A DNA stretch of 64,000 nt, taken from positions 1-64,000 of the forward strand of contig NZ_MNLH01000004.1 of assembly GCF_002896555.1 (NCBI RefSeq), in the 5' to 3' direction. This stretch comes from Gardnerella coleohominis. Lineage in GTDB: Bacteria > Actinomycetota > Actinomycetes > Actinomycetales > Bifidobacteriaceae. Below are positions 1 to 64,000 of this stretch, piece after piece (positions within the stretch are counted from its first letter, which is position 1; every line of letters begins with the position of its first letter). The notes below the pieces were generated by a model. The model saw only the letters and a list, made by a program, of their open reading frames with translations. It was not told the DNA's origin and made no database searches. The position numbers were made by a program, and so were the translations under genes.

Positions 1-208
1 GCTCTTGCACGGGATCCCAATACCTATGTTTTTTAAAACGTGGTTTAAGCACTTCAAACCCGTTAGCTTCTACTAAACGCGTCCAATACGCGACAGTATG
101 ACGAAAATTATTCCTACTAACAGCGTCAGGTGTTGGTAATTCCAGATTTTGACGATATAGTTCAACACACTTCTTTTTAAACTCGTAACTATATTTACAT
201 TTTGACAT
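1..208 (-). CDS. IS3-family transposase OrfA, N-terminal part
   Basis: The 69 visible residues start MSKCKYSYEFKKKCVELYRQ, the helix-turn-helix opening typical of the small first orf of IS3-type elements, which binds the transposon ends. The ATG at 208-206 is preceded by AAAGGAG about 9 nt upstream, a good ribosome-binding site. The reading frame is open to the window edge, so the C-terminus and the catalytic second orf are not visible. A longer open frame starting near 306 is out of frame with this protein and is a shadow. The family call rests on the N-terminal motif alone. Confidence 0.7.
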   Translation of the reverse strand, partial: MSKCKYSYEFKKKCVELYRQNLELPTPDAVSRNNFRHTVAYWTRLVEANGFEVLKPRFKKHRYWDPVQE

Positions 209-248
209 GCGTTACTCCTTTGACTAGCAGTCCAGAAAAAGGGGTACA
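1..248 (-). mobile_element. End of an IS3-type insertion sequence, cut by the window edge
   Basis: The minus strand carries the first orf of an IS3-type element and, about 30 bp upstream of its ribosome-binding site, a terminal-repeat-like sequence that starts TGTACCCC and is followed by a T run and TGGACT (plus-strand positions about 229-248). I place the IS end at about 248. The rest of the element lies left of position 1, so the other end, any target duplication and its completeness cannot be judged. The first palindromic repeat begins only about 10 bp beyond this end. Confidence 0.6.
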
Positions 249-258
249 TATCACACTG

Positions 259-489
259 ATAAGTAAACAAAACCAAGCAACCCTTCTTGCTTTTGTTTAC
301 CAACACGCTACCTAAGTAAACAAAACCAAGAATACTTCCCCGACTTTGTTTACTTAGAGCACTGATAAGTAAACAAAACCAAGAATACTTCCCCGACTTT
401 GTTTACTTAGAGCACTGATAAGTCCACAAAACCAAGAACCCACTCTTACTTTTGTGGACTTACGCACCTCCTAAGTACACAAAACCAAG
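259..489. repeat. Cluster of palindromic repeats (family A), four and a half copies
   Basis: Each unit is an imperfect palindrome of about 42 bp: a left arm reading aagtaaacaaa, a conserved ccaag, a loop that often contains cttcccc, and a right arm reading tttgtttactt. Unit A spans 263-300, B 312-357, C 366-409, D 419-462, and E (474-489) has only a left arm. B and C are near-identical tandem copies 53 bp apart. In D both arms change together (gtccac and gtggac), so pairing is kept. The same family recurs inverted at 33064-33160. There is no open reading frame here. Confidence 0.85.
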
Positions 490-509
490 CAGATGGGTGT
501 CAGCAAAAT

Positions 510-2216
510 CTACCTCAACGCGCGATGAGCCTGATTGAAGAAGTTATACTCGTAAATGCATGAAGTCATATACGCTTGAGCGGCAAGAACGCGAGCCTTC
601 GGGCCAGCTTCCTCAAAAGCGCGCTCAACGCATTCGACTGCCATCCTCACGCCTGATTCAAAATCATGAGAAGAATACATTGCAATCCAATCATGATAAG
701 GATTTTCAGGAGTATTGTTCTTAACTAAGGCCTGTCCTACTTCTTCATACAGCCAATAGCATGGTAATACTGATGCAGCGCCGATCACGTAGTCGTCAAT
801 CATAGTAGAAGCAAGTAAGTGATTTACGTAAGCTAATGTCACTGGCGAGCAAGCCGAATCCATGCTTATATGTCTGCTTCCAAGCCAATTTCTATGCAAT
901 TGCGATTCTGCTTCTATGCATACTGCTGAGCCAGAAACCCAATGAACTCTAGCTTCGTTATCTGGCGTTTTAGCTCCAACAGCAGCCAACGCGCGAGAAT
1001 AACGCTTCAAGTATTCAGAATCTTGATTTATGTAGAAAGCGAATAAGTCAGGATCAAGCGTTCCATCACCCAAAGCCTTAATGAATGGCATGTTCATAAT
1101 GTTGTTATCAACATCTGCAGTAGCATCCCATAAGGCTTGAGTCCAAGGACCGCAAGGCTCTACAGTTGGCTTTCTCGGCTTGCTGTGGGCTTTTACGATT
1201 ACGCTTTGCGGAGTCAATCCGTCTAAATCGTGCGCTTTCATATGTTCCCAAGGCGTTGCCGAAGAATCTAATTCCAAACGATAATTACGAGCTGCATGAT
1301 TTACTGGACCGTGTCCTTTTCCAACATGCAAATCTTTACCGCGTGAAATAGCCTCGTTCAGCCATCTTGATGACCATGCTAAAGCGTTAGCTACAGTATT
1401 GTAATCTTGTAGATTTTTTCCTTCGCGTAAGGCTAATCCTATTCGGGTTGCGAGCGAAGACGATAGTGAGCATCCGGTTCCATGTGTTGTTGTTGTGTCA
1501 ACTCTTGGGCAAGGAACGTGTGTTTTGTGCCCATCTGGGAATACAACAGTATTTCCGGCGTCTTTGTCTGTTAAATGACCGCCTTTAACAATAACAATCG
1601 TATTGTTTTTTGCAGCCCATTCGCTTGCTTGTGCATAAGCTTCTTCGAAATTAGATGCAGGCTGTTTATCGCATAATACTGCGAGTTCAGGTACATTTGG
1701 AGTAATAACATCCGCACAAGCTGCAAATTCGCGCATTGCGTCTTCTGCAGATTTTTCAAGCAATCTATCTCCTGAAGTTGCTACCATAACAGGATCTAAC
1801 ACGATAACAGGAACTGGATGATTTTTAAGCCAGTTTTTAACTAGTTTAATATATGATTCGTCTCCAAGCATGCCGATTTTAACAGCGTCAATAGTTACGT
1901 CGTCAAATACTGCTTCAAGTTGCGCTTGCAAAAACTCAGTTGGAGGAGTGTAAACTTCGCGCACGCCGCAAGTATTTTGAGCAACTAAATTCGTTGTTAT
2001 GCACATTGCGTATCCGTGAGATGCCATGATTGATTTCAAATCAGCTTGAATTCCGGCTCCGCCTGTTGGATCAGTGCCTGCAATGCTTAGCACTCGTGGA
2101 ATAATTGGCTCTTCTAAAGAAGGTAGGGAAGATGGCCTTAGATTCGCTTCGTACACTTGACTAACCGATTGAGTTTGAGTTGACTGATTGTTTGTCTGGA
2201 CAGATTCATTATTCAT
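510..2216 (-). CDS. thiD: Bifunctional HMP(-P) kinase ThiD / thiaminase II TenA fusion
   Basis: A 568-residue fusion. Residues about 40-310 are a ThiD ribokinase fold (SIAGTDPTGGAGIQADLKS, VLDPVMVATSGDRLL, anion hole HGTGCSL) that phosphorylates hydroxymethylpyrimidine and its monophosphate. Residues about 350-568 are TenA, which regenerates the pyrimidine from degraded thiamine; LPCYWLYEEVG carries the probable nucleophilic Cys. The first 38 residues are Ser/Gln/Thr-rich. It lies 5 nt downstream of the ThiM-ThiE gene in one operon, so the riboswitch there probably controls both. No thiC or thiazole-synthesis genes are in the window, so the operon fits salvage rather than full synthesis. Yeast Thi20 joins the same two activities (family knowledge). 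Confidence 0.93.
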   Translation of the reverse strand: MNNESVQTNNQSTQTQSVSQVYEANLRPSSLPSLEEPIIPRVLSIAGTDPTGGAGIQADLKSIMASHGYAMCITTNLVAQNTCGVREVYTPPTEFLQAQLEAVFDDVTIDAVKIGMLGDESYIKLVKNWLKNHPVPVIVLDPVMVATSGDRLLEKSAEDAMREFAACADVITPNVPELAVLCDKQPASNFEEAYAQASEWAAKNNTIVIVKGGHLTDKDAGNTVVFPDGHKTHVPCPRVDTTTTHGTGCSLSSSLATRIGLALREGKNLQDYNTVANALAWSSRWLNEAISRGKDLHVGKGHGPVNHAARNYRLELDSSATPWEHMKAHDLDGLTPQSVIVKAHSKPRKPTVEPCGPWTQALWDATADVDNNIMNMPFIKALGDGTLDPDLFAFYINQDSEYLKRYSRALAAVGAKTPDNEARVHWVSGSAVCIEAESQLHRNWLGSRHISMDSACSPVTLAYVNHLLASTMIDDYVIGAASVLPCYWLYEEVGQALVKNNTPENPYHDWIAMYSSHDFESGVRMAVECVERAFEEAGPKARVLAAQAYMTSCIYEYNFFNQAHRALR

Positions 2217-2221
2217 TAATT

Positions 2222-3739
2222 TTATTCTTTCGTGATAGTATCGCGTAATTTATGTGCTTCTTCGCAAGGGTTTTCTGCGAGCATAAGAGCAGATACCACG
2301 CATAAGCCATTTACGGAAGTATTCTTAATAGGGAATACAGTGTTTTCGTTAACGCCGCCGATTCCGAGCGCGCTAATGCCGAATTCTTTAGCTTGTTTAG
2401 CAATCTTTTCTAGACCTTCAATGCCTAAAGCAGGAGCAGCGTCTGGTTTAGTGGCAGTAGGCCAAATTGGACCTATTCCAATAACATCAGGCAGTGCTAC
2501 ATTTTCTTTAGCGCATTCTTCATAAACGTAATTTAACTGGTCTAAGTTTTCGATAGAAAGTCCAACCATCCATTCTGCAGGAATAGATTTACGCGCTTCA
2601 ATATAAGGAGTATCTGTTTGTCCAACATGTAAGTTGAATCCTAAGTTTTTAGCGCATTCTAAACGATCATTAACGAAAATAGGTACGTCTCCGCAACCGT
2701 TAGCAAGCATTTTTTCACGTAAACTTTGAGCTTTATTATTAAAAGTTTCGCTATCTGCATATTTGTCGCGCAATTGGACTACGCTCGCACCGCCTTTAAC
2801 GCAATCAACTGCAATATCTTCTTCAGCTCTATCGCTCATCTTTGGGTCTGTTATGAAATATAAAGACCAGTCAACGGGGTCGAGTTCGAATTCAATATTT
2901 GTTAGTTGTATCATTTCGTCTGCGCTTAAATCCATAAGCGCATCCATCCATAATGTTCTAAATGATCCTGGGGAAGTTGAACGTTGTGCTGCCCAGGTTC
3001 CTGCTGCGGCAGCATGTACGTGTGCGGCAACTGTTGCAGCAAAAGGCTTATTTCGATTTGCTCCAACGTATGCTGCTACTAATGCACCAAGAGAGCAGCC
3101 AGTGCCGACTACTTTTGTCATTATCTCGTTTCCGCCTGAAACGCGAGCTGAGCATCCGTGGCCATAAATAGCGTCTTTTTCGCCAGAAATAGCTACTACG
3201 GATCCATAAAGTTTAACTAGCTTCTTAGCTGCTGCAACTGCCGAATCAACCGAGTCTCCAGCGTCTACGCCTTTGCCTCCGCTTTCTTCTCCAGCTAAAC
3301 CTAAGATTTCTGAAGCGTTTGCACGGATTACAGCAGGTTGATTTTTAACAATTTCTCGCGCGTATTCGGTGCGAGGTGGTAATCCGCCAACTGCAACAGG
3401 GTCAAGAACCCACGGTGTATGCGCTTTTACAGCTCCGCGTATTGCAGCATCCATAGATTCTTTGTCTACTGGTCTGTATGTTCCAAGATTTATTAATACT
3501 CCAGAAGCGATTTGAGCAAATACTTCAGCTTCGTTGGCGTCTATAACCATTGCTGGAGATGCTCCTGCTGCAAGAAGAACATTTGCTGTTATTTCTTGAA
3601 CAACATTATTTGTTACACAGTGTGTTAGAGGATTCTTTGCTCGCAAAGTTTCAATACATTCGCGCACGTCTTGAACGAATTGCTTGCGACGAGCATTGTT
3701 TGAGAATTCACTATTTTGATGGCACGACATAGTAGTCAT
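2222..3739 (-). CDS. thiM: Bifunctional hydroxyethylthiazole kinase ThiM / thiamine-phosphate synthase ThiE fusion
   Basis: About 505 residues. The N-terminal half is ThiM (HCVTNNVVQEITAN, VLDPVAVGGLPPR, VVGTGCSLGA), which phosphorylates the thiazole alcohol. The C-terminal half, from about residue 300, is ThiE (VQLRDKYAD, FVNDRLECA, HVGQTD, GIGPIWPTATK, LGIGGVNE), which joins pyrimidine and thiazole into thiamine phosphate. The open frame extends to 3805, but that stretch is the TPP riboswitch, so I start at the ATG at 3739, directly after the switch and 5-6 nt from AAGGG. It is the first gene of the thi operon. Its product would use the pyrimidine made by the downstream ThiD-TenA protein. 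Confidence 0.93.
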   Translation of the reverse strand: MTTMSCHQNSEFSNNARRKQFVQDVRECIETLRAKNPLTHCVTNNVVQEITANVLLAAGASPAMVIDANEAEVFAQIASGVLINLGTYRPVDKESMDAAIRGAVKAHTPWVLDPVAVGGLPPRTEYAREIVKNQPAVIRANASEILGLAGEESGGKGVDAGDSVDSAVAAAKKLVKLYGSVVAISGEKDAIYGHGCSARVSGGNEIMTKVVGTGCSLGALVAAYVGANRNKPFAATVAAHVHAAAAGTWAAQRSTSPGSFRTLWMDALMDLSADEMIQLTNIEFELDPVDWSLYFITDPKMSDRAEEDIAVDCVKGGASVVQLRDKYADSETFNNKAQSLREKMLANGCGDVPIFVNDRLECAKNLGFNLHVGQTDTPYIEARKSIPAEWMVGLSIENLDQLNYVYEECAKENVALPDVIGIGPIWPTATKPDAAPALGIEGLEKIAKQAKEFGISALGIGGVNENTVFPIKNTSVNGLCVVSALMLAENPCEEAHKLRDTITKE

Positions 3740-3817
3740 GATTTTCCCTTCGCTAGTACTAACTAGATCAGGTTCAACGGGTATAATCTCAGCGCTTTTG
3801 CGCACCCCGAACCCATA
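3740..3817 (-). promoter_or_regulatory. TPP riboswitch (THI element)
   Basis: Read on the minus strand, the region has the diagnostic THI blocks in order: ggggtgcg, a short hairpin, gctgagat, acccgttgaacctgatct, gttagtac and agcgaaggga. The closing helix P1 can form between ttcg (3811-3808) and cgaa (3752-3749). The Shine-Dalgarno GAAGGG (3751-3746) overlaps the P1 3' strand, and the start codon follows 5-6 nt later. This geometry suggests translational control: TPP binding would stabilise P1 and hide the ribosome-binding site. Function follows from the family; the mode of action is inferred from spacing. Confidence 0.93.
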
Positions 3818-3923
3818 TTTGACTATATATGCGCGTTATGACGTTATTTGGATTTTATTTTATTAAGCTACGTATGGCATATATATAACGCTATTTTGTT
3901 CGTAACTTTTCTCGCTATACGCG

Positions 3924-4718
3924 TTACTTCATTTTGCGCGCGCGAATATCTTTAAGTGTTAGGAATAATTGTCCTACACCAATAAAGATAAGCGTGAAAA
4001 TAACGAGTAAGTACGCGACTCCCACGCCAAGAGTTGTTGCGTTAAAAGTATCTGGTGCAAATCCAAACCATCCTGCTTTAGCTCCATAATTTAAGAAATT
4101 ATAAGGAGCTTTCATAGCATGTTCTCCCCATCTTACGTTTGCGAATTCGCTTAATAATACTGAAAATGCCACGTACGCCAATGGTGGAACCGTTGCGAAA
4201 AGTATGTGTGAACGCTTTGATTTAAACAAGTAATCGTAAAGAACGAAGTCAGCTATAGCTAAAAGTGGCGTTATGAAATGAACGCAAAGGCTGCTTGCGC
4301 CGTTATTCATGTATGCTCCGATGAATCCTAGTTTGTTCGTTGGAGCGAGGAAGCATAAGTAGAGTGTGAATGTGACGGCAATAGAAATTGTCATCATGAA
4401 TTTGAAAATATACCAAGCGTTAGTTTTTGTATCAATCCAATTAGAATTTTCTTTGTTTCGATTGATTACGTTTAGCGTATCCCAAATTAGTGAGCCTGCA
4501 AGAGCTACGCAAATCATAAGGTTAGAAAGATTTGTGAAGTATGAAAGTGATGGCAAGCCTTCCCATGAGGCTGCCATTCCGTAAATTGAAGCGACAATAG
4601 CGATTATGCGTATGACTGTGCGAACAGTGTAGTCGTGGGTTGTAAGAGTTTGCGTGTTTTGTTTTGTGTTTGAAGTGTTTGAAGTATTTTCCTCAACGTT
4701 TTGTAAATTTTCAGACAT
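3924..4718 (-). CDS. Pr6Pr-family integral membrane protein
   Basis: 264 residues with about six hydrophobic segments after a charged Asn/Thr-rich N-terminus. The segment SYFTNLSNLMICVA carries the YFTNLSN signature that I associate with the Pr6Pr family of bacterial membrane proteins, followed by a conserved histidine region (CVHFITPLLAIADFVLYDY). The family has no established biochemical role that I can state. Start ATG at 4718 has GGAAAG upstream. It is on the same strand as the thi operon but upstream of its riboswitch, so it is probably a separate unit. A link to thiamine is not supported. Confidence 0.75.
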   Translation of the reverse strand: MSENLQNVEENTSNTSNTKQNTQTLTTHDYTVRTVIRIIAIVASIYGMAASWEGLPSLSYFTNLSNLMICVALAGSLIWDTLNVINRNKENSNWIDTKTNAWYIFKFMMTISIAVTFTLYLCFLAPTNKLGFIGAYMNNGASSLCVHFITPLLAIADFVLYDYLFKSKRSHILFATVPPLAYVAFSVLLSEFANVRWGEHAMKAPYNFLNYGAKAGWFGFAPDTFNATTLGVGVAYLLVIFTLIFIGVGQLFLTLKDIRARKMK

Positions 4719-4920
4719 ATTCTTTCCGTATCTCTTATTTTCGCATTAGTTCGAGCATGATTTGTGTTTGTTAAGCGAGTTTAAATCACCAACAGTAATG
4801 ATTTAACTATAAAAAATCTTTTTGCGCAGTATATGATTCTTCAAAAAAGGATTGTGTTTTTTGTATGAAGTATGCAATTAAGCTTTATTAAGCTAAATAT
4901 TTTGAGTTTTGAATTGTGAT

Positions 4921-5140
4921 GTTAAGGGTAGTTAAGGGTTATTAAGGGTTGTTAAGGGTTGTTAAGGGTTGTTAAGGGTTGTTAAGGGTAGTTTAGGGTA
5001 GTTTAGGGTAGTTTGTTTAGTGATTTATTAGTTTTTGGCTATTTTTGGCGCTTTAGAGTAGTTACGAGTAGTTAAGAGTACTTAAGGGTACTTAAGAGTA
5101 CTTTAGAGTAGCGAAGAGTACTTAAGTGTAGTGAATCGTA
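4921..5140. repeat. Two arrays of a 10-bp repeat upstream of adnA
   Basis: Positions 4921-5010 hold nine consecutive 10-bp units of consensus gttaagggtt/a, followed by gttt. After a 40-bp gap, 5051-5140 hold nine more related units (cttaagagta, gttaagagta and variants). The 10-bp period puts every copy on the same face of the DNA helix. The second array runs into a TATAAT hexamer and ends 34 bp before the adnA start. The rest of the 456-bp gap (4719-4920) is AT-rich with no gene that I can support. Confidence 0.9.
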
Positions 5141-5144
5141 TAAT
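5139..5144 (+). promoter_or_regulatory. Probable -10 element for adnA
   Basis: A perfect TATAAT lies 30 bp upstream of the adnA start codon. The -35 position falls inside the degenerate 10-bp array and has no good TTGACA match, so activity may depend on proteins bound to the array. The transcript would have a leader of about 25 nt carrying AAAGGAG. Confidence 0.5.
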
Positions 5145-5174
5145 AATCAATAGTCTTAAACAAAGGAGTGGTAT

Positions 5175-8100
5175 ATGAATTACTTGCAAGCATTATTTGA
5201 TGGTACTTTGCGCTCGCATAGCTTTTCAGATTCATCTACTCCGGATAATTCTTCAGTGCAGACTTACGAAAAACCGACTAATACGCTTCTTGTTTTTGGC
5301 GCTCCAAATACGGGTAAAACGCGATTTGCTATTAAAGCTGCTCTTGATGGCATGTCATATTATAAAGATTTTTCTCAAAATCGTGCTTATGGCCCTGTAA
5401 CTGTTGTTGTGCAAAATCGTAATTCTGCAGCTCGCTATTCAAATGAAATAATTAATAAATTGGGTGCGTCTTTGCAATCCAGGCCTGTTGGAACTTTATC
5501 TGCTTTAGCTTTTCGCATTCTTTCTGCTTTATCTAATTTGAAGCATACGCAAAAGCCGCGTTTACTTAATGGAGCTGAGCAGGATTCTTTATTGCGCAGT
5601 GTGATTCATACGCATATGTTGGAAGTTGTTAGGGGAGATAATGGAAGTTGCGAAACTTGCAAACTTTTTGCGCAATATTTTAATAACTATCAGTGGAATT
5701 GCGTTGTTGTAAATTCAGACAGTCTTTCTAAAGATGCTAGAGATGTTAGAGATGCTAAAGATGAAGATTCTAGAGATTCTAAAGATTTTTCTAAGAATTT
5801 TAATAAAGATTCTAATAATGCTTCAAATACTCGTTTAGATAATGAAAATAATCAGGATCAGTCTTTAATTAACTCTGCTTTTGTGCATGAATTACGAGAT
5901 ATGATTGCTCGCTTGGATGAGTTATCAATAGTTTCTAGTGACGATGAATCTCGTGTTTTAGAAGAATTAACTAAAGATTATGCGAATTTATATAGTGCGG
6001 ATTATATAGAAAGATTGCGCACGCAGTGGAGTTTAGCTTTTCGTTTGCGTAAGGAATATCAAGATAGACTTCGCAAAGATTATAATAATTCGGCTCGTTA
6101 TGATTCTTCTGGTTTGATGATTGCTGCGTCTAAAGCTGTTAAAGAATTGGCAGATTTGCAAGATGGTTTAGCGAATATTCCAGTTATGCTTGTTGTTGAC
6201 GATTTTCAGGATGTTACTTTAGGCGGCTTAGATTTTCTGAATTCTCTATCTGAAGTTGGTGTTCGCATAGTTTTAACTGCTAATCCAGATGAATCAGTGC
6301 AATCATTTAGAGGTGCTTATCCGGATTATGTGATTGAAGCTGCACGTCATGGTTTTATGCGCGCTGCTGCTGTTTCTATTGAAGATGTTTGCGATTGCGA
6401 TTCGTCTGACGCTTATGATTCTGCTGATTGTGACTCTTCAGATTTAGATAATTCGACTTTTGTTTCTAATCAAATTCGCAATAATCCAATATCTCTTAAG
6501 GAATTATCGCGAAATATTGATAATTCTATAGCTTCTCTTATATCGACTGATATGCCTTTATCTAAGCGTTTGTGGAAGTATACAGCGCATGAAAGTTATG
6601 CGCATGAAAGTTATGCGCGCGAAAGTGAAGGCACCGCTAATGCTTATGGAGCTGTGTATCGTTCTGCTAGAGAAGAATTAGATACTATTATTTGGCAAAT
6701 AAAGCGCGCTCATTTGGATTCTAATTGTAAGTGGAGTGATATTGCGATTATTGCTCACGATAATGCAACGGTTAGAGCTTTTGGTGAAAAATTATCTAGA
6801 GATGGCGTGCCTGTTAGGTATTCGTCTGTTAAGAAAACTCTTCGCGATGAGCCTTTTGTACAAAGCCTTTTTGCAATGATTGAATTAGCGCAATTAAGCC
6901 TTCGAGGTTTAGACGATATTTCGCATGATATCTCTGTTGGCACTCTTACTATGCGAGAAGTAGCTTCTTATGTGCGTTCTCGTTTTGTATCTATTATGAA
7001 TAGTCCTCTTGTGCAAAGCGATAATCGCGATTTGTATTCGAATTCAGATAGTTTGGGGAATTCTAATAGTTTAGATAGTTCGAATAGTTTAGATAGTTCG
7101 AATTCAAAGTATTCAAAGTATTCGAATTCAGATTTTGACAGAGTAGAAATTTCTGCGTCTAATTATATTCGTGAAACACCTATGAATATTAATAGTGTTG
7201 AGATTTTAATGCGTTCTATTTCTTCTCTTCAAGCAGTTGTAAACGTGAATCATGGGGATAATAGTGAGTATGATTCTTCTCCTTTGCGCGTAATAGTCGA
7301 TCAATGGCAAAAGCTTTGCGATAAAATGCATTCTTTCGCTAAGACGCAAGAAAAAAGCGATATAAATACTTCGAATTTTGAAAATTACACGATTGATAAC
7401 AGTCTTATTGAAGAAAATCCTATGGGGAATAATCTAAAAGATGATTCTAAATATTCTAATTGTAATTTAGATGCGTGCTATTGGTTACTTTTATGTGAGC
7501 TTTGCGAAAGCTTAAACACGACTAAGAATAAGAATGCAAATCTTGAAGCGAATGACGAAACAGAGCTTGAAGCAGATAACAAAACAAATAACAAATATTG
7601 CATAAATAAGCGCGCTTATCGTGAAATTACTTCGCTTTCGTTATTGAGTTTATTGCACGATATGTGTCCTTCGAGCAAGAATGTTATTGCGCTTGTTCGC
7701 GCTTGCCGCATGATAAATAAGTTGGCTGAAAGCATTAAGAATAATTCTGAAATGTCAGAGCCTAAGTATGTGCTTGGTGAAGCTTGGAATATCTGTAATG
7801 TAGCAGAAAAATGGCAGATTATGTCTTTGCATCACAATGATTCTGGCCGAATTGCTAATGAGCGATTAGATATTGCTATGAGATTATTTGCGTATGTAAA
7901 AACTTTTAATATGTCTGAACAAAAAAAGTCTTCTGCTGTTTCGTATAGACCTATGACGGGCGATTTTACAGGTGCTATCAATCTTTTTATTGAACAAGTG
8001 CGAGGAATGGAAATTGAGGCTGATTCTCTTGCTAGAGTTGCTCCTTTGCCGGATGCTGTGACACTTGCTACTCCTGCAGGAGCTGCTGGGAATCGTTGGC

Positions 8101-10523
8101 CTTTAGTGTGGATTCCAGCAGTGCAGCAGAGGATTTGGCCAAATGTTGATTTGCGTAACACAATGTTTGGATCTGAATCTTTAGTAGATATGACTCTTAA
8201 TAAGCGTATTGTTGGTATGCTTAATCAGCCTTTATCTAGGAAAAATAGTTTGGGCATGTCTGTTAACGATAAAATGGCTGTTTATACTAATGAACAACGT
8301 AGTTTCTTTGTGGCTTGTACTCGAGCGATTAAACAGTTATACATCAGTGCTGTTAGAAGTGATGATTTAGTTCCGTCTGATTTTCTGTTTAGATATATGC
8401 CTGCTCAATTTTTAAGAGAAGAAGATGGTTCTGCTATTTATACACCTATAGATCATGAGCTGGCTGCTATTGATACAGATGCTAGAGCTTTGGTATGCTT
8501 TGCGCGCGCGAAATTAATGAATGCGATTAAAAATAATGATAAGAAGAAAATCGCGGACGCTGTTTGTGCTTTGAAGTTATTAAGTGAGCACGATATTCAT
8601 GCTGCAGATTTTGAAACTTGGGATTTCGTAGATAAGAGTGCGGATTTAGATAAGAGTGCGGATTCTGAAGGAAGCAAAGATTCTGCCGAAAGCAAAGATT
8701 CTAGCGATAAGGATTCTGCCGAAAGCAAAGAATCTGCCGAAAGTAAATCGTCTAATATTATTCGTCTTTCGCCTTCTAAAGTTGATGCTTTATGGAATTG
8801 CCCTGTGTGTGCGCTATTAGAAAACGAATTTAGCGGTCCGCAGAAATCAAATACGAGTACGAATTTTGGTACTTTAATACACAATACTGCTTGCTGGGCG
8901 TGTAAAGATAAAGGCCTTGATACGAGTTATTTAGAAGAAAATTATCCTCAGATTATTGCTAGAAATGGCGAGATAAGTGAGGAAGATTATCTGAAAGCTG
9001 TTAAACATATAGCTGATTCTATGCGCGAGCATTATATTGAACTTGCTAGTAATTCTTCAGTAGATGAAAATGTGCGTAATCGTTATATGGCTTTAGTTAA
9101 TCAAAGAAAAGTTGATAGCGCTATTTACGATATTGCGAATTATTTTGTGGAATCTGCTAAAGGCGTTTATAGTTCAAGAAGTATTCTGAAAGATGAATTA
9201 GGCAGAGTTATTGGATACGATAATTCTAAAGATGCGTATAAGTCTAAAAGTCATTCTGATTCTCCTTATTTTGGCGTTTTAAAGCGTTCTTATAGTGAAT
9301 GTCAATTGCGTGCTACTTTTGGGTTTGAAGATATAGCTCGTATTTACTACAAGACTTTAGGAGTCGATTTTAATCCTAAAAAGAAAATTGATTCGGATGG
9401 AAAATCGTTCTCATATGTGGCTTCTGAAGAGTCTAAAAAAATCGCTAATCTTCGTTCTATTATGGGATATCTTGTAGGTGGATGGCCTGTAGAAAACAAT
9501 GAGAATATGCTTATTCGCATTTCAGGCCGAATGGATCGTATGGAAGTTAGAAGCGATGCGGATAGTATCGCTAGTGCTTCTGATTCTGAGCTTGCAAGTG
9601 ATTCTCAGCTTGCAAATGATTCTGGGCGTGAAAATTCTGATCTTGAAAATTCTAAGAAACGTACTTCATTTGAAGATATTAAATCTCAAATATCTAGTGA
9701 AACAATACGATTAATAGATTATAAAACTGGGATTGTTCCTTCTGAAAAAGAAGTTTTTTCTGATTTGCAATTAGTTTGTTACCAGCTTGCTTTGCGTTTC
9801 TTTAGTAGAAATTGCGAGTTTGCAAAAGCTGTTTTGCAAGAATATTTCGATGAAAATGATGTGCAAAAGTTCTTGTGCTTCAATAATCGTCCTAGCGATG
9901 TTGAAAAGAATTCAGATGATTCATATGACTTAAGTGATTCAGACGATTCAGTTAATTCAGCTAATTTAGCCAATTTGGATGCTGAAGGTATTGATAAATC
10001 ACTTGAATCAAGCATGTTAAATGTGTTGCGTTTGGCGCACAATCGCAGGATTTCTGAAAGTATGCTATTCCATGTAGTGAATAAAAATTATCCTGCAGAA
10101 AGCCGCAATATGGCTGAAAACATGTCTCAACCAGCGTTGTTTATGGGAGATAAATTAAATACAGAAGAAATAAATAAACGTACTGGTTTTAGTGATGTGA
10201 ATCGTCTTTATGGTTTGCCGGTACTTGATGAAAATTCTAGGCCAAGCGACGTAGATGAATCTTATTGGAGTGATTTTATTAATCTTTCTCCTCAAGCTCA
10301 GTGGTCGCTTATGATGATTTCGCGCGTATTTTTTGCTGCCAGTGCAATGCTTGCTGAAAAATTTGAGCATGAACCTACGAATGAGCATGTGTTTCGTTGT
10401 AGATGTGGCACTACTTGCCCTGCGTGCGCTGGTAAAAGCGACGCTGTATATGAGATTAGGACTGCTGCTAAAGAAGCGCAGAAATTAAATATTGTACGTA
10501 ATTCTTCGAATAGTGATAAGTGA
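5175..10523 (+). CDS. adnA: AdnA-like helicase-nuclease subunit (UvrD-like motor plus PD-(D/E)XK nuclease)
   Basis: 1782 residues. The Walker A is GAPNTGKT (42-49). The Walker B region reads VVDDFQD (about 340) where active UvrD motors have DE-Q, as expected of a weak motor subunit. The C-terminal nuclease has GTLIHN and LIDYKTG (about 1514). Cysteines CPVC (about 1208) and CRCGTTCPAC (about 1743-1752) flank it like the Fe-S staple of AddB-type nucleases. Partnered with the next gene it should form the actinobacterial AdnAB complex that resects double-strand breaks. Mycobacterial AdnA is about 1055 residues; the extra length here is largely Ser/Asp/Asn/Lys-rich inserts (for example about 190-225, 615-660, 1155-1195). 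Start: ATG after AAAGGAG. Confidence 0.82.
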   Translation: MNYLQALFDGTLRSHSFSDSSTPDNSSVQTYEKPTNTLLVFGAPNTGKTRFAIKAALDGMSYYKDFSQNRAYGPVTVVVQNRNSAARYSNEIINKLGASLQSRPVGTLSALAFRILSALSNLKHTQKPRLLNGAEQDSLLRSVIHTHMLEVVRGDNGSCETCKLFAQYFNNYQWNCVVVNSDSLSKDARDVRDAKDEDSRDSKDFSKNFNKDSNNASNTRLDNENNQDQSLINSAFVHELRDMIARLDELSIVSSDDESRVLEELTKDYANLYSADYIERLRTQWSLAFRLRKEYQDRLRKDYNNSARYDSSGLMIAASKAVKELADLQDGLANIPVMLVVDDFQDVTLGGLDFLNSLSEVGVRIVLTANPDESVQSFRGAYPDYVIEAARHGFMRAAAVSIEDVCDCDSSDAYDSADCDSSDLDNSTFVSNQIRNNPISLKELSRNIDNSIASLISTDMPLSKRLWKYTAHESYAHESYARESEGTANAYGAVYRSAREELDTIIWQIKRAHLDSNCKWSDIAIIAHDNATVRAFGEKLSRDGVPVRYSSVKKTLRDEPFVQSLFAMIELAQLSLRGLDDISHDISVGTLTMREVASYVRSRFVSIMNSPLVQSDNRDLYSNSDSLGNSNSLDSSNSLDSSNSKYSKYSNSDFDRVEISASNYIRETPMNINSVEILMRSISSLQAVVNVNHGDNSEYDSSPLRVIVDQWQKLCDKMHSFAKTQEKSDINTSNFENYTIDNSLIEENPMGNNLKDDSKYSNCNLDACYWLLLCELCESLNTTKNKNANLEANDETELEADNKTNNKYCINKRAYREITSLSLLSLLHDMCPSSKNVIALVRACRMINKLAESIKNNSEMSEPKYVLGEAWNICNVAEKWQIMSLHHNDSGRIANERLDIAMRLFAYVKTFNMSEQKKSSAVSYRPMTGDFTGAINLFIEQVRGMEIEADSLARVAPLPDAVTLATPAGAAGNRWPLVWIPAVQQRIWPNVDLRNTMFGSESLVDMTLNKRIVGMLNQPLSRKNSLGMSVNDKMAVYTNEQRSFFVACTRAIKQLYISAVRSDDLVPSDFLFRYMPAQFLREEDGSAIYTPIDHELAAIDTDARALVCFARAKLMNAIKNNDKKKIADAVCALKLLSEHDIHAADFETWDFVDKSADLDKSADSEGSKDSAESKDSSDKDSAESKESAESKSSNIIRLSPSKVDALWNCPVCALLENEFSGPQKSNTSTNFGTLIHNTACWACKDKGLDTSYLEENYPQIIARNGEISEEDYLKAVKHIADSMREHYIELASNSSVDENVRNRYMALVNQRKVDSAIYDIANYFVESAKGVYSSRSILKDELGRVIGYDNSKDAYKSKSHSDSPYFGVLKRSYSECQLRATFGFEDIARIYYKTLGVDFNPKKKIDSDGKSFSYVASEESKKIANLRSIMGYLVGGWPVENNENMLIRISGRMDRMEVRSDADSIASASDSELASDSQLANDSGRENSDLENSKKRTSFEDIKSQISSETIRLIDYKTGIVPSEKEVFSDLQLVCYQLALRFFSRNCEFAKAVLQEYFDENDVQKFLCFNNRPSDVEKNSDDSYDLSDSDDSVNSANLANLDAEGIDKSLESSMLNVLRLAHNRRISESMLFHVVNKNYPAESRNMAENMSQPALFMGDKLNTEEINKRTGFSDVNRLYGLPVLDENSRPSDVDESYWSDFINLSPQAQWSLMMISRVFFAASAMLAEKFEHEPTNEHVFRCRCGTTCPACAGKSDAVYEIRTAAKEAQKLNIVRNSSNSDK

Positions 10524-10544
10524 TATTAAGTAGGCGGAAATATA

Positions 10545-13500
10545 ATGAGTTCACAATTATCAGATAATGAATTGCAGGGATTGCAGGGATTGCAAGGCTT
10601 GCAGGTATCACAGGGATTGCAAGGCTCGCAGGTATCGCAGGTATCGCAAGGCTCACAGCTTCAGCCGGGTAATAATAGTCAAAAAATTGTTTTTAGCGAT
10701 GAACAAGCAAAAGTTATAAAATCTTCCGCGAACAATCACATTCTTGTTGTTGCTGGAGCTGGAAGCGGTAAGACTTTCACTATGACTCAGCGCGTGATAG
10801 AGCTTATAAATCAAGGTGTTGCGCCGGAGTCAATTCTCGGTCTTACTTTCACGAATAAAGCTGCTGCCGAATTGTTATCTCGCGTTTCTGCTGCTGTAAG
10901 TAAATCGTCTTCAAATATATTTTTGAAGCCTGAAGTTATGACTTATGATGCATTCTTCCAATCGATTGTGCGCAAATATGGTGTTCTAATCGGATTCAGT
11001 CAGAATGCTATGCCTTTAAGCGATGCTGGAGCGTACGAATTAGTTAAATCAGTTGTCGGCGATTATATAGACGAGCATAGTGGCACATGGAATTTGTATT
11101 CTGATGATTGTGTTATTTCGTTATATGGTTTTAAGACTTTATGCAAGGATGTTCTAAGTCTTTATTCAGATATAGCTTGCTCTATGATTGGCGTCGATGC
11201 TGAGAATAATGTTTGCGATAGTGTTCCTCAAGCTGTTAGTAAAATTCGACGCTGGAATAAAGATTTTCTGGAATTTATGGACGGAATTGTTGCTAATAAA
11301 ACGTTGGGTGAACATAAAGATTCTGCTCCTGCAATTCGTAAGTATAGTAAAGCTAAAAATAAGTCAGTTGATGAGAAAAATAAGATTTTTAAAAGGTATT
11401 GTGAAAATTTTGAGCAGTATTGGGATAATGCTTGCGTTGAAGAGTCTATGAATCTTGTTACGGCTGCTAAAAAGCGCAATATTTTGCTTGATTTGGTTTT
11501 GGCCTTTGACAAGGCTAAGCGTAAAGCTAATATGGCGCAATTTAGTGATTTTACGATTGCTGCTTATAGATTAGTGACTAAGTTTCCTTCAATTGCGATT
11601 CAATATAGAGAGCAGTATAAGCAAGTTTTGTTAGATGAGTATCAAGATACTTCTACTACGCAAGCAATGCTTATAAATAAACTGTTTAATTATGATGATC
11701 CTGATTATGATGATTCCGAAATAAAGCGTGATCCTAATGCGCGTAAAACAAATACTTACATTACTGCTGTCGGTGATCCTTTCCAAGCTATTTATGGATT
11801 CCGAGGAGCAAGTTCTGGGGCTTTTGTATCTTTTAAGAATTCTTTCAATAGTGCTAAAGATGTCGATTTAAGCGAATGTTCTCTTACTACTACTAGAAGA
11901 AATGCTCGTCTTATTCTCAATCTCGCTAATGATTTAACAAAACCGATGCGCGAATCTATGTTTAAAAATAGAAGTAGCGTTGAAGATTGTGAAGTTGATG
12001 TAGAAGTTTTGAAAGCTATGGATAATGCTACTTCTGGAACAGTTGCAGCTGTAGTAATGCCTACTAAATATCAGGAAATCGAAGCAGTAGTTCGTTTTGC
12101 TAAGCTGTTTTCTAATCCTGATCTTACGCCTTTGCCGGGGGATGAAAATCGCAATCCTTTAAAGCCTAGAGTTGCAATATTATTTAGAAGCAAATTATCT
12201 ATGCCTTTATACGCAGATGCTTTACGAGAAGCTGGTCTAAAAGTTAGCGTTGTTGGATGTTCTTCTGTAAAAAATGATCCAGCTGTAAAAGATGTGCTCG
12301 CGTTATTAAATATTGTTAATGATCACAGTCGTTCGTCAGATCTTATGAGATTACTTGCTACTGCAAGGTTTGCTCTATCTGCAGAAGATTTAAAAACTAT
12401 TGCATCAATTGCTGACGAAGCGAATGCAAAATATCAATATGATATTTATGTGCAAGCAGGACTGTTACCATCTGGTCTTAGCGGATTAGAAATGATGAGA
12501 GCTGTTACAAGCCAAAGAAATGGTGTGAATAGTGGTTCTGCTTCGCAAACAAGCTCATCTACATCTGCTGTAAACGTTGATAACGGCGTATTTTTAGCAG
12601 ATATACTTATGTCTGATTTAGATGAGAATACTCGTGAATTAAAAAATAGATTAAGCAAACACGGTTATGAAGCTGTAAGAAGAGTTAGTGAAATATTAAA
12701 AACCGTTAGTTGCAGGTGTAATGATTCTTTAAATGACGTTATGCGAGCTGCTGTTGAGGCTTTAAATGTAGATATTGATTCAGGCGTTGCTGCATGCGTT
12801 AATGATAATTCGCTTGATCGTCAAAAAATATTAAAAGCTATGCATGGAGCTTTAGATTCCTTAAATTCAGTTGTTTCTACTTATATTCAAGAAATGAGTG
12901 AGTGGCAGAGTCCTTCTCTTAAAGGTCTTATGTCTTGGATTGATGCAACTGAAGACTTTGATTCTGTTGATTCTTCGGAAGAAGAAGATGCTCAAGTAAT
13001 TATGATGACAGTTCATCAGTCTAAAGGCTTGCAATGGCCAGCTGTTGCGGTTGTTGGATTGAATGCAACGAGATTCCCTAGTAGTCAGGGGGATAGTCTT
13101 CGTTTTTCTGTAGATTCCGACGACGACAGTGATTATATAGATAAGCTCAGTGGTAAAAGTGATTTGGCGGATTCTAGCGATTCTGGGGATTCTGGGGATT
13201 CGTCTGATTCTAGCTCTTCAGATGATTGCGTAAAGAATAAATCTGAAATTTCTATTACTGCTAATGTCCCAATCGAATACGCATCTTGTGTTCCAATTCC
13301 TTTAAGAGTTGATTCGCATAATTTACCTCATTTCCCGCATGATGCTAGTTTGCAAGAAAGCATGCATCCAAAAGAGGCTTTAAAGTCTTACGATTGCGTA
13401 GAAAAAATTTATGACGAGATGAAAAGGGATCGTTATAATTCCTTGCGCGATTTCGCTGAATCCGTGTATGAAAGCGATACTATGCCTAGTGAAGTTGATC

Positions 13501-15272
13501 CTGATCAATTTTTGTCTGAGCAAACTAAAGAAATATATTCTAATAGTCTTAATTTGAAAAATAATAATGCTTTTACTCAATCTGAAGAGCGCGGAAATCA
13601 ATTGCATATGGAAGAAAGGCATTTGCTTTATGTTGCTATGACTCGTGCTCAATTCGCTACGATGTTAAGTTGCGCTCGCACAGCTAAAATGGCTACAGAT
13701 GACGTAAAACGTGATATGAAAATGTCTATTTTCATGAAAGAAGCATTGAAATCGCTTTGTGAGATGAATGCTGATTGCGTTTATATGAAAGCTGCTGGAG
13801 AAAGCTCTGTTCAAAATAAAGCTGCTGGAGAAAGCTCGGCTGGAGATAGTCTTTCTAAAGATAGTTCTGTTGAAAATAAATCTGATAAAGAAAGCTCGGA
13901 TAAAGAAAGCTCGTCTGAAGAAAGTAATAAAAATGTTACTTTTGGAGTCGCGTTAGGCGAGTATGCGCATGAATTGGCACAAGCTTTAGAAGAAAAGACG
14001 AATCAGCCTTCTTCTCTGGGAAATGTTGTACTTCCTTGGCCTATTACTTTGAGTGAGGATTTAGAAAACACTTTGAAAGAATCTGTTCGCTTTATGAAAA
14101 ATGGCGATATTTGTGCTCAAAGTGAAGATGCGAATGAAGATGCAAATGAAGATACGAATGTGGATACAAATTCATCTGATTCGCTTAACTCTAAAAATGC
14201 CGATAGCGATGTTGATGACTCTTTGACTTCGCGCGCGCGGATATTTGTTAACGATTCAGATTTAATGCCTAAAGCTTATAAATCTAGCGAAGATATTATG
14301 AAAGACGCAGCTCAAAAAGCGCGTAATTACGCTAGTTATGCTAATTCTGGTACAACAAGTATAACTACTATGCAACGTAGTGCTAAGCTTCACGATACTT
14401 ATAAAGATACTGTAGAAGATAGTAAAGTTTCTAAAATTAACAATAGGAGTATGCGTAAAGCTTTAATGGCTTGGATACGCCCTATACCTTCTGTTGCAAC
14501 TTTAAGTTCAGATTTAGGCACGCAATTTCACGCTTGGGCTGAAGATTTTGTTAATGCTGGTAATTTGATTGAAAGTAATGTTTTATCGAATGATTTTTCA
14601 ATTGATGATGTTTTTGAATTAAATGATTCAAGAATTGATCGTCAACTTGCTGCACTTTCAGGGATTTCGTCTAAATTAGAAGTAAGTTCTTTAGCTCAAA
14701 GAGGTAATCTTACTTCTGCTCAGCAAAATTTGGCTAATTCTTTGGGTGATGCTTCGAGAAATGATGGCGTTTCAATCGATAATAGTGTTTCAATCGCAAG
14801 TAAAAGCACTGAAGATTTATTGCTTTTATGGAAGCGCAGATTAGTGCAATCTAGATGGTCTAAGCGAGTTTCATTAGCTGCAGAATTGCCTATTTCGTTT
14901 GCAATTGGGGCTAATAATGCGAACGGAAATAATTCGAACGGATCAAATGATTCTAGTAGTGAAGATAAGCGTGTTTTAAATGGCGTTTTAGATGCTGTTT
15001 TTATTGGAGGATTAGACTCTAAAGATTCATCTAAGCGTTTCACGATAGTGGATTGGAAAACTGGCAAAAAACCTGTTGAGCCATTGGAAATTCAAAGAAA
15101 ATTGGTTCAGCTTGATTGGTATCGTTTAATGCTTTCAGCCGTTACTGGAGTGAATCTTGATTCTATTGACGCTACGCTTTATTACGTGAGCGAGGAAAAT
15201 GAAGAATCTCGAGAAATTCATGCTTCAATGAAAAACGAGCAGCAGATTCGCTCTGAATTAGGCTTAGAATAG
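10545..15272 (+). CDS. adnB: AdnB-like helicase-nuclease subunit (UvrD motor plus RecB-type nuclease)
   Basis: 1575 residues, starting 21 bp after adnA. The motor looks complete: Walker A AGAGSGKT (72-79), LTFTNKAA, Walker B LLDEYQDT (about 362), [31 protein letters not shown] and YVAMTRA. The C-terminal nuclease has [18 protein letters not shown] and VDWKTGKKP (about 1503). With adnA it should form the end-resection machine; here this is the likely lead motor (inference from intact motifs). The N-terminus is an LQG/SQV tripeptide repeat (residues about 10-40), and Ser/Asp-rich runs interrupt the motor around 860-895 and the linker around 1090-1130. Family members are nearer 1100 residues, so it is also inflated. 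Confidence 0.85.
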
Positions 15273-15614
15273 GCTTTTTCGTTATGTGAATATTGAAAAT
15301 ATATGATTCATATTGGGTGTTTGGTACTCTTAGATATAGCTGACGATAGTTATAAAATAAGATGTGTAATCAGCAAAATGTATGAATAATATGTAAATAT
15401 GCATAAAAATGTGTAAGAAAGTCTATCTTTTGGTCAAAATTTTATGCATAATTAAATTGTATTCATAACAAATAATTAGCCTGTAAGTATTTGTGCATTA
15501 CGTATGTCATGTGTATTTCATGTCTATGCCGTGTATATTTCATATGCATAGGAGATACGCGTATTGTGCATTGCATATTTAGCATTAATAGTGTTAAAAA
15601 GTTGAGGATGTAAA
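15273..15614. other. AT-rich intergenic region without recognised gene
   Basis: This 342-bp gap between adnB and the acetyltransferase gene is very AT-rich. It contains loose repeats of tatttcat and atgcat-like words around 15500-15560. I see no open reading frame with a ribosome-binding site, no RNA gene and no clear terminator hairpin. Confidence 0.6.
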
Positions 15615-16289
15615 ATGGCTGTTGAATTTCGCCCGATGGGTTTGGGTGATATCGATGCTGTAGTAGACGAATATGAGCGTACGTGGGGTATAGCTAAAGT
15701 TGTTGGATCGGAAGCGTCGTTGGAGCTTTCTCGCAGATTTGTATTGCATTATTTAGCGCCTTCTACGTATAGCGTTATGGCATATGATGATGATAAATTA
15801 TTAGGCTTATTATTAACTCGCGTTTTTGGTGATGAATTACTTTTCCCAGAAGTTTCAAATATGTTGGAAAAGCAAGAATCTCTTATGAAGAATGCCAAAG
15901 ATGATAGGTATTTAAACGCTTTAGCTGGAGCTGAAACAATGCGTGAGATCGAAATTAAGTTGGAAGCTAGATCTCATATTAACGATTTAACTCAAGCTGA
16001 ATTAGAGCTTTTCGTAGTATCGCCTGATTCTCGAGGAAAGGGAGTTGGCGCAGGATTGTGGTCTAAGACTATGAGCCATTTGCGTCATCGCGGAGTGAAT
16101 CGTTATTATTTGCATACCGATACTGCTTGCGATGTGAGTTTTTATGATTATTATGGCTTGAGAAGAGACGCTGAATGGATGCATCAAGATCATCCTAAAG
16201 AAGCTGAATGCGTTAAAAATTTGGTAAGTGATTTATTTATTTATTCAGGTGAGCCGTTAATTAAATCTTCTCATTCTCATAAGCGTTGA
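15615..16289 (+). CDS. GNAT-family N-acetyltransferase
   Basis: 224 residues. The C-terminal half has the acetyl-CoA-binding signature ELELFVVSPDSRGKGVGAGLW (about 127-147; the R-G-K-G-V-G core is the pyrophosphate loop), followed by the usual YLHTDTACDVSFYDYYGLRR segment ending in the conserved F-Y-x-x-x-G-F-like motif. GNAT enzymes move an acetyl group to amines; the acceptor cannot be predicted from sequence. Start ATG is preceded by GAGG about 8 nt upstream. It stands alone between two AT-rich gaps, so it is probably its own transcription unit. Confidence 0.85.
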   Translation: MAVEFRPMGLGDIDAVVDEYERTWGIAKVVGSEASLELSRRFVLHYLAPSTYSVMAYDDDKLLGLLLTRVFGDELLFPEVSNMLEKQESLMKNAKDDRYLNALAGAETMREIEIKLEARSHINDLTQAELELFVVSPDSRGKGVGAGLWSKTMSHLRHRGVNRYYLHTDTACDVSFYDYYGLRRDAEWMHQDHPKEAECVKNLVSDLFIYSGEPLIKSSHSHKR

Positions 16290-16294
16290 AAGAT

Positions 16295-16350
16295 TAAATA
16301 ACAAACGAATAGTAAATAACAAACGAATAGTAAATAACAAACGAATAACA
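16295..16350. repeat. 18-bp tandem repeat, about three copies
   Basis: The unit aaataacaaacgaatagt is repeated nearly perfectly about three times just after the acetyltransferase stop codon, then decays. It lies upstream of the MFS transporter gene. It looks like a slippage-prone minisatellite. Confidence 0.8.
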
Positions 16351-16474
16351 AACAATAAACAGTAAATAAATTACGGGATTTAAATAATTTAAGGATATTT
16401 ATCTTAAAATCGATATTTATCTTTAAATTAAGTTATCTTTTATCTACTTATTGTTGCTACTGGGAGTTGAATGT

Positions 16475-17851
16475 ATGACATCGTCAACATTGAATAAGAA
16501 ACCTGCAGCGAAAGCAAAATATGCGCGTCTTTTTGCGTATAGAGGGGTTAAATCATTTTGCTTGTCAGGTGCTCTTGCTCGATTGCCAATGTCTATGATG
16601 GGCTTGGGAATAGTACTTGCTATAAATAATCTTTACAATAATTGGACTGTTGCTGGAGCAATGGCGGCCGCATATGTGTTGGCGCAAGCTGCGGTAACGC
16701 CTTTATATGCAAAGCTTTTTGATAGATTTGGCCAAAAGAAAATTGGTACTGTAGCTCTAACAATTCAAGTAATTGCAATGCTTGCATTTGCTACAGCTGT
16801 GCTTTTCCACGTATCTTTAACTTTATTGTTTGCGCTCGCAATAATTATGGGTGTTACGCAATTTGCTTTTGGTGCGCTTGTGCGTACTAGATGGGCTTAT
16901 ACTTTGCGTTCTGAAAAAGACGATTCTTTGCTCAATACTGCGTATGCTCTCGAATCTGGAATTGACGAAATAGTATTTATTTTCGGACCTATTCTTTCAG
17001 CATGGTTAGCAACATCTGTTCACCCAGTATCGCAATTATTTGTGCCAGTTTTTGCTAGCGGAATTGGCGGCACTTGGTTCTTCTCTTTGCGTAATACTCA
17101 ACCTGCTGTTATGGAAGTTGTTGAAGTGGAATCTGCTTCTTCAAATGATATTGATGTACGTGATGCTGTTAGGGACGTTAGGGATAAAAAATATAACGCT
17201 GGTTTGCTTGACAAGCTGACTTTGAAGCAATTGCGTACGTCTAAACCTAGAAAAAAGTCAAAAAACGTGCTGCTTTATCGAGGTATTATACCTTTGCTAA
17301 TTATGTTTTTGATTTTTAACATGAGCTTTAGCGCTTTTGATCTTTCAGTTACTGCAGCTTTGAAAGCTCAAGGTTTAGAAAATCATATCGGCATGCAGTT
17401 AGCATTATTTGCTTGCGGTTCTCTTGTTGGCGCAATGATTTTTGGCTCGCATAAATTCCGCGGATCTAATTGGTCTCATTTAATAGTATTCCTTATTTTC
17501 CTTACACTTGGATACGTTCTTATGAGTATTAATCTGGATCGTTTAATCGTGTTAAGTATTTTCGAAGTACTTTCAGGTTTATGTGTTTCGCCAATTTTCG
17601 CTACAGCTAATTTAATTGTTAAAGCGACAGTTCCAGAATATTCTCTTACTGAAGGTCTTTCTTGGCTTCCTACGGCTTCTGCTATCGGATCTTCCCTGGG
17701 ATCTATGGCTGCAGGTGCAGTTATTGACGCATGGAATGTGCATGTTGGTATGTCTGTTCCTTGGGTTGCAACGCTTATAGCGATTCCGTTTGCTGTTTTA
17801 GGATGGTTTATTGTGATAATTCTTGGTAAAAGGCGAATACAAGTTGTATGA
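16475..17851 (+). CDS. Major facilitator superfamily transporter
   Basis: About 458 residues with some twelve hydrophobic segments, a basic cytoplasmic N-terminus and a charged central loop (about 215-265), the normal MFS layout of two six-helix halves. The motif YAKLFDRFGQKK after the second helix matches the MFS loop 2-3 signature (G-x-x-x-D-R-x-G-R-[RK]). The substrate is not evident; drug- or sugar-type efflux is possible. The frame is open from a TTG at 16451, but I choose ATG 16475 because GGGAG sits 8 nt upstream. It is followed after 46 bp by a small membrane protein gene on the same strand. Confidence 0.85.
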   Translation: MTSSTLNKKPAAKAKYARLFAYRGVKSFCLSGALARLPMSMMGLGIVLAINNLYNNWTVAGAMAAAYVLAQAAVTPLYAKLFDRFGQKKIGTVALTIQVIAMLAFATAVLFHVSLTLLFALAIIMGVTQFAFGALVRTRWAYTLRSEKDDSLLNTAYALESGIDEIVFIFGPILSAWLATSVHPVSQLFVPVFASGIGGTWFFSLRNTQPAVMEVVEVESASSNDIDVRDAVRDVRDKKYNAGLLDKLTLKQLRTSKPRKKSKNVLLYRGIIPLLIMFLIFNMSFSAFDLSVTAALKAQGLENHIGMQLALFACGSLVGAMIFGSHKFRGSNWSHLIVFLIFLTLGYVLMSINLDRLIVLSIFEVLSGLCVSPIFATANLIVKATVPEYSLTEGLSWLPTASAIGSSLGSMAAGAVIDAWNVHVGMSVPWVATLIAIPFAVLGWFIVIILGKRRIQVV

Positions 17852-17897
17852 TTAGAACAAAAGTACATGTACTGTTTTAAGAAGCAGGGGGAATGTT

Positions 17898-18269
17898 ATG
17901 TTTGGAATTGAAGAAATTGTTTCTGGAAAATTAGTTGAAGCTAGTAAAGTAGCACAAGCTTCTTTGCCTATAACTGGTGCTGCAATTTTGCGTATTCTTA
18001 TTTTCGCTCTTGTTGTAGCTGTTATCGGTATTTTAATTGCTATCATAAATTTCGTTGTTAAAACTATCAGAAATAAGAAGATGAGCAATAGTAATCCTGA
18101 AGCTGTGGAAGGTGAATCTGAAGTTGCCGATGCTGCTTCTGAGGAATCTGAAGCTTCTGAAGGATCTGAAACTGGTGAAACTGAATCTTCTGAGTCTGCA
18201 GAATCTTTCGAGTCTGATGTAGACGAAACCGAAGTATTCCACGAAGATCCAGATAGCGAAGAAAAGTAA
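17898..18269 (+). CDS. Small single-span membrane protein with LPITG and a long acidic tail
   Basis: 123 residues that I do not recognise. Residues 1-22 are polar, then LPITG (23-27) stands directly before one hydrophobic helix (about 28-57), followed by basic KTIRNKKM and a tail of about 60 residues very rich in Glu/Ser. By the positive-inside rule the N-terminus would be outside and the tail in the cytoplasm. This places LPITG where a sortase motif sits, but there is no cleavable signal peptide. A good AGGGGGAA precedes the ATG. The next gene encodes a second tiny membrane protein only 3 bp away. Confidence 0.7.
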   Translation: MFGIEEIVSGKLVEASKVAQASLPITGAAILRILIFALVVAVIGILIAIINFVVKTIRNKKMSNSNPEAVEGESEVADAASEESEASEGSETGETESSESAESFESDVDETEVFHEDPDSEEK

Positions 18270-18272
18270 ATA

Positions 18273-18419
18273 ATGTTATACAATGCTTTGCAATTAATAA
18301 CTGGTACGCATGTATTAGGAGCCATGGGTGTAGCTATATTTGCGGCAGTTGTTTTACTCGCAATTCTTTTTGTAATTGCGTTGATTGTTGTTATAATACT
18401 AATCTTGCGTTCACGATAA
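18273..18419 (+). CDS. 48-residue hydrophobic membrane protein
   Basis: A short frame starting 3 nt after the previous stop encodes 48 residues. It begins MLYNALQLITGTHVLGAMG, continues as a single long hydrophobic helix and ends in RSR. Its layout (ITG, helix, terminal arginines) mirrors the first half of the preceding protein. The ribosome-binding site is weak (GAAGAAAAG), so translation may depend on coupling to the upstream gene. The function is unknown. The uniformly hydrophobic composition and the tight spacing argue for a real gene rather than chance. Confidence 0.55.
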   Translation: MLYNALQLITGTHVLGAMGVAIFAAVVLLAILFVIALIVVIILILRSR

Positions 18420-18487
18420 GCGTATTTAAAAGTATTTGTATAGATATAACCAATTAATAATAATTTAAGAAAAGTACGAGTAAGTTA

Positions 18488-20317
18488 GTGAAAAAAGATA
18501 AAGAAATAATAGAGCGTGAGGAATCTAAAGCAGGTAAAGCAGAATCTCGTAAAAACGTTAAAACTTCGCGTGCTAATATTCTTCCACCTGTTGTAAATGA
18601 TCAGCGTGAAGGCGAATTAGTGCTTCCTCCAAAGTATCGCAAAGGTTCTATGCGTATAGTTCCATTAGGCGGACTTGGTGAAATTGGCCGTAACATGAAT
18701 GTAGTTGAATATAACGGTCATATTCTTCTTATAGATTGCGGAGTTTTATTCCCAGAAGAAGAACAGCCTGGTGTGGATTTAATTCTGCCTGATTTCCACT
18801 ATATACAAAATCGTTTAGATAAAGTTGAAGCTTTAGTTTTAACTCACGGACACGAAGACCATATTGGTGGCGTTCCTTATTTATTGAGGATGCGTCCTGA
18901 TATTCCTCTTATTGGATCCAAACTCACTTTGGCTTTTGTTGAAGCTAAATGTAAGGAACATAAGATTGATCCTAAGATGATTCAAGTAGAAGGCAGAGAA
19001 AAGCTTAAGGTTGGGCCTTTCAACTTGGAATTCATCAATGTTACGCACTCTATACCAGACGCTCTTGCTGTGTGTGTTAAAACTCCTGCTGGAACGATTA
19101 TTGATACTGGAGATATTAAGTTAGATCAGCTTCCGCTAGATCATCGTATTACTGATTTAGTTGAGTTTGGGCGTTTAGGTGAGCAGGGTATTGACTTGCT
19201 TATGGCTGATTCTACTAATGCTGAAGTTCCAGGTTTTGTGAAGCCTGAAACCACTATTGGTCCTGCTTTGGATCGAGCTTTTTCTGAAGCAACTCGAAAG
19301 ATTATCGTTGCAAGCTTCTCTAGCCACGTGCATCGCGTACAGCAAGTAGTGGATGCAGCTCATAAGTTTGGTCGTAAAGTTGTTTTTGTTGGCCGTTCTA
19401 TGATTCGCAATATGTCTATTGCAGCTGATTTGGGGTATTTGCATATTCCAGAAAATACTGTTGTAGATTTAAAGCAAGCTAAAGATATACAAGACGATAA
19501 GTTAGTGTATATGTGCACCGGTTCTCAAGGCGAACCTATGGCTGCGCTTGGGCGAATTGCAGATGGGAATCACAAGGATATCACTGTTAACGAATTCGAT
19601 ACTGTGATTCTTGCAAGCTCGCTTATCCCTGGTAATGAGCATGAAGTTTATAAGGTTATTAACAAGCTTGTTCAAATGGGTGCGCGAGTTATAAACAAAG
19701 ATAATGCTGCTATTCATGTTTCTGGACATTGCAATGAAGGCGAGCTTCTGTATTTGTACAACATTGTGAAGCCAAAATGCGCTATGCCAATTCACGGCGA
19801 GCACAGACATCTTGTTGCTAATGGCTTAATTGCTGTTAAAACTGGTGTTGATCCTCAAAATGTTGTTTTAGCTGAAGACGGTGATGTTGTTGATTTGTAT
19901 CACGGTCGCGCTGCTGTAGTTGGATCAGTTCCTTGCGGTTATGTGTATGTTGACGGCGATTCTGTGGGTGAGCTTACAGATGAAGAGCTTGAAAAGCGTA
20001 GGATTTTGGGCACAGAAGGATTCGTTTCGAGCTTTGTTGTAGTTGATACTGATAGCTGCGATGTTGTAACTGGTCCGAAGATTTTCGTTAACGCTATGGC
20101 TGAAGATGAGTCTGATTTTGATAAGATTCGCCATCAAATTGTTCAGCAATTAGAAGATGCAATGATGAACGGCGAGCGTGATACTTATAAGCTTCAGCAG
20201 ATTATGCGCAGAGTACTTGGCACGTGGATTGCGCGCACTTTGCGCAGACGTCCTATGATTGTGCCTGTTGTTGCGGATGTTGCATTTGAAAGCTTAAAGG
20301 ATTCGTTTATTAAGTAG
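18488..20317 (+). CDS. rnj: Ribonuclease J
   Basis: 609 residues. After a Lys/Glu-rich N-terminus of about 50 residues comes the metallo-beta-lactamase fold: IVPLGGLGEIGRNM, the zinc motif LTHGHEDHIGG (about 117-127), and the later beta-CASP blocks including SGHCNEGELLYLYNIVKPK and PIHGEHRHL. RNase J is a cytoplasmic 5'-3' exonuclease and endonuclease that matures and degrades RNA in actinobacteria. The start is a GTG at 18488 with only a weak purine-rich site upstream. It converges with glnA and shares a strong terminator with it. Confidence 0.95.
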   Translation: MKKDKEIIEREESKAGKAESRKNVKTSRANILPPVVNDQREGELVLPPKYRKGSMRIVPLGGLGEIGRNMNVVEYNGHILLIDCGVLFPEEEQPGVDLILPDFHYIQNRLDKVEALVLTHGHEDHIGGVPYLLRMRPDIPLIGSKLTLAFVEAKCKEHKIDPKMIQVEGREKLKVGPFNLEFINVTHSIPDALAVCVKTPAGTIIDTGDIKLDQLPLDHRITDLVEFGRLGEQGIDLLMADSTNAEVPGFVKPETTIGPALDRAFSEATRKIIVASFSSHVHRVQQVVDAAHKFGRKVVFVGRSMIRNMSIAADLGYLHIPENTVVDLKQAKDIQDDKLVYMCTGSQGEPMAALGRIADGNHKDITVNEFDTVILASSLIPGNEHEVYKVINKLVQMGARVINKDNAAIHVSGHCNEGELLYLYNIVKPKCAMPIHGEHRHLVANGLIAVKTGVDPQNVVLAEDGDVVDLYHGRAAVVGSVPCGYVYVDGDSVGELTDEELEKRRILGTEGFVSSFVVVDTDSCDVVTGPKIFVNAMAEDESDFDKIRHQIVQQLEDAMMNGERDTYKLQQIMRRVLGTWIARTLRRRPMIVPVVADVAFESLKDSFIK

Positions 20318-20400
20318 TAGCTAGATATAAGTATCAACTAGATATTAAAGATATTAAATAGCAAAATATTAAGTATCTAAATATTAAATAGCAAAATATT

Positions 20401-20443
20401 AAGGGGTTTGTGAATTGCTTTTGTAGCAGTCCGCAAACCCCTT
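20401..20443. terminator. Bidirectional terminator between rnj and glnA
   Basis: A perfect 10-bp stem (aaggggtttg at 20401-20410 with caaacccctt at 20434-20443) can extend to 12 bp and is flanked by A/T-rich tracts on both sides. It lies between the convergent rnj and glnA genes, so it can serve both. The sequence just before it (20340-20400) contains a twice-repeated aaatattaaatagcaaaatatt word. Confidence 0.8.
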
Positions 20444-20465
20444 ACTAATAATTAATGCTTAAAAA

Positions 20466-21902
20466 TCAGATATGGAAGTAAAGCTCATACTCTAATGGAG
20501 TTGGAGCCAAGCGAGCCATATCCATTTCGCCATGCTTCAAATCAAGCCAAGTATCAATCAAATCGCTTGTGAAAACGTCTCCTTGCATAAGGAAGTCGTG
20601 ATCTTCTTCCAAAGCCTGCAAAGCTTCGCCAAGCGAAGAAGGAACCTGCTTAATGCCCTCGTGCTCCTCTGGAGGAAGCTCATACAAATCCTTGTCAACA
20701 GGAGCTGGAGGCTCAATATGGTTCATAATGCCATCCAAGCCTGCCATAAGCTGAGCAGAGAACGCCAAGAATGGGTTGCAAGAAGGATCCGGTGCGCGGA
20801 ACTCAATGCGCTTAGCTGCAGGAGCATCACCAGCAAGAGGAATACGAATAGCTGCAGAACGGTTACGAGCAGAGTAAACCAAGTTGACTGGAGCTTCGTA
20901 GCCTGGAACCAAGCGGTGGTAAGAGTTAAGCGAAGGATTCGTAAATGCAAGCACAGAAGAAGCGTGCTTAATCAAACCGCCAATGTACCAACGTGCAATA
21001 TCAGAAAGCTGAGCGTAACCAGTTTCTGCATAGAACAGTGGCTTGCCATCTTTCCAAAGAGACTGATGGCAGTGCATGCCGGTGCCGTTATCTCCAGCAA
21101 TTGGCTTTGGCATAAATGTTGCAGCCTTACCAGCTAAAGCAGCAGTTTCATGAACCACATACTTGTACTTCATCAAATCGTCGCCAGCGTGAACAAGCGT
21201 ATTGTAACGGTAGTTGATTTCCTGCTGACCTGCACCGCCAACTTCGTGGTGAGAACGCTCAAGAATCAAGCCAACCTTTTGCAAATTGTAAACCATGTCA
21301 TCGCGCAAATCCTGATTGTGATCTACTGGTGGCACAGGGAAGTAGCCGTGCTTTACGCGATTCTTGAAACCAATATTGTTGCTGCCGTCATCTTCAGTGT
21401 CGATTCCAGAATTCCAAGGAGCTTCGTTAGAATCAACCTCATAGAATGAGCGCTGCATATCGTTAGCAAAACGCACCTTATCAAAAATGAAGAACTCAGC
21501 TTCTGGGGCAAAACTTGCTGTATCTGCAATGCCAGTGGACTTCAAATAAGACTCTGCTTTAATAGCAACCTGACGAGGATCCCTAGAATATGGCTCATCT
21601 GTTACAGGGTCAACAATAGAGAAAGCAACGTTTAAAGTCTTATGCTTACGGAATGGATCAATATAAGCAGTATCAACATCTGGGATAAGCTTCATATCTG
21701 ATTCGTTAATAGCCTGGAAGCCTTGCATAGAAGAACCATCGAATGCCATTCCATCAGTGAAAGCGCTGTGTAAGAACTCTTCAGCTGGAACAGTGAAATG
21801 CTGTTGAACGCCAATCAAATCGGTAAATCGTACGGATACGTATTCAATGCCTTCCTTTTCAATAAGGGCTGCGGCATCTTCTTTCGTTTGCAAAGTGGTC
21901 AT
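20466..21902 (-). CDS. glnA: Glutamine synthetase, type I
   Basis: 478 residues, the usual GSI length. Visible signatures are the N-terminal [35 protein letters not shown], the ATP-binding [39 protein letters not shown], and [17 protein letters not shown]. It makes glutamine from glutamate, ammonia and ATP. Tyr407 in [10 protein letters not shown] matches the adenylylation site of GSI-beta enzymes, so control by an adenylyltransferase is expected. AAAGGA precedes the ATG by about 10 nt. The gene is divergent from the AI-2E-family gene and convergent with rnj. No transfer signs. Confidence 0.96.
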
Positions 21903-22153
21903 GGAGACACATTCCTTTCTTAAAACTCAGTAGATAGTTTAGATGCGCATATGCTGTTTTGGATTTCAACAACTCTACTATCACGTTACTTTTGTGTTTC
22001 GTGTTCCTGAAAATTTATTTAGTTGTAATTTATTTGCTGTTGTTTTTGCTGTTGTTTTTGCTGTTATATTAGCGATTTGCTTTGGTGATTTGTTTTTGCG
22101 ATTTGCATTTGCAATAATTCATTTATAAGTTAGGTCAAAATAGCAGTTTACAT

Positions 22154-22159
22154 TACAAT
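22154..22159 (+). promoter_or_regulatory. Candidate -10 element for a leaderless transcript
   Basis: TACAAT lies 7 nt before the ATG of the AI-2E-family gene, and there is no ribosome-binding site between them. Transcription from this element would start at or next to the A of the start codon. The -35 region is weak. Confidence 0.45.
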
Positions 22160-22166
22160 AGAGCCT

Positions 22167-24047
22167 ATGAGTAATCCCAAATATTACGCCGAAGATACTG
22201 TCAGTGACCGTGAAGAAAAAAATTCAAGCAGTGACAAGATAGATTTAGCATCTTTATTCCCGGTTAAAGGTGATGATAGACGACCGCCTGACTGGCTTGG
22301 CCGCGCATTGCTATACGTGGTTATGATGGCTTTTATCGCTATTTTTCTGTGGTTTGCGTGGGAAAAAATATCTTTCGTAGTATTCGACGTAATAGTTTCG
22401 ATGTTTATTGCGCTCGCAATGGAACCGCTTGTAGTGCGATTAATAAAACATGGATGGCGTAGGGGTGTTGCTTCCGGAGTAACTTTATTTGGACTTATAG
22501 TATCTGTAGGTCTTATGCTCGGACTTTTTGGGAATATGTTCGTGCAGCAGGCTATTTCTATGATTACTGGTTTGCCTAAACTTTATGAACAGTTCTCGAA
22601 ATTAGTGCAACATACTGCTCACGTAAAACTACCTAATATTGAGCAATTAGTAATAGAAATTTTGAAAAATATACAGACTTCTTGGGTAGTTGATTTTGGA
22701 GGTTTTGCTCTTAATACAACTTGGGGATTGTTCTCTGGATTACTTGATTTGCTTACTATCCTTATGGTTACGTATTACATTTCTGCTGCTGGTCCAAGAA
22801 TGCGTCGTAGTTTCTGCAGGTGGTTAAATCCTAAATCACAGCGTCGTTTTGTGTTTATATGGTCTGTAGTGCAAGAGCAAATTTCAAGTTTTCTTTTTTC
22901 AAGAATTATTCTTGCCGTAATTAATGCTGTTGGAACTGCAATATTCCTTATTTGCATGCACGTGCCTTATTGGTTGCCTCTTTCGTTATTCTGCGGAATT
23001 GTTTCTCAATTTGTGCCAACTGTTGGTACGTATTTAGGCGGAGCTTTGCCTATTATATTCGCTTGGAGCTCAAATGGATTTGGCACTGCATTAGCTACTT
23101 TAGCTTTTGTTACGATTTACCAGCAGATTGAAAATATGGTTATTTCTCCTAAGATTTCAGAAAAAACTATGGATTTGAATCCGGCTATTGCGTTTCTTTC
23201 TGTATTGATTTTAGGAGCAGTATTTGGAGCTTTAGGAGCTTTTTTGGCTTTGCCTGTTACAGCAAGTCTTCAAGCCATTTTTAAAGTGTATACAAAGAGT
23301 TATGACTTAATTGATTCTCCTTTGATGGAAGATCCTAAGCCAGATCATAAGTCAATTATGGTTGCTGGAGCTGAAGCGATTGACAATAGCATAGTTCGTC
23401 CTGTTCGAGATAGCGTTGTGCGAGTTCTTAAAGGAAGTAGTTCTCGCGTAACTATGAATGATGAAGTGCTTTATTGGTACAAACAAGCTTATGAATTCAA
23501 TAAAAATGATTCGCTCGATAGCGATTCACTTAAGGATAATTCGCTTAAAGTTAATTCGTATGAAGTTAATTCGTATGAAGATAGCAAAGATAATTCTCGC
23601 GTTGTATGTAATTCTCGCGTTGTAAATAATTCTCGCGAAAATCCTACTGATAACAAAGAAAATCCTACTAATAGAAGTAGTGAAAGTAGCGAAAATAATA
23701 AAAGTAGCGAAAATAGTAAAACTACTGAAAATAGCGTTAATAGCGTTAATAGCGTTAATAATTCCAATATTGAAGAACTTTCAACTATGGTTATATCGCG
23801 TGAAATGCTTAATGCTGTAAATAAAGAAGTGAAATTAAATAAGAAAAATCTAAATTCATCTAATATAAATCGTGAATATAAAAACTCAAATAAAACAAGC
23901 TCGCGTGCGTCTGTCAGGAATGTTGATAGAATTTCATCAGATGAAACAAAAGAAGATTTTACAAAAAAGACTTCTGAAAAAGCAATAAAGCGTACAAAAC
24001 GTAAAAGTAACACACGTAACAATCCGCGGAGCGGGTGGAAGAAATGA
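22167..24047 (+). CDS. AI-2E / PerM family membrane transporter with a low-complexity tail
   Basis: 626 residues. Residues about 40-380 hold the PerM/AI-2E layout: two N-terminal helix pairs, a soluble central part, then four C-terminal helices containing FVPTVGTYLGGALP, QQIENMVISPKI and LGAVFGALGAFLALPV. Members are proposed exporters of small molecules; the name reflects one studied homologue and does not prove autoinducer transport here. The last 200 or so residues are a Ser/Asn/Lys/Glu-rich tail with short tandem repeats (for example around 445-510). The gene ends in ATGA overlapping the glycosyltransferase start, so the two are probably translated together. Confidence 0.85.
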   Translation: MSNPKYYAEDTVSDREEKNSSSDKIDLASLFPVKGDDRRPPDWLGRALLYVVMMAFIAIFLWFAWEKISFVVFDVIVSMFIALAMEPLVVRLIKHGWRRGVASGVTLFGLIVSVGLMLGLFGNMFVQQAISMITGLPKLYEQFSKLVQHTAHVKLPNIEQLVIEILKNIQTSWVVDFGGFALNTTWGLFSGLLDLLTILMVTYYISAAGPRMRRSFCRWLNPKSQRRFVFIWSVVQEQISSFLFSRIILAVINAVGTAIFLICMHVPYWLPLSLFCGIVSQFVPTVGTYLGGALPIIFAWSSNGFGTALATLAFVTIYQQIENMVISPKISEKTMDLNPAIAFLSVLILGAVFGALGAFLALPVTASLQAIFKVYTKSYDLIDSPLMEDPKPDHKSIMVAGAEAIDNSIVRPVRDSVVRVLKGSSSRVTMNDEVLYWYKQAYEFNKNDSLDSDSLKDNSLKVNSYEVNSYEDSKDNSRVVCNSRVVNNSRENPTDNKENPTNRSSESSENNKSSENSKTTENSVNSVNSVNNSNIEELSTMVISREMLNAVNKEVKLNKKNLNSSNINREYKNSNKTSSRASVRNVDRISSDETKEDFTKKTSEKAIKRTKRKSNTRNNPRSGWKK

Positions 24048-25270
24048 CACTATTATATGTTTTTGACATACTCGTTATAATCATTGGCGTAACGAATGTA
24101 CTTTATCAAGCCGTATGCGCTGTAGCGTCACTTATAGCTAAGCCAATTGAGTTTCCAGATGCTCCTATGGATAAGCATTATGCTGTATTAATATCTGCTC
24201 GTAACGAGGAAGCTGTAATTGGAAATCTTATAAATTCGATTAAAGAACAAACGTACAATCAAGATTTTATAGATATTTGGCTTGTAGCGGATAATTGCAC
24301 AGATAAAACTGCTCAAGTTGGCCGTGACGCTGGTTGCAATGTATTAGAGCGTTTCGATAAAAAGAATATAGGAAAAGGATATGCTTTAAGTTTCCTTCTT
24401 GATCACATCATGGAAAAAGGGAAGGATAAAATATACGACGCTTACTTCGTTTTTGACGCGGATAATCGTCTTGATAAGCATTATTTCGAAGAGATGAATA
24501 AAGGATTCCACGCAGGCTTCCAGATACTTACAAGTTATCGTAATTCCGTTAATTTATCTGATAATTGGGTATCGTCTGGATCTGCTTTATGGTTTATACG
24601 CGAATCGCGATTTACAAATAACTCGAGGATGCTTTTTGGATCTAGCTGCCACGTTGGAGGAACTGGATTCATGTTCTCTCGCGAAATAATGCATAGGAAT
24701 CGCGGTTGGAAGTTCCATCTTTTAACAGAAGATCTCGAATTTACTATGGATTCGATTTTGCACGGAGATCGCGTGGGGTATTGTGGTTCGGCTGTGCTTT
24801 ACGACGAGCAGCCTGTGTCATTCAGCCAAAGCTGGAGGCAACGTTTACGCTGGAGTAAAGGCTTTTTGCAAGTATTCCGTTATTACGGTTCTGCTTTGAT
24901 TAAGCATGGTATTCAGGAGCGTGATTTTTCATCGGTTGATTTTTCTCTAGTTCTCTGCCCATTTATGGTTCTTGCGATTATTCGACTTATTTTAGGATTT
25001 ATATTTGCTATGTTCGGATTCGTGACTTGGGCAAGCCAGATTGAAGCTGCAAGTAACTTCATTATTACAACAATAAGCAGTGTTATTGGAATGATGATCT
25101 TTGTTTCTCTGACAATGATTGTTGAGCACCGCAAACTTGGTGCTACTGGCAAAGAGCTATTCGCATATGCGCTTAGTTTCCCAATCTTTATGCTTTCGTA
25201 TGTTCCTATTTCCTTCCAAGCAGTATTTTCAAAGAGCGAGTGGAAGCCAATTCACCATACTGGGCACTGA
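24044..25270 (+). CDS. Family 2 glycosyltransferase, membrane-associated
   Basis: About 408 residues. One N-terminal helix is followed by a GT-A domain: AVLISARNEEAVIGNLINSI, VADNCTDKT, the metal-binding DADN (in YFVFDADNRLDKH), EDLEFT and QRLRWSKG, matching the processive GT2 D,D,D,QxxRW pattern. Two or three C-terminal helices follow. Such enzymes build cell-surface polysaccharide or glycolipid from nucleotide sugars; the product is unknown. I choose the ATG at 24044, which overlaps the upstream stop as ATGA, over a GTG at 24035. It is co-transcribed with the AI-2E-family gene. Confidence 0.88.
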   Translation: MTLLYVFDILVIIIGVTNVLYQAVCAVASLIAKPIEFPDAPMDKHYAVLISARNEEAVIGNLINSIKEQTYNQDFIDIWLVADNCTDKTAQVGRDAGCNVLERFDKKNIGKGYALSFLLDHIMEKGKDKIYDAYFVFDADNRLDKHYFEEMNKGFHAGFQILTSYRNSVNLSDNWVSSGSALWFIRESRFTNNSRMLFGSSCHVGGTGFMFSREIMHRNRGWKFHLLTEDLEFTMDSILHGDRVGYCGSAVLYDEQPVSFSQSWRQRLRWSKGFLQVFRYYGSALIKHGIQERDFSSVDFSLVLCPFMVLAIIRLILGFIFAMFGFVTWASQIEAASNFIITTISSVIGMMIFVSLTMIVEHRKLGATGKELFAYALSFPIFMLSYVPISFQAVFSKSEWKPIHHTGH

Positions 25271-25389
25271 TTCGCAATGTTTGTGCAAAAAATTTGCATA
25301 TGATAAGATAATATAGATTTTTTCATAAGCGCGCGCTTGTGCATAATGTGGCGTAATGCGTGCGCTTATCTGTATGTTGTGAGGTTTCT

Positions 25390-26256
25390 ATGGTAGATTC
25401 TGTTCCAGTTTTTGGCGCAAACACTTATTCGAGCGATGCGAGTGATAGCAACGAAGAAGTTCCAGCTGTTTCTATTCGCGGATTTGTTAAGACTTTTGGT
25501 AAAAAAGTTGCTGTAGATAATCTTTCCTTAGATATTCCAGCAGGCTCTTTCTATGGCTTGGTTGGTCCGAACGGTGCCGGCAAAACTACTACGATTAAGA
25601 TGCTTACTGGCTTGCTTATGCCGGATTCCGGCTCTGCTTCGATTTTTGGCAACGACGTTTGGAGCGATGTGAATAGCGCAAAACGCGCAATCGGTTTAAT
25701 GCCTCAAGCAGATGAGATTTTCAGGACTATCACCGGTCTTCAGCTTTTAACTTATGCTGGCATGCTTCGCGAGATGAGCCGCGCTGAGGCTGTTCGTCGT
25801 GCAAACGACTTGCTTTCTGCATTCGACTTAACAGAAGCCGCAAACACTATGGTTTCGGACTATTCAACTGGTATGACTAAGAAGATTTGCCTTGCAACAG
25901 CTATGATTCACAGTCCTCGCGTGCTTGTGTTGGACGAGCCTTTTGAGGCAGTGGACCCTGTTTCTAGCGCAAATTTGAAGGATATTCTCGCCGAGTATGT
26001 TTCTACTGGCGGAACGGTGATTATTTCTTCGCACGTTATGGAATTGGTTGAAAAAATGTGCTCGCACGTGGCAATTATTAACGAAGGTCATGTTGCAGCT
26101 TCTGGCACTCTTGAAGAGGTGGCTCAAGGCAAAGATCTTGAAGATCGCTTTATGGAGCTTGTTGGCGGACGTCACGCGGCTGCGCGCATTGATTGGCTTA
26201 ACGGCGGCAAGTCTGATAACGCTCCTAGCACCGATTCCACCAATTTCAACGCTTAA
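25390..26256 (+). CDS. ABC transporter ATP-binding protein
   Basis: About 288 residues with Walker A GPNGAGKTT (60-67), Q-loop LMPQADEIF, a signature region YSTGMTKK in place of LSGGQ (usual in exporters of this type), Walker B VLVLDEPFEAVDP and the H-loop SSHVMELVE. It pairs with the membrane protein encoded 15 bp downstream to form an ABC-2-type exporter at the cytoplasmic membrane; the substrate is unknown. Start ATG 25390 has GAGG 5 nt upstream; an in-frame GTG at 25360 lacks a site. The first 25 residues are Ser/Asp-rich and lie before the domain. Confidence 0.92.
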   Translation: MVDSVPVFGANTYSSDASDSNEEVPAVSIRGFVKTFGKKVAVDNLSLDIPAGSFYGLVGPNGAGKTTTIKMLTGLLMPDSGSASIFGNDVWSDVNSAKRAIGLMPQADEIFRTITGLQLLTYAGMLREMSRAEAVRRANDLLSAFDLTEAANTMVSDYSTGMTKKICLATAMIHSPRVLVLDEPFEAVDPVSSANLKDILAEYVSTGGTVIISSHVMELVEKMCSHVAIINEGHVAASGTLEEVAQGKDLEDRFMELVGGRHAAARIDWLNGGKSDNAPSTDSTNFNA

Positions 26257-26271
26257 AAAAGGAGAGCCATA

Positions 26272-27924
26272 ATGTCTATGATTTTTACAATGGTTCGCCT
26301 TCGCTGGGCGCTTACTTTTTCTGTTATGCGAAAGTCAATGTGGCAAAAAATTGGCTTTGGTATAGTCATTGTTTTTGGGCTTGCGATTATATGCGCTCTT
26401 GGTTTTGCTGGTTTTCAAGCGGGAAAGTATCTTGATCCAGGGATGCTTCCAGATACTAAAAATTGGCAGGAATTCCAAGCTCTTCCAATAACGGTTGCGT
26501 CAGCTGCGTCAATTTTTACGCTGTTTATAAACCTGTTTATGTTTGGCAGCGACACAACACTAAAATCGCGCAGTTTTGCGCTTTACGGCATTCCTTACGT
26601 AAAGCAGCAAGCTGGTATGCTTCTTGGCTCTCTTTTTGGAGCGCTTTCTATAAGCAGCACAATCGCGCTTGCTTTATGGTCTTTAGCGTACCGAAACTTT
26701 GGAATTGTGCCGGTTTTAGTAAGTGCAATTGCGGCTCCGCTTTACGTTGTAACAATCGTGTCTTTAAGTAAAATGCTTATTGAACTTTTGGATACTATTT
26801 TAATAAACAAGCATTCGAGAAACATTTTTTACGTTGTTATTTTTATAGCGTACATGATTTTTGTTGCATCAATGAACGGGCATGGTAGTTCACCAAATGA
26901 AATTGTGATCAGCTCAAGTTTCTGCGCTGTATCTGCTTTTACACCATTAAGTGCAGCTATGGCTTTGCCTCTTGATGCTATTAATGGCAATTGGCTTGCG
27001 CTTGTTATTCGCTTCCTTATTTGCGTTGTAACGATTGCCGTTTGCTTTGCAATCTCCGTGTTTTGCGCAAAATTAGAGCCGAAGTTGCTTCGTGGTGAGC
27101 AAAAAACAGTTGTTAAAACTAAGGGAATTGGCTTGTTTGCAGCAGTTCCAGACAACACAGTCGGTGCGATTATTGCACGAATTGTTAGCGTTATGAGAAG
27201 AGATATGCGCCAGCTATTTTTGCTTATTATGCCTCTTTTTATGCTGGTAGTTCCAACTGCAAGTGTTACTGGTTCCGTAGGCTTTAAGGGTTTGGCAGAT
27301 GGTTTAGGCGTATCTGGCTGGCTTATGTATGCTGCTTTGATGATTGGCATGGTTGTTGGAAACAATATTGCTTACGATGGCACAGCTTTTACTATGCACG
27401 CGATTATTGGCGTAAAAGGCATTCGCGATCGCTTAGCGCACGCAATAGTTTGGTCCTTGATTTGCGCTGTGTATTTTGCTCTTCTTGGAGTAGGATTTTA
27501 TGTTTTCCTTTTCCTCGTAGCAAATATTCAACAAAGTGTAAGTTCGGTTATGTTACAGACTCTTTTGCCAATTGGCGTAGCTTTTGCTTCCATAGGTATT
27601 GGCTCAGTTTCTTCGTGCATTGCAATGTACCCTGTGGCATCAATTGAAAAGCCATTTTCTAGGCCGCAAGGTTCCGCAGGTGCTAGATCTCTTGCACCAA
27701 TAGGTTTTACGCTTCTTGCTGCAGTATGCATGATTCCGTCTATTGCTGCAGCTATTGCGTTTGTGGCTATTAACATGAATCTTTTGTGGATTGCAAGCAT
27801 TCTGTCTGTAATAAACGGTGCAATTGTGCTGGTTGTTGGCGTAATTCTTGGCGGCAAAGTAATGGATAAGCGCATGATTCGCATTGTAGAAAACTTGCGC
27901 AGATTCTCGTCGATTACTGCGTAA
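26272..27924 (+). CDS. ABC-2-type transporter permease
   Basis: 550 residues with about twelve hydrophobic segments in two blocks, separated by a charged stretch around 270-300 (CAKLEPKLLRGEQKTVVKTK). Its partner ATPase lies immediately upstream, and AAAGGAGAG stands 6-7 nt before the ATG, so they form one operon. The size and the absence of a substrate-binding protein nearby point to an exporter with both membrane halves fused. Codon use in this operon is visibly richer in GC-ending codons than in adnAB, but not enough to argue for transfer. The substrate is unknown. Confidence 0.85.
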   Translation: MSMIFTMVRLRWALTFSVMRKSMWQKIGFGIVIVFGLAIICALGFAGFQAGKYLDPGMLPDTKNWQEFQALPITVASAASIFTLFINLFMFGSDTTLKSRSFALYGIPYVKQQAGMLLGSLFGALSISSTIALALWSLAYRNFGIVPVLVSAIAAPLYVVTIVSLSKMLIELLDTILINKHSRNIFYVVIFIAYMIFVASMNGHGSSPNEIVISSSFCAVSAFTPLSAAMALPLDAINGNWLALVIRFLICVVTIAVCFAISVFCAKLEPKLLRGEQKTVVKTKGIGLFAAVPDNTVGAIIARIVSVMRRDMRQLFLLIMPLFMLVVPTASVTGSVGFKGLADGLGVSGWLMYAALMIGMVVGNNIAYDGTAFTMHAIIGVKGIRDRLAHAIVWSLICAVYFALLGVGFYVFLFLVANIQQSVSSVMLQTLLPIGVAFASIGIGSVSSCIAMYPVASIEKPFSRPQGSAGARSLAPIGFTLLAAVCMIPSIAAAIAFVAINMNLLWIASILSVINGAIVLVVGVILGGKVMDKRMIRIVENLRRFSSITA

Positions 27925-28230
27925 ATACCTATTACTGGCTCCTGCTTGTATACAGTAGATATTTTTGAATGCTAATGTATCGATAGCATGAGATAATAAC
28001 CAACGGTACTTTTGCTGCTTTTGCTTGCGATTTACTTTATTTTTGCGTAATCTGCTCGTAATTTGTAGTGTTTGCTAGCTTGATATTTGCCAGCTTGACT
28101 TTTTCTGGCTTGGATTTTGTATCATTATGCAATCAAACACTTGCAAAGTTAATGCGCTAAATTCAGGTTACGCTTTCGTCTATGCATGCAGCACGCTGGA
28201 ATCCCAACGTTTTAAGGATGGTATATTACT
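27925..28230. other. Intergenic region without recognised gene
   Basis: This 306-bp gap lies between the ABC permease and ettA. It contains an imperfect repeat of gcttga/gccagcttga words around 28075-28115, including TTGACT followed 19 bp later by TATCAT, a poor promoter candidate. I see no RNA gene or terminator of clear quality. Confidence 0.5.
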
Positions 28231-29907
28231 TTGGCTGAGTTTATCTATCAGATGATTAAAGCGCGTAAGTCTTACGGCGATCGCGTAATTCTTGATGATG
28301 TTACATTAAGTTTCCTTCCAGGAGCGAAAATCGGCGTGGTTGGACCTAATGGCATGGGTAAATCTACGCTGCTTAAAATTATGGCCGGTTTGGAAAACGT
28401 TTCTAACGGTGAAGCTTCTATCACTCCAGGTTACACTGTTGGAATTTTGCAACAGGAGCCACCACTGGATGAAACTAAAACAGTTGGCGAAAACATTAAA
28501 ATGGCGTTTGGTGAGATTGCGCAAAAAGTAGCGCGTTTTAACCAAATCGGCGAAGAAATGGCCAATCCTGATGCTGATTTCGATGCTTTGATGGAAGAAA
28601 TGGGTAAGCTTCAGACTGATATTGATGCTGCAAACGGTTGGGATTTGGATTCTCAGCTTGAGCAGGCAATGGATGCTTTGCAATGCCCAGATCCTGATTC
28701 TCCTGTATCCGTGTGCTCTGGTGGCGAAAGACGTCGAGTGGCGTTGTGCAAGCTTCTTCTTGAAGCTCCAGATTTGCTGCTGCTTGACGAGCCTACAAAC
28801 CACTTGGATGCAGAGTCTATTCTTTGGCTTGAACAGTTCTTGCACAAGTATGAAGGCGCTGTTATTGCAGTTACGCACGATCGCTACTTTATGGATAACG
28901 TAGCAGAGTGGATTTGTGAAGTTGATCGCGGCCAGCTTTATCCATACAAGGGTAATTACACTACTTATTTGGAAACTAAAGCCAAGCGTATGGAAATCCA
29001 GGGTGCTAAGGATGCCAAGCTTGCTAAGCGTTTGAAGAACGAGCTTGATTGGGTACGTAGCTCGCCGAAGGCTCGTCAGGCTAAGAACAAGGCTCGTTTG
29101 GAACGCTACGATCAGATGGAGCAAGAGGCACGTAATTCCAAGAAGCTTGACTTCTCTGAAATTCAAATTCCAGCAGGTCCACGTTTGGGCTCGCAAGTTT
29201 TGGAAGCAAAGCATATTCACAAGGCTTTTGGCGACCGCGTGCTTATCGACGACTTGTCGTTTACTTTGCCTCGTAACGGTATTGTTGGCGTGATTGGTCC
29301 AAACGGCGTTGGTAAGTCTACGCTTTTCAAGACGATTGTAGGCTTGGAGCCTCTTTCTGGCGGAGAGCTTATTGTTGGCGATACTGTGAAGATTTCTTAC
29401 GTGGATCAGAATCGTGCAGGATTGGATCCTAATAAAAACTTGTGGGAAGCTGTTTCCGGCGGACTTGATTTTATTGAGGTTGCAGGCGTTGAAATTCCTA
29501 CTCGCGCATATGTTGCAAGCTTTGGTTTTAAGGGTTCGGATCAGCAGAAGCTTACTGGCGTGCTTTCCGGCGGTGAACGTAACCGTTTGAACTTGGCTTT
29601 GACTCTTAAGCAGGGTGGAAACTTGCTTCTCCTCGATGAGCCTACTAACGATTTGGATGTTGAAACCTTGGAAAGCTTGGAAAATGCTTTACTTGATTTC
29701 CCAGGCTGCGCTGTTGTGGTTTCTCACGATCGCTGGTTCCTTGATCGCGTTGCAACGCATATTCTTGCGTGGGAAGGCGACGACGAGAATCCTGCAAAAT
29801 GGTACTGGTTCGAAGGTAACTTCCAAGCTTACGAAGAAAATAAGATCGCTCGCTTGGGTGAGGAAGCTGCTCGTCCGCATCGCTTGCATAGGAAGCTTAC
29901 GCGCTAA
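28231..29907 (+). CDS. ettA: Energy-dependent translational throttle protein EttA (ABC-F)
   Basis: 558 residues with two ABC domains and no membrane segments. Domain 1 has GPNGMGKST, CSGGERRRVALCKLL and LLLLDEPTNHLD; domain 2 has GPNGVGKST, LSGGERNRLNLAL and LLLLDEPTNDLD. Between them is the charged linker that contacts P-site tRNA in EttA (family knowledge). EttA sits in the ribosomal E site and restrains elongation when the ADP:ATP ratio is high. The protein starts MAEFIYQM, as in close relatives, from a TTG at 28231 with AAGGATGG about 10 nt upstream. It stands alone, flanked by repeat-bearing gaps. Confidence 0.94.
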   Translation: MAEFIYQMIKARKSYGDRVILDDVTLSFLPGAKIGVVGPNGMGKSTLLKIMAGLENVSNGEASITPGYTVGILQQEPPLDETKTVGENIKMAFGEIAQKVARFNQIGEEMANPDADFDALMEEMGKLQTDIDAANGWDLDSQLEQAMDALQCPDPDSPVSVCSGGERRRVALCKLLLEAPDLLLLDEPTNHLDAESILWLEQFLHKYEGAVIAVTHDRYFMDNVAEWICEVDRGQLYPYKGNYTTYLETKAKRMEIQGAKDAKLAKRLKNELDWVRSSPKARQAKNKARLERYDQMEQEARNSKKLDFSEIQIPAGPRLGSQVLEAKHIHKAFGDRVLIDDLSFTLPRNGIVGVIGPNGVGKSTLFKTIVGLEPLSGGELIVGDTVKISYVDQNRAGLDPNKNLWEAVSGGLDFIEVAGVEIPTRAYVASFGFKGSDQQKLTGVLSGGERNRLNLALTLKQGGNLLLLDEPTNDLDVETLESLENALLDFPGCAVVVSHDRWFLDRVATHILAWEGDDENPAKWYWFEGNFQAYEENKIARLGEEAARPHRLHRKLTR

Positions 29908-29909
29908 AT

Positions 29910-29950
29910 TTAACTTAGTGTACGGTTAACTTAGTGTACGGTTAACTTAG
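29910..29950. repeat. 16-bp tandem repeat
   Basis: The unit ttaacttagtgtacgg occurs twice exactly (29910-29925, 29926-29941) and a third, partial copy follows (29942-29950). It begins 3 bp after the ettA stop codon. Confidence 0.9.
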
Positions 29951-29970
29951 TTAGATTGTTAGCTTAAAAA

Positions 29971-30034
29971 TATAATCTTGCGCTAAGCTGTGTGAGGATA
30001 ATTCGCATCGCTTAGCGCTTAATCAATTCGATGC
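29971..30034 (+). promoter_or_regulatory. TATAAT and competing hairpins in the femAB-type gene leader
   Basis: A TATAAT at 29971-29976 precedes an inverted repeat with a perfect 9-bp stem (gcgctaagc 29980-29988, gcttagcgc 30010-30018). A second pairing, gcatcg (30005-30010) with cgatgc (about 30029-30034), overlaps the first stem by one base, so the two can compete. No U-run follows. This may be an attenuator-like leader for the FemAB gene at 30072, but the evidence is only the fold drawn by eye. Confidence 0.3.
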
Positions 30035-30071
30035 GCGGTAAAATCACGTATTGAGCTTAAAAGGAGTACAA

Positions 30072-31079
30072 ATGCCGATACTTGATAAAAATGATTCTGC
30101 TAAGGTTCAAGAATATGAGGATTTTATAAAGAATTCTCCATATTCTAACGCAATGCAAGATATGAGCTGGGCAAAAGTTAAAAATAACTGGATTAATGAA
30201 TACGTCTATCTTGAAGAAAATGACAAAATCAGCGCTGCAATGTCTGTTTTAGGAATTAAAGCAATAGACGATAAAATGTTCCTTTACGCTCCTCGTGGGC
30301 CAGTTTGTGATTTTTACGATATCGAAACCACTAAAAAGCTGATTGATGAAGCTAAACCGCTTTTTGAAAAGTACAATGCGTTTTTGCTTAGAATGGATCC
30401 TTGCGTTCAAAACGATCAAGATCTTGTGAAAAAGTACAGGGATCAAGGTTTTACTTTTAGAAGCGACGGTGAAGATATTCATTCGTTCTCAAATCCTCGT
30501 TATGAGATTATGCTGACTGTTGAAGGAAAGTCTGAAGAAGATTTGATGGCTGGCTTTAGTTCAATGACAAGAAGGCATATTAGAACCGCCATTAAAGCAG
30601 GTGTTTCTACACGATGGAGTAGAAGCCAAGAGGATTTAGATACTTTTTATTCTCTTACTGAAATTATGGCAAATAGGCATGGTATTACGTATAGGCCTAA
30701 GGAATATTTTGAGCGCTTGCTGGCTGCTTTCCCACAAATTGAGATTTGCACTTGCGAGTACGAAGGGGAGCCTATTGCAAGCATGATTGCTTTTCCGTAT
30801 AAAGACACTTTGTGGTACATTTACGGAGCAACTCAGACTATGCGTGGAAAGATTAGCCCAGGATATATTTGCATTTGGGATTTGATTCAGCGCGCTAAAA
30901 AGCTTAATTTAAAGAAATTTAATATGGGTGGCGTTTATTCGTTAAGCGTTGACGATGGTCTTTACTTCTTTAAGTATGGATTCTGCAAGGCAGATGAACC
31001 ATGTTTATGGATTGGCGATTTAGACGTTGTGATTGACGATGACGCTTATTCCAAGTTTATTAATAGAAATAAAAAGTAA
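30072..31079 (+). CDS. FemAB-family peptidoglycan interpeptide-bridge aminoacyltransferase
   Basis: 335 residues. It shows the paired GNAT-like halves of Fem proteins: YSNAMQDMSWAKVK near the N-terminus, LRMDPCVQ, SMTRRHIRTAIKAGV, and the C-terminal YGATQTMRGKISPGYICIWD and FNMGGVYSLSVDDGLYFFKYGF. These enzymes add amino acids from aminoacyl-tRNA to the lipid-linked stem peptide in the cytoplasm, shaping the cell-wall cross-bridge. The added residue cannot be read from the sequence. ATG 30072 follows AAGGAG by 5 nt; a longer frame from 30051 has no such site. It is a single-gene unit. Confidence 0.9.
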   Translation: MPILDKNDSAKVQEYEDFIKNSPYSNAMQDMSWAKVKNNWINEYVYLEENDKISAAMSVLGIKAIDDKMFLYAPRGPVCDFYDIETTKKLIDEAKPLFEKYNAFLLRMDPCVQNDQDLVKKYRDQGFTFRSDGEDIHSFSNPRYEIMLTVEGKSEEDLMAGFSSMTRRHIRTAIKAGVSTRWSRSQEDLDTFYSLTEIMANRHGITYRPKEYFERLLAAFPQIEICTCEYEGEPIASMIAFPYKDTLWYIYGATQTMRGKISPGYICIWDLIQRAKKLNLKKFNMGGVYSLSVDDGLYFFKYGFCKADEPCLWIGDLDVVIDDDAYSKFINRNKK

Positions 31080-31204
31080 TTTATGCTAGGCTCAGTTAGT
31101 TCACGATTTTGTAATAATTACGTGCATCACTGTTAAATAAGATAGAAATATAAATAAAAATAAAATAAATAAATATAAATAAAAGTAAGATATGAAAGGC
31201 TATT

Positions 31205-33040
31205 GTGCCACACACTCACTATAACGCGCATGCCATGCATCGCAGTGCTAAAAAAACTAAAAATGCTGCAAATAATAAAAACAGCATGAATAATAAAAGC
31301 AGCATGAATAATAAAACAAATAACGCTAATAAAAATAGTAGCGTTAAAAATAGTGATACAAAATTAAGTAACTCTTACAATTCTCGTTCAACTAGTAATT
31401 CTAATGAGCAGCGTAAGTCGAAAAGAGTCTCTAAAAAACGCAATCCTTTTGAATACCAGCCAAGTCATAAGAATCACGGTTCTAATCACGGTTCCAATAG
31501 CGAGTTCAGTCATGGCTCCAATCACGAGTTTAATTCGCGCAGAGAGCGCAATCGCAAGGCGGATAAAGCTCGTCAAAAGTCTCGCGAGAAGGCTTTGCAA
31601 TACGAAGAAATGGCTATTCGCGACGCACAGCAAGATTTCGCTGAAAAATATGACAGTTCTTCAGCTAAGCAAAATTCAATAGTAATACCTGATTCTGCAA
31701 TCGAATCTCGTGAAAACTATTCTGAAAATGTCACTTTTTCGCAACTTGGCGTTCCAAATCCTATTGTGGAAGTATTGCGTGCAGATGGCAAAACTACGGC
31801 TTTCCCAATTCAGCAAGCCACGTTACCGGATTCCCTAAAAGGCGCGAATATTCTAGGACGCGGTCGTACAGGAAGTGGTAAAACATTAGCATTTTCTATT
31901 CCACTTGTTGCGCGTTTAGCTGAGAATTTTGTTGATCTAATCAATTCTGGTAAAAAGCATAAATCGCGCGAATCCAATGATATTCCTGCACCTCGTGCAA
32001 TGATTCTGGCTCCAACTCGTGAGCTTGTCCATCAAATTGATGACGTAATCGCTCCACTTGCTGCAGCCTATGGCATGAAAACAGTAACTGTTTATGGTGG
32101 CGTGCGATATCAACGTCAAATATCCCAACTTAAGCAAGGTGCACAGATTGTTCTCGCCTGTCCAGGTCGTTTGGAAGATTTAATACGACAAGGTGCGCTT
32201 ACGCTTGAAAAAGTAATGGTTAGCGTGCTCGACGAAGCAGACGAAATGGCAGATATGGGATTCTTACCAGCTGTAACAAGACTTTTAGAGCAAGTTAAAC
32301 CAGATGGCCAGCGCATGCTGTTTTCTGCAACTCTCGATAAGCAAGTTAGCGCAATAGTTAATCAATTCTTGCCAAATGCTGTTATTCATGCTGTGGATGA
32401 TGCTGATAGTCAAGTAGACACTATGACGCATCATATTTTCGCTGTGTCTGCAGGAGACAAGTACGAAGTTCTACGAAAGCTAGCATCAGGCAAAAAGCGT
32501 TCTATATTCTTCACTCGCACTAAATATCAGGCGAAGAATATGGCGAAAAAGTTTGTACAGGAAGGTATTCCTGCAGTTGATTTGCAAGGTAATCTTTCCC
32601 AAAGTCAGCGCGATCGCCATTTGGAAGTGTTTTCTGAAGGCTTAGTGCGCGTGCTCGTCGCTACAGATGTTGCTGCGCGAGGTATAGATATTAGCGACGT
32701 TGCATTAGTTGTGCAAACTGAGCCTCCTGAGGATCCTAAATCCTTCTTGCATCGTTCTGGTCGTACCGCTCGCGCAGGTGAAGAAGGCGACGTAGTAACT
32801 CTTGTGCTTCCTAATCAAAAGCGCGCTGCTCATATGATGCTTCGCAGAGCTGGAATTCACGCAAAGGCCGAGGATGTGAATTCGGGTTCTATGATTATTG
32901 ATGAACTTGTTGGCGATTATGCTGAGCTGCAAGAAGGTTGGACTATGCCGGAACCTGAGCAGCATAAGCGGAAAGGTCGCGGAAGAAGTCGTGGAAGATG
33001 GAGTAGGAGGAGTCGAGGCAAAGCCGTCGACAAGCACTGA
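31205..33040 (+). CDS. DEAD-box ATP-dependent RNA helicase
   Basis: 611 residues. Motifs run in order: Q motif (FPIQQATLP), I (GRGRTGSGKT), Ia (APTRELVHQ), GG, II (VLDEADEMADMGF), III (FSATL), IV-V (RVLVATDVAARGIDI) and VI (HRSGRTARAGE). It should remodel RNA, for example in ribosome assembly or decay. The N-terminal 130 residues are an Asn/Ser/Lys/His repeat region (KNSMNNKSSMNNK; SNHGSNSEFSHGSNHEF), and the C-terminus is Arg/Gly-rich (GRGRSRGRWSRRSRGK), a usual RNA-binding tail. It begins with GTG, GAAAGG upstream. The gap before it is nearly pure aaataaa repeats. Confidence 0.93.
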   Translation: MPHTHYNAHAMHRSAKKTKNAANNKNSMNNKSSMNNKTNNANKNSSVKNSDTKLSNSYNSRSTSNSNEQRKSKRVSKKRNPFEYQPSHKNHGSNHGSNSEFSHGSNHEFNSRRERNRKADKARQKSREKALQYEEMAIRDAQQDFAEKYDSSSAKQNSIVIPDSAIESRENYSENVTFSQLGVPNPIVEVLRADGKTTAFPIQQATLPDSLKGANILGRGRTGSGKTLAFSIPLVARLAENFVDLINSGKKHKSRESNDIPAPRAMILAPTRELVHQIDDVIAPLAAAYGMKTVTVYGGVRYQRQISQLKQGAQIVLACPGRLEDLIRQGALTLEKVMVSVLDEADEMADMGFLPAVTRLLEQVKPDGQRMLFSATLDKQVSAIVNQFLPNAVIHAVDDADSQVDTMTHHIFAVSAGDKYEVLRKLASGKKRSIFFTRTKYQAKNMAKKFVQEGIPAVDLQGNLSQSQRDRHLEVFSEGLVRVLVATDVAARGIDISDVALVVQTEPPEDPKSFLHRSGRTARAGEEGDVVTLVLPNQKRAAHMMLRRAGIHAKAEDVNSGSMIIDELVGDYAELQEGWTMPEPEQHKRKGRGRSRGRWSRRSRGKAVDKH

Positions 33041-33063
33041 TTGTTATCTCTGCTATTCCTGTT

Positions 33064-33160
33064 CTTGGTTTTGTGGACTTATTGGGCGTGTTGGTAAACA
33101 AAATCGGGGAAGTGTTCTTGGTTTTGTTTACTTAGGTACCAGATAAGTACACAAAGTTGG
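33064..33160. repeat. Second cluster of palindromic repeats (family A), inverted
   Basis: Read on the minus strand, this stretch repeats the units found at 259-489. A full palindrome (arms at 33094-33103 and 33122-33131, followed by cttag) keeps the same ccaag and cttcccc loop words and matches unit B at about nine positions in ten. It is flanked by a half unit with the gtccac-type arm (33064-33081) and a half unit reading aagtacacaaag (33145-33155). Orientation is opposite to the first cluster. Confidence 0.85.
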
Positions 33161-33167
33161 GGGAAGC

Positions 33168-33230
33168 GCGCTTGCTGGAAAGTCCACTGGACTTTCCACG
33201 TTGTGCAAGCGCTCTCGCATCGGTTTGCTT
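33168..33230. repeat. Nested-hairpin element, copy 1
   Basis: An outer 8-bp stem (gcgcttgc 33168-33175 with gcaagcgc 33205-33212) encloses a perfect 10-bp inner stem (tggaaagtcc 33176-33185 with ggactttcca 33189-33198) closed by the loop ACT. Positions 33208-33230 are identical to 33338-33360. The element has no coding potential. Confidence 0.8.
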
Positions 33231-33255
33231 GAAGCGGAAGCCTTTTTGGTCTGTG

Positions 33256-33292
33256 GATTACGCTTCTTTAGGGTAGTAAAGAAAGCGTAATC
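33256..33292. repeat. Hairpin between the two nested-hairpin elements
   Basis: gattacgctt (33256-33265) pairs with aagcgtaatc (33283-33292), extended inward by cttta with taaag. The loop is six bases (33271-33276), with one bulged base at 33282. No U-run follows, so it is not an obvious terminator. Confidence 0.7.
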
Positions 33293-33296
33293 GGGC

Positions 33297-33399
33297 GCGC
33301 TGACGCTGAAAGCGCACTGTGCTTTCAGCATTGAGTCAGCGCTCTCGCATCGGTTTGCTTTTTCACGCTACGCTTTGAGTGAAAAAGCAAGACGATGCG
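33297..33399. repeat. Nested-hairpin element, copy 2, running into a long hairpin
   Basis: The outer stem is gcgctgac (33297-33304) with gtcagcgc (33335-33342). The inner stem runs 33305-33315 with 33319-33329 (11 bp, one G-U) and again has loop ACT. The 3' flank 33338-33360 equals that of copy 1. From 33346 to 33399 a further hairpin of about 21 bp (19 paired) forms: cgcatcg at the base, then ttgctttttcac with gtgaaaaagcaa, and cgatgcg. The whole field ends about 55 bp before tRNA-Glu. Confidence 0.8.
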
Positions 33400-33455
33400 A
33401 CACGCCGGTTTGCTCTTGCGCAATCAAAGTGTTAATATCATATGGTTTGGTTAAA

Positions 33456-33527
33456 GCCCCCTTCGTCTAACGGTTAGGACACCAGACTTTCAATCTGACA
33501 ACAAGAGTTCGACTCTCTTAGGGGGTA
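33456..33527 (+). tRNA. tRNA-Glu (anticodon TTC)
   Basis: A 72-nt cloverleaf. The acceptor gcccccT pairs with agggggT (one G-U), D arm gtctaacggttaggac, anticodon loop CTTTCAA with TTC at the anticodon, T arm with gttcgac, discriminator A. CCA is not encoded. A terminator follows at once. Confidence 0.95.
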
Positions 33528-33535
33528 CAAATTCT

Positions 33536-33567
33536 ACGCCGCTCGTTTTGGGCGGCGTTTTTTTTTA
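33536..33567 (+). terminator. Rho-independent terminator of tRNA-Glu
   Basis: The stem cgccgc (33537-33542) with gcggcg (33552-33557), plus an A-T closing pair, is followed by nine or more T residues. It lies 9 bp after the tRNA. Confidence 0.92.
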
Positions 33568-33673
33568 TTTTCTATCTGTTATTTAAAACTAGTCATCTGG
33601 CCTTAGTCGGGCATACTATACATATCTACAATCGGAATTAGAATGTTACAGAAAGGTTTGTAAGGAGGCTTCG

Positions 33674-34711
33674 ATGGCTGCAGATAATAATCAATATGGA
33701 AGTTCTAATAGTAACGAACAGTATCAAAATTATCAAAACTCTAATTATAATCAGGTAAATCAGAATAATCAGAATAATCAGTTTAGTCAGCAGCAATATT
33801 CGCAGTCTCAATATTCACAATCTCAATACTCGCAGCCTCAGAATACACGTTCTCAGAGCGCACAGCAGCAAAACGCGCAGTCTCAATATTCACAGTCTCA
33901 ATACTCGCAGCCTCAGCAAAGCAATAATTATTACGCTCAGAATACTCAGCAATACGGTAATCCATCTCAACAGTATGGCGCTCAAAATACACAATATGGC
34001 AATCAAGGCAATCAAGGTATGCCATATGGGCGCCCGTATCAACAGTACGGCAATCCGAATATGCAATATGCGCGTCCACCTTACGGAATGAATGGTAGGA
34101 ATGGCGCTTATCGACCGGGCAATCCGTATCGCCGTCGCGGTAGCCTTCAAGACGAGAAATATAGAAGATTCTGGAATACTCCTTCATATGCGCTTCCGAA
34201 ATTTAAATATGATGATCCTGAAGCGGATAAAAATCTCAACAATGACGATGATTCTGTGAATATGTTCGCTTTCTGGAGCATTATCCTAGCGTTCTTTATT
34301 CCTCTTGTAGGTTTTATTTTAGGTATTATTGGATTAGTTCAGATTTCTAAAAACCACGAACGCGGTAAAGGTAGAGCCATTGCTGCAATTATCGTCAGCA
34401 TTGTAATGTCATTTGTGTATGTTTTTGGCATTTTGTTCTTCGTAAACACTATTAATTCGAAAATAGATGATTCGATAAATAGTACATATAATTATTCGCG
34501 TTCATACGACGATAATTCCTATAATTCTGATAACGACGATAATTCGTACAATTCAGATAACGATGACAATTCGTATAACTCTGATAACGACGATAATTCG
34601 TACAATTCGGATAATGACGATAATTCCTATAATTCGGATAACGATGACAATTCGTACAATTCAGATAATTCGTATGACGATAATTCGTACAATTCGGATA
34701 ATGGTGACTAA
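33674..34711 (+). CDS. DUF4190-type membrane protein with repeat tails on both sides
   Basis: 345 residues. The N-terminal 165 are Gln/Asn/Tyr/Ser-rich with repeated QYSQS and QYGN words. The middle (about 198-265) is a DUF4190 unit: two membrane helices (FAFWSIILAFFIPLVGFILG and AIAAIIVSIVMSFVYVFGI) around the loop ISKNHERGKGRA. The C-terminal 70 residues repeat DDNSYNSDN about seven times from a 27-bp DNA unit. Repeat copies differ mostly at third codon positions. The role is unknown; the layout suggests an envelope protein with flexible low-complexity ends. Start: ATG after AAGGAGG. A tRNA-Glu terminator lies upstream. Confidence 0.85.
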   Translation: MAADNNQYGSSNSNEQYQNYQNSNYNQVNQNNQNNQFSQQQYSQSQYSQSQYSQPQNTRSQSAQQQNAQSQYSQSQYSQPQQSNNYYAQNTQQYGNPSQQYGAQNTQYGNQGNQGMPYGRPYQQYGNPNMQYARPPYGMNGRNGAYRPGNPYRRRGSLQDEKYRRFWNTPSYALPKFKYDDPEADKNLNNDDDSVNMFAFWSIILAFFIPLVGFILGIIGLVQISKNHERGKGRAIAAIIVSIVMSFVYVFGILFFVNTINSKIDDSINSTYNYSRSYDDNSYNSDNDDNSYNSDNDDNSYNSDNDDNSYNSDNDDNSYNSDNDDNSYNSDNSYDDNSYNSDNGD

Positions 34712-34845
34712 TTTTATAAATCTGTCGGTGTTTCGCAGAATTGGATTTGTGATTTTAGGTTAGAAGTTGGCTTAATTATGCCGATTTTCAACACGCCGGA
34801 AATCCCTTAGTTATCAAGGCAACACGCCGATTGTTATTTTATAAC

Positions 34846-34873
34846 TTGCATTTAAGGCTATTTCCTGTAAGAT
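34846..34873 (+). promoter_or_regulatory. Promoter for the tRNA-Asp/tRNA-Phe unit
   Basis: TTGCAT (34846-34851) and TAAGAT (34868-34873) are separated by 16 bp and lie about 31 bp upstream of tRNA-Asp. Upstream, the decamer caacacgccg occurs twice, 29 bp apart (about 34791-34800 and 34820-34829). The 34712-34845 stretch otherwise shows no gene. Confidence 0.6.
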
Positions 34874-34904
34874 AGTGACTCGGCCGTTCAAGAGAACGTG
34901 CCAC

Positions 34905-34978
34905 GGCCCCGTAGCTCAGTTGGTTAGAGCGCCGCCCTGTCACGGCGGAGGTCACCGGTTCAAGTCCGGCCGGGGTCG
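34905..34978 (+). tRNA. tRNA-Asp (anticodon GTC)
   Basis: 74 nt. The acceptor ggccccg pairs with cggggtc, D arm agctcagttggttagagc, anticodon stem ccgcc/ggcgg with loop CTGTCAC, T arm gttcaag, discriminator G. CCA is not encoded. Confidence 0.96.
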
Positions 34979-34987
34979 CGATGGTGG

Positions 34988-35013
34988 AAGCCCGGTTAGT
35001 CCGGGTTTTTTAT
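34988..35013 (+). terminator. Terminator-like hairpin between tRNA-Asp and tRNA-Phe
   Basis: cccgg (34991-34995) pairs with ccggg (35001-35005), extended by weak pairs, and is followed by six T residues. tRNA-Phe begins 8 bp later, so it may be partly read through or tRNA-Phe may have its own start. Confidence 0.7.
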
Positions 35014-35020
35014 TCATCTT

Positions 35021-35093
35021 GGCTCTGTAGCTCAGTTGGTAGAGCGAACGACTGAAAATCGTTAGGTCAGCGGATCGATCCCGCTCGGAGCCA
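35021..35093 (+). tRNA. tRNA-Phe (anticodon GAA)
   Basis: 73 nt. The acceptor ggctctg pairs with cggagcc, D arm agctcagttggtagagc, anticodon loop CTGAAAA, T arm with gatcgatc in place of the common gttcgatt, discriminator A. CCA is not encoded. Confidence 0.95.
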
Positions 35094-35108
35094 CAAGTAA
35101 ATAAACAA

Positions 35109-35142
35109 AAAACGCGCGGCAGTTTTTGTCGCGCGTTTCTTT
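35109..35142. terminator. Bidirectional terminator between tRNA-Phe and galE
   Basis: aaacgcgcg (35110-35118) and cgcgcgttt (35130-35138) form a perfect 9-bp stem flanked by an A run on the left and T-rich sequence on the right. It can stop both the tRNA transcript and the convergent galE transcript. Confidence 0.85.
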
Positions 35143-35152
35143 ATTTCATAAG

Positions 35153-36163
35153 CTAGTCAGATTGCTTCCAAGATTCAACATCAATATGATGTTTTGGATT
35201 TGCTTGCCAAGCTTTCCATGCTGATTCAACAATATCCTTAACATTGTATTGTGCATGCCAGCCCATTTCCTCATTAATACGAGTTGGATTGCCAATTAAT
35301 TGAGGAGGATCTCCAGCGCGGCGAGGTAATACAGCTTCTTTGAACGGTATCTTTGTGACGCGTCGAACTTCTTCAACGATTTCCCTAACTGACGTACCAG
35401 TGCCAGTTCCAACGTTAAAAGCGTCATACTTACGCTCGTCGCGATCCAAATAGTTCAAAGCTGCAATATGCGCGTCAGCCAAATCTGAGACGTGAATATA
35501 ATCGCGAATGCAAGTTCCGTCTGGAGTTGGGTAGTCGTCGCCGAAAATAGCAGGTGCTTTGCCGCGCTGCAAGCGTTCTAAGAGCATAGGAATAAGATTT
35601 AGTACAGCAGGGTCTTCTAACTCAACTGGACCGCATCCAGCCACGTTAAAGTAGCGCAATGCGCAGAAGCGAATCCCATAAGGCTTTTCGCAAGCGCGAG
35701 CCATCCATTCTCCAATAAGTTTGGTCTGGCCGTATGGGTTGATAGGAAGCATAGGAGAAACATCTTCAGGCACCACTTCTACTGGTGGTTCTCCGTAAGT
35801 TGCTGCAGAAGATGAAAATACGAGCTTCCTAGCTTCGCTATGGCGCATTCCTTCAAGAACATTAAGCATTCCGTTAAGATTTTGCTCATAGTACCAAAGT
35901 GGCTTTTCCATTGATTCGCCAACTTGTTTCCTAGCGGCAAAATGTATAACTGCATCTACATGCTCATTTTTCATAATTTCTGCAAGACGTTCGCTTGCAC
36001 CTGGAGCTGCAATGTCCATTCCGTAAAGACGAGCGCCTTCAATACGCGTTGGTTTGCCATAGCTTAAATCGTCAACGACGACGACTTCTTGCTTGGCTTG
36101 ATGAAGTGCGTGTACGACATGTGCGCCGATGTATCCGCATCCTCCTGTAACGAGAACAGTCAT
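35153..36163 (-). CDS. galE: UDP-glucose 4-epimerase
   Basis: 336 residues. The N-terminal MTVLVTGGCGYIGAH is the NAD-binding GxxGxxG motif of extended short-chain dehydrogenases; SSSAATYG and YGQTK supply the catalytic Ser, Tyr and Lys, and ALRYFNVAGC is typical of GalE. It interconverts UDP-glucose and UDP-galactose in the Leloir pathway and feeds envelope polysaccharides. An upstream in-frame extension to 36289 is unlike the family; ATG 36163 has AGAAAGG in front. No other galactose genes are beside it. Confidence 0.94.
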   Translation of the reverse strand: MTVLVTGGCGYIGAHVVHALHQAKQEVVVVDDLSYGKPTRIEGARLYGMDIAAPGASERLAEIMKNEHVDAVIHFAARKQVGESMEKPLWYYEQNLNGMLNVLEGMRHSEARKLVFSSSAATYGEPPVEVVPEDVSPMLPINPYGQTKLIGEWMARACEKPYGIRFCALRYFNVAGCGPVELEDPAVLNLIPMLLERLQRGKAPAIFGDDYPTPDGTCIRDYIHVSDLADAHIAALNYLDRDERKYDAFNVGTGTGTSVREIVEEVRRVTKIPFKEAVLPRRAGDPPQLIGNPTRINEEMGWHAQYNVKDIVESAWKAWQANPKHHIDVESWKQSD

Positions 36164-36350
36164 GATAGACCTTTCTAGCATTGATCGATAGAAATTAATT
36201 GGAACAAAAAATGTTCGTTTTTGCTCACATATGTTATGTTTTGCTCTTTTAGTATACATCATAAAGGCAAAATATTTTACATATTTCACAATCTACAATA
36301 AAATACAAAAATGGCCAGTCTAAGTCGCATGAATACGTGTTGGGATAATT

Positions 36351-37223
36351 ATGAATAACGAAAATACACAATCTGAAAATAATAGCATGATAGCTAAGGC
36401 TCGTGCCGTTTTATCTTTTGTTAGACGATCAGCTAGATTGGATTCTCGTTTACAGCGCGCTAAAGATGCGTATTCTTCCAAGTATTTATTGCAAGTTACA
36501 TCTTCAGAAGGATCATTGCGCTTAAGCGATGATATTCGTGTTAATACTGAGTGGATTTCTAGAAATTGGGGGAATACAAATCCTCTTATTGTAGAAATTG
36601 GATCAGGCCAAGGCGAAAATATAGTTGCGGCTGCTGCTAAAAATCCTGATATAAATTTTTTGGCTTTAGAAGTTTATGATCCAGGTGTAGCGCATACTAT
36701 GCTTCTTGCTTCTAAATGCGTTAATGCAGATTGCGATTCTTCTGAATCTGAACAAGACTCAGATAAAGGCTTGAAAAATCTGAGAATTGCTCAAGTTAAT
36801 GCCCCAGATTTTCTTAAAGCTTGCGATTCTAATGTACTTCGCGAAGTTTGGACTTTCTTCCCAGATCCTTGGCCAAAAATGCGCCATCATAAGCGTCGCA
36901 TTGTGCAATCGGAGCTAGCTAAAGATATTCATAATGCTTTAGTAGAAGGCGGATTGTGGAGAATTGCAACAGACATAGAAGATTATGCTTTACATGTGCA
37001 TGAAGTAATGGATAATCGTTCAGATTTTAAAAATATAGGAAATACTTCTGTTAGCTTACCAATTGAACACGTTGGAAAAGGCAATGCTGAGGATGCTAAT
37101 TTGCTTCCGCATGCTGATTTTTGCGAGTCAAATAGATTTGATGGTCGTGTTCTTACGAATTTTGAGCGCAAAGGATTGGAAGCTGGGCGTAAGATTCACG
37201 ATATTACGTACATGAGTATTTAA
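36351..37223 (+). CDS. trmB: tRNA (guanine-N7-)-methyltransferase
   Basis: 290 residues. The SAM-binding motif is [12 protein letters not shown] (about 80-91), and the family signature [19 protein letters not shown] lies near 165-183. It methylates G46 in the variable loop of tRNAs. A short Ser/Glu-rich insert ([13 protein letters not shown], about 125-137) interrupts the fold. The final codons and stop are duplicated just downstream: a 20-bp stretch at 37208-37227 recurs at 37229-37248. Start ATG 36351 has GGGA nearby as a modest ribosome site. rsmD follows on the same strand. Confidence 0.93.
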
Positions 37224-37301
37224 TTTGAGTACATGAGTATTTAATTTGCGTTAGTCGCGTTAATTTACGTTAATAAAAGATACAAGAAGTAAGATATATA
37301 T

Positions 37302-37886
37302 ATGCGCGTTATTTCTGGACGATTCAAATCAATTCCGTTAACATCTGCTAAGTCGTGTACTAGGCCTACAACAGATCGCACGAAAGAGGCTATATTTTCA
37401 CGTCTTGATTCATGGGATGTAATTGAAAACTCTAGAGTTCTTGATTTGTTTGCAGGAACTGGCGCTTTAGGTATTGAAGCGTTATCTCGCGGAGCTAAAG
37501 AATTAGTAGCTGTTGAAGCGAATTCCCAAGCTGCCGCTCTTATTGGTCATACTGCTAAAGTTTTGCAAAAATCTTCGTCTTGGGATAATTCACTTTCTAT
37601 GCTGGTTAGTCGTAAGCGTGCTGAACAATTCGTTAATGACTATGCCGGCGATGCTTTTCATCTTATATTTATAGATCCGCCGTATGCTTATGAAACAAGC
37701 GATTGTGAGTTACTTTTGCAGCAAATAATTGGCAATAAACTTGCTAGCGCGGAAGCTGATACGCTGATAGTTTTAGAACGTAGCGCAAGAAGTAGTATTC
37801 CGAATATTCCTGACGGATGGGAGCTTTTTGACAATCGCCATTATGGTGAAACGGCTGTTATGTTTATACAGTCTAAAAGATCCTAA
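37302..37886 (+). CDS. rsmD: 16S rRNA (guanine(966)-N(2))-methyltransferase
   Basis: 194 residues. It starts MRVISGRFKSIPL, then RPTTDRTKEAIFSRL, the SAM motif VLDLFAGTGALGIEALSRGA and the catalytic FIDPPYA (the N/D-P-P-Y motif of base-amino methyltransferases). It methylates G966 of 16S rRNA during small-subunit assembly. It is 78 bp downstream of trmB, so the two RNA-modification genes may be co-transcribed. It converges with trmD, with only 18 bp between the stop codons and no visible terminator. Confidence 0.93.
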   Translation: MRVISGRFKSIPLTSAKSCTRPTTDRTKEAIFSRLDSWDVIENSRVLDLFAGTGALGIEALSRGAKELVAVEANSQAAALIGHTAKVLQKSSSWDNSLSMLVSRKRAEQFVNDYAGDAFHLIFIDPPYAYETSDCELLLQQIIGNKLASAEADTLIVLERSARSSIPNIPDGWELFDNRHYGETAVMFIQSKRS

Positions 37887-37904
37887 AACTATATTTTAAG
37901 CGGA

Positions 37905-38759
37905 TTAATTTTGCGTATCGCTTAACTTTCGCGGATTATTACCTGAAACTTCCCAACCGAGATTAATAAGCGTTTTCCTGTCTGCTTTATCTAATGCATG
38001 ACAATCTAGTTTTTCAATTAAATCCGGACGAATCTCGCTAGTGCGTTCTAAAGCTTCATCTCTGCGAAAACGATCGACTTTAGCGTGATTTCCAGAGGTT
38101 AATACTTCCGGAACACTAATACCTCTCCAAGTAGTTGGGCGAGTGTATTGGCGATGCTCTAAAAGAGCTTCAGAGCCTGTATAAGACTCTTCTATGATTG
38201 ATTCAGGATTTCCCATGAATCCAGGCATTAAGCGCGTAATAGCCTCTACCATTACGCTTACAGCAACTTCTCCGCCGTTAAGTACGTAATCTCCAATAGA
38301 GTATTCGCGAACGTCTATTCCTTTAGATCTGTAATAATCTGGGATTCGTGAGTCGTAGCCTTCATATCTGCCGCATCCAAAAATAAGATGATTCGCGCGG
38401 CTTAGCTCAGTTGCGTCACTCTGGTTAAAAAGTTGCGCAGAAGGGTTTGGGAATATCAATATAGGGTGATTATTTTCTTTGCAAGACTCGTTATTGTAGT
38501 CTGAAGATTTAATTTCGTCGTCTGAAGAATTAAAACCTAATAATTCGTCTAAACATTCAGCCCATACTTCTGGCTTCATTACCATTCCAGCTCCGCCGCC
38601 AACTGGAGTATCATCAACCGATTGATGAACATCGTGCGTCCATTTGCGTAAATTATGTGCTTGTATATTCAGCAAACCCTTGTCTTGTGCTTTTCCGAGC
38701 AAGCTTAAATCAAGCATATTGAAATATTCAGGGAATACAGAAATAATATCGATGTTCAT
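37905..38759 (-). CDS. trmD: tRNA (guanine-N1-)-methyltransferase
   Basis: About 284 residues. It shows MNIDIISVFPEYF, GGGAGMVMKPEVW, the trefoil-knot SAM site HLIFGCGRYEGYDSRI and YVLNGGEVAVSVMVEAITRL. It methylates G37 next to the tRNA anticodon and prevents frameshifting. A polar insert (FNSSDDEIKSSDYNNESCKENN) lies in a loop where relatives have none. ATG 38759 gives the canonical N-terminus; an in-frame GTG at 38774 overlaps the rimM stop and is less likely. Last gene of the rpsP-khpA-rimM-trmD operon. Confidence 0.94.
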   Translation of the reverse strand: MNIDIISVFPEYFNMLDLSLLGKAQDKGLLNIQAHNLRKWTHDVHQSVDDTPVGGGAGMVMKPEVWAECLDELLGFNSSDDEIKSSDYNNESCKENNHPILIFPNPSAQLFNQSDATELSRANHLIFGCGRYEGYDSRIPDYYRSKGIDVREYSIGDYVLNGGEVAVSVMVEAITRLMPGFMGNPESIIEESYTGSEALLEHRQYTRPTTWRGISVPEVLTSGNHAKVDRFRRDEALERTSEIRPDLIEKLDCHALDKADRKTLINLGWEVSGNNPRKLSDTQN

Positions 38760-38770
38760 AATAGTGCACT

Positions 38771-39379
38771 TCACTGCGAAAGTCCGGGAATTAAGCCATT
38801 CGGGGGATTAATAGTCAAATATCCATTTGCAATATTGACTTCTGGGACCAGTGCTTCAACAAAAGGAACTAATGCGGTTTTATTATCTTCATCTAAAGGA
38901 TTCGCAAGACGAATTTTTAATAAAGATTGCGCTCCATCTAGCACGTCAACAACTTTTCCAATAACTTGTGATGGTAATCCTAACTGATTATCTTGGCATA
39001 AACGCGCTTCAAGTCCAACTAAATCCTTTATATACCATGCATTTTCGGATGCGAGCTTTTCTTTATCTTCTGCAGGAATATATAACTCTAATCCGTTAAG
39101 ATCTTCAGCGTCATTTCTATTAAGTGATTCTTCAAATAATAGAATCCACTTGTTTTTGAAAGTTCTAGCATTTTTGATTACAAATTCTTGTAATCCGTCA
39201 GAAGAGTACAGATGCGTACCAATTTTAAAGCGCTCATAAGGCTCATCTGTGAATACTTGTATTGTTACTTCGCCTTTAAGGCCTTGAGCTTTACCGATAC
39301 GACAAACCCTCAGCAGGTCATTTTGACTTTGCTGAGGGTTGCCATAAGCGTGTTGGTTTTGTGCCACGTTCAATCTCAC
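38771..39379 (-). CDS. rimM: 16S rRNA-processing protein RimM
   Basis: About 202 residues with VCRIGKAQGLKGEVTIQVFTD near the N-terminus and a PRC-barrel C-terminal half (WYIKDLVGLEAR, GKVVDVLDGAQSLLKIRL, LVPFVEALVPEVN, INPPNGLI). RimM binds S19 and helps mature the 30S head. The conserved domain starts at about residue 22; the extra N-terminal residues are encoded through a strong hairpin (39305-39340). No ATG is available; GTG at 39379 or 39367 may be used, so the start is uncertain. It overlaps or abuts trmD downstream. Confidence 0.9.
   Translation of the reverse strand: MRLNVAQNQHAYGNPQQSQNDLLRVCRIGKAQGLKGEVTIQVFTDEPYERFKIGTHLYSSDGLQEFVIKNARTFKNKWILLFEESLNRNDAEDLNGLELYIPAEDKEKLASENAWYIKDLVGLEARLCQDNQLGLPSQVIGKVVDVLDGAQSLLKIRLANPLDEDNKTALVPFVEALVPEVNIANGYLTINPPNGLIPGLSQ
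39305..39340 (-). other. Strong hairpin at the 5' end of the rimM coding sequence
   Basis: aaccctcagca (39305-39315) and tgctgagggtt (39330-39340) are perfectly complementary over 11 bp, and the interior gtca/tgac extends the helix. The stem falls between the start codon and the conserved RimM domain. It could slow ribosomes, set the rimM/trmD dose relative to rpsP, or act as an RNase site; none is shown. Confidence 0.65.
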
Positions 39380-39394
39380 TTACGTATGATTAAA

Positions 39395-39628
39395 TCACTT
39401 ACGCACATCCATAATGTCCACTCGAACGTTGTGATCGCTTAATGCTTGAACAACTGTACGAATGGCATTAGCGGTACGTCCGCCTCGGCCAATTACACGG
39501 CCAATGTCTTCTGGGTTCACGCGAACTCGCAATAATTCTCCGCGAGAGTTTTCAAGTGAACGTACAGACACATCGTCAGGGAAGTCCACGATGTTTTTAA
39601 TGAGATGTTCGACAGCTTGAGCCAACAT
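39395..39628 (-). CDS. khpA: KH-domain RNA-binding protein KhpA
   Basis: 77 residues forming one KH domain: MLAQAVEHLIKNIVDFPDDV, then the GxxG loop IGRVIGRGGRTANAIRTVV and a final DIMDVRK. KhpA binds RNA, usually together with KhpB/Jag, and influences cell division and elongation in several Gram-positives. It lies between rpsP and rimM with only 2 bp to the rpsP stop, the normal actinobacterial arrangement. The sequence shows nothing unusual. Confidence 0.93.
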   Translation of the reverse strand: MLAQAVEHLIKNIVDFPDDVSVRSLENSRGELLRVRVNPEDIGRVIGRGGRTANAIRTVVQALSDHNVRVDIMDVRK

Positions 39629-39630
39629 AA

Positions 39631-40089
39631 TTACTCAGCCTTTTCCTCAGTTTCGGCTTCTGCTGGGGCTTCTTCAGCCTCATTTGCAGCAGCTTCTGCG
39701 GCAGCTTGTGCTTTTGCTGCTGCTTCAGACTTCTTAGCCTTCAACTTCTGCGCTTCAGCTTCAACAGCTTCAACGCGGGCCTGTGCGTCTGGGCCGGCTT
39801 CAGAAGTCTTCAATGTGCCTTCTGCTCCGTCAAGACCCTTGAACTTCTGCCAGTCACCGGTGATCTTCAAAAGCTTCAATACTGGTTCGCTTGGCTGTGC
39901 GCCAACGCCAAGCCAGTACTGTGCGCGCTCAGAATCAATCTGAATCAATGATGGCTGCTTGTTTGGATCGTAAACGCCAATCTCTTCGATGGACTTGCCG
40001 TTACGCTTATTGCGTGAATCGGAAATCACAATACGGTAGTAGGCGTAGAACTTCTTACCCAGTCGCTTAAGACGAATCTTGGTTGCCAA
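39631..40089 (-). CDS. rpsP: 30S ribosomal protein S16
   Basis: About 152 residues. The first 85 are canonical S16 ([52 protein letters not shown]); the last 60 are an Ala/Glu/Lys-rich extension found in many actinobacterial S16 proteins. The open frame extends to 40170, but homologues start at (M)ATKIRL, which corresponds to the TTG at 40089 with GGAGAG five nt upstream. First gene of rpsP-khpA-rimM-trmD. The leader between 40090 and 40170 is untranslated by this reading. Confidence 0.94.
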
Positions 40090-40426
40090 GATGGCTCTCC
40101 TTGTATCTAGAGTCGTGAAAAATCGTTTGGGTGTGGGGCACTCCTTGCGAGAATTCACTATGTTCCTCACGCAGTTGTGAAGAGGGCTACAACATACGCA
40201 AATAACTTTTCTATTATGCCTATCGGCTTGGACGATTACTTATATTTTTTGCTTATATCCCAAAGAAATAGAGAGATAAATAATCAAAATAAGTGATACA
40301 TGTGCATAGGCATAGAGATATGATATTTTCAATAGTACATGACGTGCCTATTCGTTATACAAGGTGCTAGCAATGTTTGTATTGCGCTGTTGTTAACGAT
40401 TCGTTCGTTTTTTTGAAAGGAACATT
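40090..40426. other. Divergent intergenic region between rpsP and pncB
   Basis: The 337 bp must hold the promoters for both divergent genes. The stretch 40230-40330 is A/T-rich. GAAAGGAAC before 40427 is the pncB ribosome site, and GGAGAG (minus strand, about 40095-40100) serves rpsP. I could not fix a convincing -35/-10 pair for either gene. Confidence 0.5.
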
Positions 40427-41770
40427 ATGACTGAGTTCTCATCGGCACTTATGACAGACATGTATGAATATACGATGCTTGATGCTGCATTGCACGATGG
40501 AAGTGCTAATAGAAAATGTGTGTTTGAGATTTTTACTAGGCATCTTCCTGAAGGAAGACGATATGGTGTAATTGCTGGAACTGGTCGCATTCTTGAGCAA
40601 CTGAAGAATTTCCGTCTTAGAGATGAAGATTTAAAATTCCTTTCAGATCGTCATATTGTAAGTAAAGAAACGATTTCTTGGCTTGAAAATTACAAATTTA
40701 AAGGCAATATTTTAGGGTATCGCGAAGGCGAAATGTTCTTCCCGAATTCACCAATTTTGCAAGTAGAAGGCACTTTTGGTGAATGCACTTTATTAGAAAC
40801 ATTGCTTCTTTCTATTTTAAATTACGATTGCGCCGTAGCTTCTGCAGCAGCTCGTATGGTTTCTGTTTCTGCCGGAAGACCTTGCATGGATATGGGTGGC
40901 AGACGCACTAATGAGTTTTCAGCTGTTGCAGCATCGCGAGCTGCTATTATTGGCGGATTTAAAGGAACTGCAAACTTGTTAGCAGCGCAACTTTACAATC
41001 TGAAAGCTATTGGTACAGCTGCGCATTGCTTTACTCTTGTACACGATAGTGAGCGTGATGCTTTTAAGTCGCAAATTGCAAGTCTTGGCAAGGGTACTAC
41101 TTTGCTTGTTGATACGTATAACGTTGAGGAAGCTGTAAAAACTGCTGTAGAAGTTGCAGGCCCAGATTTAGGAGGAGTACGTATTGATTCTGGCGATTTG
41201 TGCGTAATGGCTAAACGTGTTCGTGAGCAATTGGATTCTCTTGGAGCAACGAATACAAAAATTACTGTTACAAATGATTTGGATGAATACGCTTTGGCTT
41301 CATTGCAAAATGCTCCTGTTGACTCTTATGGAATTGGAACAATGCTTGTAACTGGTTCTGGAGCTCCAACTTGCGCTATGGTTTATAAGTTAACTGAACG
41401 AGAAGGTTCAGATGGAGTTATGCATCCTGTTGCCAAAAAGTCTAAGAATAAGGCGACTGTTCCAGGTAGAAAGCTTGCTTATAGGTCATATGATTTTTCA
41501 ACTTCGAATGATGGTGTTGCTGATTGCGAACATATTATTTCTGGATCTGAAGAAGCACTTGCAGGTTTTAAGCCTAAAGATAATTGGGAAAATCTGCTTG
41601 TGGATTATATGACTAATGGCGAGGCGGATACACAGTATATGGGCCATGATGCGATTATGAATGCTCAAAAATATTGTGCTACTGCCTTAAATCGTTTGCC
41701 TATAGCTGCTCAAAGTTTAATGCGAGGAGATCCTGCTATTCCTACTGAAATTGATGTTCTTGACGAATAG
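40427..41770 (+). CDS. pncB: Nicotinate phosphoribosyltransferase
   Basis: 447 residues. It shows LMTDMYEYTMLDAALHDG, FEIFTRHLPEGRRYGVIAG, the catalytic-loop region with GGRRTNEFSAVAASRAAIIGGFKGTAN, HCFTLVHDSERDAF, and the phosphate-binding GGVRIDSGDL and YGIGTMLVTGSGAP. It makes nicotinate mononucleotide from nicotinic acid and PRPP, the entry of the Preiss-Handler route to NAD. GAAAGGAAC precedes the ATG. No other NAD genes are adjacent. The gene is divergent from rpsP and followed by a repeat-bearing gap. Confidence 0.94.
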   Translation: MTEFSSALMTDMYEYTMLDAALHDGSANRKCVFEIFTRHLPEGRRYGVIAGTGRILEQLKNFRLRDEDLKFLSDRHIVSKETISWLENYKFKGNILGYREGEMFFPNSPILQVEGTFGECTLLETLLLSILNYDCAVASAAARMVSVSAGRPCMDMGGRRTNEFSAVAASRAAIIGGFKGTANLLAAQLYNLKAIGTAAHCFTLVHDSERDAFKSQIASLGKGTTLLVDTYNVEEAVKTAVEVAGPDLGGVRIDSGDLCVMAKRVREQLDSLGATNTKITVTNDLDEYALASLQNAPVDSYGIGTMLVTGSGAPTCAMVYKLTEREGSDGVMHPVAKKSKNKATVPGRKLAYRSYDFSTSNDGVADCEHIISGSEEALAGFKPKDNWENLLVDYMTNGEADTQYMGHDAIMNAQKYCATALNRLPIAAQSLMRGDPAIPTEIDVLDE

Positions 41771-41888
41771 TCTCAAGATAAAACGAATAAAATAACACGA
41801 ATAAAATAATGAGTGTGAAAATATCATAAAATAATAGGAATATAGGATATAGAAGAAATATAGGATATAAAAAATAAATAAAAGTAAT

Positions 41889-41931
41889 TTTGGCAATTAG
41901 TTTGGCAAATATTTTGGCAATAATTTGGCAA
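41889..41931. repeat. Four direct repeats of tttggcaa
   Basis: Exact copies begin at 41889, 41901, 41913 and 41924, with spacings of 12, 12 and 11 bp. The array ends 30 bp before the DUF3039 start codon and 10 bp before its AAGGGG ribosome site. The sequence between 41771 and 41888 is A/T-rich with repeated aatatagga and gaataaaat words. Confidence 0.9.
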
Positions 41932-41961
41932 ATTTGTCGATGATTTTGTAAAGGGGATAGT

Positions 41962-42348
41962 ATGAATATCGCTACTAGCTTATGCGATCTAGCATCGTTT
42001 AGCGAGGCTAAAGCATTAGATGTGAATTCAAAAAATTTGAATGCAAATATATTTGATTCAGCGGATTCACAATCTGCTCCAGATTCTGGTTCTAGCACTG
42101 GTACTGCAATACTTGAGCGTCCGGAAACAGAAGAAGATGCGCGTTTAGACGATGGTGGAGATTCTGATCGTTTTGCTCATTACGTTGACAAAATGCAAGT
42201 TCAAAAATCAATGCTTACAGGTCGACCAGTAGTAGCCTTATGCGGAAAAGTATGGATTCCTAAACAAAATCCTGACAATTATCCAGTATGCCCTGAATGT
42301 CAAAAAATTTACGATCAATTAGGGAAAATGGGATCATTCGGAATGTGA
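41962..42348 (+). CDS. DUF3039 domain protein
   Basis: 128 residues. The C-terminal 70 match DUF3039: DDGGDSDRFAHYVDK, TGRPVVALCGKVWIP and FPVCPEC-like YPVCPECQKIYDQL. The cysteines (CGK and CPEC) look like a small metal-binding site. The family is actinobacterial and has no established function. The N-terminal 50 residues are Ser/Asp/Asn-rich and poorly conserved in kind. AAGGGG stands 6-7 nt before the ATG. The repeat array just upstream is a possible operator. Confidence 0.85.
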   Translation: MNIATSLCDLASFSEAKALDVNSKNLNANIFDSADSQSAPDSGSSTGTAILERPETEEDARLDDGGDSDRFAHYVDKMQVQKSMLTGRPVVALCGKVWIPKQNPDNYPVCPECQKIYDQLGKMGSFGM

Positions 42349-42379
42349 ACAAGTCATAAAGCCATAAATAAATAAATAA

Positions 42380-42461
42380 GAGTACTCTTTAAGATTTTGA
42401 GATTTTGAGATTTTGAGATTTTTAAGGTCTAAATAATTTTAAGATTTTATAAAGAGTACTC
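42380..42461. repeat. Long-armed hairpin enclosing an 8-bp tandem repeat
   Basis: gagtactcttta (42380-42391) is perfectly complementary to taaagagtactc (42450-42461). The loop contains about four copies of gattttga (42393-42422). Each arm also contains the self-complementary word gagtactc. It lies between the DUF3039 gene and the EEP-family gene; no U-run follows. Confidence 0.75.
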
Positions 42462-42592
42462 CTATTGGCTTTGTGGGATTATAAGATTTCGTAATATTTT
42501 ATTAAGATTTATAAGACTTTATTAGAATTTATAAGACTTTTGTTATATAGAACTCAATAACAATCGAATAATATGTTCAGGAGTAACATAAT

Positions 42593-43597
42593 ATGGACGT
42601 ACACTTCGTGTCATCCTTAGTAGTATGGATTATCGTCGCAATATTAGCAATATGGCAATTGTTGAGATGGATTCCTGCAGGAGTAGATAAATATAAGCCG
42701 CTTCCGTACATAATAGGATTGTTACCGTTTGCGTATATGCCGATACTTGTTATTGCGTTAGTTTCTGCGTTGCTTTCGATGAGAGAAGCGTTTTTTGCAA
42801 GTATAGTCGTTTTACTTATTTCTTTTAGCTCTAATATTCCTTATGCATTTTCTGGGATTAAAAGAATATTTACAGTTAATCGTGAAGCTAAATCTAATGC
42901 AAATATACGCGTTATGACTTTAAATTGCCGTTATGGTCATGCAAACGCAGAACAAATCATAGATATTGCGAAAAAATACAATGTTGACACTCTTTTATTG
43001 CAAGAAGTAAGTGAAACCTTAGTAAAAAAATTATTTGATTGTGACATTGATAAGCTTTTTACAACTCATCAAATAGGAGAAAAAAGCGCTAACGATAACG
43101 GCGGATTTAATGCGATTTTTACAAAACGCTCTGCTCAAAAATCTTTAGGTAAGTCCATAAAATTTAACGCGGCAAATATCCCTTTAATAACAACAAAAAT
43201 AGATAATATTACTGTTAATTTTGCTTCGGCTCACACAAAATCTCCGATGAGAGGATGCGCAGCGTGGAGCGAAGGAATACTAAGTCTTTCTAATATTTGC
43301 GAAATAGAAAAAGACGAAAATAGTAAGATTCTTACTGTTATTGCTGGAGATTTTAATTCAATTTTCGATCATCCAAGCTTTAGGAAATTATTAAAATCAG
43401 GATTGCGCGATACTGCAATAGAACTTGGAATGCGTCTTCGTACGTGGCCTGCTTGGTTGAGATGGCCTAATATAACTCTTGATCATGTGCTTTTTAAATC
43501 AAATAATTGTTTTGCTAAGCCACAATTTCATAAGTCGATTGTTATTGATGGTACAGATCATTTAGCTTATATTACTTATATTCGGTTAAGCGATTAG
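42593..43597 (+). CDS. Membrane-anchored endonuclease/exonuclease/phosphatase family protein
   Basis: 334 residues. Three N-terminal hydrophobic segments (about 5-22, 40-60, 65-85) are followed by an EEP domain: MTLNCRYGHANAEQIID, the metal-binding Glu in LLLQEVSETL, SAHTKSP, GDFNSIFDHPSFR, LDHVLFKS and GTDHLAYI. The fold cuts phosphodiester or phosphomonoester bonds; with the active site outside the membrane it could act on nucleic acid or on lipid head groups. Which one is open. AGGAG precedes the ATG by about 9 nt. Stop-codon sequence is part of a gcgatta repeat tract. Confidence 0.85.
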   Translation: MDVHFVSSLVVWIIVAILAIWQLLRWIPAGVDKYKPLPYIIGLLPFAYMPILVIALVSALLSMREAFFASIVVLLISFSSNIPYAFSGIKRIFTVNREAKSNANIRVMTLNCRYGHANAEQIIDIAKKYNVDTLLLQEVSETLVKKLFDCDIDKLFTTHQIGEKSANDNGGFNAIFTKRSAQKSLGKSIKFNAANIPLITTKIDNITVNFASAHTKSPMRGCAAWSEGILSLSNICEIEKDENSKILTVIAGDFNSIFDHPSFRKLLKSGLRDTAIELGMRLRTWPAWLRWPNITLDHVLFKSNNCFAKPQFHKSIVIDGTDHLAYITYIRLSD

Positions 43598-43680
43598 GCG
43601 ATTAAATAATTGAGCGATTAGGCGATTAGTGGATTTAATAGGCGATTAAGTAATTGAGCTATTAAATAATTGAGCGATTA
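43590..43680. repeat. Degenerate gcgatta / taattgag tandem repeat
   Basis: The words gcgatta, aggcgatta and aaataattgag alternate for about 90 bp, starting within the last codons of the EEP-family gene and ending 50 bp before cysS. It is a compound minisatellite with no coding sense. Confidence 0.8.
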
Positions 43681-43730
43681 ACTATTTCTTATTTGATTTT
43701 TTACGAGTCCAGTATAAAGAGACACTTATA

Positions 43731-45404
43731 ATGACAACTATGCTTAACAATACAGAGAACAAATCTTTAACAAAAGCCGCTTCTGGAATGCGACTTTATA
43801 ACACTGCATCGCATACAATTTCTGAATTTAAGCCTATAAAACCTGGGCACGTTGGAATGTATGTTTGCGGTGCGACAGTTCAGAGTTCTCCGCATATTGG
43901 CCATATTCGTGCAGCAATAGCTTTTGATGTTATTCGTAGATGGATGCTTCGTTTAGGATATAAAGTCACTTTCGTGCGAAATGTTACGGATATTGACGAT
44001 AAAATTATGAAGAAAGCTACGCAAGCTGGTCAAAGATGGTGGGAGCGAGCTTATATTTACGAAAGAGAATTCACTGAAGCATACAATACTTTAGGTGTGT
44101 TGCCTCCTACAGTGGAGCCAAGAGCTACAGGACATATTACAGATATGGTTGAGCTTATTGAGCGTTTGATTAAGCTTGGTCACGCGTATGTAATTAAAGA
44201 TGATTCTGGAAAACCTACGGGTAATGTTTACTTCGATGTTCCAAGTTGGCAGCATTACGGAGAGCTTACGCATCAAAAGCAGAACGATTTGCAAAATACA
44301 AGTGACGATGCTTCACAAATTGCAGACGCTAAAGGTCCGAGTGTAGATAATTCTGCAGAAGATAAATACAATCCAGTTGATGCTGCTGACGCTTCGGAAG
44401 ATAAGCATGATCCGCGTGATTTTGCTCTTTGGAAAGCTCCGTGTGATTTTGATCAAGATGATGCTAAATGGTCAACTCCTTTTGGAATTGGTCGCCCAGG
44501 ATGGCATATTGAATGCTCAGCAATGAGTCATAGATATCTTGGAGATGACTTCGATATTCATGGCGGTGGATTAGATTTGCGTTTTCCACATCATGAAAAT
44601 GAGATGGCACAAACAACAGCAGCTGGTTGGAAGAGTGCGAATGTTTGGATGCATTCTGCTTGGGTGACTGACAAAGGCGAGAAAATGTCTAAGTCTTTGG
44701 GGAATGGACTTTCTGTGCCATCTGTTTTAGCAAATAATAGCCCTTGGGTTGTTAGATATGCTTTGGGTGCTGTGCAATATCGTGCAATGTTAGAGTGGTC
44801 TGATCAAGCTTTAGTTGAAGCTAAGTCTGCATACGATAGAATTATGAATTTCCTTGAAAGAGCTGGTCGTGTTTTAGGTGAGCAGCCTTCTAGAGATGAA
44901 GTTATTTCTGTTGATGCTGATTCATTGCCGGAAGATTTTACTCGCGCTATGAATGATGATATTAATGTTGCTGGCGCTCAAGCTGCTATTTTTGTTGCGA
45001 TTCGTAAAGGTAATGCTTTGCTTAACGATGCTTTGCTTAAGGATGCTTCACATAACAAGGCTTCACTTAAGGAAAATGCAAATAATAGTGATGCTGATTG
45101 CGAAATAATTAATAATCTTCGAAATTCTGTTATAAGCGTTAGAGCTATGCTCGATACTTTGGGATTAGATCCGTATTCTCAGAAATGGTCGTCTAATCTT
45201 TCTAAAGATGAGTCTTGCGAAAACAATAGTTCTGAGCATGAAGCGTTATCTGCTCTTATAAAATCTCAACTTGAAGCTAGAGCAAAGGCTCGTAGCGTTA
45301 AGGATTTTGCTACTGCAGATGCTATCCGTGATTCTTTGATTGCATCGGGAGTAGTAATAGAAGATACTCCTAACGGGTATTCGTGGCATTTGTTAGATAA
45401 ATAA
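43731..45404 (+). CDS. cysS: Cysteine-tRNA ligase
   Basis: 557 residues. It has the zinc Cys46, HIGH (55-58, in SSPHIGHIRAA), NVTDIDDKI, WHIECSAMS, HGGGLDLRFPHHENE and GEKMSKSLGN. It charges tRNA-Cys in the cytoplasm. Two low-complexity inserts lengthen it beyond the usual 460-490 residues: an Asp/Ala-rich stretch in the catalytic domain before DPRDFALWK (about 186-225), and a Lys/Asp/Asn-rich stretch in the helical domain (about 430-460). A TATAAA at 43713-43718 stands 12 nt before the ATG with no clear ribosome site, so the leader may be very short. Confidence 0.95.
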   Translation: MTTMLNNTENKSLTKAASGMRLYNTASHTISEFKPIKPGHVGMYVCGATVQSSPHIGHIRAAIAFDVIRRWMLRLGYKVTFVRNVTDIDDKIMKKATQAGQRWWERAYIYEREFTEAYNTLGVLPPTVEPRATGHITDMVELIERLIKLGHAYVIKDDSGKPTGNVYFDVPSWQHYGELTHQKQNDLQNTSDDASQIADAKGPSVDNSAEDKYNPVDAADASEDKHDPRDFALWKAPCDFDQDDAKWSTPFGIGRPGWHIECSAMSHRYLGDDFDIHGGGLDLRFPHHENEMAQTTAAGWKSANVWMHSAWVTDKGEKMSKSLGNGLSVPSVLANNSPWVVRYALGAVQYRAMLEWSDQALVEAKSAYDRIMNFLERAGRVLGEQPSRDEVISVDADSLPEDFTRAMNDDINVAGAQAAIFVAIRKGNALLNDALLKDASHNKASLKENANNSDADCEIINNLRNSVISVRAMLDTLGLDPYSQKWSSNLSKDESCENNSSEHEALSALIKSQLEARAKARSVKDFATADAIRDSLIASGVVIEDTPNGYSWHLLDK

Positions 45405-45477
45405 AAGTAAGATTTCTTTCTAAAACAGGTGATAAACAAATATATACAACCGCGCATGTTCATTCCAGCGCAATAGA

Positions 45478-45483
45478 TAGAAT
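45478..45483 (+). promoter_or_regulatory. Candidate -10 element for ffh
   Basis: TAGAAT ends 9 nt before the ffh ATG, with no convincing Shine-Dalgarno in between (agagaaact). A transcript from here would have a leader of at most a few nucleotides. Confidence 0.4.
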
Positions 45484-45492
45484 AGAGAAACT

Positions 45493-47199
45493 ATGGCAGT
45501 ATTTAGTTCTTTAACAGACCGTCTTTCTTCTGCGTTTAAGAATTTACGCAGCAAAGGCAAGCTTTCTGATGCGGATATTGATGGTACGATTCGCGAAATT
45601 CGTCGTGCTTTACTTGATGCTGATGTGGCTCTTGAAGTAGTTAGATCTTTTACAGGTAGAGTTCGTGAGCGTGCTCTTGGGGAAGAAGTATCTCGCTCAT
45701 TAAATCCAGCGCAACAAGTAGTTAAAATCGTAAATGACGAATTAACTCAGGTGCTTGGTGCTGGTGTCGATAGACCTCTTAACTTCGCAAAATATCCGCC
45801 AACTGTAATCATGCTTGCAGGTTTGCAAGGTGCTGGTAAAACTACTCTTGCTGGAAAGTTGGGATATTGGCTTAAAGATTCAGGTCATACTCCTTTGCTT
45901 GTAGCTGCCGATTTACAACGTCCTAACGCTGTTACTCAGTTGCAAGTTGTTGGTCAACGAGCTGGTGTGCAAGTGTACGCTCCAGAAAAAGGCGTGCAAA
46001 CTGGTGGAGATGAAGTAGTTGTTCCGGGAAGTACGACTGGCGATCCTGTAAAAGTTGCTCGCGATGCAATTGATTTTGCGCGCGCAAAAATGTATGACAC
46101 TGTTATTATCGATACTGCAGGTCGTTTAGGTGTAGACGAAGCGTTAATGCAACAAGCTCGTGATATTCGTGATGCTGTACAGCCTCAAGAAATCTTGTTT
46201 GTTATTGACGCAATGATTGGACAGGATGCTGTTCGTACTGCTCAAGCATTCAATGAAGGCGTTGATTTTACTGGCGTTGTACTTTCTAAGCTAGATGGTG
46301 ATGCTAGAGGCGGTGCTGCATTATCTGTTGCAAGCGTTACAGGTAAGCCGATTTTGTTTGCGTCTACCGGCGAAGGTTTGAAAGATTTTGAAATCTTCCA
46401 CCCAGATCGTATGGCTTCCAGAATCCTCGATATGGGCGATATTCTTACGCTTATCGAACAAGCTCAAAAACAGTTTGATGCTGAAGAAGCTCGTAAAGCT
46501 GCATCTAAGCTTTCAGAAGGTACATTTGGGTTTGATGACTTTTTGGATCAGCTTCAGCAGGTACGTAAGCTTGGGCCTATGAAGCAATTACTTGGAATGA
46601 TTCCAGGTATGGCTCAGCATCGTAAAGAATTAGAACAGTTTGACGATAGTCAAATCGATAAAGCCGAGGCTATTATTCGTTCTATGACTCCAGCTGAACG
46701 CAGAAATCCTAAGATTATTGACGGTTCTCGTCGTGCTCGTATTGCAGCTGGTTCAGGATGTAGCGTTAGTGCTGTTAATACGTTATTGCAGCGTTTTGAA
46801 CAAGCTTCAAAGTTTATGAAACGAATGGGTGGTGGAATGCCGGGAGCAGGCGGTATGCCTGGTTTTGGCGGCCCTAGCAAGTCAAAGCGTAAAGACAAGA
46901 AGAACTCAAAGAAAAAAGGTGGAAAATCTGGAAATCCTATGCGTCGTGAAGCTGAAGAACAAGCATTACGCGCGCGTCTTAACGGATCTGGATCTTATAA
47001 GAGTTCTGAAAATTCGTATGAGAATGATTATAACGAGAACAGTCAAGAATATGATCAGCCTAATACGATGAGTCTTCCTTCAGGTTTACAGGATTTGCTT
47101 GGCTCAAAAGGTCAAGGTAATTTCCCTGATTTATCTCAAATGCCTGATTTGCCGCCAAACTTAGGAGAAGGATTAGCTGGTCTTTTCGGCTCAAAGTGA
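45493..47199 (+). CDS. ffh: Signal recognition particle protein Ffh
   Basis: 568 residues. The N and G domains show LSDADIDGTIREIRRALLDADV, GLQGAGKTTLAGKL (about 110-123), DTAGRLGVDE, SKLDGDARGGAAL and GEGLKDFEIFHP; the Met-rich M domain (about 320-470) follows with SMTPAERRNPKIIDGSRRARIAAGSG. It binds 4.5S RNA and signal sequences and targets ribosomes to FtsY and the membrane. The C-terminal 100 residues are a Lys-rich then Ser/Asn/Tyr-rich extension beyond the family core. The RNA partner gene is not seen here. Confidence 0.96.
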   Translation: MAVFSSLTDRLSSAFKNLRSKGKLSDADIDGTIREIRRALLDADVALEVVRSFTGRVRERALGEEVSRSLNPAQQVVKIVNDELTQVLGAGVDRPLNFAKYPPTVIMLAGLQGAGKTTLAGKLGYWLKDSGHTPLLVAADLQRPNAVTQLQVVGQRAGVQVYAPEKGVQTGGDEVVVPGSTTGDPVKVARDAIDFARAKMYDTVIIDTAGRLGVDEALMQQARDIRDAVQPQEILFVIDAMIGQDAVRTAQAFNEGVDFTGVVLSKLDGDARGGAALSVASVTGKPILFASTGEGLKDFEIFHPDRMASRILDMGDILTLIEQAQKQFDAEEARKAASKLSEGTFGFDDFLDQLQQVRKLGPMKQLLGMIPGMAQHRKELEQFDDSQIDKAEAIIRSMTPAERRNPKIIDGSRRARIAAGSGCSVSAVNTLLQRFEQASKFMKRMGGGMPGAGGMPGFGGPSKSKRKDKKNSKKKGGKSGNPMRREAEEQALRARLNGSGSYKSSENSYENDYNENSQEYDQPNTMSLPSGLQDLLGSKGQGNFPDLSQMPDLPPNLGEGLAGLFGSK

Positions 47200-47233
47200 T
47201 AAAAGCGTTTTAATATGATTATGGACGCGTAGC

Positions 47234-48700
47234 ATGATTAGCAATGGTTATTCTCGTAGATTTTCTTATAGATTACGCTGGTTAACTGTTATACTTTCCG
47301 CAATATTAAGCGCTTCTTTAGTATGCTCTTATATTGCGCTTGACGTGTACGATGTTCTTCCAGGTCCTCTTACTGTATCAGCGCAAAAACATGCTACTGT
47401 TATTCAAAACCCACAGGGCGTTAGGTCTGTTCCTTATTTCGCCAATGGCGCGAGTGACGGTAGTCCGATAAATCAAAATGAAGCTAAAAAACTTATTAAA
47501 GAACTTGTAGAAACTGCTGGCGTTGGTAACGACGTTTCTGTAGTAATAGCGGATGCTAGAGGGAAAGTTGTTGCTTCTCATGCTCCTGATATTCCTAGAG
47601 AGCCAGCTTCTACAATGAAAACTTTAACAGCAGATGTTGCAACGCATGTGTTAGACATGGGTTCTACTTTAGATACGACTGTTTATTTATCTAATAACAA
47701 TAATTCTCATATTGTTTTAAAAGGCAATGGAGATATGTTATTAGGCGTTGAAGAAAACGATATTAAGCATGTAAATGGTAGAGCTGGGCTAAAAACTTTA
47801 GCAGAAAAAACTGCCAAAGTTTTAAAGTCTCGCGGAATATCAGAAGTATCTCTTTCTGTTGACGATTCGCTTTTTGGGTCTAAGAGATTCCCAAGTCTTG
47901 TAAGTGAAAATGATTCAGAAGGTCGTTTTTATGCGCCAACTTCATCCATGGCTATAGATTGCGCTCGCCAGCGTGATTTTGCTCAATGGGTTAAAGCTGG
48001 TTTTGATGCTGATGATTTAGATGATTATCCTATTTTAGATAAAAATCCTGCAGAAAAAGTCGGTAAAACTTTTTCAAACTTGCTATCTAAACAAGGCGTT
48101 CAAGTAAACTTTTCTGGAGATATAAGTAAAGAAAAATCTTTGATTACTAATGGATACAGTCCGATTGCTCATATTTCATCTGCAACTTTAGGTGAAATTC
48201 TAGGATATATGCTTAGAAGATCAGACAATACTCTTGCTGAAGAATTTGGGCGTTTAATTGCTTTAGCTCGAGGGAAAAGTAATTCTCCAGAGGGAGGAAC
48301 TATTGCAGTTAAAGAATCGTTGCGAGAACTTGGAATAAGCACAAACGGATTGCATATGTCTGATTGTTCCGGTCTTTCGCCTAAGTCGACTGTGCTAGTT
48401 ACTACTCTTGTGCAAGCTCAAGCAGATAATTTGCGTTCAGGCTCAAGCCCTGCGGCTGCTCAAGGTTTATCTATCCCAGGTTTTATAGGTTCTGCTCGCA
48501 AACGTTTACAAGATGATTCTATTGTTGGAATGTTAAGAGTTAAAACAGGAGCTTTAGAACAAGTAACATCAATGTCGGGTAATGTAACTCGCAAAAAAGG
48601 CGGGACTCTTACATTTGCTGTTATTATTAATAATCCTACAGATTATTGGTTGGCTTTTAATTCAATAAGTCAATTTATAAAAAATCTTCCTGAATTATAA
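47234..48700 (+). CDS. dacB: D-alanyl-D-alanine carboxypeptidase/endopeptidase, PBP4 type (S13)
   Basis: 488 residues. A basic N-terminus and one helix (LTVILSAILSASLVCSYIAL) anchor or export it. The penicillin-binding motifs are S-T-M-K (126-129), S-D-N (in RRSDNTLAEEFG) and K-T-G (in RVKTGALEQV), the S13 pattern. Outside the membrane it trims or cuts peptidoglycan peptides. The insert typical of S13 proteins lies between the first two motifs (LKGNGDMLLG, SVDDSLF). It sits between ffh and tilS, which follows after 7 bp, so they may be co-transcribed. Confidence 0.9.
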   Translation: MISNGYSRRFSYRLRWLTVILSAILSASLVCSYIALDVYDVLPGPLTVSAQKHATVIQNPQGVRSVPYFANGASDGSPINQNEAKKLIKELVETAGVGNDVSVVIADARGKVVASHAPDIPREPASTMKTLTADVATHVLDMGSTLDTTVYLSNNNNSHIVLKGNGDMLLGVEENDIKHVNGRAGLKTLAEKTAKVLKSRGISEVSLSVDDSLFGSKRFPSLVSENDSEGRFYAPTSSMAIDCARQRDFAQWVKAGFDADDLDDYPILDKNPAEKVGKTFSNLLSKQGVQVNFSGDISKEKSLITNGYSPIAHISSATLGEILGYMLRRSDNTLAEEFGRLIALARGKSNSPEGGTIAVKESLRELGISTNGLHMSDCSGLSPKSTVLVTTLVQAQADNLRSGSSPAAAQGLSIPGFIGSARKRLQDDSIVGMLRVKTGALEQVTSMSGNVTRKKGGTLTFAVIINNPTDYWLAFNSISQFIKNLPEL

Positions 48701-48707
48701 TAAAAAC

Positions 48708-49823
48708 ATGGTGTATTCATCTCGTTGGCGTGCAGGTATAGGCGAATTAAGCCGTTGTTTTGACGAATTGCATTTAAATGTGCAAGGAAATCAATTCCTC
48801 CAGCATGGTACTCATGAGCCTTTATTCGATGCCCCTTTAGTGCTTATAGCTTGCTCAGGAGGTAGAGACTCCTTAGCTTTAGTGGCTTTAGCATCAAAAG
48901 TATGCGCTAGTAGAGGATTGAGATGTGCAGTAGTTATTGTCGATCATAATCTGCAAAGCTCTTCACATATAGTCGCAAATAATGCTGCTTTAGAGTGTGA
49001 AAAATTAGGTATTTCGAAAGATTTAATTTATATTGAATCAATTACTGTGAAAGATTGCGGAACAGGTGTTGAAGCTTCTGCGCGTGATGCAAGATATTCC
49101 GCTATTATTTCGCGTGCAAAATCACTTAACGCTGCTGTTGTGCTATTAGCTCATACAGCTCATGATCAAGCTGAAACTGTTATTATGGGTCTTCGTGATT
49201 CTGCAGGATTAGAAGCGATAGCAGGTATGAGTGCGTTTATTGTACGAGATGGCGTGAAATTCGCGCGCCCTCTTTTACGAATCACTCGCGATGATACTAC
49301 AGGTATTTGTGAAGATTGCTCAATAAAATGGTGGGATGATCCCACTAATGGTGATTTAGTTCCTTCAGATCAAGAGTTGAATAAAAAGTATCCTTTGCGC
49401 TCGCGAATACGACACACGCTTATGCCGTATATTTCCAGATTTTTCAATGCTGATATGGTGAATCTTTTAACGCGTGGCGCTGAAATTGCTCAGGATGATT
49501 TAGATTATATTAATTCACAAGTGGATGATGTCGCTTCTAAAACTATGAGCGTGGATTTTGCAGACAACTGTTCTTCTAAAAATGTAGAAGTTATTTTAGA
49601 CGTTAAAAAATTAAAAAATTGCCATATTTCTATTCGACGTCGTGTAATAGCACGCGCGCTTAATACTATGAATTTGCGATTTTCTTCGACTCATGTAAGC
49701 GCAATCGACGATCTTATAAATAATTGGCATGGTCAGAAAGCTATTTCTTTGCCTAAACATGTTCAGGCGTGTCGTACGAGTGTTAAAAACACGCCCGTCA
49801 TTCGTTTATGTAATTATAGTTAA
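48708..49823 (+). CDS. tilS: tRNA(Ile)-lysidine synthase
   Basis: 371 residues. The PP-loop is SGGRDS (50-55, in VLIACSGGRDSLALVALA), followed by VIVDHNLQ, GVEASARDARY and LLAHTAHDQAETVIMGLRDSAG, diagnostic of TilS. It changes C34 of the CAU-anticodon tRNA-Ile to lysidine so that it reads AUA. The C-terminal domain is shorter than in Escherichia coli. The 7-bp gap to the carboxypeptidase gene and the 1-bp gap to hpt place it in one operon; tilS-hpt-ftsH is a conserved order. Confidence 0.94.
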   Translation: MVYSSRWRAGIGELSRCFDELHLNVQGNQFLQHGTHEPLFDAPLVLIACSGGRDSLALVALASKVCASRGLRCAVVIVDHNLQSSSHIVANNAALECEKLGISKDLIYIESITVKDCGTGVEASARDARYSAIISRAKSLNAAVVLLAHTAHDQAETVIMGLRDSAGLEAIAGMSAFIVRDGVKFARPLLRITRDDTTGICEDCSIKWWDDPTNGDLVPSDQELNKKYPLRSRIRHTLMPYISRFFNADMVNLLTRGAEIAQDDLDYINSQVDDVASKTMSVDFADNCSSKNVEVILDVKKLKNCHISIRRRVIARALNTMNLRFSSTHVSAIDDLINNWHGQKAISLPKHVQACRTSVKNTPVIRLCNYS

Positions 49824-49824
49824 C

Positions 49825-50379
49825 ATGCAGATTGCAGATATACGAGATGATATTGACTATGAATTAATTAGTCATGAAGACCTTATGAAGCGCATCCGTG
49901 AGGTTGCTGCTCAGGTTACTGAAGATTATAAGAACCGCGATATTTTGCTTGTTTCAGTACTTAAAGGTGCTGTTAATACTCTTGCAGTATTCTCGCAGGA
50001 ATTAGGCCTTGATGCTCCAATGGATTTCATGAGTCTTTCCAGCTACGGTTCTGGTACTAAAACAAGTGGTCAGATTACTGTTCGCGAAGATTTAACTACT
50101 GATGTTCGTGGAAGAAATATTCTGATTGTGGAAGATATTGTAGATTCTGGCCGTACTTTGGATTGGTTAATTAAAGAGCTTAAAAGACGCGGTGCTGAAA
50201 GTGTTAAAGTGTTTGCTTTACTCACTAAGCCAGCTCGTCGCGAAGTTGAAGTTGATATCGCTTATACTGGCTTTGAAATTCCAGATGCTTTCGTAGTCGG
50301 ATTTGGAATGGATTATGACGAGCACTACAGGAATTTAGATTCTATAGCAGTTTTGAAGCCATCTGTATACGAGTCTTGA
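49825..50379 (+). CDS. hpt: Hypoxanthine phosphoribosyltransferase
   Basis: About 184 residues. It contains VLKGAVNTLAVFSQEL, DFMSLSSYGSGT, the PRPP-binding loop ILIVEDIVDSGRTLDWL and the C-terminal FVVGFGMDYDEHYRNL. It converts hypoxanthine or guanine with PRPP to IMP or GMP. ATG 49825 lies 1 bp after the tilS stop; a longer in-frame opening runs back inside tilS and is rejected. The Shine-Dalgarno is poor, so translation is probably coupled to tilS. Confidence 0.95.
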   Translation: MQIADIRDDIDYELISHEDLMKRIREVAAQVTEDYKNRDILLVSVLKGAVNTLAVFSQELGLDAPMDFMSLSSYGSGTKTSGQITVREDLTTDVRGRNILIVEDIVDSGRTLDWLIKELKRRGAESVKVFALLTKPARREVEVDIAYTGFEIPDAFVVGFGMDYDEHYRNLDSIAVLKPSVYES

Positions 50380-50553
50380 GATTAAAAGTAGTGTTGTAAA
50401 TATACTTGTTATGGTTGTTTTGCAACGCTACTTTTATAAAATACTGCCAATAATTTGATTGATGTTATTGTGCTAGTGATTTATGCTTTATATCAGTATT
50501 TATTTGTCTGAATTTATGTGTATCAATCAGGGAGTCTGAAAGGAGCCTTATTT

Positions 50554-52767
50554 ATGGGCGCTTCTCCTATGGCACCACGTGGTCCAATGGGTAATCCTCT
50601 TGGTGGGGGTAATAACGGAAATCCGTTTGTGAATCCACGATCTCCACGTAAGGATAATGGTAATAAAAGTAATAAGAATGGTGAAAATCAAAATAATCGT
50701 AACGACAACGGCAATGATGAAGGTCGTAGACCGTTCTGGAAGTCGCCTTGGACTTGGATTATCGTTTTAGTTCTTCTTGCTGTTGCTGCATTCCAAATAT
50801 TTGTGCATACAGGTCCGCAGAATATTGATACTAATGATGGTATTGCGCTGTTGAAGTCTCATAAGGCAAATTACGTAGAGATTATTGATAATAAGCAATT
50901 AGTTAAGCTTACTTTGAATGATAACTTCAAGAAGTTTGATAAGCGCAATAAGCAGAATCGTGATTATGGCAAAGAAGTACAGTTCTATTACGTTTTTGCT
51001 CAATCTAAAGATATTGTTAAGCAAGTTAAGGAAGTTGCTCCTGTAAACGGTTGGAATGTAAGCATTCAGCAGTCGGGTATTCTTTCTTACTTGTTCACTT
51101 CTATGCTTCCAATAATTATTTTCCTTGGAATGATTTGGCTGCTGTTTAGCCGCATGGGTAGTGGCGGTAGTCTTCTTGGAATGGGCGGCGCTCGTGGTCG
51201 CGGAAAGCTTATTGAAGGTAAAACTCCGAATACTAAGTTTACTGATGTTGCTGGCGAGCAATCTGCTGTTGAAGAAGTGGAAGAGATTAAAGACTTCTTG
51301 AAAGATCCTTCCCGATACAAGGCTTTGGGTGCGCGAATCCCTAGAGGCGTGTTGCTTTATGGCCCTCCAGGAACTGGTAAGACCTTATTGGCTCGTGCTA
51401 TTGCTGGTGAAGCCGGTGTGCCGTTCTATGCTATGGCTGGCTCTGACTTCGTGGAAATGTTCGTAGGCCTTGGTGCTTCGCGTGTTCGTGAGCTTTTTGA
51501 CGAAGCTAAGAAGAATGCTCCTGCAATTATCTTTATTGATGAGATTGATGCAGTTGGTCGTCGCCGTGGTAGTGGAATGAATGGTGGCCATGATGAGCGT
51601 GAGCAGACTCTTAATCAGTTGCTTGTTGAGATGGATGGTTTTGATAACGATACGAATTTGATTATCATCGCTGCAACTAATCGTCCTGATGTTTTGGATC
51701 CTGCATTATTGCGCCCTGGCCGTTTTGATCGTCAAGTTGCTGTTGAAGCTCCTGATTTGGAAGGCCGTGAAGCAATTTTGAAGGTTCACGCTCAAGGTAA
51801 GCCTTTTGTTCCAGATGTCGATTTGCATATGGTAGCTGTTCGTACTCCTGGTTTCACTGGTGCTGATTTGGCTAATGTGCTTAATGAAGCTGCACTTTTG
51901 TGTGCTCGTTCAGGCGCTCAGCTTATTGATAATCGCGCTATAGATGAAGCTATTGATCGAGTTCAGGCTGGACCTCGTAGAAGGTCAAAGGGTATGGCTT
52001 TGGATGAGTTGCGTAATACTGCATATCATGAGGGTGGTCACGCACTTGTTGCGGCTGCTTTGCATCATACGGATCCTGTTACTAAGGTAACTATATTGCC
52101 TCGTGGTCGTGCTCTTGGCTACACAGCTGTTATGCCTACTGCGGATCGCTATTCTGAATCACGAAATGAATTGCTTGATCAAATGGCTTATGCTATGGGT
52201 GGTCGTACAGCTGAAGAAGTTGTATTCCATGATCCAACAACTGGTGCTTCTAACGATATTGAGAAGGCTACGGCTATTGCCCGTAAGATGGTTGTTGAAT
52301 ATGGCTTCTCATCTAAGCTTGGCGCTGTGAAGTGGATGGATTCAGATGATGATTCTTCTGGCTCTATTGATTCCTTGCAACCTCGCAAGTTCTCGAATCG
52401 TACTGCTGAAGTAATCGATGAGGAAGTTCATAAGCTTATTGAAACTGCTCATACTGAAGCTTGGGAGATTATTAATAATAATCGCGACGTATTGGATGAG
52501 TTGGTTCGTCAATTACTTGTTAAGGAAACTTTGAACGAAAAAGAGTTGAAGGAAATCTTCGCTAATATTCGAAAAGCTCCTGAACGTAATTTGTGGCTTT
52601 CTAACGATCTTCGTCCAGATTCTGATATTCCACCTGTGGAAATTCCTGAATCTTTGAAGCGTAACGTTGCTGGTAAATCTAATTCTGATTCTGAAGAGGA
52701 TACTAAGTCGGAGTCGGAGTCGGATTCTAGGTCTGATTCTGATTCCAGCAATGTTGATAATCAATGA
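50554..52767 (+). CDS. ftsH: ATP-dependent zinc metalloprotease FtsH
   Basis: About 737 residues. Asn/Gly-rich N-terminus, helix 1 ([16 protein letters not shown]), a small outside domain, helix 2 ([15 protein letters not shown]), AAA+ module with [17 protein letters not shown] and the SRH RPGRFDR, then the zinc site HEGGH and the third ligand region in [14 protein letters not shown]. It degrades misfolded membrane proteins and regulators. ATG 50554 has AAAGGAG 9 nt upstream; the GTG at 50518 is not used by this reading. The C-terminal 40 residues are a Ser/Asp/Glu repeat. The genes downstream are a reduced folate cluster. Confidence 0.95.
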
Positions 52768-52924
52768 TGTTTTAGGTGTAGAATATACAAATAATAATTT
52801 GAGCGATTAGTAAATATTTTGCAATGTATTTTGCTTAATATTGTCGTTCAGTTGTTTTAGTTGTATAAAATATAAACATAAGATATCGATTGATAGATTC
52901 TCACGCTGATATGAGGGGGTCAAC

Positions 52925-54613
52925 ATGGATGCTATTAAATTTACTGGAATTCGCCCTATAGGCGGTAAAGCTCTTGTTGGCCCCTATCGTATTACTGGAG
53001 TTGACGTAGTATTACGTCTTTTCCTTAACGCGGCTGTTAAAGGTGAAGTTGCTCAAACAGTTGATATAGTGCAAGTTACTCAACGTCTTGCTCGCGATTT
53101 GAAGTCTTGTGAGAAGGATTCGCATATTCTTGAGAATCCTTCTATAACTCTTGAACTTATTGCCGGTAAATTAGTTGAGTCAGCTTTGAGATCTTGGCAG
53201 GTTAATGAAGCTGAAATAACTGTTCATGCATCTTTTAATCAAGCTAATGATTGCTGTGCTGATAATGAAAATGGTACTGGCAATGAAAATAATGCTTCGA
53301 ATGGTTTGGGCTTTGAATTAGACGATATTGCTGTAACTATTTGCAAGCAAGCAGATAATCTTGGCGATCCGCTTGAGCCGCAGATGACGTCGATGGTTAA
53401 TCCGGCTTATCCTGATTATGATTTGGATTACGATGATTTTGACTACGAAGATGAAGCTGACGCTGGCGATGTAGTTGAAAATAGCGCTGTTTCTGAAAAT
53501 AGAAATGATAATGCAGATAATGCTGATAATGCTGATAAAGCTAAAGACAGCGCCGATTATGCAGACAGTAATGACGCTAACGATAACGACGATAACGGCG
53601 ATAACGGCGATAACGACGACGACGAAAAATATTGGCCTGAATTATATAAGTCTGATTCTTATAAGCCTTACAAGTTTGGCAGTAGCGAAATAGAGTCTGA
53701 TTCTGATTTAAAGTCTGATTTTGAATTTAATGAAAATGCAGATTCATCTGTTTCGCAAGGCGTTTCACACAATGTTCCACAAAATATTAGAAATAATTTT
53801 GGTAATAAAGACGAAATTAATAGCGAAAACAAAAGTGAAAATAGCGCCAAGAACAACGCAAACAACAACGATTCCGATAGTAAAAATGGATTAAATGAAA
53901 TCGACTATCGAGATATTCGCAATCATATGCCTTCAATGAAGAATCTGGGATTTGTGCAGCACGGATCCTTCTTATCTTATGATGCTATTAATGATGAGCG
54001 CTTTGAAGAAATCTTCCCTAGATATAGCAATACAAATTACGATGATATAGATGACGATGGTACTGATAAGGAATATAAGCCTAGGGTTTCTGATTATTTC
54101 CCTATGCGCACAGTAACTATTGTTGTAATGAGGGGTCTTGCTAAGAATAAAACTCGATTAGCTATGTATGACACTATGGTTGCTTTTGAGCAAAGTAAGA
54201 AAATTATCATGCGCATTGATGGTATTTCTGCTTTGTATCTTTCAACTATAGGTAGCAATGATGAATATACTGCTGCATGCGTTGTTAGCTCTAATGTTGA
54301 TGAGTATGAAACTATTCAGCGAGTTATAGAAGTTGCTAAAGCTCATGAGCCAGAGTTGAAAACAACTATTGTTGGAATGAGATTGTATAGCACTCCGCCA
54401 AAGGTCACCCAATCTGTTGATACCAGTATTTTAGATCCAAATGATGCTTCAATCGCATTACTGCATCCTTCTGCAGCAGATTTGCGCCCGTGGTTGCAGA
54501 TTGAAGAAGATGCTTTCCTTGACGGTAATCCTTTAGGATATCTAATTGCATTTACTGAAGATTCTGCTAACGTTGGTATTTACTCAGAGCATTGGATTAT
54601 GGGGAATTGCTGA
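52925..54613 (+). CDS. Degenerate dihydroneopterin aldolase (FolB)-HPPK (FolK) fusion protein
   Basis: 562 residues. The first 150 align in pattern with FolB but lack the catalytic Tyr (TVDIVQV where TVDY is usual) and the G-x-x-G-x-x-x-x-E loop. The last 180 align with FolK: TVTIVVMRGLAKNK replaces ALGSNLG, the R-W-G-P-R-x-L-D-L-D motif is missing, yet the family's end HP-x-A-A-x-L-R-P-W-L remains. Between them lie about 230 Asp/Asn/Ser-rich residues with tandem repeats. It is probably not a folate enzyme any more (inference). It keeps the FolBK place between ftsH and DUF3180, with GAGGGGG before the ATG, so it is still translated. Confidence 0.7.
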   Translation: MDAIKFTGIRPIGGKALVGPYRITGVDVVLRLFLNAAVKGEVAQTVDIVQVTQRLARDLKSCEKDSHILENPSITLELIAGKLVESALRSWQVNEAEITVHASFNQANDCCADNENGTGNENNASNGLGFELDDIAVTICKQADNLGDPLEPQMTSMVNPAYPDYDLDYDDFDYEDEADAGDVVENSAVSENRNDNADNADNADKAKDSADYADSNDANDNDDNGDNGDNDDDEKYWPELYKSDSYKPYKFGSSEIESDSDLKSDFEFNENADSSVSQGVSHNVPQNIRNNFGNKDEINSENKSENSAKNNANNNDSDSKNGLNEIDYRDIRNHMPSMKNLGFVQHGSFLSYDAINDERFEEIFPRYSNTNYDDIDDDGTDKEYKPRVSDYFPMRTVTIVVMRGLAKNKTRLAMYDTMVAFEQSKKIIMRIDGISALYLSTIGSNDEYTAACVVSSNVDEYETIQRVIEVAKAHEPELKTTIVGMRLYSTPPKVTQSVDTSILDPNDASIALLHPSAADLRPWLQIEEDAFLDGNPLGYLIAFTEDSANVGIYSEHWIMGNC

Positions 54614-55116
54614 TGAAAGCTTATCGCACGCCTTGGTGGTATTTCGTACTTGGTTGCATTGCAGGACTAGCTCTTGGAGCTATGTCTGTTTCTGTAACCG
54701 AGTCAAGTTCGCTTGTAATTGCAGGCGCTCCTTGGATAGCTCTTGTTGTGCTTGTTTTCATTGGTATTGTGACGCTTGTGCTAGCATTGCAAACTCATCA
54801 ATATGCAACAGCTAAACCTAAAGATCGTAAAATGCCTAATCACGCTCGTTCTGTTATTGCGCTTATGCTTTCAAAATCTCTTGGTATGGCTTCTGCGATT
54901 CTAATGGGCTGGTATCTTGGGCAGATTTTTATGTCTATTTCGCATATTGATATTGTTGTATACGGCAATGTTGTTCGCGAATGTGCTATAGCTGCTTTTG
55001 TTTGCTTTTTAGATATGATTGTTGGAATTGTGGGGGAATGGTTATGCCAAATACCTCCAGAAGATCGCGGTGAATCCACTAATGATTCTCAAAGAGCTTC
55101 AGCTTCTATTTCGTAA
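54613..55116 (+). CDS. DUF3180 family membrane protein
   Basis: 167 residues with four hydrophobic segments (TPWWYFVLGCIAGLALGAMS; IALVVLVFIGIVTLVLAL; LGMASAILMGWYLGQIFMS; ECAIAAFVCFLDMIVGIVG). The SKSLGMASAILMGWYLGQ segment fits DUF3180, an actinobacterial family that usually follows folK. ATG 54613 overlaps the stop of the FolBK-like gene (TGATG), so translation is coupled. The function is unknown. A longer opening from 54592 lies inside the upstream gene and is not preferred. Confidence 0.85.
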   Translation: MKAYRTPWWYFVLGCIAGLALGAMSVSVTESSSLVIAGAPWIALVVLVFIGIVTLVLALQTHQYATAKPKDRKMPNHARSVIALMLSKSLGMASAILMGWYLGQIFMSISHIDIVVYGNVVRECAIAAFVCFLDMIVGIVGEWLCQIPPEDRGESTNDSQRASASIS

Positions 55117-55954
55117 TCTTTTTGCGCTAGATAAGCATGCGATAGATAAGATTGCGTTTAATAAGCTTTCTTTTAATAAGCATGCGTTAGATAAAACTAT
55201 GTTAGATAAGTCTACGCTAGATAAGTCTACGTTTGATATGCGTTTATTAAATAGGCGTTTATTAAATAGGCGTTTATTAAATATAAATCTGCGCGATTTT
55301 TATAAATTTTTTATTGTACTTATCGTAAGTTTTATGGTTATATCTCTTGGGGCATGTGAGCCTGAAGGTAAAGCTGTTGGGGATTCGGGAAGTATTAACG
55401 ATATAGTCCATGATGGCGTCGATTTGAATGATATAAATATTTTCGTTTTGGGATCTTCGCGTTTTTCTCTTGATAATTACATTTTAGATGAGTGCAAAAA
55501 GTATGGTATGAAAGCTTCATATGTTGCACTTTTTGGTATTAAGAATTCCTCTAGTTCTGCTTATGATGCGCTTAAGGAAGCTACTTATCGTCAAATGTCA
55601 TTAATAATTATTGATGAAATTGACGTTGATTCGCAAGATTCTGTTGATTCGAGTGAATCAGCTAAATCAGCTGGATCCAAAACTGAAGAAGCAGATAAAA
55701 AAACGACTGAAAAATCGTTTGAAGAAGCTTTGCAAGATGTTCGTAGAGCAGGAATTCCAGTACTGCTTGTAAATCCTATTAAAGCTCCTGAAGATAGCAC
55801 GCTTTACGCTGCTAAAGCGTATTCGAAAACTTATTTAGATAAAAAATCTATTTTAAAAACTAAATCAGCAAAATACGAATCGTTGCAAAATATAGTAAAA
55901 GCGTTAATTAACGATACTCCGCATTCAAGGGAAGTGATTATAGATGGTAGATAG
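55082..55954 (+). CDS. Putative lipoprotein with a partial periplasmic-binding-like domain
   Basis: About 290 residues in this reading. The first 70 are tandem repeats of LDK, FNK and RRLLN words. A membrane segment with lipobox follows (FIVLIVSFMVISLGACEP). The soluble part resembles one lobe of a sugar-binding-type protein (INIFVLGSSRFSLDNYILDECKKYG, LIIIDEID, DVRRAGIPVLLVNP), but no second lobe is present. Start is uncertain: 55082 (overlapping DUF3180) or a later Met near 55199 or 55239. It overlaps the P-type ATPase start by 11 bp. The function is not assigned. Confidence 0.6.
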   Translation: MILKELQLLFRNLFALDKHAIDKIAFNKLSFNKHALDKTMLDKSTLDKSTFDMRLLNRRLLNRRLLNINLRDFYKFFIVLIVSFMVISLGACEPEGKAVGDSGSINDIVHDGVDLNDINIFVLGSSRFSLDNYILDECKKYGMKASYVALFGIKNSSSSAYDALKEATYRQMSLIIIDEIDVDSQDSVDSSESAKSAGSKTEEADKKTTEKSFEEALQDVRRAGIPVLLVNPIKAPEDSTLYAAKAYSKTYLDKKSILKTKSAKYESLQNIVKALINDTPHSREVIIDGR

Positions 55955-58616
55955 TATTCGCAAACATTCAAAAACAAATTGTGATAAATCTGAAGCTTCA
56001 ATGTCTAATATAGATCTTCCGTATGTAAAAGAATGCGGATTGTTAAGCGAACAAGTTGAAGAAGCTGTATCTAAAGGCAATGTGAATGTTACAGCTAAAA
56101 GAACTTCTCGTTCGGTTGCAGATATTATACGAGCTAATGTTTTCACTTTATTTAATGCGATTATTTTTACTGCAATGGTTGTTGTATTAATAACCGGATC
56201 ATGGAAAGACGCTGTTTTTGGCGGTGTTATTTTAGTTAATACCGGCATAGGAATTATCACAGAGCTTAAAGCAAAACATACTTTAGATAAACTTTCTATT
56301 CTTATTGCTGCTCGCGCAATAGTTAGACGAGATGGTGAAAATAAACAGATTGATCACAAAGATATAGTTTTAGGCGATATTCTTTGGGTGCGTGCAGGTG
56401 AGCAGGTGCCAGCAGATGTTGAAGTATTGGATTCTTGGGGTCTTGAAATGGATGAATCTATGCTTACTGGCGAATCTGCTACTGTTCGTAAAGCTATTGG
56501 AGATTCTGTATATTCTGGATCTACTGCTGTTTCGGGTGTTGCTTTAACGAAAGTAACAGCTGTAGGAGAGCATAGTTATGCGTCTAAATTAGCCGCTCAA
56601 GCTAAGGTTTATACGAAAACAATTTCAGATTTAAGTCGTGGAATTAATACGATTTTGAAATATATGACTATCGTAGTTGTGCCGTTATGTGTTTTGCTAG
56701 TGTGCTCGCAGATGTATAAGGTTGGAGGATTTGTTGAGGCTTGGCATACTGGAGCGTGGCGTGGGGCAATTGTTTCTGCTGTAGCTGGAGTTGTTGGAAT
56801 GATTCCTGAGGGATTAGTGCTTCTTACATCTCTTAATTTTGCTGTTGCCGCAATGCGTCTTGCGCGTAAGAAAACTTTAGTTCAGGAGCTTGAATCTGTA
56901 GAAACCTTAGCCAGAGTTGATTGTTTAAATCTTGATAAGACTGGAACTATTACAGATGGCGGTATTGCGTTTGTTGGAGTTGAAAGTATTGGTAGTTTTG
57001 AATCTAATTTGAATAGTCAAGCAGATTCTGAATCTAATACTGAATCTGAGATTAAAGCGGATATTAATCAGGCTCTTTATGATTTGTCGAATGAAGAAAA
57101 TCCAAATGCTACCGGTAAAGCAATTATTGAAGGCTTGAAAGAAAGTGGCATTAAGCCGCGCGAAAATATTGTAAAAAGGCTGCCATTTTCGTCTTCTCGA
57201 AAGTGGAGTGCGATTTGCTATTCGCGTTCAAATGGCGAATTAGACACATGGTATATGGGTGCTCCGGAAGTTTTAATAAGCGCGTTTAAAAAATCCGATA
57301 ATTCAAGCGAAGATTATTCGTCAATTTTGCAAAGAGTTAATTCCTATGCGCAACAAGGTGAGCGTGTGCTTCTATTAGCACATATTTGCAATAAATCTGA
57401 GGTTTCTGCTTCTGAGGTTTCTGCTTCTGAGGGCCTTGATTTTAAGGGTCTTGGTTCTGAAAGTTTTGCAGATAATCCTATTATTTGCAAAGAAGCTAAG
57501 CCAGTTGCAATAATTCGCTGTTGTGAGCGAGTGCGTGAAGATGCTTATAAAACTCTTTCGTGGTTCCGTGAACAAGGCGTACGTTGTCGTGTTATTTCTG
57601 GAGATAATCCTACTACTGTGGCCGCTGTTGCTGAAAAAGTTGGTTTAACAGGTAATCGTAAGCCAATAGCAATGGATGCTCGAGAGCTTCCAAGTGATAT
57701 TAATGAATTAGCTAAAGTTTTAGATAATGTAGATGTTCTTGGTCGTGTTCTTCCAGATCAAAAGAAAGCGATTGTTCAAGCATTGCATTCTCAAGGTCAT
57801 ATTGTTGCCATGACTGGCGATGGAGTTAACGATACTCTTGCGTTAAAAGAAGCGGATCTTGGTGTTGCTATGGGTAATGCGGCTCCTGCTGCTAAAGCTG
57901 TAGCGCAAGTAGTTCTAGTGGATTCTCAATTTTCTCACATGCCGGATGTTGTAGCTCGTGGGCGACAAGTTATGGCAAATATGGAACGCGTAGCAGGATT
58001 ATTCTTAGTTAAAACTGTATATTCAGCACTGATTTCTGCAGGAGTCGTATTGCTGGGATTGAAATTCCCTTATTTGCCTCGTCATATTACTTATATTGGC
58101 TCGTTAACTATTGGAATTCCAGCGTTTTTGCTAGCTCTGGCACCTAATACGCGTCGTTATATGCCTGGATTCTTAAAGCGAGTAGTACGTTTTGCTATTC
58201 CAAGTGGTTTGGCAATAGCTTTATCTGTGCTCGCTGCTTCTGTAATTGCTCCAAGCGTTTTGGGTGTAAAAGTTACAGATGCTAACGTAATAAGAAATTC
58301 TGAGGCAATGCCTAGTATATGCGCTGTAATTGTTTTTGTAATAAGTATTTTAGTGTTATCTCGTGTTTCAAAACCAATATTCTCATGGCGTGGAATTATG
58401 GTCTTATGTTTCACTATTGCTGGGATTGTAGGCGCTTTTATACCATTTACATCACGATTCTTTGAATTGCATATACCTACGCATGGCATAGAGCTTGTAT
58501 TTATGCTTGTTGCAATTATTTGCGCAATAGTTTTATGGGTTTTGTGCTTATTAGTATCTAATTTGATTAGTTCAAAATTGATTGATTTGAAATCTTTAGA
58601 TAATAAAGGTAAATAA
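55944..58616 (+). CDS. Cation-translocating P-type ATPase, CtpE-like
   Basis: 890 residues. It shows TGES in MDESMLTGESATV, the transmembrane MIPEGLVLLTSL, the phosphorylation site DKTGT (Asp331), the ATP-site region LPFSSSRKWSAICY, and hinge TGDGVNDTLALKEADLGVAMG, with about ten membrane helices. The PEGL motif and overall order fit the actinobacterial CtpE group, linked to calcium uptake in mycobacteria (family knowledge); the ion here is not proven. Short Ser/Glu repeats (EVSASEVSASEG) lie in the nucleotide-binding domain. GGAAGTG precedes the ATG inside the lipoprotein gene. Confidence 0.88.
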   Translation: MVDSIRKHSKTNCDKSEASMSNIDLPYVKECGLLSEQVEEAVSKGNVNVTAKRTSRSVADIIRANVFTLFNAIIFTAMVVVLITGSWKDAVFGGVILVNTGIGIITELKAKHTLDKLSILIAARAIVRRDGENKQIDHKDIVLGDILWVRAGEQVPADVEVLDSWGLEMDESMLTGESATVRKAIGDSVYSGSTAVSGVALTKVTAVGEHSYASKLAAQAKVYTKTISDLSRGINTILKYMTIVVVPLCVLLVCSQMYKVGGFVEAWHTGAWRGAIVSAVAGVVGMIPEGLVLLTSLNFAVAAMRLARKKTLVQELESVETLARVDCLNLDKTGTITDGGIAFVGVESIGSFESNLNSQADSESNTESEIKADINQALYDLSNEENPNATGKAIIEGLKESGIKPRENIVKRLPFSSSRKWSAICYSRSNGELDTWYMGAPEVLISAFKKSDNSSEDYSSILQRVNSYAQQGERVLLLAHICNKSEVSASEVSASEGLDFKGLGSESFADNPIICKEAKPVAIIRCCERVREDAYKTLSWFREQGVRCRVISGDNPTTVAAVAEKVGLTGNRKPIAMDARELPSDINELAKVLDNVDVLGRVLPDQKKAIVQALHSQGHIVAMTGDGVNDTLALKEADLGVAMGNAAPAAKAVAQVVLVDSQFSHMPDVVARGRQVMANMERVAGLFLVKTVYSALISAGVVLLGLKFPYLPRHITYIGSLTIGIPAFLLALAPNTRRYMPGFLKRVVRFAIPSGLAIALSVLAASVIAPSVLGVKVTDANVIRNSEAMPSICAVIVFVISILVLSRVSKPIFSWRGIMVLCFTIAGIVGAFIPFTSRFFELHIPTHGIELVFMLVAIICAIVLWVLCLLVSNLISSKLIDLKSLDNKGK

Positions 58617-58710
58617 GCAAATAAGCAAATAATCTAAGGAAAGCATATTTAAATACACGAAAATACATCAAAATATGTAGAAGTGTGTCGGAACGCGTTA
58701 GATTTATGTT

Positions 58711-58716
58711 TACAAT
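58711..58716 (+). promoter_or_regulatory. Candidate -10 element for a leaderless sdaA transcript
   Basis: TACAAT ends 6 nt before the GTG start of sdaA and no ribosome-binding site lies between. Since the protein's conserved N-terminus begins at this GTG, a leaderless message is the simplest reading. Confidence 0.5.
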
Positions 58717-58722
58717 AGAAAT

Positions 58723-60255
58723 GTGTTCAGTATTTTAGAAATGTTTTCTGTTGGGGTTGGTCCTAGTTCTTCTCATACAGTGGGACCTATGCGTGCTGCT
58801 TATGCTTTTGTTAAGTCACTTAAAGATAAAGGCATATTATCTAAAGTTAATCATATAACTGTTACTCTTTATGGTTCGTTATCGCTTACTGGTTTAGGTC
58901 ACGGTACAGATCGCGCTTGTGTAGCTGGTCTTGAAGGTAATCTTCCAGATGATGTTGATACAGAACATATGATGACTATTCGTGAGGATTGTAAAAAAAC
59001 AGGTACTTTAACTCTTGCTCATGAGCATACGATTTCTTTTGATTACGATGAAGACGTTATTTTTGAAAAATGGAAGCGTATGGTTTCTCATCCAAATGGT
59101 ATGCGATTTATTGCGAAAGATTCGGATGGGAATTTAGTTGATGAACAAGTATGGTATTCGATTGGTGGCGGATTTATACGTCAAGGCTTTGCCGACGATG
59201 CAATGATTGGATTGCACGATCGCGTTACCGAGCAGGACGAAAGTAATAAAACTGAAGATAGCGCAGAGAATAGCGGCAAAGATAGCGTAGAAAATAACGG
59301 CAAAGATAGCACTGATACTAGTAGCGAAGATAATAAAACTAAAGATTCTACAGTTCCGTATCCTTTCACTTCTTGCGATGAGCTTATAAGAATTTGCCGT
59401 AAAGAACATATGTCTATAAGCGATGTCGTATGGCAAAATGAGTTAGCTTTACATGAAGGCGATTCGAATTATGTGAGGAATTACTTATTACATGTTTGGA
59501 ATGTAATGAGCAAATGCGTGGAAAATGGTTGTAATTCAAAGCAGCCGATTTTGCCAGGCGGATTAGATGTTCCAAGGCGCGCTCCGCATATGTATGAAAG
59601 ACTTGCTGCAAATTCGGATATGCTTAAGAGTAATCGCAGGAGAGTTGATTTAGCTTTAGAAAGTTCAGATTCTGCTTGGGTTAATCTTTTTGCGCTCGCA
59701 GTTAGTGAGGAAAATGCCGGCGGAGGTAGGATTGTAACTGCTCCTACAAATGGTTCCGCTGGAATAATACCAGCAGTTTTGCAATACTATTGGAGATTCG
59801 TTGATTCTTCTGATGAAGATGGCATTGTGCGATTTTTGTTAGCTGCAGGTGCTGTAGGGTATCTGTTTAAACGCAATGCTTCTATTTCTGGAGCGGAAGT
59901 TGGTTGCCAAGGTGAAGTTGGTTCAGCATGTTCTATGGCTGCAGCAGGATTATGTGAAGTTTTAGGTGGAACTCCTGAACAAGTAGAAAATGCTGCTGAA
60001 ATTGGAATTGAGCACCACTTAGGTTTAACTTGTGATCCTGTAGGCGGATTAGTGCAAATCCCATGTATAGAACGTAATGCTATGGCTGCTAATACTGCAA
60101 TTAATGCAGTAAGAATGGCTATGCTGGGAGATGGATCTCATATTGTAAGCCTTGATAAAGCTATTAAAACAATGAAGGAAACTGGTCACGATATGATGTC
60201 GAAATATCGTGAAACTTCAAAAGGTGGCTTGGCTGTAAACGTAGTAGAGTGTTAG
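58723..60255 (+). CDS. sdaA: L-serine ammonia-lyase (iron-sulfur, single chain)
   Basis: 510 residues. The N-terminal FSILEMFSVGVGPSSSHTVGPMRAA and the C-terminal TAPTNGSAGIIPAVLQYY, SGAEVGCQGEVGSACSMAAAGL, HHLGLTCDPVGGLVQIPCIERNA give the beta and alpha parts of [4Fe-4S] serine dehydratase in one chain. It converts serine to pyruvate and ammonia. Cysteines in GCQGE, GLTCDP and IPCIE are the likely cluster ligands. A Lys/Asp/Ser/Asn repeat insert (about 165-205) splits the first domain. GTG start at 58723 gives the family N-terminus. Confidence 0.94.
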   Translation: MFSILEMFSVGVGPSSSHTVGPMRAAYAFVKSLKDKGILSKVNHITVTLYGSLSLTGLGHGTDRACVAGLEGNLPDDVDTEHMMTIREDCKKTGTLTLAHEHTISFDYDEDVIFEKWKRMVSHPNGMRFIAKDSDGNLVDEQVWYSIGGGFIRQGFADDAMIGLHDRVTEQDESNKTEDSAENSGKDSVENNGKDSTDTSSEDNKTKDSTVPYPFTSCDELIRICRKEHMSISDVVWQNELALHEGDSNYVRNYLLHVWNVMSKCVENGCNSKQPILPGGLDVPRRAPHMYERLAANSDMLKSNRRRVDLALESSDSAWVNLFALAVSEENAGGGRIVTAPTNGSAGIIPAVLQYYWRFVDSSDEDGIVRFLLAAGAVGYLFKRNASISGAEVGCQGEVGSACSMAAAGLCEVLGGTPEQVENAAEIGIEHHLGLTCDPVGGLVQIPCIERNAMAANTAINAVRMAMLGDGSHIVSLDKAIKTMKETGHDMMSKYRETSKGGLAVNVVEC

Positions 60256-60419
60256 ATGTTTATGCATGAAGTAGTATCTTATTAAATCTTGCGCAATAGT
60301 CTAGCAAACGTAACAATTGGGTGCTAATCTAAAACACGCTACAAAAACTATGCAATTGTATAATTTACTGTTGTTAATAGCTTTTAATGATTTTGATAGA
60401 AGTTCATAAAGGAGGCAAA

Positions 60420-60827
60420 ATGGTACAGGATATGCCAGAAGTACTTGCAGAATTTGGTACTACGCCAACGGTGACGTTCCCAACGTCTGAGCCGCCGGCT
60501 GGGCTTAAGATTGTTGAACTGGTTGAGGGCAATGGTCCTCTTGTTCGTGCTGGAGACACTGTGACTGTAAATTATCATGGTGTTGTGTGGGGTTCTGATA
60601 AGCCGTTTGATTCCAGTTTTGCTCGTCATACCCCTGCAAGTTTTGGTATTGGAGTCGGTCAAGTAATTCAAGGTTGGGATCGTACTGTTCCTGGCCATAA
60701 TGTTGGTTCGCGTTTACTTGTTTCTATTCCTCCTGAGTGCGGATACGGAGATTATGGTGTACCTCAGGCTGGAATTCCTGGCGGCGCTACGCTCGTATTC
60801 GTTATTGATATTATTTCTACTCGCTGA
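60420..60827 (+). CDS. FKBP-type peptidyl-prolyl cis-trans isomerase
   Basis: 135 residues forming one FKBP domain: GDTVTVNYHGVVWGSDKPFDSSFAR, the binding-pocket GVGQVIQGWDRTVPGHNVGSRLLVSIPPECGYG and the C-terminal IPGGATLVFVIDII. There is no signal peptide or lipobox, so it should be cytoplasmic and help protein folding. The ATG at 60420 follows GGAGG by 4-5 nt, one of the strongest sites in the window. greA follows on the same strand after 31 bp, so the two are probably co-transcribed. Confidence 0.94.
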   Translation: MVQDMPEVLAEFGTTPTVTFPTSEPPAGLKIVELVEGNGPLVRAGDTVTVNYHGVVWGSDKPFDSSFARHTPASFGIGVGQVIQGWDRTVPGHNVGSRLLVSIPPECGYGDYGVPQAGIPGGATLVFVIDIISTR

Positions 60828-60858
60828 AATTGCGTGAGAGTTGAGTTAGGAGATTGCT

Positions 60859-61338
60859 ATGGAAGAAGAAAAGACGATTTTGTTAACGCAAGAAGCGTAT
60901 GACAAGTTGAAGGAAGAGTTGAATTATCGCGAAGGAAAATATCGCGAAGAAATCACTGAGCGTATTGCTGCAGCTCGTGCTGAAGGTGATTTGTCTGAAA
61001 ACGGTGGTTATCAGGCTGCTCGTGAAGAGCAAGGCAAGAATGAAGGTCGTATTAATGAGCTTATTGTTAAGCTTCGTAATGCGAAAATTCTTGAAGCTCC
61101 AGAGGATGGACTTGTTGGCAATGGCTCGTTAGTGGTTCTTGAATTAGCTGGAACTGAGATGACTTATGTAGTTGGCTCTCGCGATATTGCTGTTGCTACT
61201 GAGTATGATGTTGTAAGCCCTGAGTCTCCAATCGGCGCTGCTATTATGGGCGCTCATACGGGAGATACAGTGACTTATTTCACGCCTAATGGTCGTCAGA
61301 TGTCTGTGACGATTAAAAGCGCTCATCCAATGTCCTGA
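60859..61338 (+). CDS. greA: Transcription elongation factor GreA
   Basis: 159 residues. The N-terminal coiled coil carries the acidic tip AEGDLSENGGYQAAREEQG, and the C-terminal domain has GAAIMGAHTGDTVTYFTPNGRQMSVTI. GreA enters the RNA polymerase secondary channel and helps cut back-tracked transcripts. The length and motifs are canonical. TTAGGAG precedes the ATG. It ends the FKBP-greA unit with a strong terminator 40 bp downstream. Confidence 0.95.
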   Translation: MEEEKTILLTQEAYDKLKEELNYREGKYREEITERIAAARAEGDLSENGGYQAAREEQGKNEGRINELIVKLRNAKILEAPEDGLVGNGSLVVLELAGTEMTYVVGSRDIAVATEYDVVSPESPIGAAIMGAHTGDTVTYFTPNGRQMSVTIKSAHPMS

Positions 61339-61377
61339 AATAATAATTTAAATATTTAGATATTATTTGTTTTAAGT

Positions 61378-61414
61378 AAAAACGACATTCGCTATATGCG
61401 GGTGTCGTTTTTTT
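61378..61414 (+). terminator. Rho-independent terminator after greA
   Basis: aaaacgaca (61379-61387) pairs with tgtcgtttt (61403-61411); cgc/gcg pairs extend the stem, and seven or so T residues close it. It stops the FKBP-greA transcript before the mraZ promoter region. Confidence 0.88.
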
Positions 61415-61602
61415 GTAAATTTCTTGCTATTTGTTAATTCTTAATTTTTTGTTTAATGAATAAAATCTAATGATATTTTTGCAAATTTTTATGATTTTTA
61501 TTCATTTTATATAGGAATTTCATCTTCTAATAGCGTGATTCCATTTTTGTTCATATTAATAGTGGTAAATCCTCCCAAAAAAATGTATTTTTTTACAAAA
61601 AG

Positions 61603-61637
61603 TGGGGATTTTAGGTGAAGGGTGGAGTAGAATGGTG
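61603..61637 (+). promoter_or_regulatory. Probable MraZ-binding box upstream of mraZ
   Basis: TGGGG, AGGTG, TGGAG and TGGTG start at 61603, 61613, 61623 and 61633, exactly 10 bp apart. MraZ is known to bind direct repeats of TGGGN-type words with 10-bp spacing upstream of its own gene and to regulate the division cluster. The last copies are degenerate. TAGAAT at 61628-61633 overlaps the box and could be the -10. The remaining 61415-61600 stretch is A/T-rich with no gene seen. Confidence 0.65.
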
Positions 61638-61684
61638 AGCATTGTGCACGTGGCATAGCGCATATTATTTAAGGAGGTGGAAGT

Positions 61685-62560
61685 ATGGTACGTAATGCAA
61701 ATCGTAAAGAACCGCAGAATAATGCCAATTCTTCCTCTGAAAATATGTCTGATGCCGTTCGTGATGCTCAGCAAAAGCAGATGCCACTGCCTAATCAAGA
61801 GCAGAGTGAATCCAATAATCGTGCCAATAATCAAAGCTATGTAGCTTATTCTCAAGGCTATTCAATTCCTTCAGCGCAATACTATTCGCAACAAGTTCCT
61901 CAGCAGGCTTTTACCACTCCTTTGCCTTCTGATCCTTCTTATATGTATTACGCTCCAGGAAATCAGCCTCAGCAATTTGCTCAGCCTTATGTTGTGCAGC
62001 CTTCTCAAGTGCCGCAAATGCCTCAGCAATCTACGCAGCAAGTGCCACAAACTCCGCAGATGCCGTTGCAAATGCCGCAGATTACACAACAAATGCCACA
62101 ACAGATGGCGCAACAAGCGATTTCTCCTGTACTTTTAGGAACTTATACGCCAAAAATTGACGGTAAGGGTCGTGTTGCATTACCAGCTAAATTCCGTGCT
62201 CAATTGGGAACTGGTTTTGTGATGGCTAAAGGCCAAGAGCGTTGTGTTTACGTGCTTCCAATGCAAGAATTCCAGCGTATTACAGCTCAGATTCAGCGCA
62301 CTTCAATGAGCAATAAATCAGCTCGTGATTATTTGCGCGTATTCCTTTCTGGAGCTGTTGATCAAGAGCCAGATAAGCAGGGTCGAATTGTTGTTCCTCC
62401 AATGCTTCGCGAGTATGCAAATCTTGGCGACGAAATTGTTGTTATTGGCGTTGGTACGCGTGCTGAGATTTGGAATAAGACTGCTTGGAACGAGTATCTT
62501 GCAGATCGTGAACAAGGGTATTCAGATATTGCAGATGACGTATTGCCGGTGGTGATGTGA
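61685..62560 (+). CDS. mraZ: Transcriptional regulator MraZ with a long Gln/Pro-rich N-terminal extension
   Basis: 291 residues. The last 143 (from about 149) are a full MraZ with two AbrB-like folds: LLGTYTPKIDGKGRVALPAKF and VDQEPDKQGRIVVPPMLREYA. MraZ is a ring-shaped DNA-binding protein that regulates the division and wall cluster, including itself. The first 148 residues are Asn/Ser- then Gln/Pro/Met-rich (QVPQMPQQ, PQMPLQMPQITQQMPQQM); typical MraZ starts at MLLG. AAGGAGG stands before the upstream ATG, and there is no start codon at the domain boundary, so the extension should be translated. It overlaps rsmH by 1 bp. Confidence 0.9.
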   Translation: MVRNANRKEPQNNANSSSENMSDAVRDAQQKQMPLPNQEQSESNNRANNQSYVAYSQGYSIPSAQYYSQQVPQQAFTTPLPSDPSYMYYAPGNQPQQFAQPYVVQPSQVPQMPQQSTQQVPQTPQMPLQMPQITQQMPQQMAQQAISPVLLGTYTPKIDGKGRVALPAKFRAQLGTGFVMAKGQERCVYVLPMQEFQRITAQIQRTSMSNKSARDYLRVFLSGAVDQEPDKQGRIVVPPMLREYANLGDEIVVIGVGTRAEIWNKTAWNEYLADREQGYSDIADDVLPVVM

Positions 62561-63621
62561 TGACTGATCTTACCACTATTCACGAGCCGGTTTTATTACA
62601 AGAATGTGTTGATCTTGTTGCTCCAGCATTGAATCATGAAGGTGCTGTAGTTGTTGATTGCACTCTTGGTCTTGCTGGTCATGCAACAGCCTTCTTGAAA
62701 GCTGCTCCTGCCGCAACCCTTATCGGTATTGATAGAGATGCAGAAGCTCTTTCATTAGCTACTGAGCGTATGCGCAATGAGGGTCTTGAAAATCGCTTTA
62801 TTCCAGCTCACGCAGCATTTGATGAAGTAAGCGATGTTTTGCGCGCGAATAACATCGACTATATTGATGCTGCTTTTATGGATCTTGGATTATCAAGTTT
62901 GCAAATCGACGAAACAGATCGCGGTTTTTCATACTCTCACGACACTGTTCTTGATATGCGAATGGATGTATCTCAAGCAACAACTGCCGCAACTATTTTA
63001 GCTAATTACGATGTTGATAGCCTTGTGAAGATTTTCCGCGATTATGGAGAAGAACGTTTTGCTGCTCCTATTGCTAGAAAAATCGTTGCAACTCGCGATG
63101 CTAATCCTTTAACTACTTCTAGTCAGCTTGTTGATTTAGTAGATAGCGTTATTCCAAAGGCTCATCGTGCTCCAGGAAATCCAGCTAAACGCGTATTCCA
63201 AGCTTTAAGAATTGAAGTGAATGGCGAATTGGATAAGCTTGCTCGCACTTTGCCTCAATTGACTTTGAATCTTCGTAAGAATGGTCGAATTGTTGTTGAA
63301 TCTTATCATTCTTTGGAAGATATTACTGTTAAGCGCTTTATGAATCAGGGTTTAACAGTTGATGTTCCAGATAATATGCCTGTTATTCCGCCTGACGCTC
63401 AGCCGTTCTTTGCTTCTTTAACTCGCGGAGCTATGAAAGCTTCTTATGAGGAAATAGCTCGTAATACTCGTTCTTCATCTGTTCGTTTGCGTGCTGTTGA
63501 GTTGCAACGTGAATTACCTGATCGTTGGATTAAGCGCTTAGAAAATGAGGCTTCTGGTCTCTTATCTTTCGATGGAAAGTCTGCTTCTAATCGCGCTAAT
63601 CGAAGCAAAGGAGGTAGATAA
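62560..63621 (+). CDS. rsmH: 16S rRNA (cytosine(1402)-N(4))-methyltransferase
   Basis: About 353 residues. It shows HEPVLLQECVDLV, the SAM-binding VVDCTLGLAGHATAFL, IGIDRDAEAL, AAFMDLGLSSLQIDETDRGFSY, LDMRMD, NPAKRVFQALRIEVNGEL and VVESYHSLEDITVKRFM. It methylates C1402 in the ribosomal decoding site. ATG 62560 overlaps the mraZ stop as TGATG; a GTG three bases earlier is an alternative. Second gene of the division/cell-wall cluster, followed directly by an ftsL-like gene. Confidence 0.95.
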   Translation: MTDLTTIHEPVLLQECVDLVAPALNHEGAVVVDCTLGLAGHATAFLKAAPAATLIGIDRDAEALSLATERMRNEGLENRFIPAHAAFDEVSDVLRANNIDYIDAAFMDLGLSSLQIDETDRGFSYSHDTVLDMRMDVSQATTAATILANYDVDSLVKIFRDYGEERFAAPIARKIVATRDANPLTTSSQLVDLVDSVIPKAHRAPGNPAKRVFQALRIEVNGELDKLARTLPQLTLNLRKNGRIVVESYHSLEDITVKRFMNQGLTVDVPDNMPVIPPDAQPFFASLTRGAMKASYEEIARNTRSSSVRLRAVELQRELPDRWIKRLENEASGLLSFDGKSASNRANRSKGGR

Positions 63622-64000
63622 ATGGTGAAATTCTCAGCACTAAAGAATCGTTTGCCACGAATGTCCTCCTCTGCTTCTTCTGCTCCTGCAGGTCGTTCGT
63701 CTGAAAAAGATGCGCGCAATCGCAGTGATTACTCAAGCTCAGCAAGTCAATCTCATTCTCGTTTTGAGAATAGCAAAGCTTCTATTTTAGATCACTTTAA
63801 TAGGGTTATTGCTTGGAGCAATAGGAGTATGGTTCCGCTTTTTAACATAGTTATTATTGTTGTTTTCTTTGTTACAACATTAACAATTTCTTTGTTAATT
63901 CGTACTCGCATGACTGAGATTTCTTTTGCTCAAGCGCAAGTTCAGGAACATATAGTTGAACTTCGTCAATCAGTTGAGGACAAGCAGACAAAATTGGATT
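63622..64000 (+). CDS. ftsL: FtsL-like division protein, cut by the window edge
   Basis: The frame starts with the ATG right after the rsmH stop (AAAGGAGG upstream) and is open for 126 codons to the window end. A Ser/Arg-rich cytoplasmic part of about 65 residues is followed by one membrane helix (MVPLFNIVIIVVFFVTTLTI) and the start of a coiled coil (EISFAQAQVQEHIVELRQSV). Place and layout fit FtsL, the bitopic protein that links FtsB/FtsQ in the divisome. FtsL is poorly conserved, so the call rests mainly on position and topology. Confidence 0.75.
   Translation, partial: MVKFSALKNRLPRMSSSASSAPAGRSSEKDARNRSDYSSSASQSHSRFENSKASILDHFNRVIAWSNRSMVPLFNIVIIVVFFVTTLTISLLIRTRMTEISFAQAQVQEHIVELRQSVEDKQTKLD

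What the first reader, a model, noticed from the sequence alone, without database searches (positions are those of the whole stretch)
33168..33360. Two nested-hairpin elements with different stems, the same fold and an identical 3' flank
Copy 1 (33168-33230) and copy 2 (33297-33360) both have an 8-bp outer stem, a 10-11-bp inner stem and the loop ACT. Outer stems gcgcttgc and gcgctgac, and the inner stems, differ between copies yet each is self-complementary. The 23 bp that follow each (33208-33230, 33338-33360) are identical, 130 bp apart. Variable but paired stems plus a constant flank suggest a structured RNA or the target of a recombinase or transposase rather than a random repeat. No described family fits that I know.
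Basis: seen in the sequence. Interest (0 to 1): 0.72.

Follow-up and report, generated by a model that had tools for sequence, protein, structure and literature searches.

The report
Genome-wide hairpin repeats in Gardnerella
The two hairpins are one whole and one broken copy of a short DNA repeat that Gardnerella bacteria carry in many copies, mostly between genes; the letters of its stems change from copy to copy but still pair, so it looks like a small mobile element kept for its folded shape, with no enzyme known to move it.

Summary
The window is from Gardnerella. Copy 2 (33297-33400) is an intact element of two composite hairpins: H2 (8-bp outer stem, 5-nt bulge, 11-bp inner stem, loop ACT) and H3 (8 bp, 2x2 internal loop, 12 bp, 12-nt loop). 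The "constant 23-bp flank" is 5 nt of the H2 outer stem, a short spacer and the left arm of H3. Copy 1 is H2 plus that orphan arm. A covariance model gives 31-60 matches in each of 7 Gardnerella genomes and 0-5 weak ones in each of 54 others of the GTDB genus. On the model-fitted alignment 37 of 39 pairs show two-sided changes. Copies are mostly intergenic, in both orientations, present or absent at orthologous sites; the window's own is missing at tRNA-Glu in 6 of 6 relatives. The 3' end is abrupt, the 5' end ragged. G.T and A.C mispairs are about equal (32, 27), so nothing marks one strand as RNA. No Y1 transposase in 7 of 7 genomes. Best reading: a Gardnerella-restricted family of non-autonomous palindromic repeats, REP/MITE-like but outside those families, probably spread as folded DNA by an unknown enzyme.

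The parts
33297..33342 (+). H2 of the intact copy: outer 8 bp (33297-33304 with 33335-33342), inner 11 bp, loop ACT, 5-nt 3' bulge ATTGA
   Evidence: model R1 match 33296-33400, 92.2 bits
33345..33400 (+). H3 of the intact copy: arms 33345-33366 and 33379-33400 with one 2x2 internal loop and 12 nt between the arms
   Evidence: inverted repeat I2, fold, model match
33168..33212 (+). H2 of the broken copy 1: outer 8 bp, inner 10 bp, loop ACT, 6-nt 3' bulge
   Evidence: model match 33167-33237, 42 bits
   Evidence: compared by eye with the complete H3 of L053
33256..33292 (+). H1, the hairpin before copy 2 (GATTACGC...GCGTAATC); a hairpin of the same kind precedes the copy of L064 next to tRNA-Lys
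   Evidence: folds; tRNA-Lys
33400..33407 (+). ACACGCCG, the motif upstream of the tRNA-Glu promoter; the element ends against it
   Evidence: 3 in the window, 0.73 expected; present in 6 of 6 relatives
33456..33527 (+). tRNA-Glu(TTC) gene downstream of the element
   Evidence: Rfam tRNA, ARAGORN on L066
33060..33155 (+). separate repeat of another kind (GTAAACAAAATC/GGTTTTGTTTAC hairpins) that abuts, and may have truncated, the 5' side of copy 1
   Evidence: D2, I1; similar arrays seen in L019, L025-L028

Best explanation
The feature is one intact and one broken copy of a Gardnerella-restricted family of short (about 100-180 bp), non-autonomous, mostly intergenic palindromic repeats. Shown: a common architecture (modular 5' part, often with a hairpin H1, then H2, then H3), many copies per genome, compensatory change in nearly every stem pair, an abrupt 3' end at the base of H3, a ragged 5' end, and presence or absence at orthologous sites. 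Inferred: copies are gained by transposition or recombination that uses the folded single DNA strand, since selection appears to act on pairing as such and not on an RNA. An unidentified protein would recognise the H2-H3 fold and act from the precise 3' end. Once inserted, most copies probably have no gene-specific role; they act as hairpins between genes and as homology for tandem duplication and nested insertion.
For: Copies: 56, 34, 31, 43, 60, 36 and 43 matches at E<=0.001 in 7 of 7 Gardnerella genomes (G000, G009, G014, G022, G031, G044, G046); partial copies are included and a few may be opposite-strand cross-matches; of the 150 strongest that the call lists (79.7 bits or more, full length) 33, 14, 9, 16, 35, 17 and 26 fall in these genomes. 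In each of 54 other genomes of the GTDB genus 0-5 weak matches, 38 with none. An exact pattern over the right half of H2 hit 30 stretches (31 matches) of genome contigs, all titled Gardnerella or Bifidobacteriaceae bacterium NR021/NR047. Check without choosing on the left arm: of these 31 matches, 1 dropped for an end or N and 4 as duplicates, 25 of 26 have >=10 of 11 inner pairs and 25 of 26 have >=5 of 6 outer pairs. Covariation on the model-fitted alignment: 89.7% of cells paired, 37 of 39 pairs with two-sided change, 675 two-sided cells against 88-121 when partners are slid; on the earlier MAFFT alignment 86.3%, 28 of 39, 198 against 21-43. DNA-like: 75 distinct copies give 2531 Watson-Crick cells, 32 G.T, 27 A.C and 300 other, 270 of these in the six columns of the TC/TC mismatches; 18 distinct tRNAs give 357, 27 and 0. 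Mobility: L065 filled versus L040 empty; tRNA-Glu element absent in 6 of 6 relatives and tRNA-Lys states differing between genomes; rpoC and tuf sites filled in some genomes and not in others. Boundaries: mean flank identity is 0.25-0.29 at once downstream but 0.49, then about 0.3, upstream (72 flank pairs). Tandem array of four copies, period 179 (L120).
Against: No enzyme identified: Y1_Tnp absent in 7 of 7 genomes; no other transposase family was searched. No target-site duplication could be read by eye at the filled/empty pairs. Equal G.T and A.C could also mean unselected decay of copies. Rows of A1 were found by descriptors that ask for H2 pairing and were picked by me, mostly for having H3; A2 was fitted to the model; so the covariation counts lean towards the structure. 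On A1 the number of further pair types does not exceed the shuffles (48 against 46.1, 152 of 500 as high), and RNAalifold alone gives 22 pairs and not the H2 outer stem. H3 folding of the unselected set is modest: median z -1.84, 12 of 26 below -2. Among the closest pairs of copies one-sided changes dominate (39 against 3 two-sided in the two lowest bins), which is ordinary compensatory evolution and no sign of a special copying mechanism. RNA energy rules favour the bottom strand (51 of 73 more stable), so an RNA role is not excluded.
Confidence: 0.6

Rival explanations
1. It is a cis-acting RNA: the hairpins are transcribed at gene ends and act as mRNA 3'-end stabilisers or transcription attenuators, as proposed for REP and other stem-loop repeats.
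For: 47 of 54 sites overlap no ORF of 90 aa or more and the upstream gene is co-oriented in 35 of 54; copies stand soon after terminator-like hairpins at tuf and rpoC in several genomes (by eye); at serS/tRNA-Ser in G000 the model match (L140:14574-14675) takes in the tRNA terminator hairpin as its H3 (by eye); stable folds; RNA rules favour the bottom strand in 51 of 73 copies.
Against: Orientation is mixed: co/co 20, co/anti 15, anti/anti 10, anti/co 9 of 54, and the co-oriented excess includes type C copies. No G.U excess over A.C. No consistent T run after H3 (by eye). Sites are empty in some relatives.
Confidence: 0.2
2. It is a protein-binding DNA palindrome, for instance for gyrase, a nucleoid protein or a recombinase, and the covariation reflects cruciform binding rather than mobility.
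For: Near-invariant AAG..C ACT G..CTT core in the H2 inner stem while neighbouring pairs vary; type C copies lie in repeated att-like stretches, in L058 around a serine recombinase.
Against: No binding protein known; outer stems and H3 are free in sequence, which suits shape more than base recognition; copy gain needs a separate mechanism.
Confidence: 0.12
3. Plain amplification by recombination and template switching at quasi-palindromes, without any dedicated enzyme or function; pairing is kept by intrastrand correction.
For: Nested and microhomology-like junctions (L038/L048; L053 and L056; L061; read by eye), tandem array L120.
Against: At short divergence changes are one-sided, 39 against 3, so arm-to-arm correction is not the main source of pairing; the 3' ends are precise.
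Confidence: 0.08

Closest known systems
REP / REPIN elements with RAYT (GTAG REPs)
   Same: Short intergenic palindromes in many copies, often as doublets, non-autonomous, thought to be moved by a transposase acting on them
   Different: About 100-bp core of two composite hairpins with a 5-nt one-sided bulge and no GTAG tag; no Y1_Tnp in 7 of 7 genomes
CGTC-tagged palindromic repeats (PMC3733652, passages seen)
   Same: Palindromes without a dedicated transposase; many H3 right arms here contain GTCGTC
   Different: Those carry CGTC at one end of a short palindrome (often dimers) in five phyla, Actinobacteria not among them, and the paper's text names neither Gardnerella nor Bifidobacterium; here CGTC lies inside a stem and is missing in other subtypes
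MITEs
   Same: Small, non-coding, dispersed; one copy has matching ends (GCTCGCG..CGCGAGC in L065, by eye)
   Different: No shared terminal inverted repeat seen across the family, ragged 5' ends, no parent transposon found (only Y1_Tnp was searched)
bcr1-type and BOX-type repeats (recalled)
   Same: Repeats of one or more stem-loops in Gram-positive genomes
   Different: No alignment to them was made here; relatedness untested

Membership tests
REP/REPIN (RAYT-linked) | RAYT / Y1 transposase encoded in the genome | tested here: not met
   PF01797: 0 of 1 and 0 of 6 Gardnerella genomes; the control rings in 5 of 14 named genomes
REP/REPIN (RAYT-linked) | GTAG tetranucleotide at the foot of the hairpin | tested here: not met
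   No GTAG seen at the element ends in the listings (by eye)
REP/REPIN (RAYT-linked) | many intergenic copies with paired, variable stems | tested here: met
   31-60 matches per genome; 47 of 54 sites overlap no ORF of 90 aa or more
CGTC repeats | CGTC tag at one end of a short palindrome | tested here: not met
   The element ends in H3 of about 56 nt; CGTC is internal and absent from several subtypes, the window's included (by eye)
MITE | shared terminal inverted repeats and target-site duplications | tested here: inconclusive
   Matching ends in L065 by eye; no duplication readable at L065/L040 or the tRNA sites
MITE | parent transposon with the same ends | not tested
   Only PF01797 was searched among transposases
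Rfam RNA families | match at the gathering score | tested here: not met
   Window at gathering: one TPP riboswitch and three tRNAs; the sub-threshold matches in 33160-33410 stay below gathering
structured RNA | G.U preferred over A.C in stems | tested here: not met
   32 G.T against 27 A.C in 75 copies; tRNA control 27 against 0, from a finder that favours standard pairs
intrinsic terminator | hairpin followed by a U-tract | tested here: not met
   Sequences after H3 show no consistent T run (by eye); exception: the tRNA-Ser site of G000, where a terminator hairpin stands in the H3 position

The most novel reading that the evidence does not exclude
A new class of single-strand-folded mobile repeat: a composite two-hairpin (H2-H3) substrate, distinct from REP/RAYT, moved in trans by an unidentified enzyme that reads shape rather than sequence. 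The strand it folds would be the bottom one, where the recurrent TC/TC tandem mismatches (126 of 138 tandem mismatches, at five alignment positions) become tandem G.A pairs.
Probability: 0.2. Interest if true: 0.75.

Novelty: new variant of a known kind. Interest (0 to 1): 0.45.

Why it matters
Gardnerella genomes are small, yet each of the seven searched carries many of these elements, some next to rpoC, tuf and tRNA promoters. If they move as folded DNA without a RAYT, they point to an undescribed mobilising enzyme. If they do not move now, they are still ready-made markers for strain typing and for rearrangement breakpoints. The dense covariation also makes a useful warning: compensatory change in many copies does not by itself show a functional RNA.

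Tried and rejected
Constant flank as insertion mark: rejected, it is a hairpin arm. Known RNA family: none. RAYT: absent. Helicase neighbourhood as ortholog anchor: the tRNA-Glu gene was not found beside the helicase in the six relatives' loci, so tRNA-Glu and tRNA-Lys were used instead. One-event arm-to-arm correction: not supported. Fixed role at gene ends: orientation mixed. The first tRNA control script read no structures and was repeated. Literature: in the listings (titles and starts of abstracts seen) no paper describes such a repeat in Gardnerella; of PMC3733652 I saw passages, PMC2267715 was searched for four terms without a hit, and one search gave nothing used. Statements on G.A pairing, REP, BOX, bcr1, ABC-F and gene names such as rlmCD, trmA, trmB, rpoC, tuf and serS are recalled unless a call is cited. 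The weak matches outside Gardnerella (16 of 54 genomes, best E 9.3e-8) were not examined. The first look scored only part of its candidates (150 per genome, 65), so counts may be low; on the other side opposite-strand cross-matches of one copy can inflate them (seen at low scores). Several named loci and unnamed loci are the same place held twice (for example L055 and L105); identical rows were counted once.

Full report
What is there. The two nested hairpins are at the coordinates given. Only these two places in 64 kb fit a nested-hairpin descriptor; five resampled sequences gave 0, 0, 1, 0 and 0. The identical 23 bp is explained by a third hairpin. Copy 1 has H2 and the same left arm, but no right arm follows it.

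Where it is from. An exact pattern over the right half of H2 hit 30 stretches in the species-representative collection, all titled Gardnerella or Bifidobacteriaceae bacterium NR021 or NR047; records of the window's own genome may be left out there. In a draw of 61 genomes of the GTDB genus, six others stand close to the own genome (G009, G014, G022, G031, G044, G046; helicase identity 84-90%, the rest 71% or less among those listed); these are taken as the Gardnerella group.

How many. A covariance model of 103 positions and 39 pairs built from 43 copies gives 56 matches at E<=0.001 in the own genome and 34, 31, 43, 60, 36 and 43 in the six relatives. These include partial copies and perhaps a few opposite-strand cross-matches. 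The 150 strongest listed, all full length at 79.7 bits or more, fall 33, 14, 9, 16, 35, 17 and 26 in the seven genomes. In three 20-kb stretches of the own genome 18 matches stand at 13 separate places. The 54 other genomes of the draw have 0-5 weak matches each, 38 of them none.

Structure and its evolution. H2: outer stem of 5-10 bp, 4-6-nt bulge on the 3' side (mostly YYTRA), inner stem of 10-11 bp, loop mostly ACT or ACC. H3: 8-9 bp, a 2x2 internal loop, 11-12 bp, variable loop. Of 39 pairs, 37 have two-sided changes on the model-fitted alignment; sliding the partners by 1-3 columns removes the signal. On the MAFFT alignment made before the model it is 28 of 39, again far above the slid versions; there the number of further pair types is no higher than in shuffles (152 of 500 as high), and RNAalifold predicts 22 pairs without the H2 outer stem, which is partly misaligned. 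The counts lean towards the structure because rows were found by hairpin descriptors, chosen by me, or aligned by the model. A set chosen by the right half of H2 alone still shows the left half paired in 25 of 26; its H3 energies are less striking (median z -1.84, 12 of 26 below -2).

DNA or RNA. In 75 distinct copies G.T and A.C cells are 32 and 27; tRNAs from the same loci give 27 and 0 (18 distinct, with the reservation that the tRNA finder favours standard pairs). Tandem mismatches are almost all TC opposite TC, 126 of 138, at five alignment positions in 73 copies. On the complementary strand these are GA opposite GA, which is recalled to be a stable sheared arrangement. With RNA energies the bottom strand is more stable in 51 of 73 copies; with DNA energies there is no difference, 33 against 37. 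The strand question stays open.

Sites. Of 54 copies with a called ORF on both sides, after removing duplicates and the rows of 16 short loci, 7 overlap an ORF of 90 aa or more, and neighbouring genes lie in all four orientations, 20, 15, 10 and 9. Read by eye: soon after rpoC the genomes G000, G031 and G044 have a copy (that of G044 runs into a masked stretch) and G009, G014, G022 and G046 show none in 450 bp; after tuf G000, G022, G031 and G044 have one and G009, G014 and G046 none in 560 bp; after serS and tRNA-Ser an H2-like hairpin is kept in G000, G022, G031 and G044. L065 holds a copy where the orthologous gap of L040 is empty. At tRNA-Glu the window's element is absent at that spot in 6 of 6 relatives, which all keep the ACACGCCG motif ahead of the promoter; L131 has another copy further upstream. 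At tRNA-Lys an intact copy is seen in G044 and G046, a right-end remnant in G031, a copy split by other repeats in G000 and none in G009; G014 gave no match and L136 (G022) could not be read.

Ends. The mean identity of flanks between copies is at background at once after H3 but fades slowly upstream (72 flank pairs). Upstream modules differ: at least six kinds of 5' context, several with their own hairpin H1 (by eye). Four copies stand in tandem with a 179-bp period in L120. In L038 and L048 one element lies in the H3 loop of another.

What moves it. Unknown. Y1_Tnp is absent from 7 of 7 genomes; no other enzyme family was searched genome-wide. Fifteen entries of a related kind (type C; L055 and L105 are the same place) share a longer conserved stretch. 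In L059 it follows a gene whose peptide reads like rlmCD/trmA (name recalled), and in L058 two such stretches bracket a serine recombinase (Resolvase and Recombinase domains), a DUF4097 protein and an ATPase with two ABC domains. This may be a passenger relation only.

Novelty. The kind (dispersed intergenic palindromes) is well known. This family, its two-hairpin architecture and its restriction to Gardnerella were not seen in the paper listings named under Tried and rejected. It fails two defining tests of REP/RAYT elements and is therefore not filed there, though it may work in a similar way.

Noticed in passing
L058:2300-6900, and L038, L045, L046, L048, L055 (= L105), L059, L063, L103, L106, L114, L116, L125: A conserved stretch of up to about 300 bp containing an H2-H3 copy, with GGTGGGTGCA/TGCACCCACC near its two sides in some copies; in L058 two of them bracket a serine recombinase and cargo genes; looks like the att sites of serine-recombinase islands.
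   Followed up: partly
window 33060-33155; L019, L022, L025-L028: Tandem hairpin repeats GTAAACAAAATC...GGTTTTGTTTAC with about 12-bp spacers, a second repeat family of the same genome.
   Followed up: no
window 33400-33407, 34791-34798, 34822-34829; L126-L131, L137: ACACGCCG stands ahead of tRNA promoters; 3 in the window against 0.73 expected, present at tRNA-Glu in 6 of 6 relatives.
   Followed up: partly
window 31205-37223: Gene order around tRNA-Glu differs from relatives, where a trmB-like gene (by eye) adjoins the tRNA in at least four of six loci; the repeat cluster may mark a rearrangement breakpoint.
   Followed up: partly
window 33674-34711: DUF4190 protein with a Gln/Asn-rich N-terminus and tandem DDNSYNSDN-like repeats at the C-terminus.
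   Followed up: no
window 3728-3819 (-): TPP riboswitch above the gathering score.
   Followed up: no
L120:964-1602: Four tandem copies of the type A unit, period 179 bp, upstream of a sequence that reads like a tRNA.
   Followed up: partly
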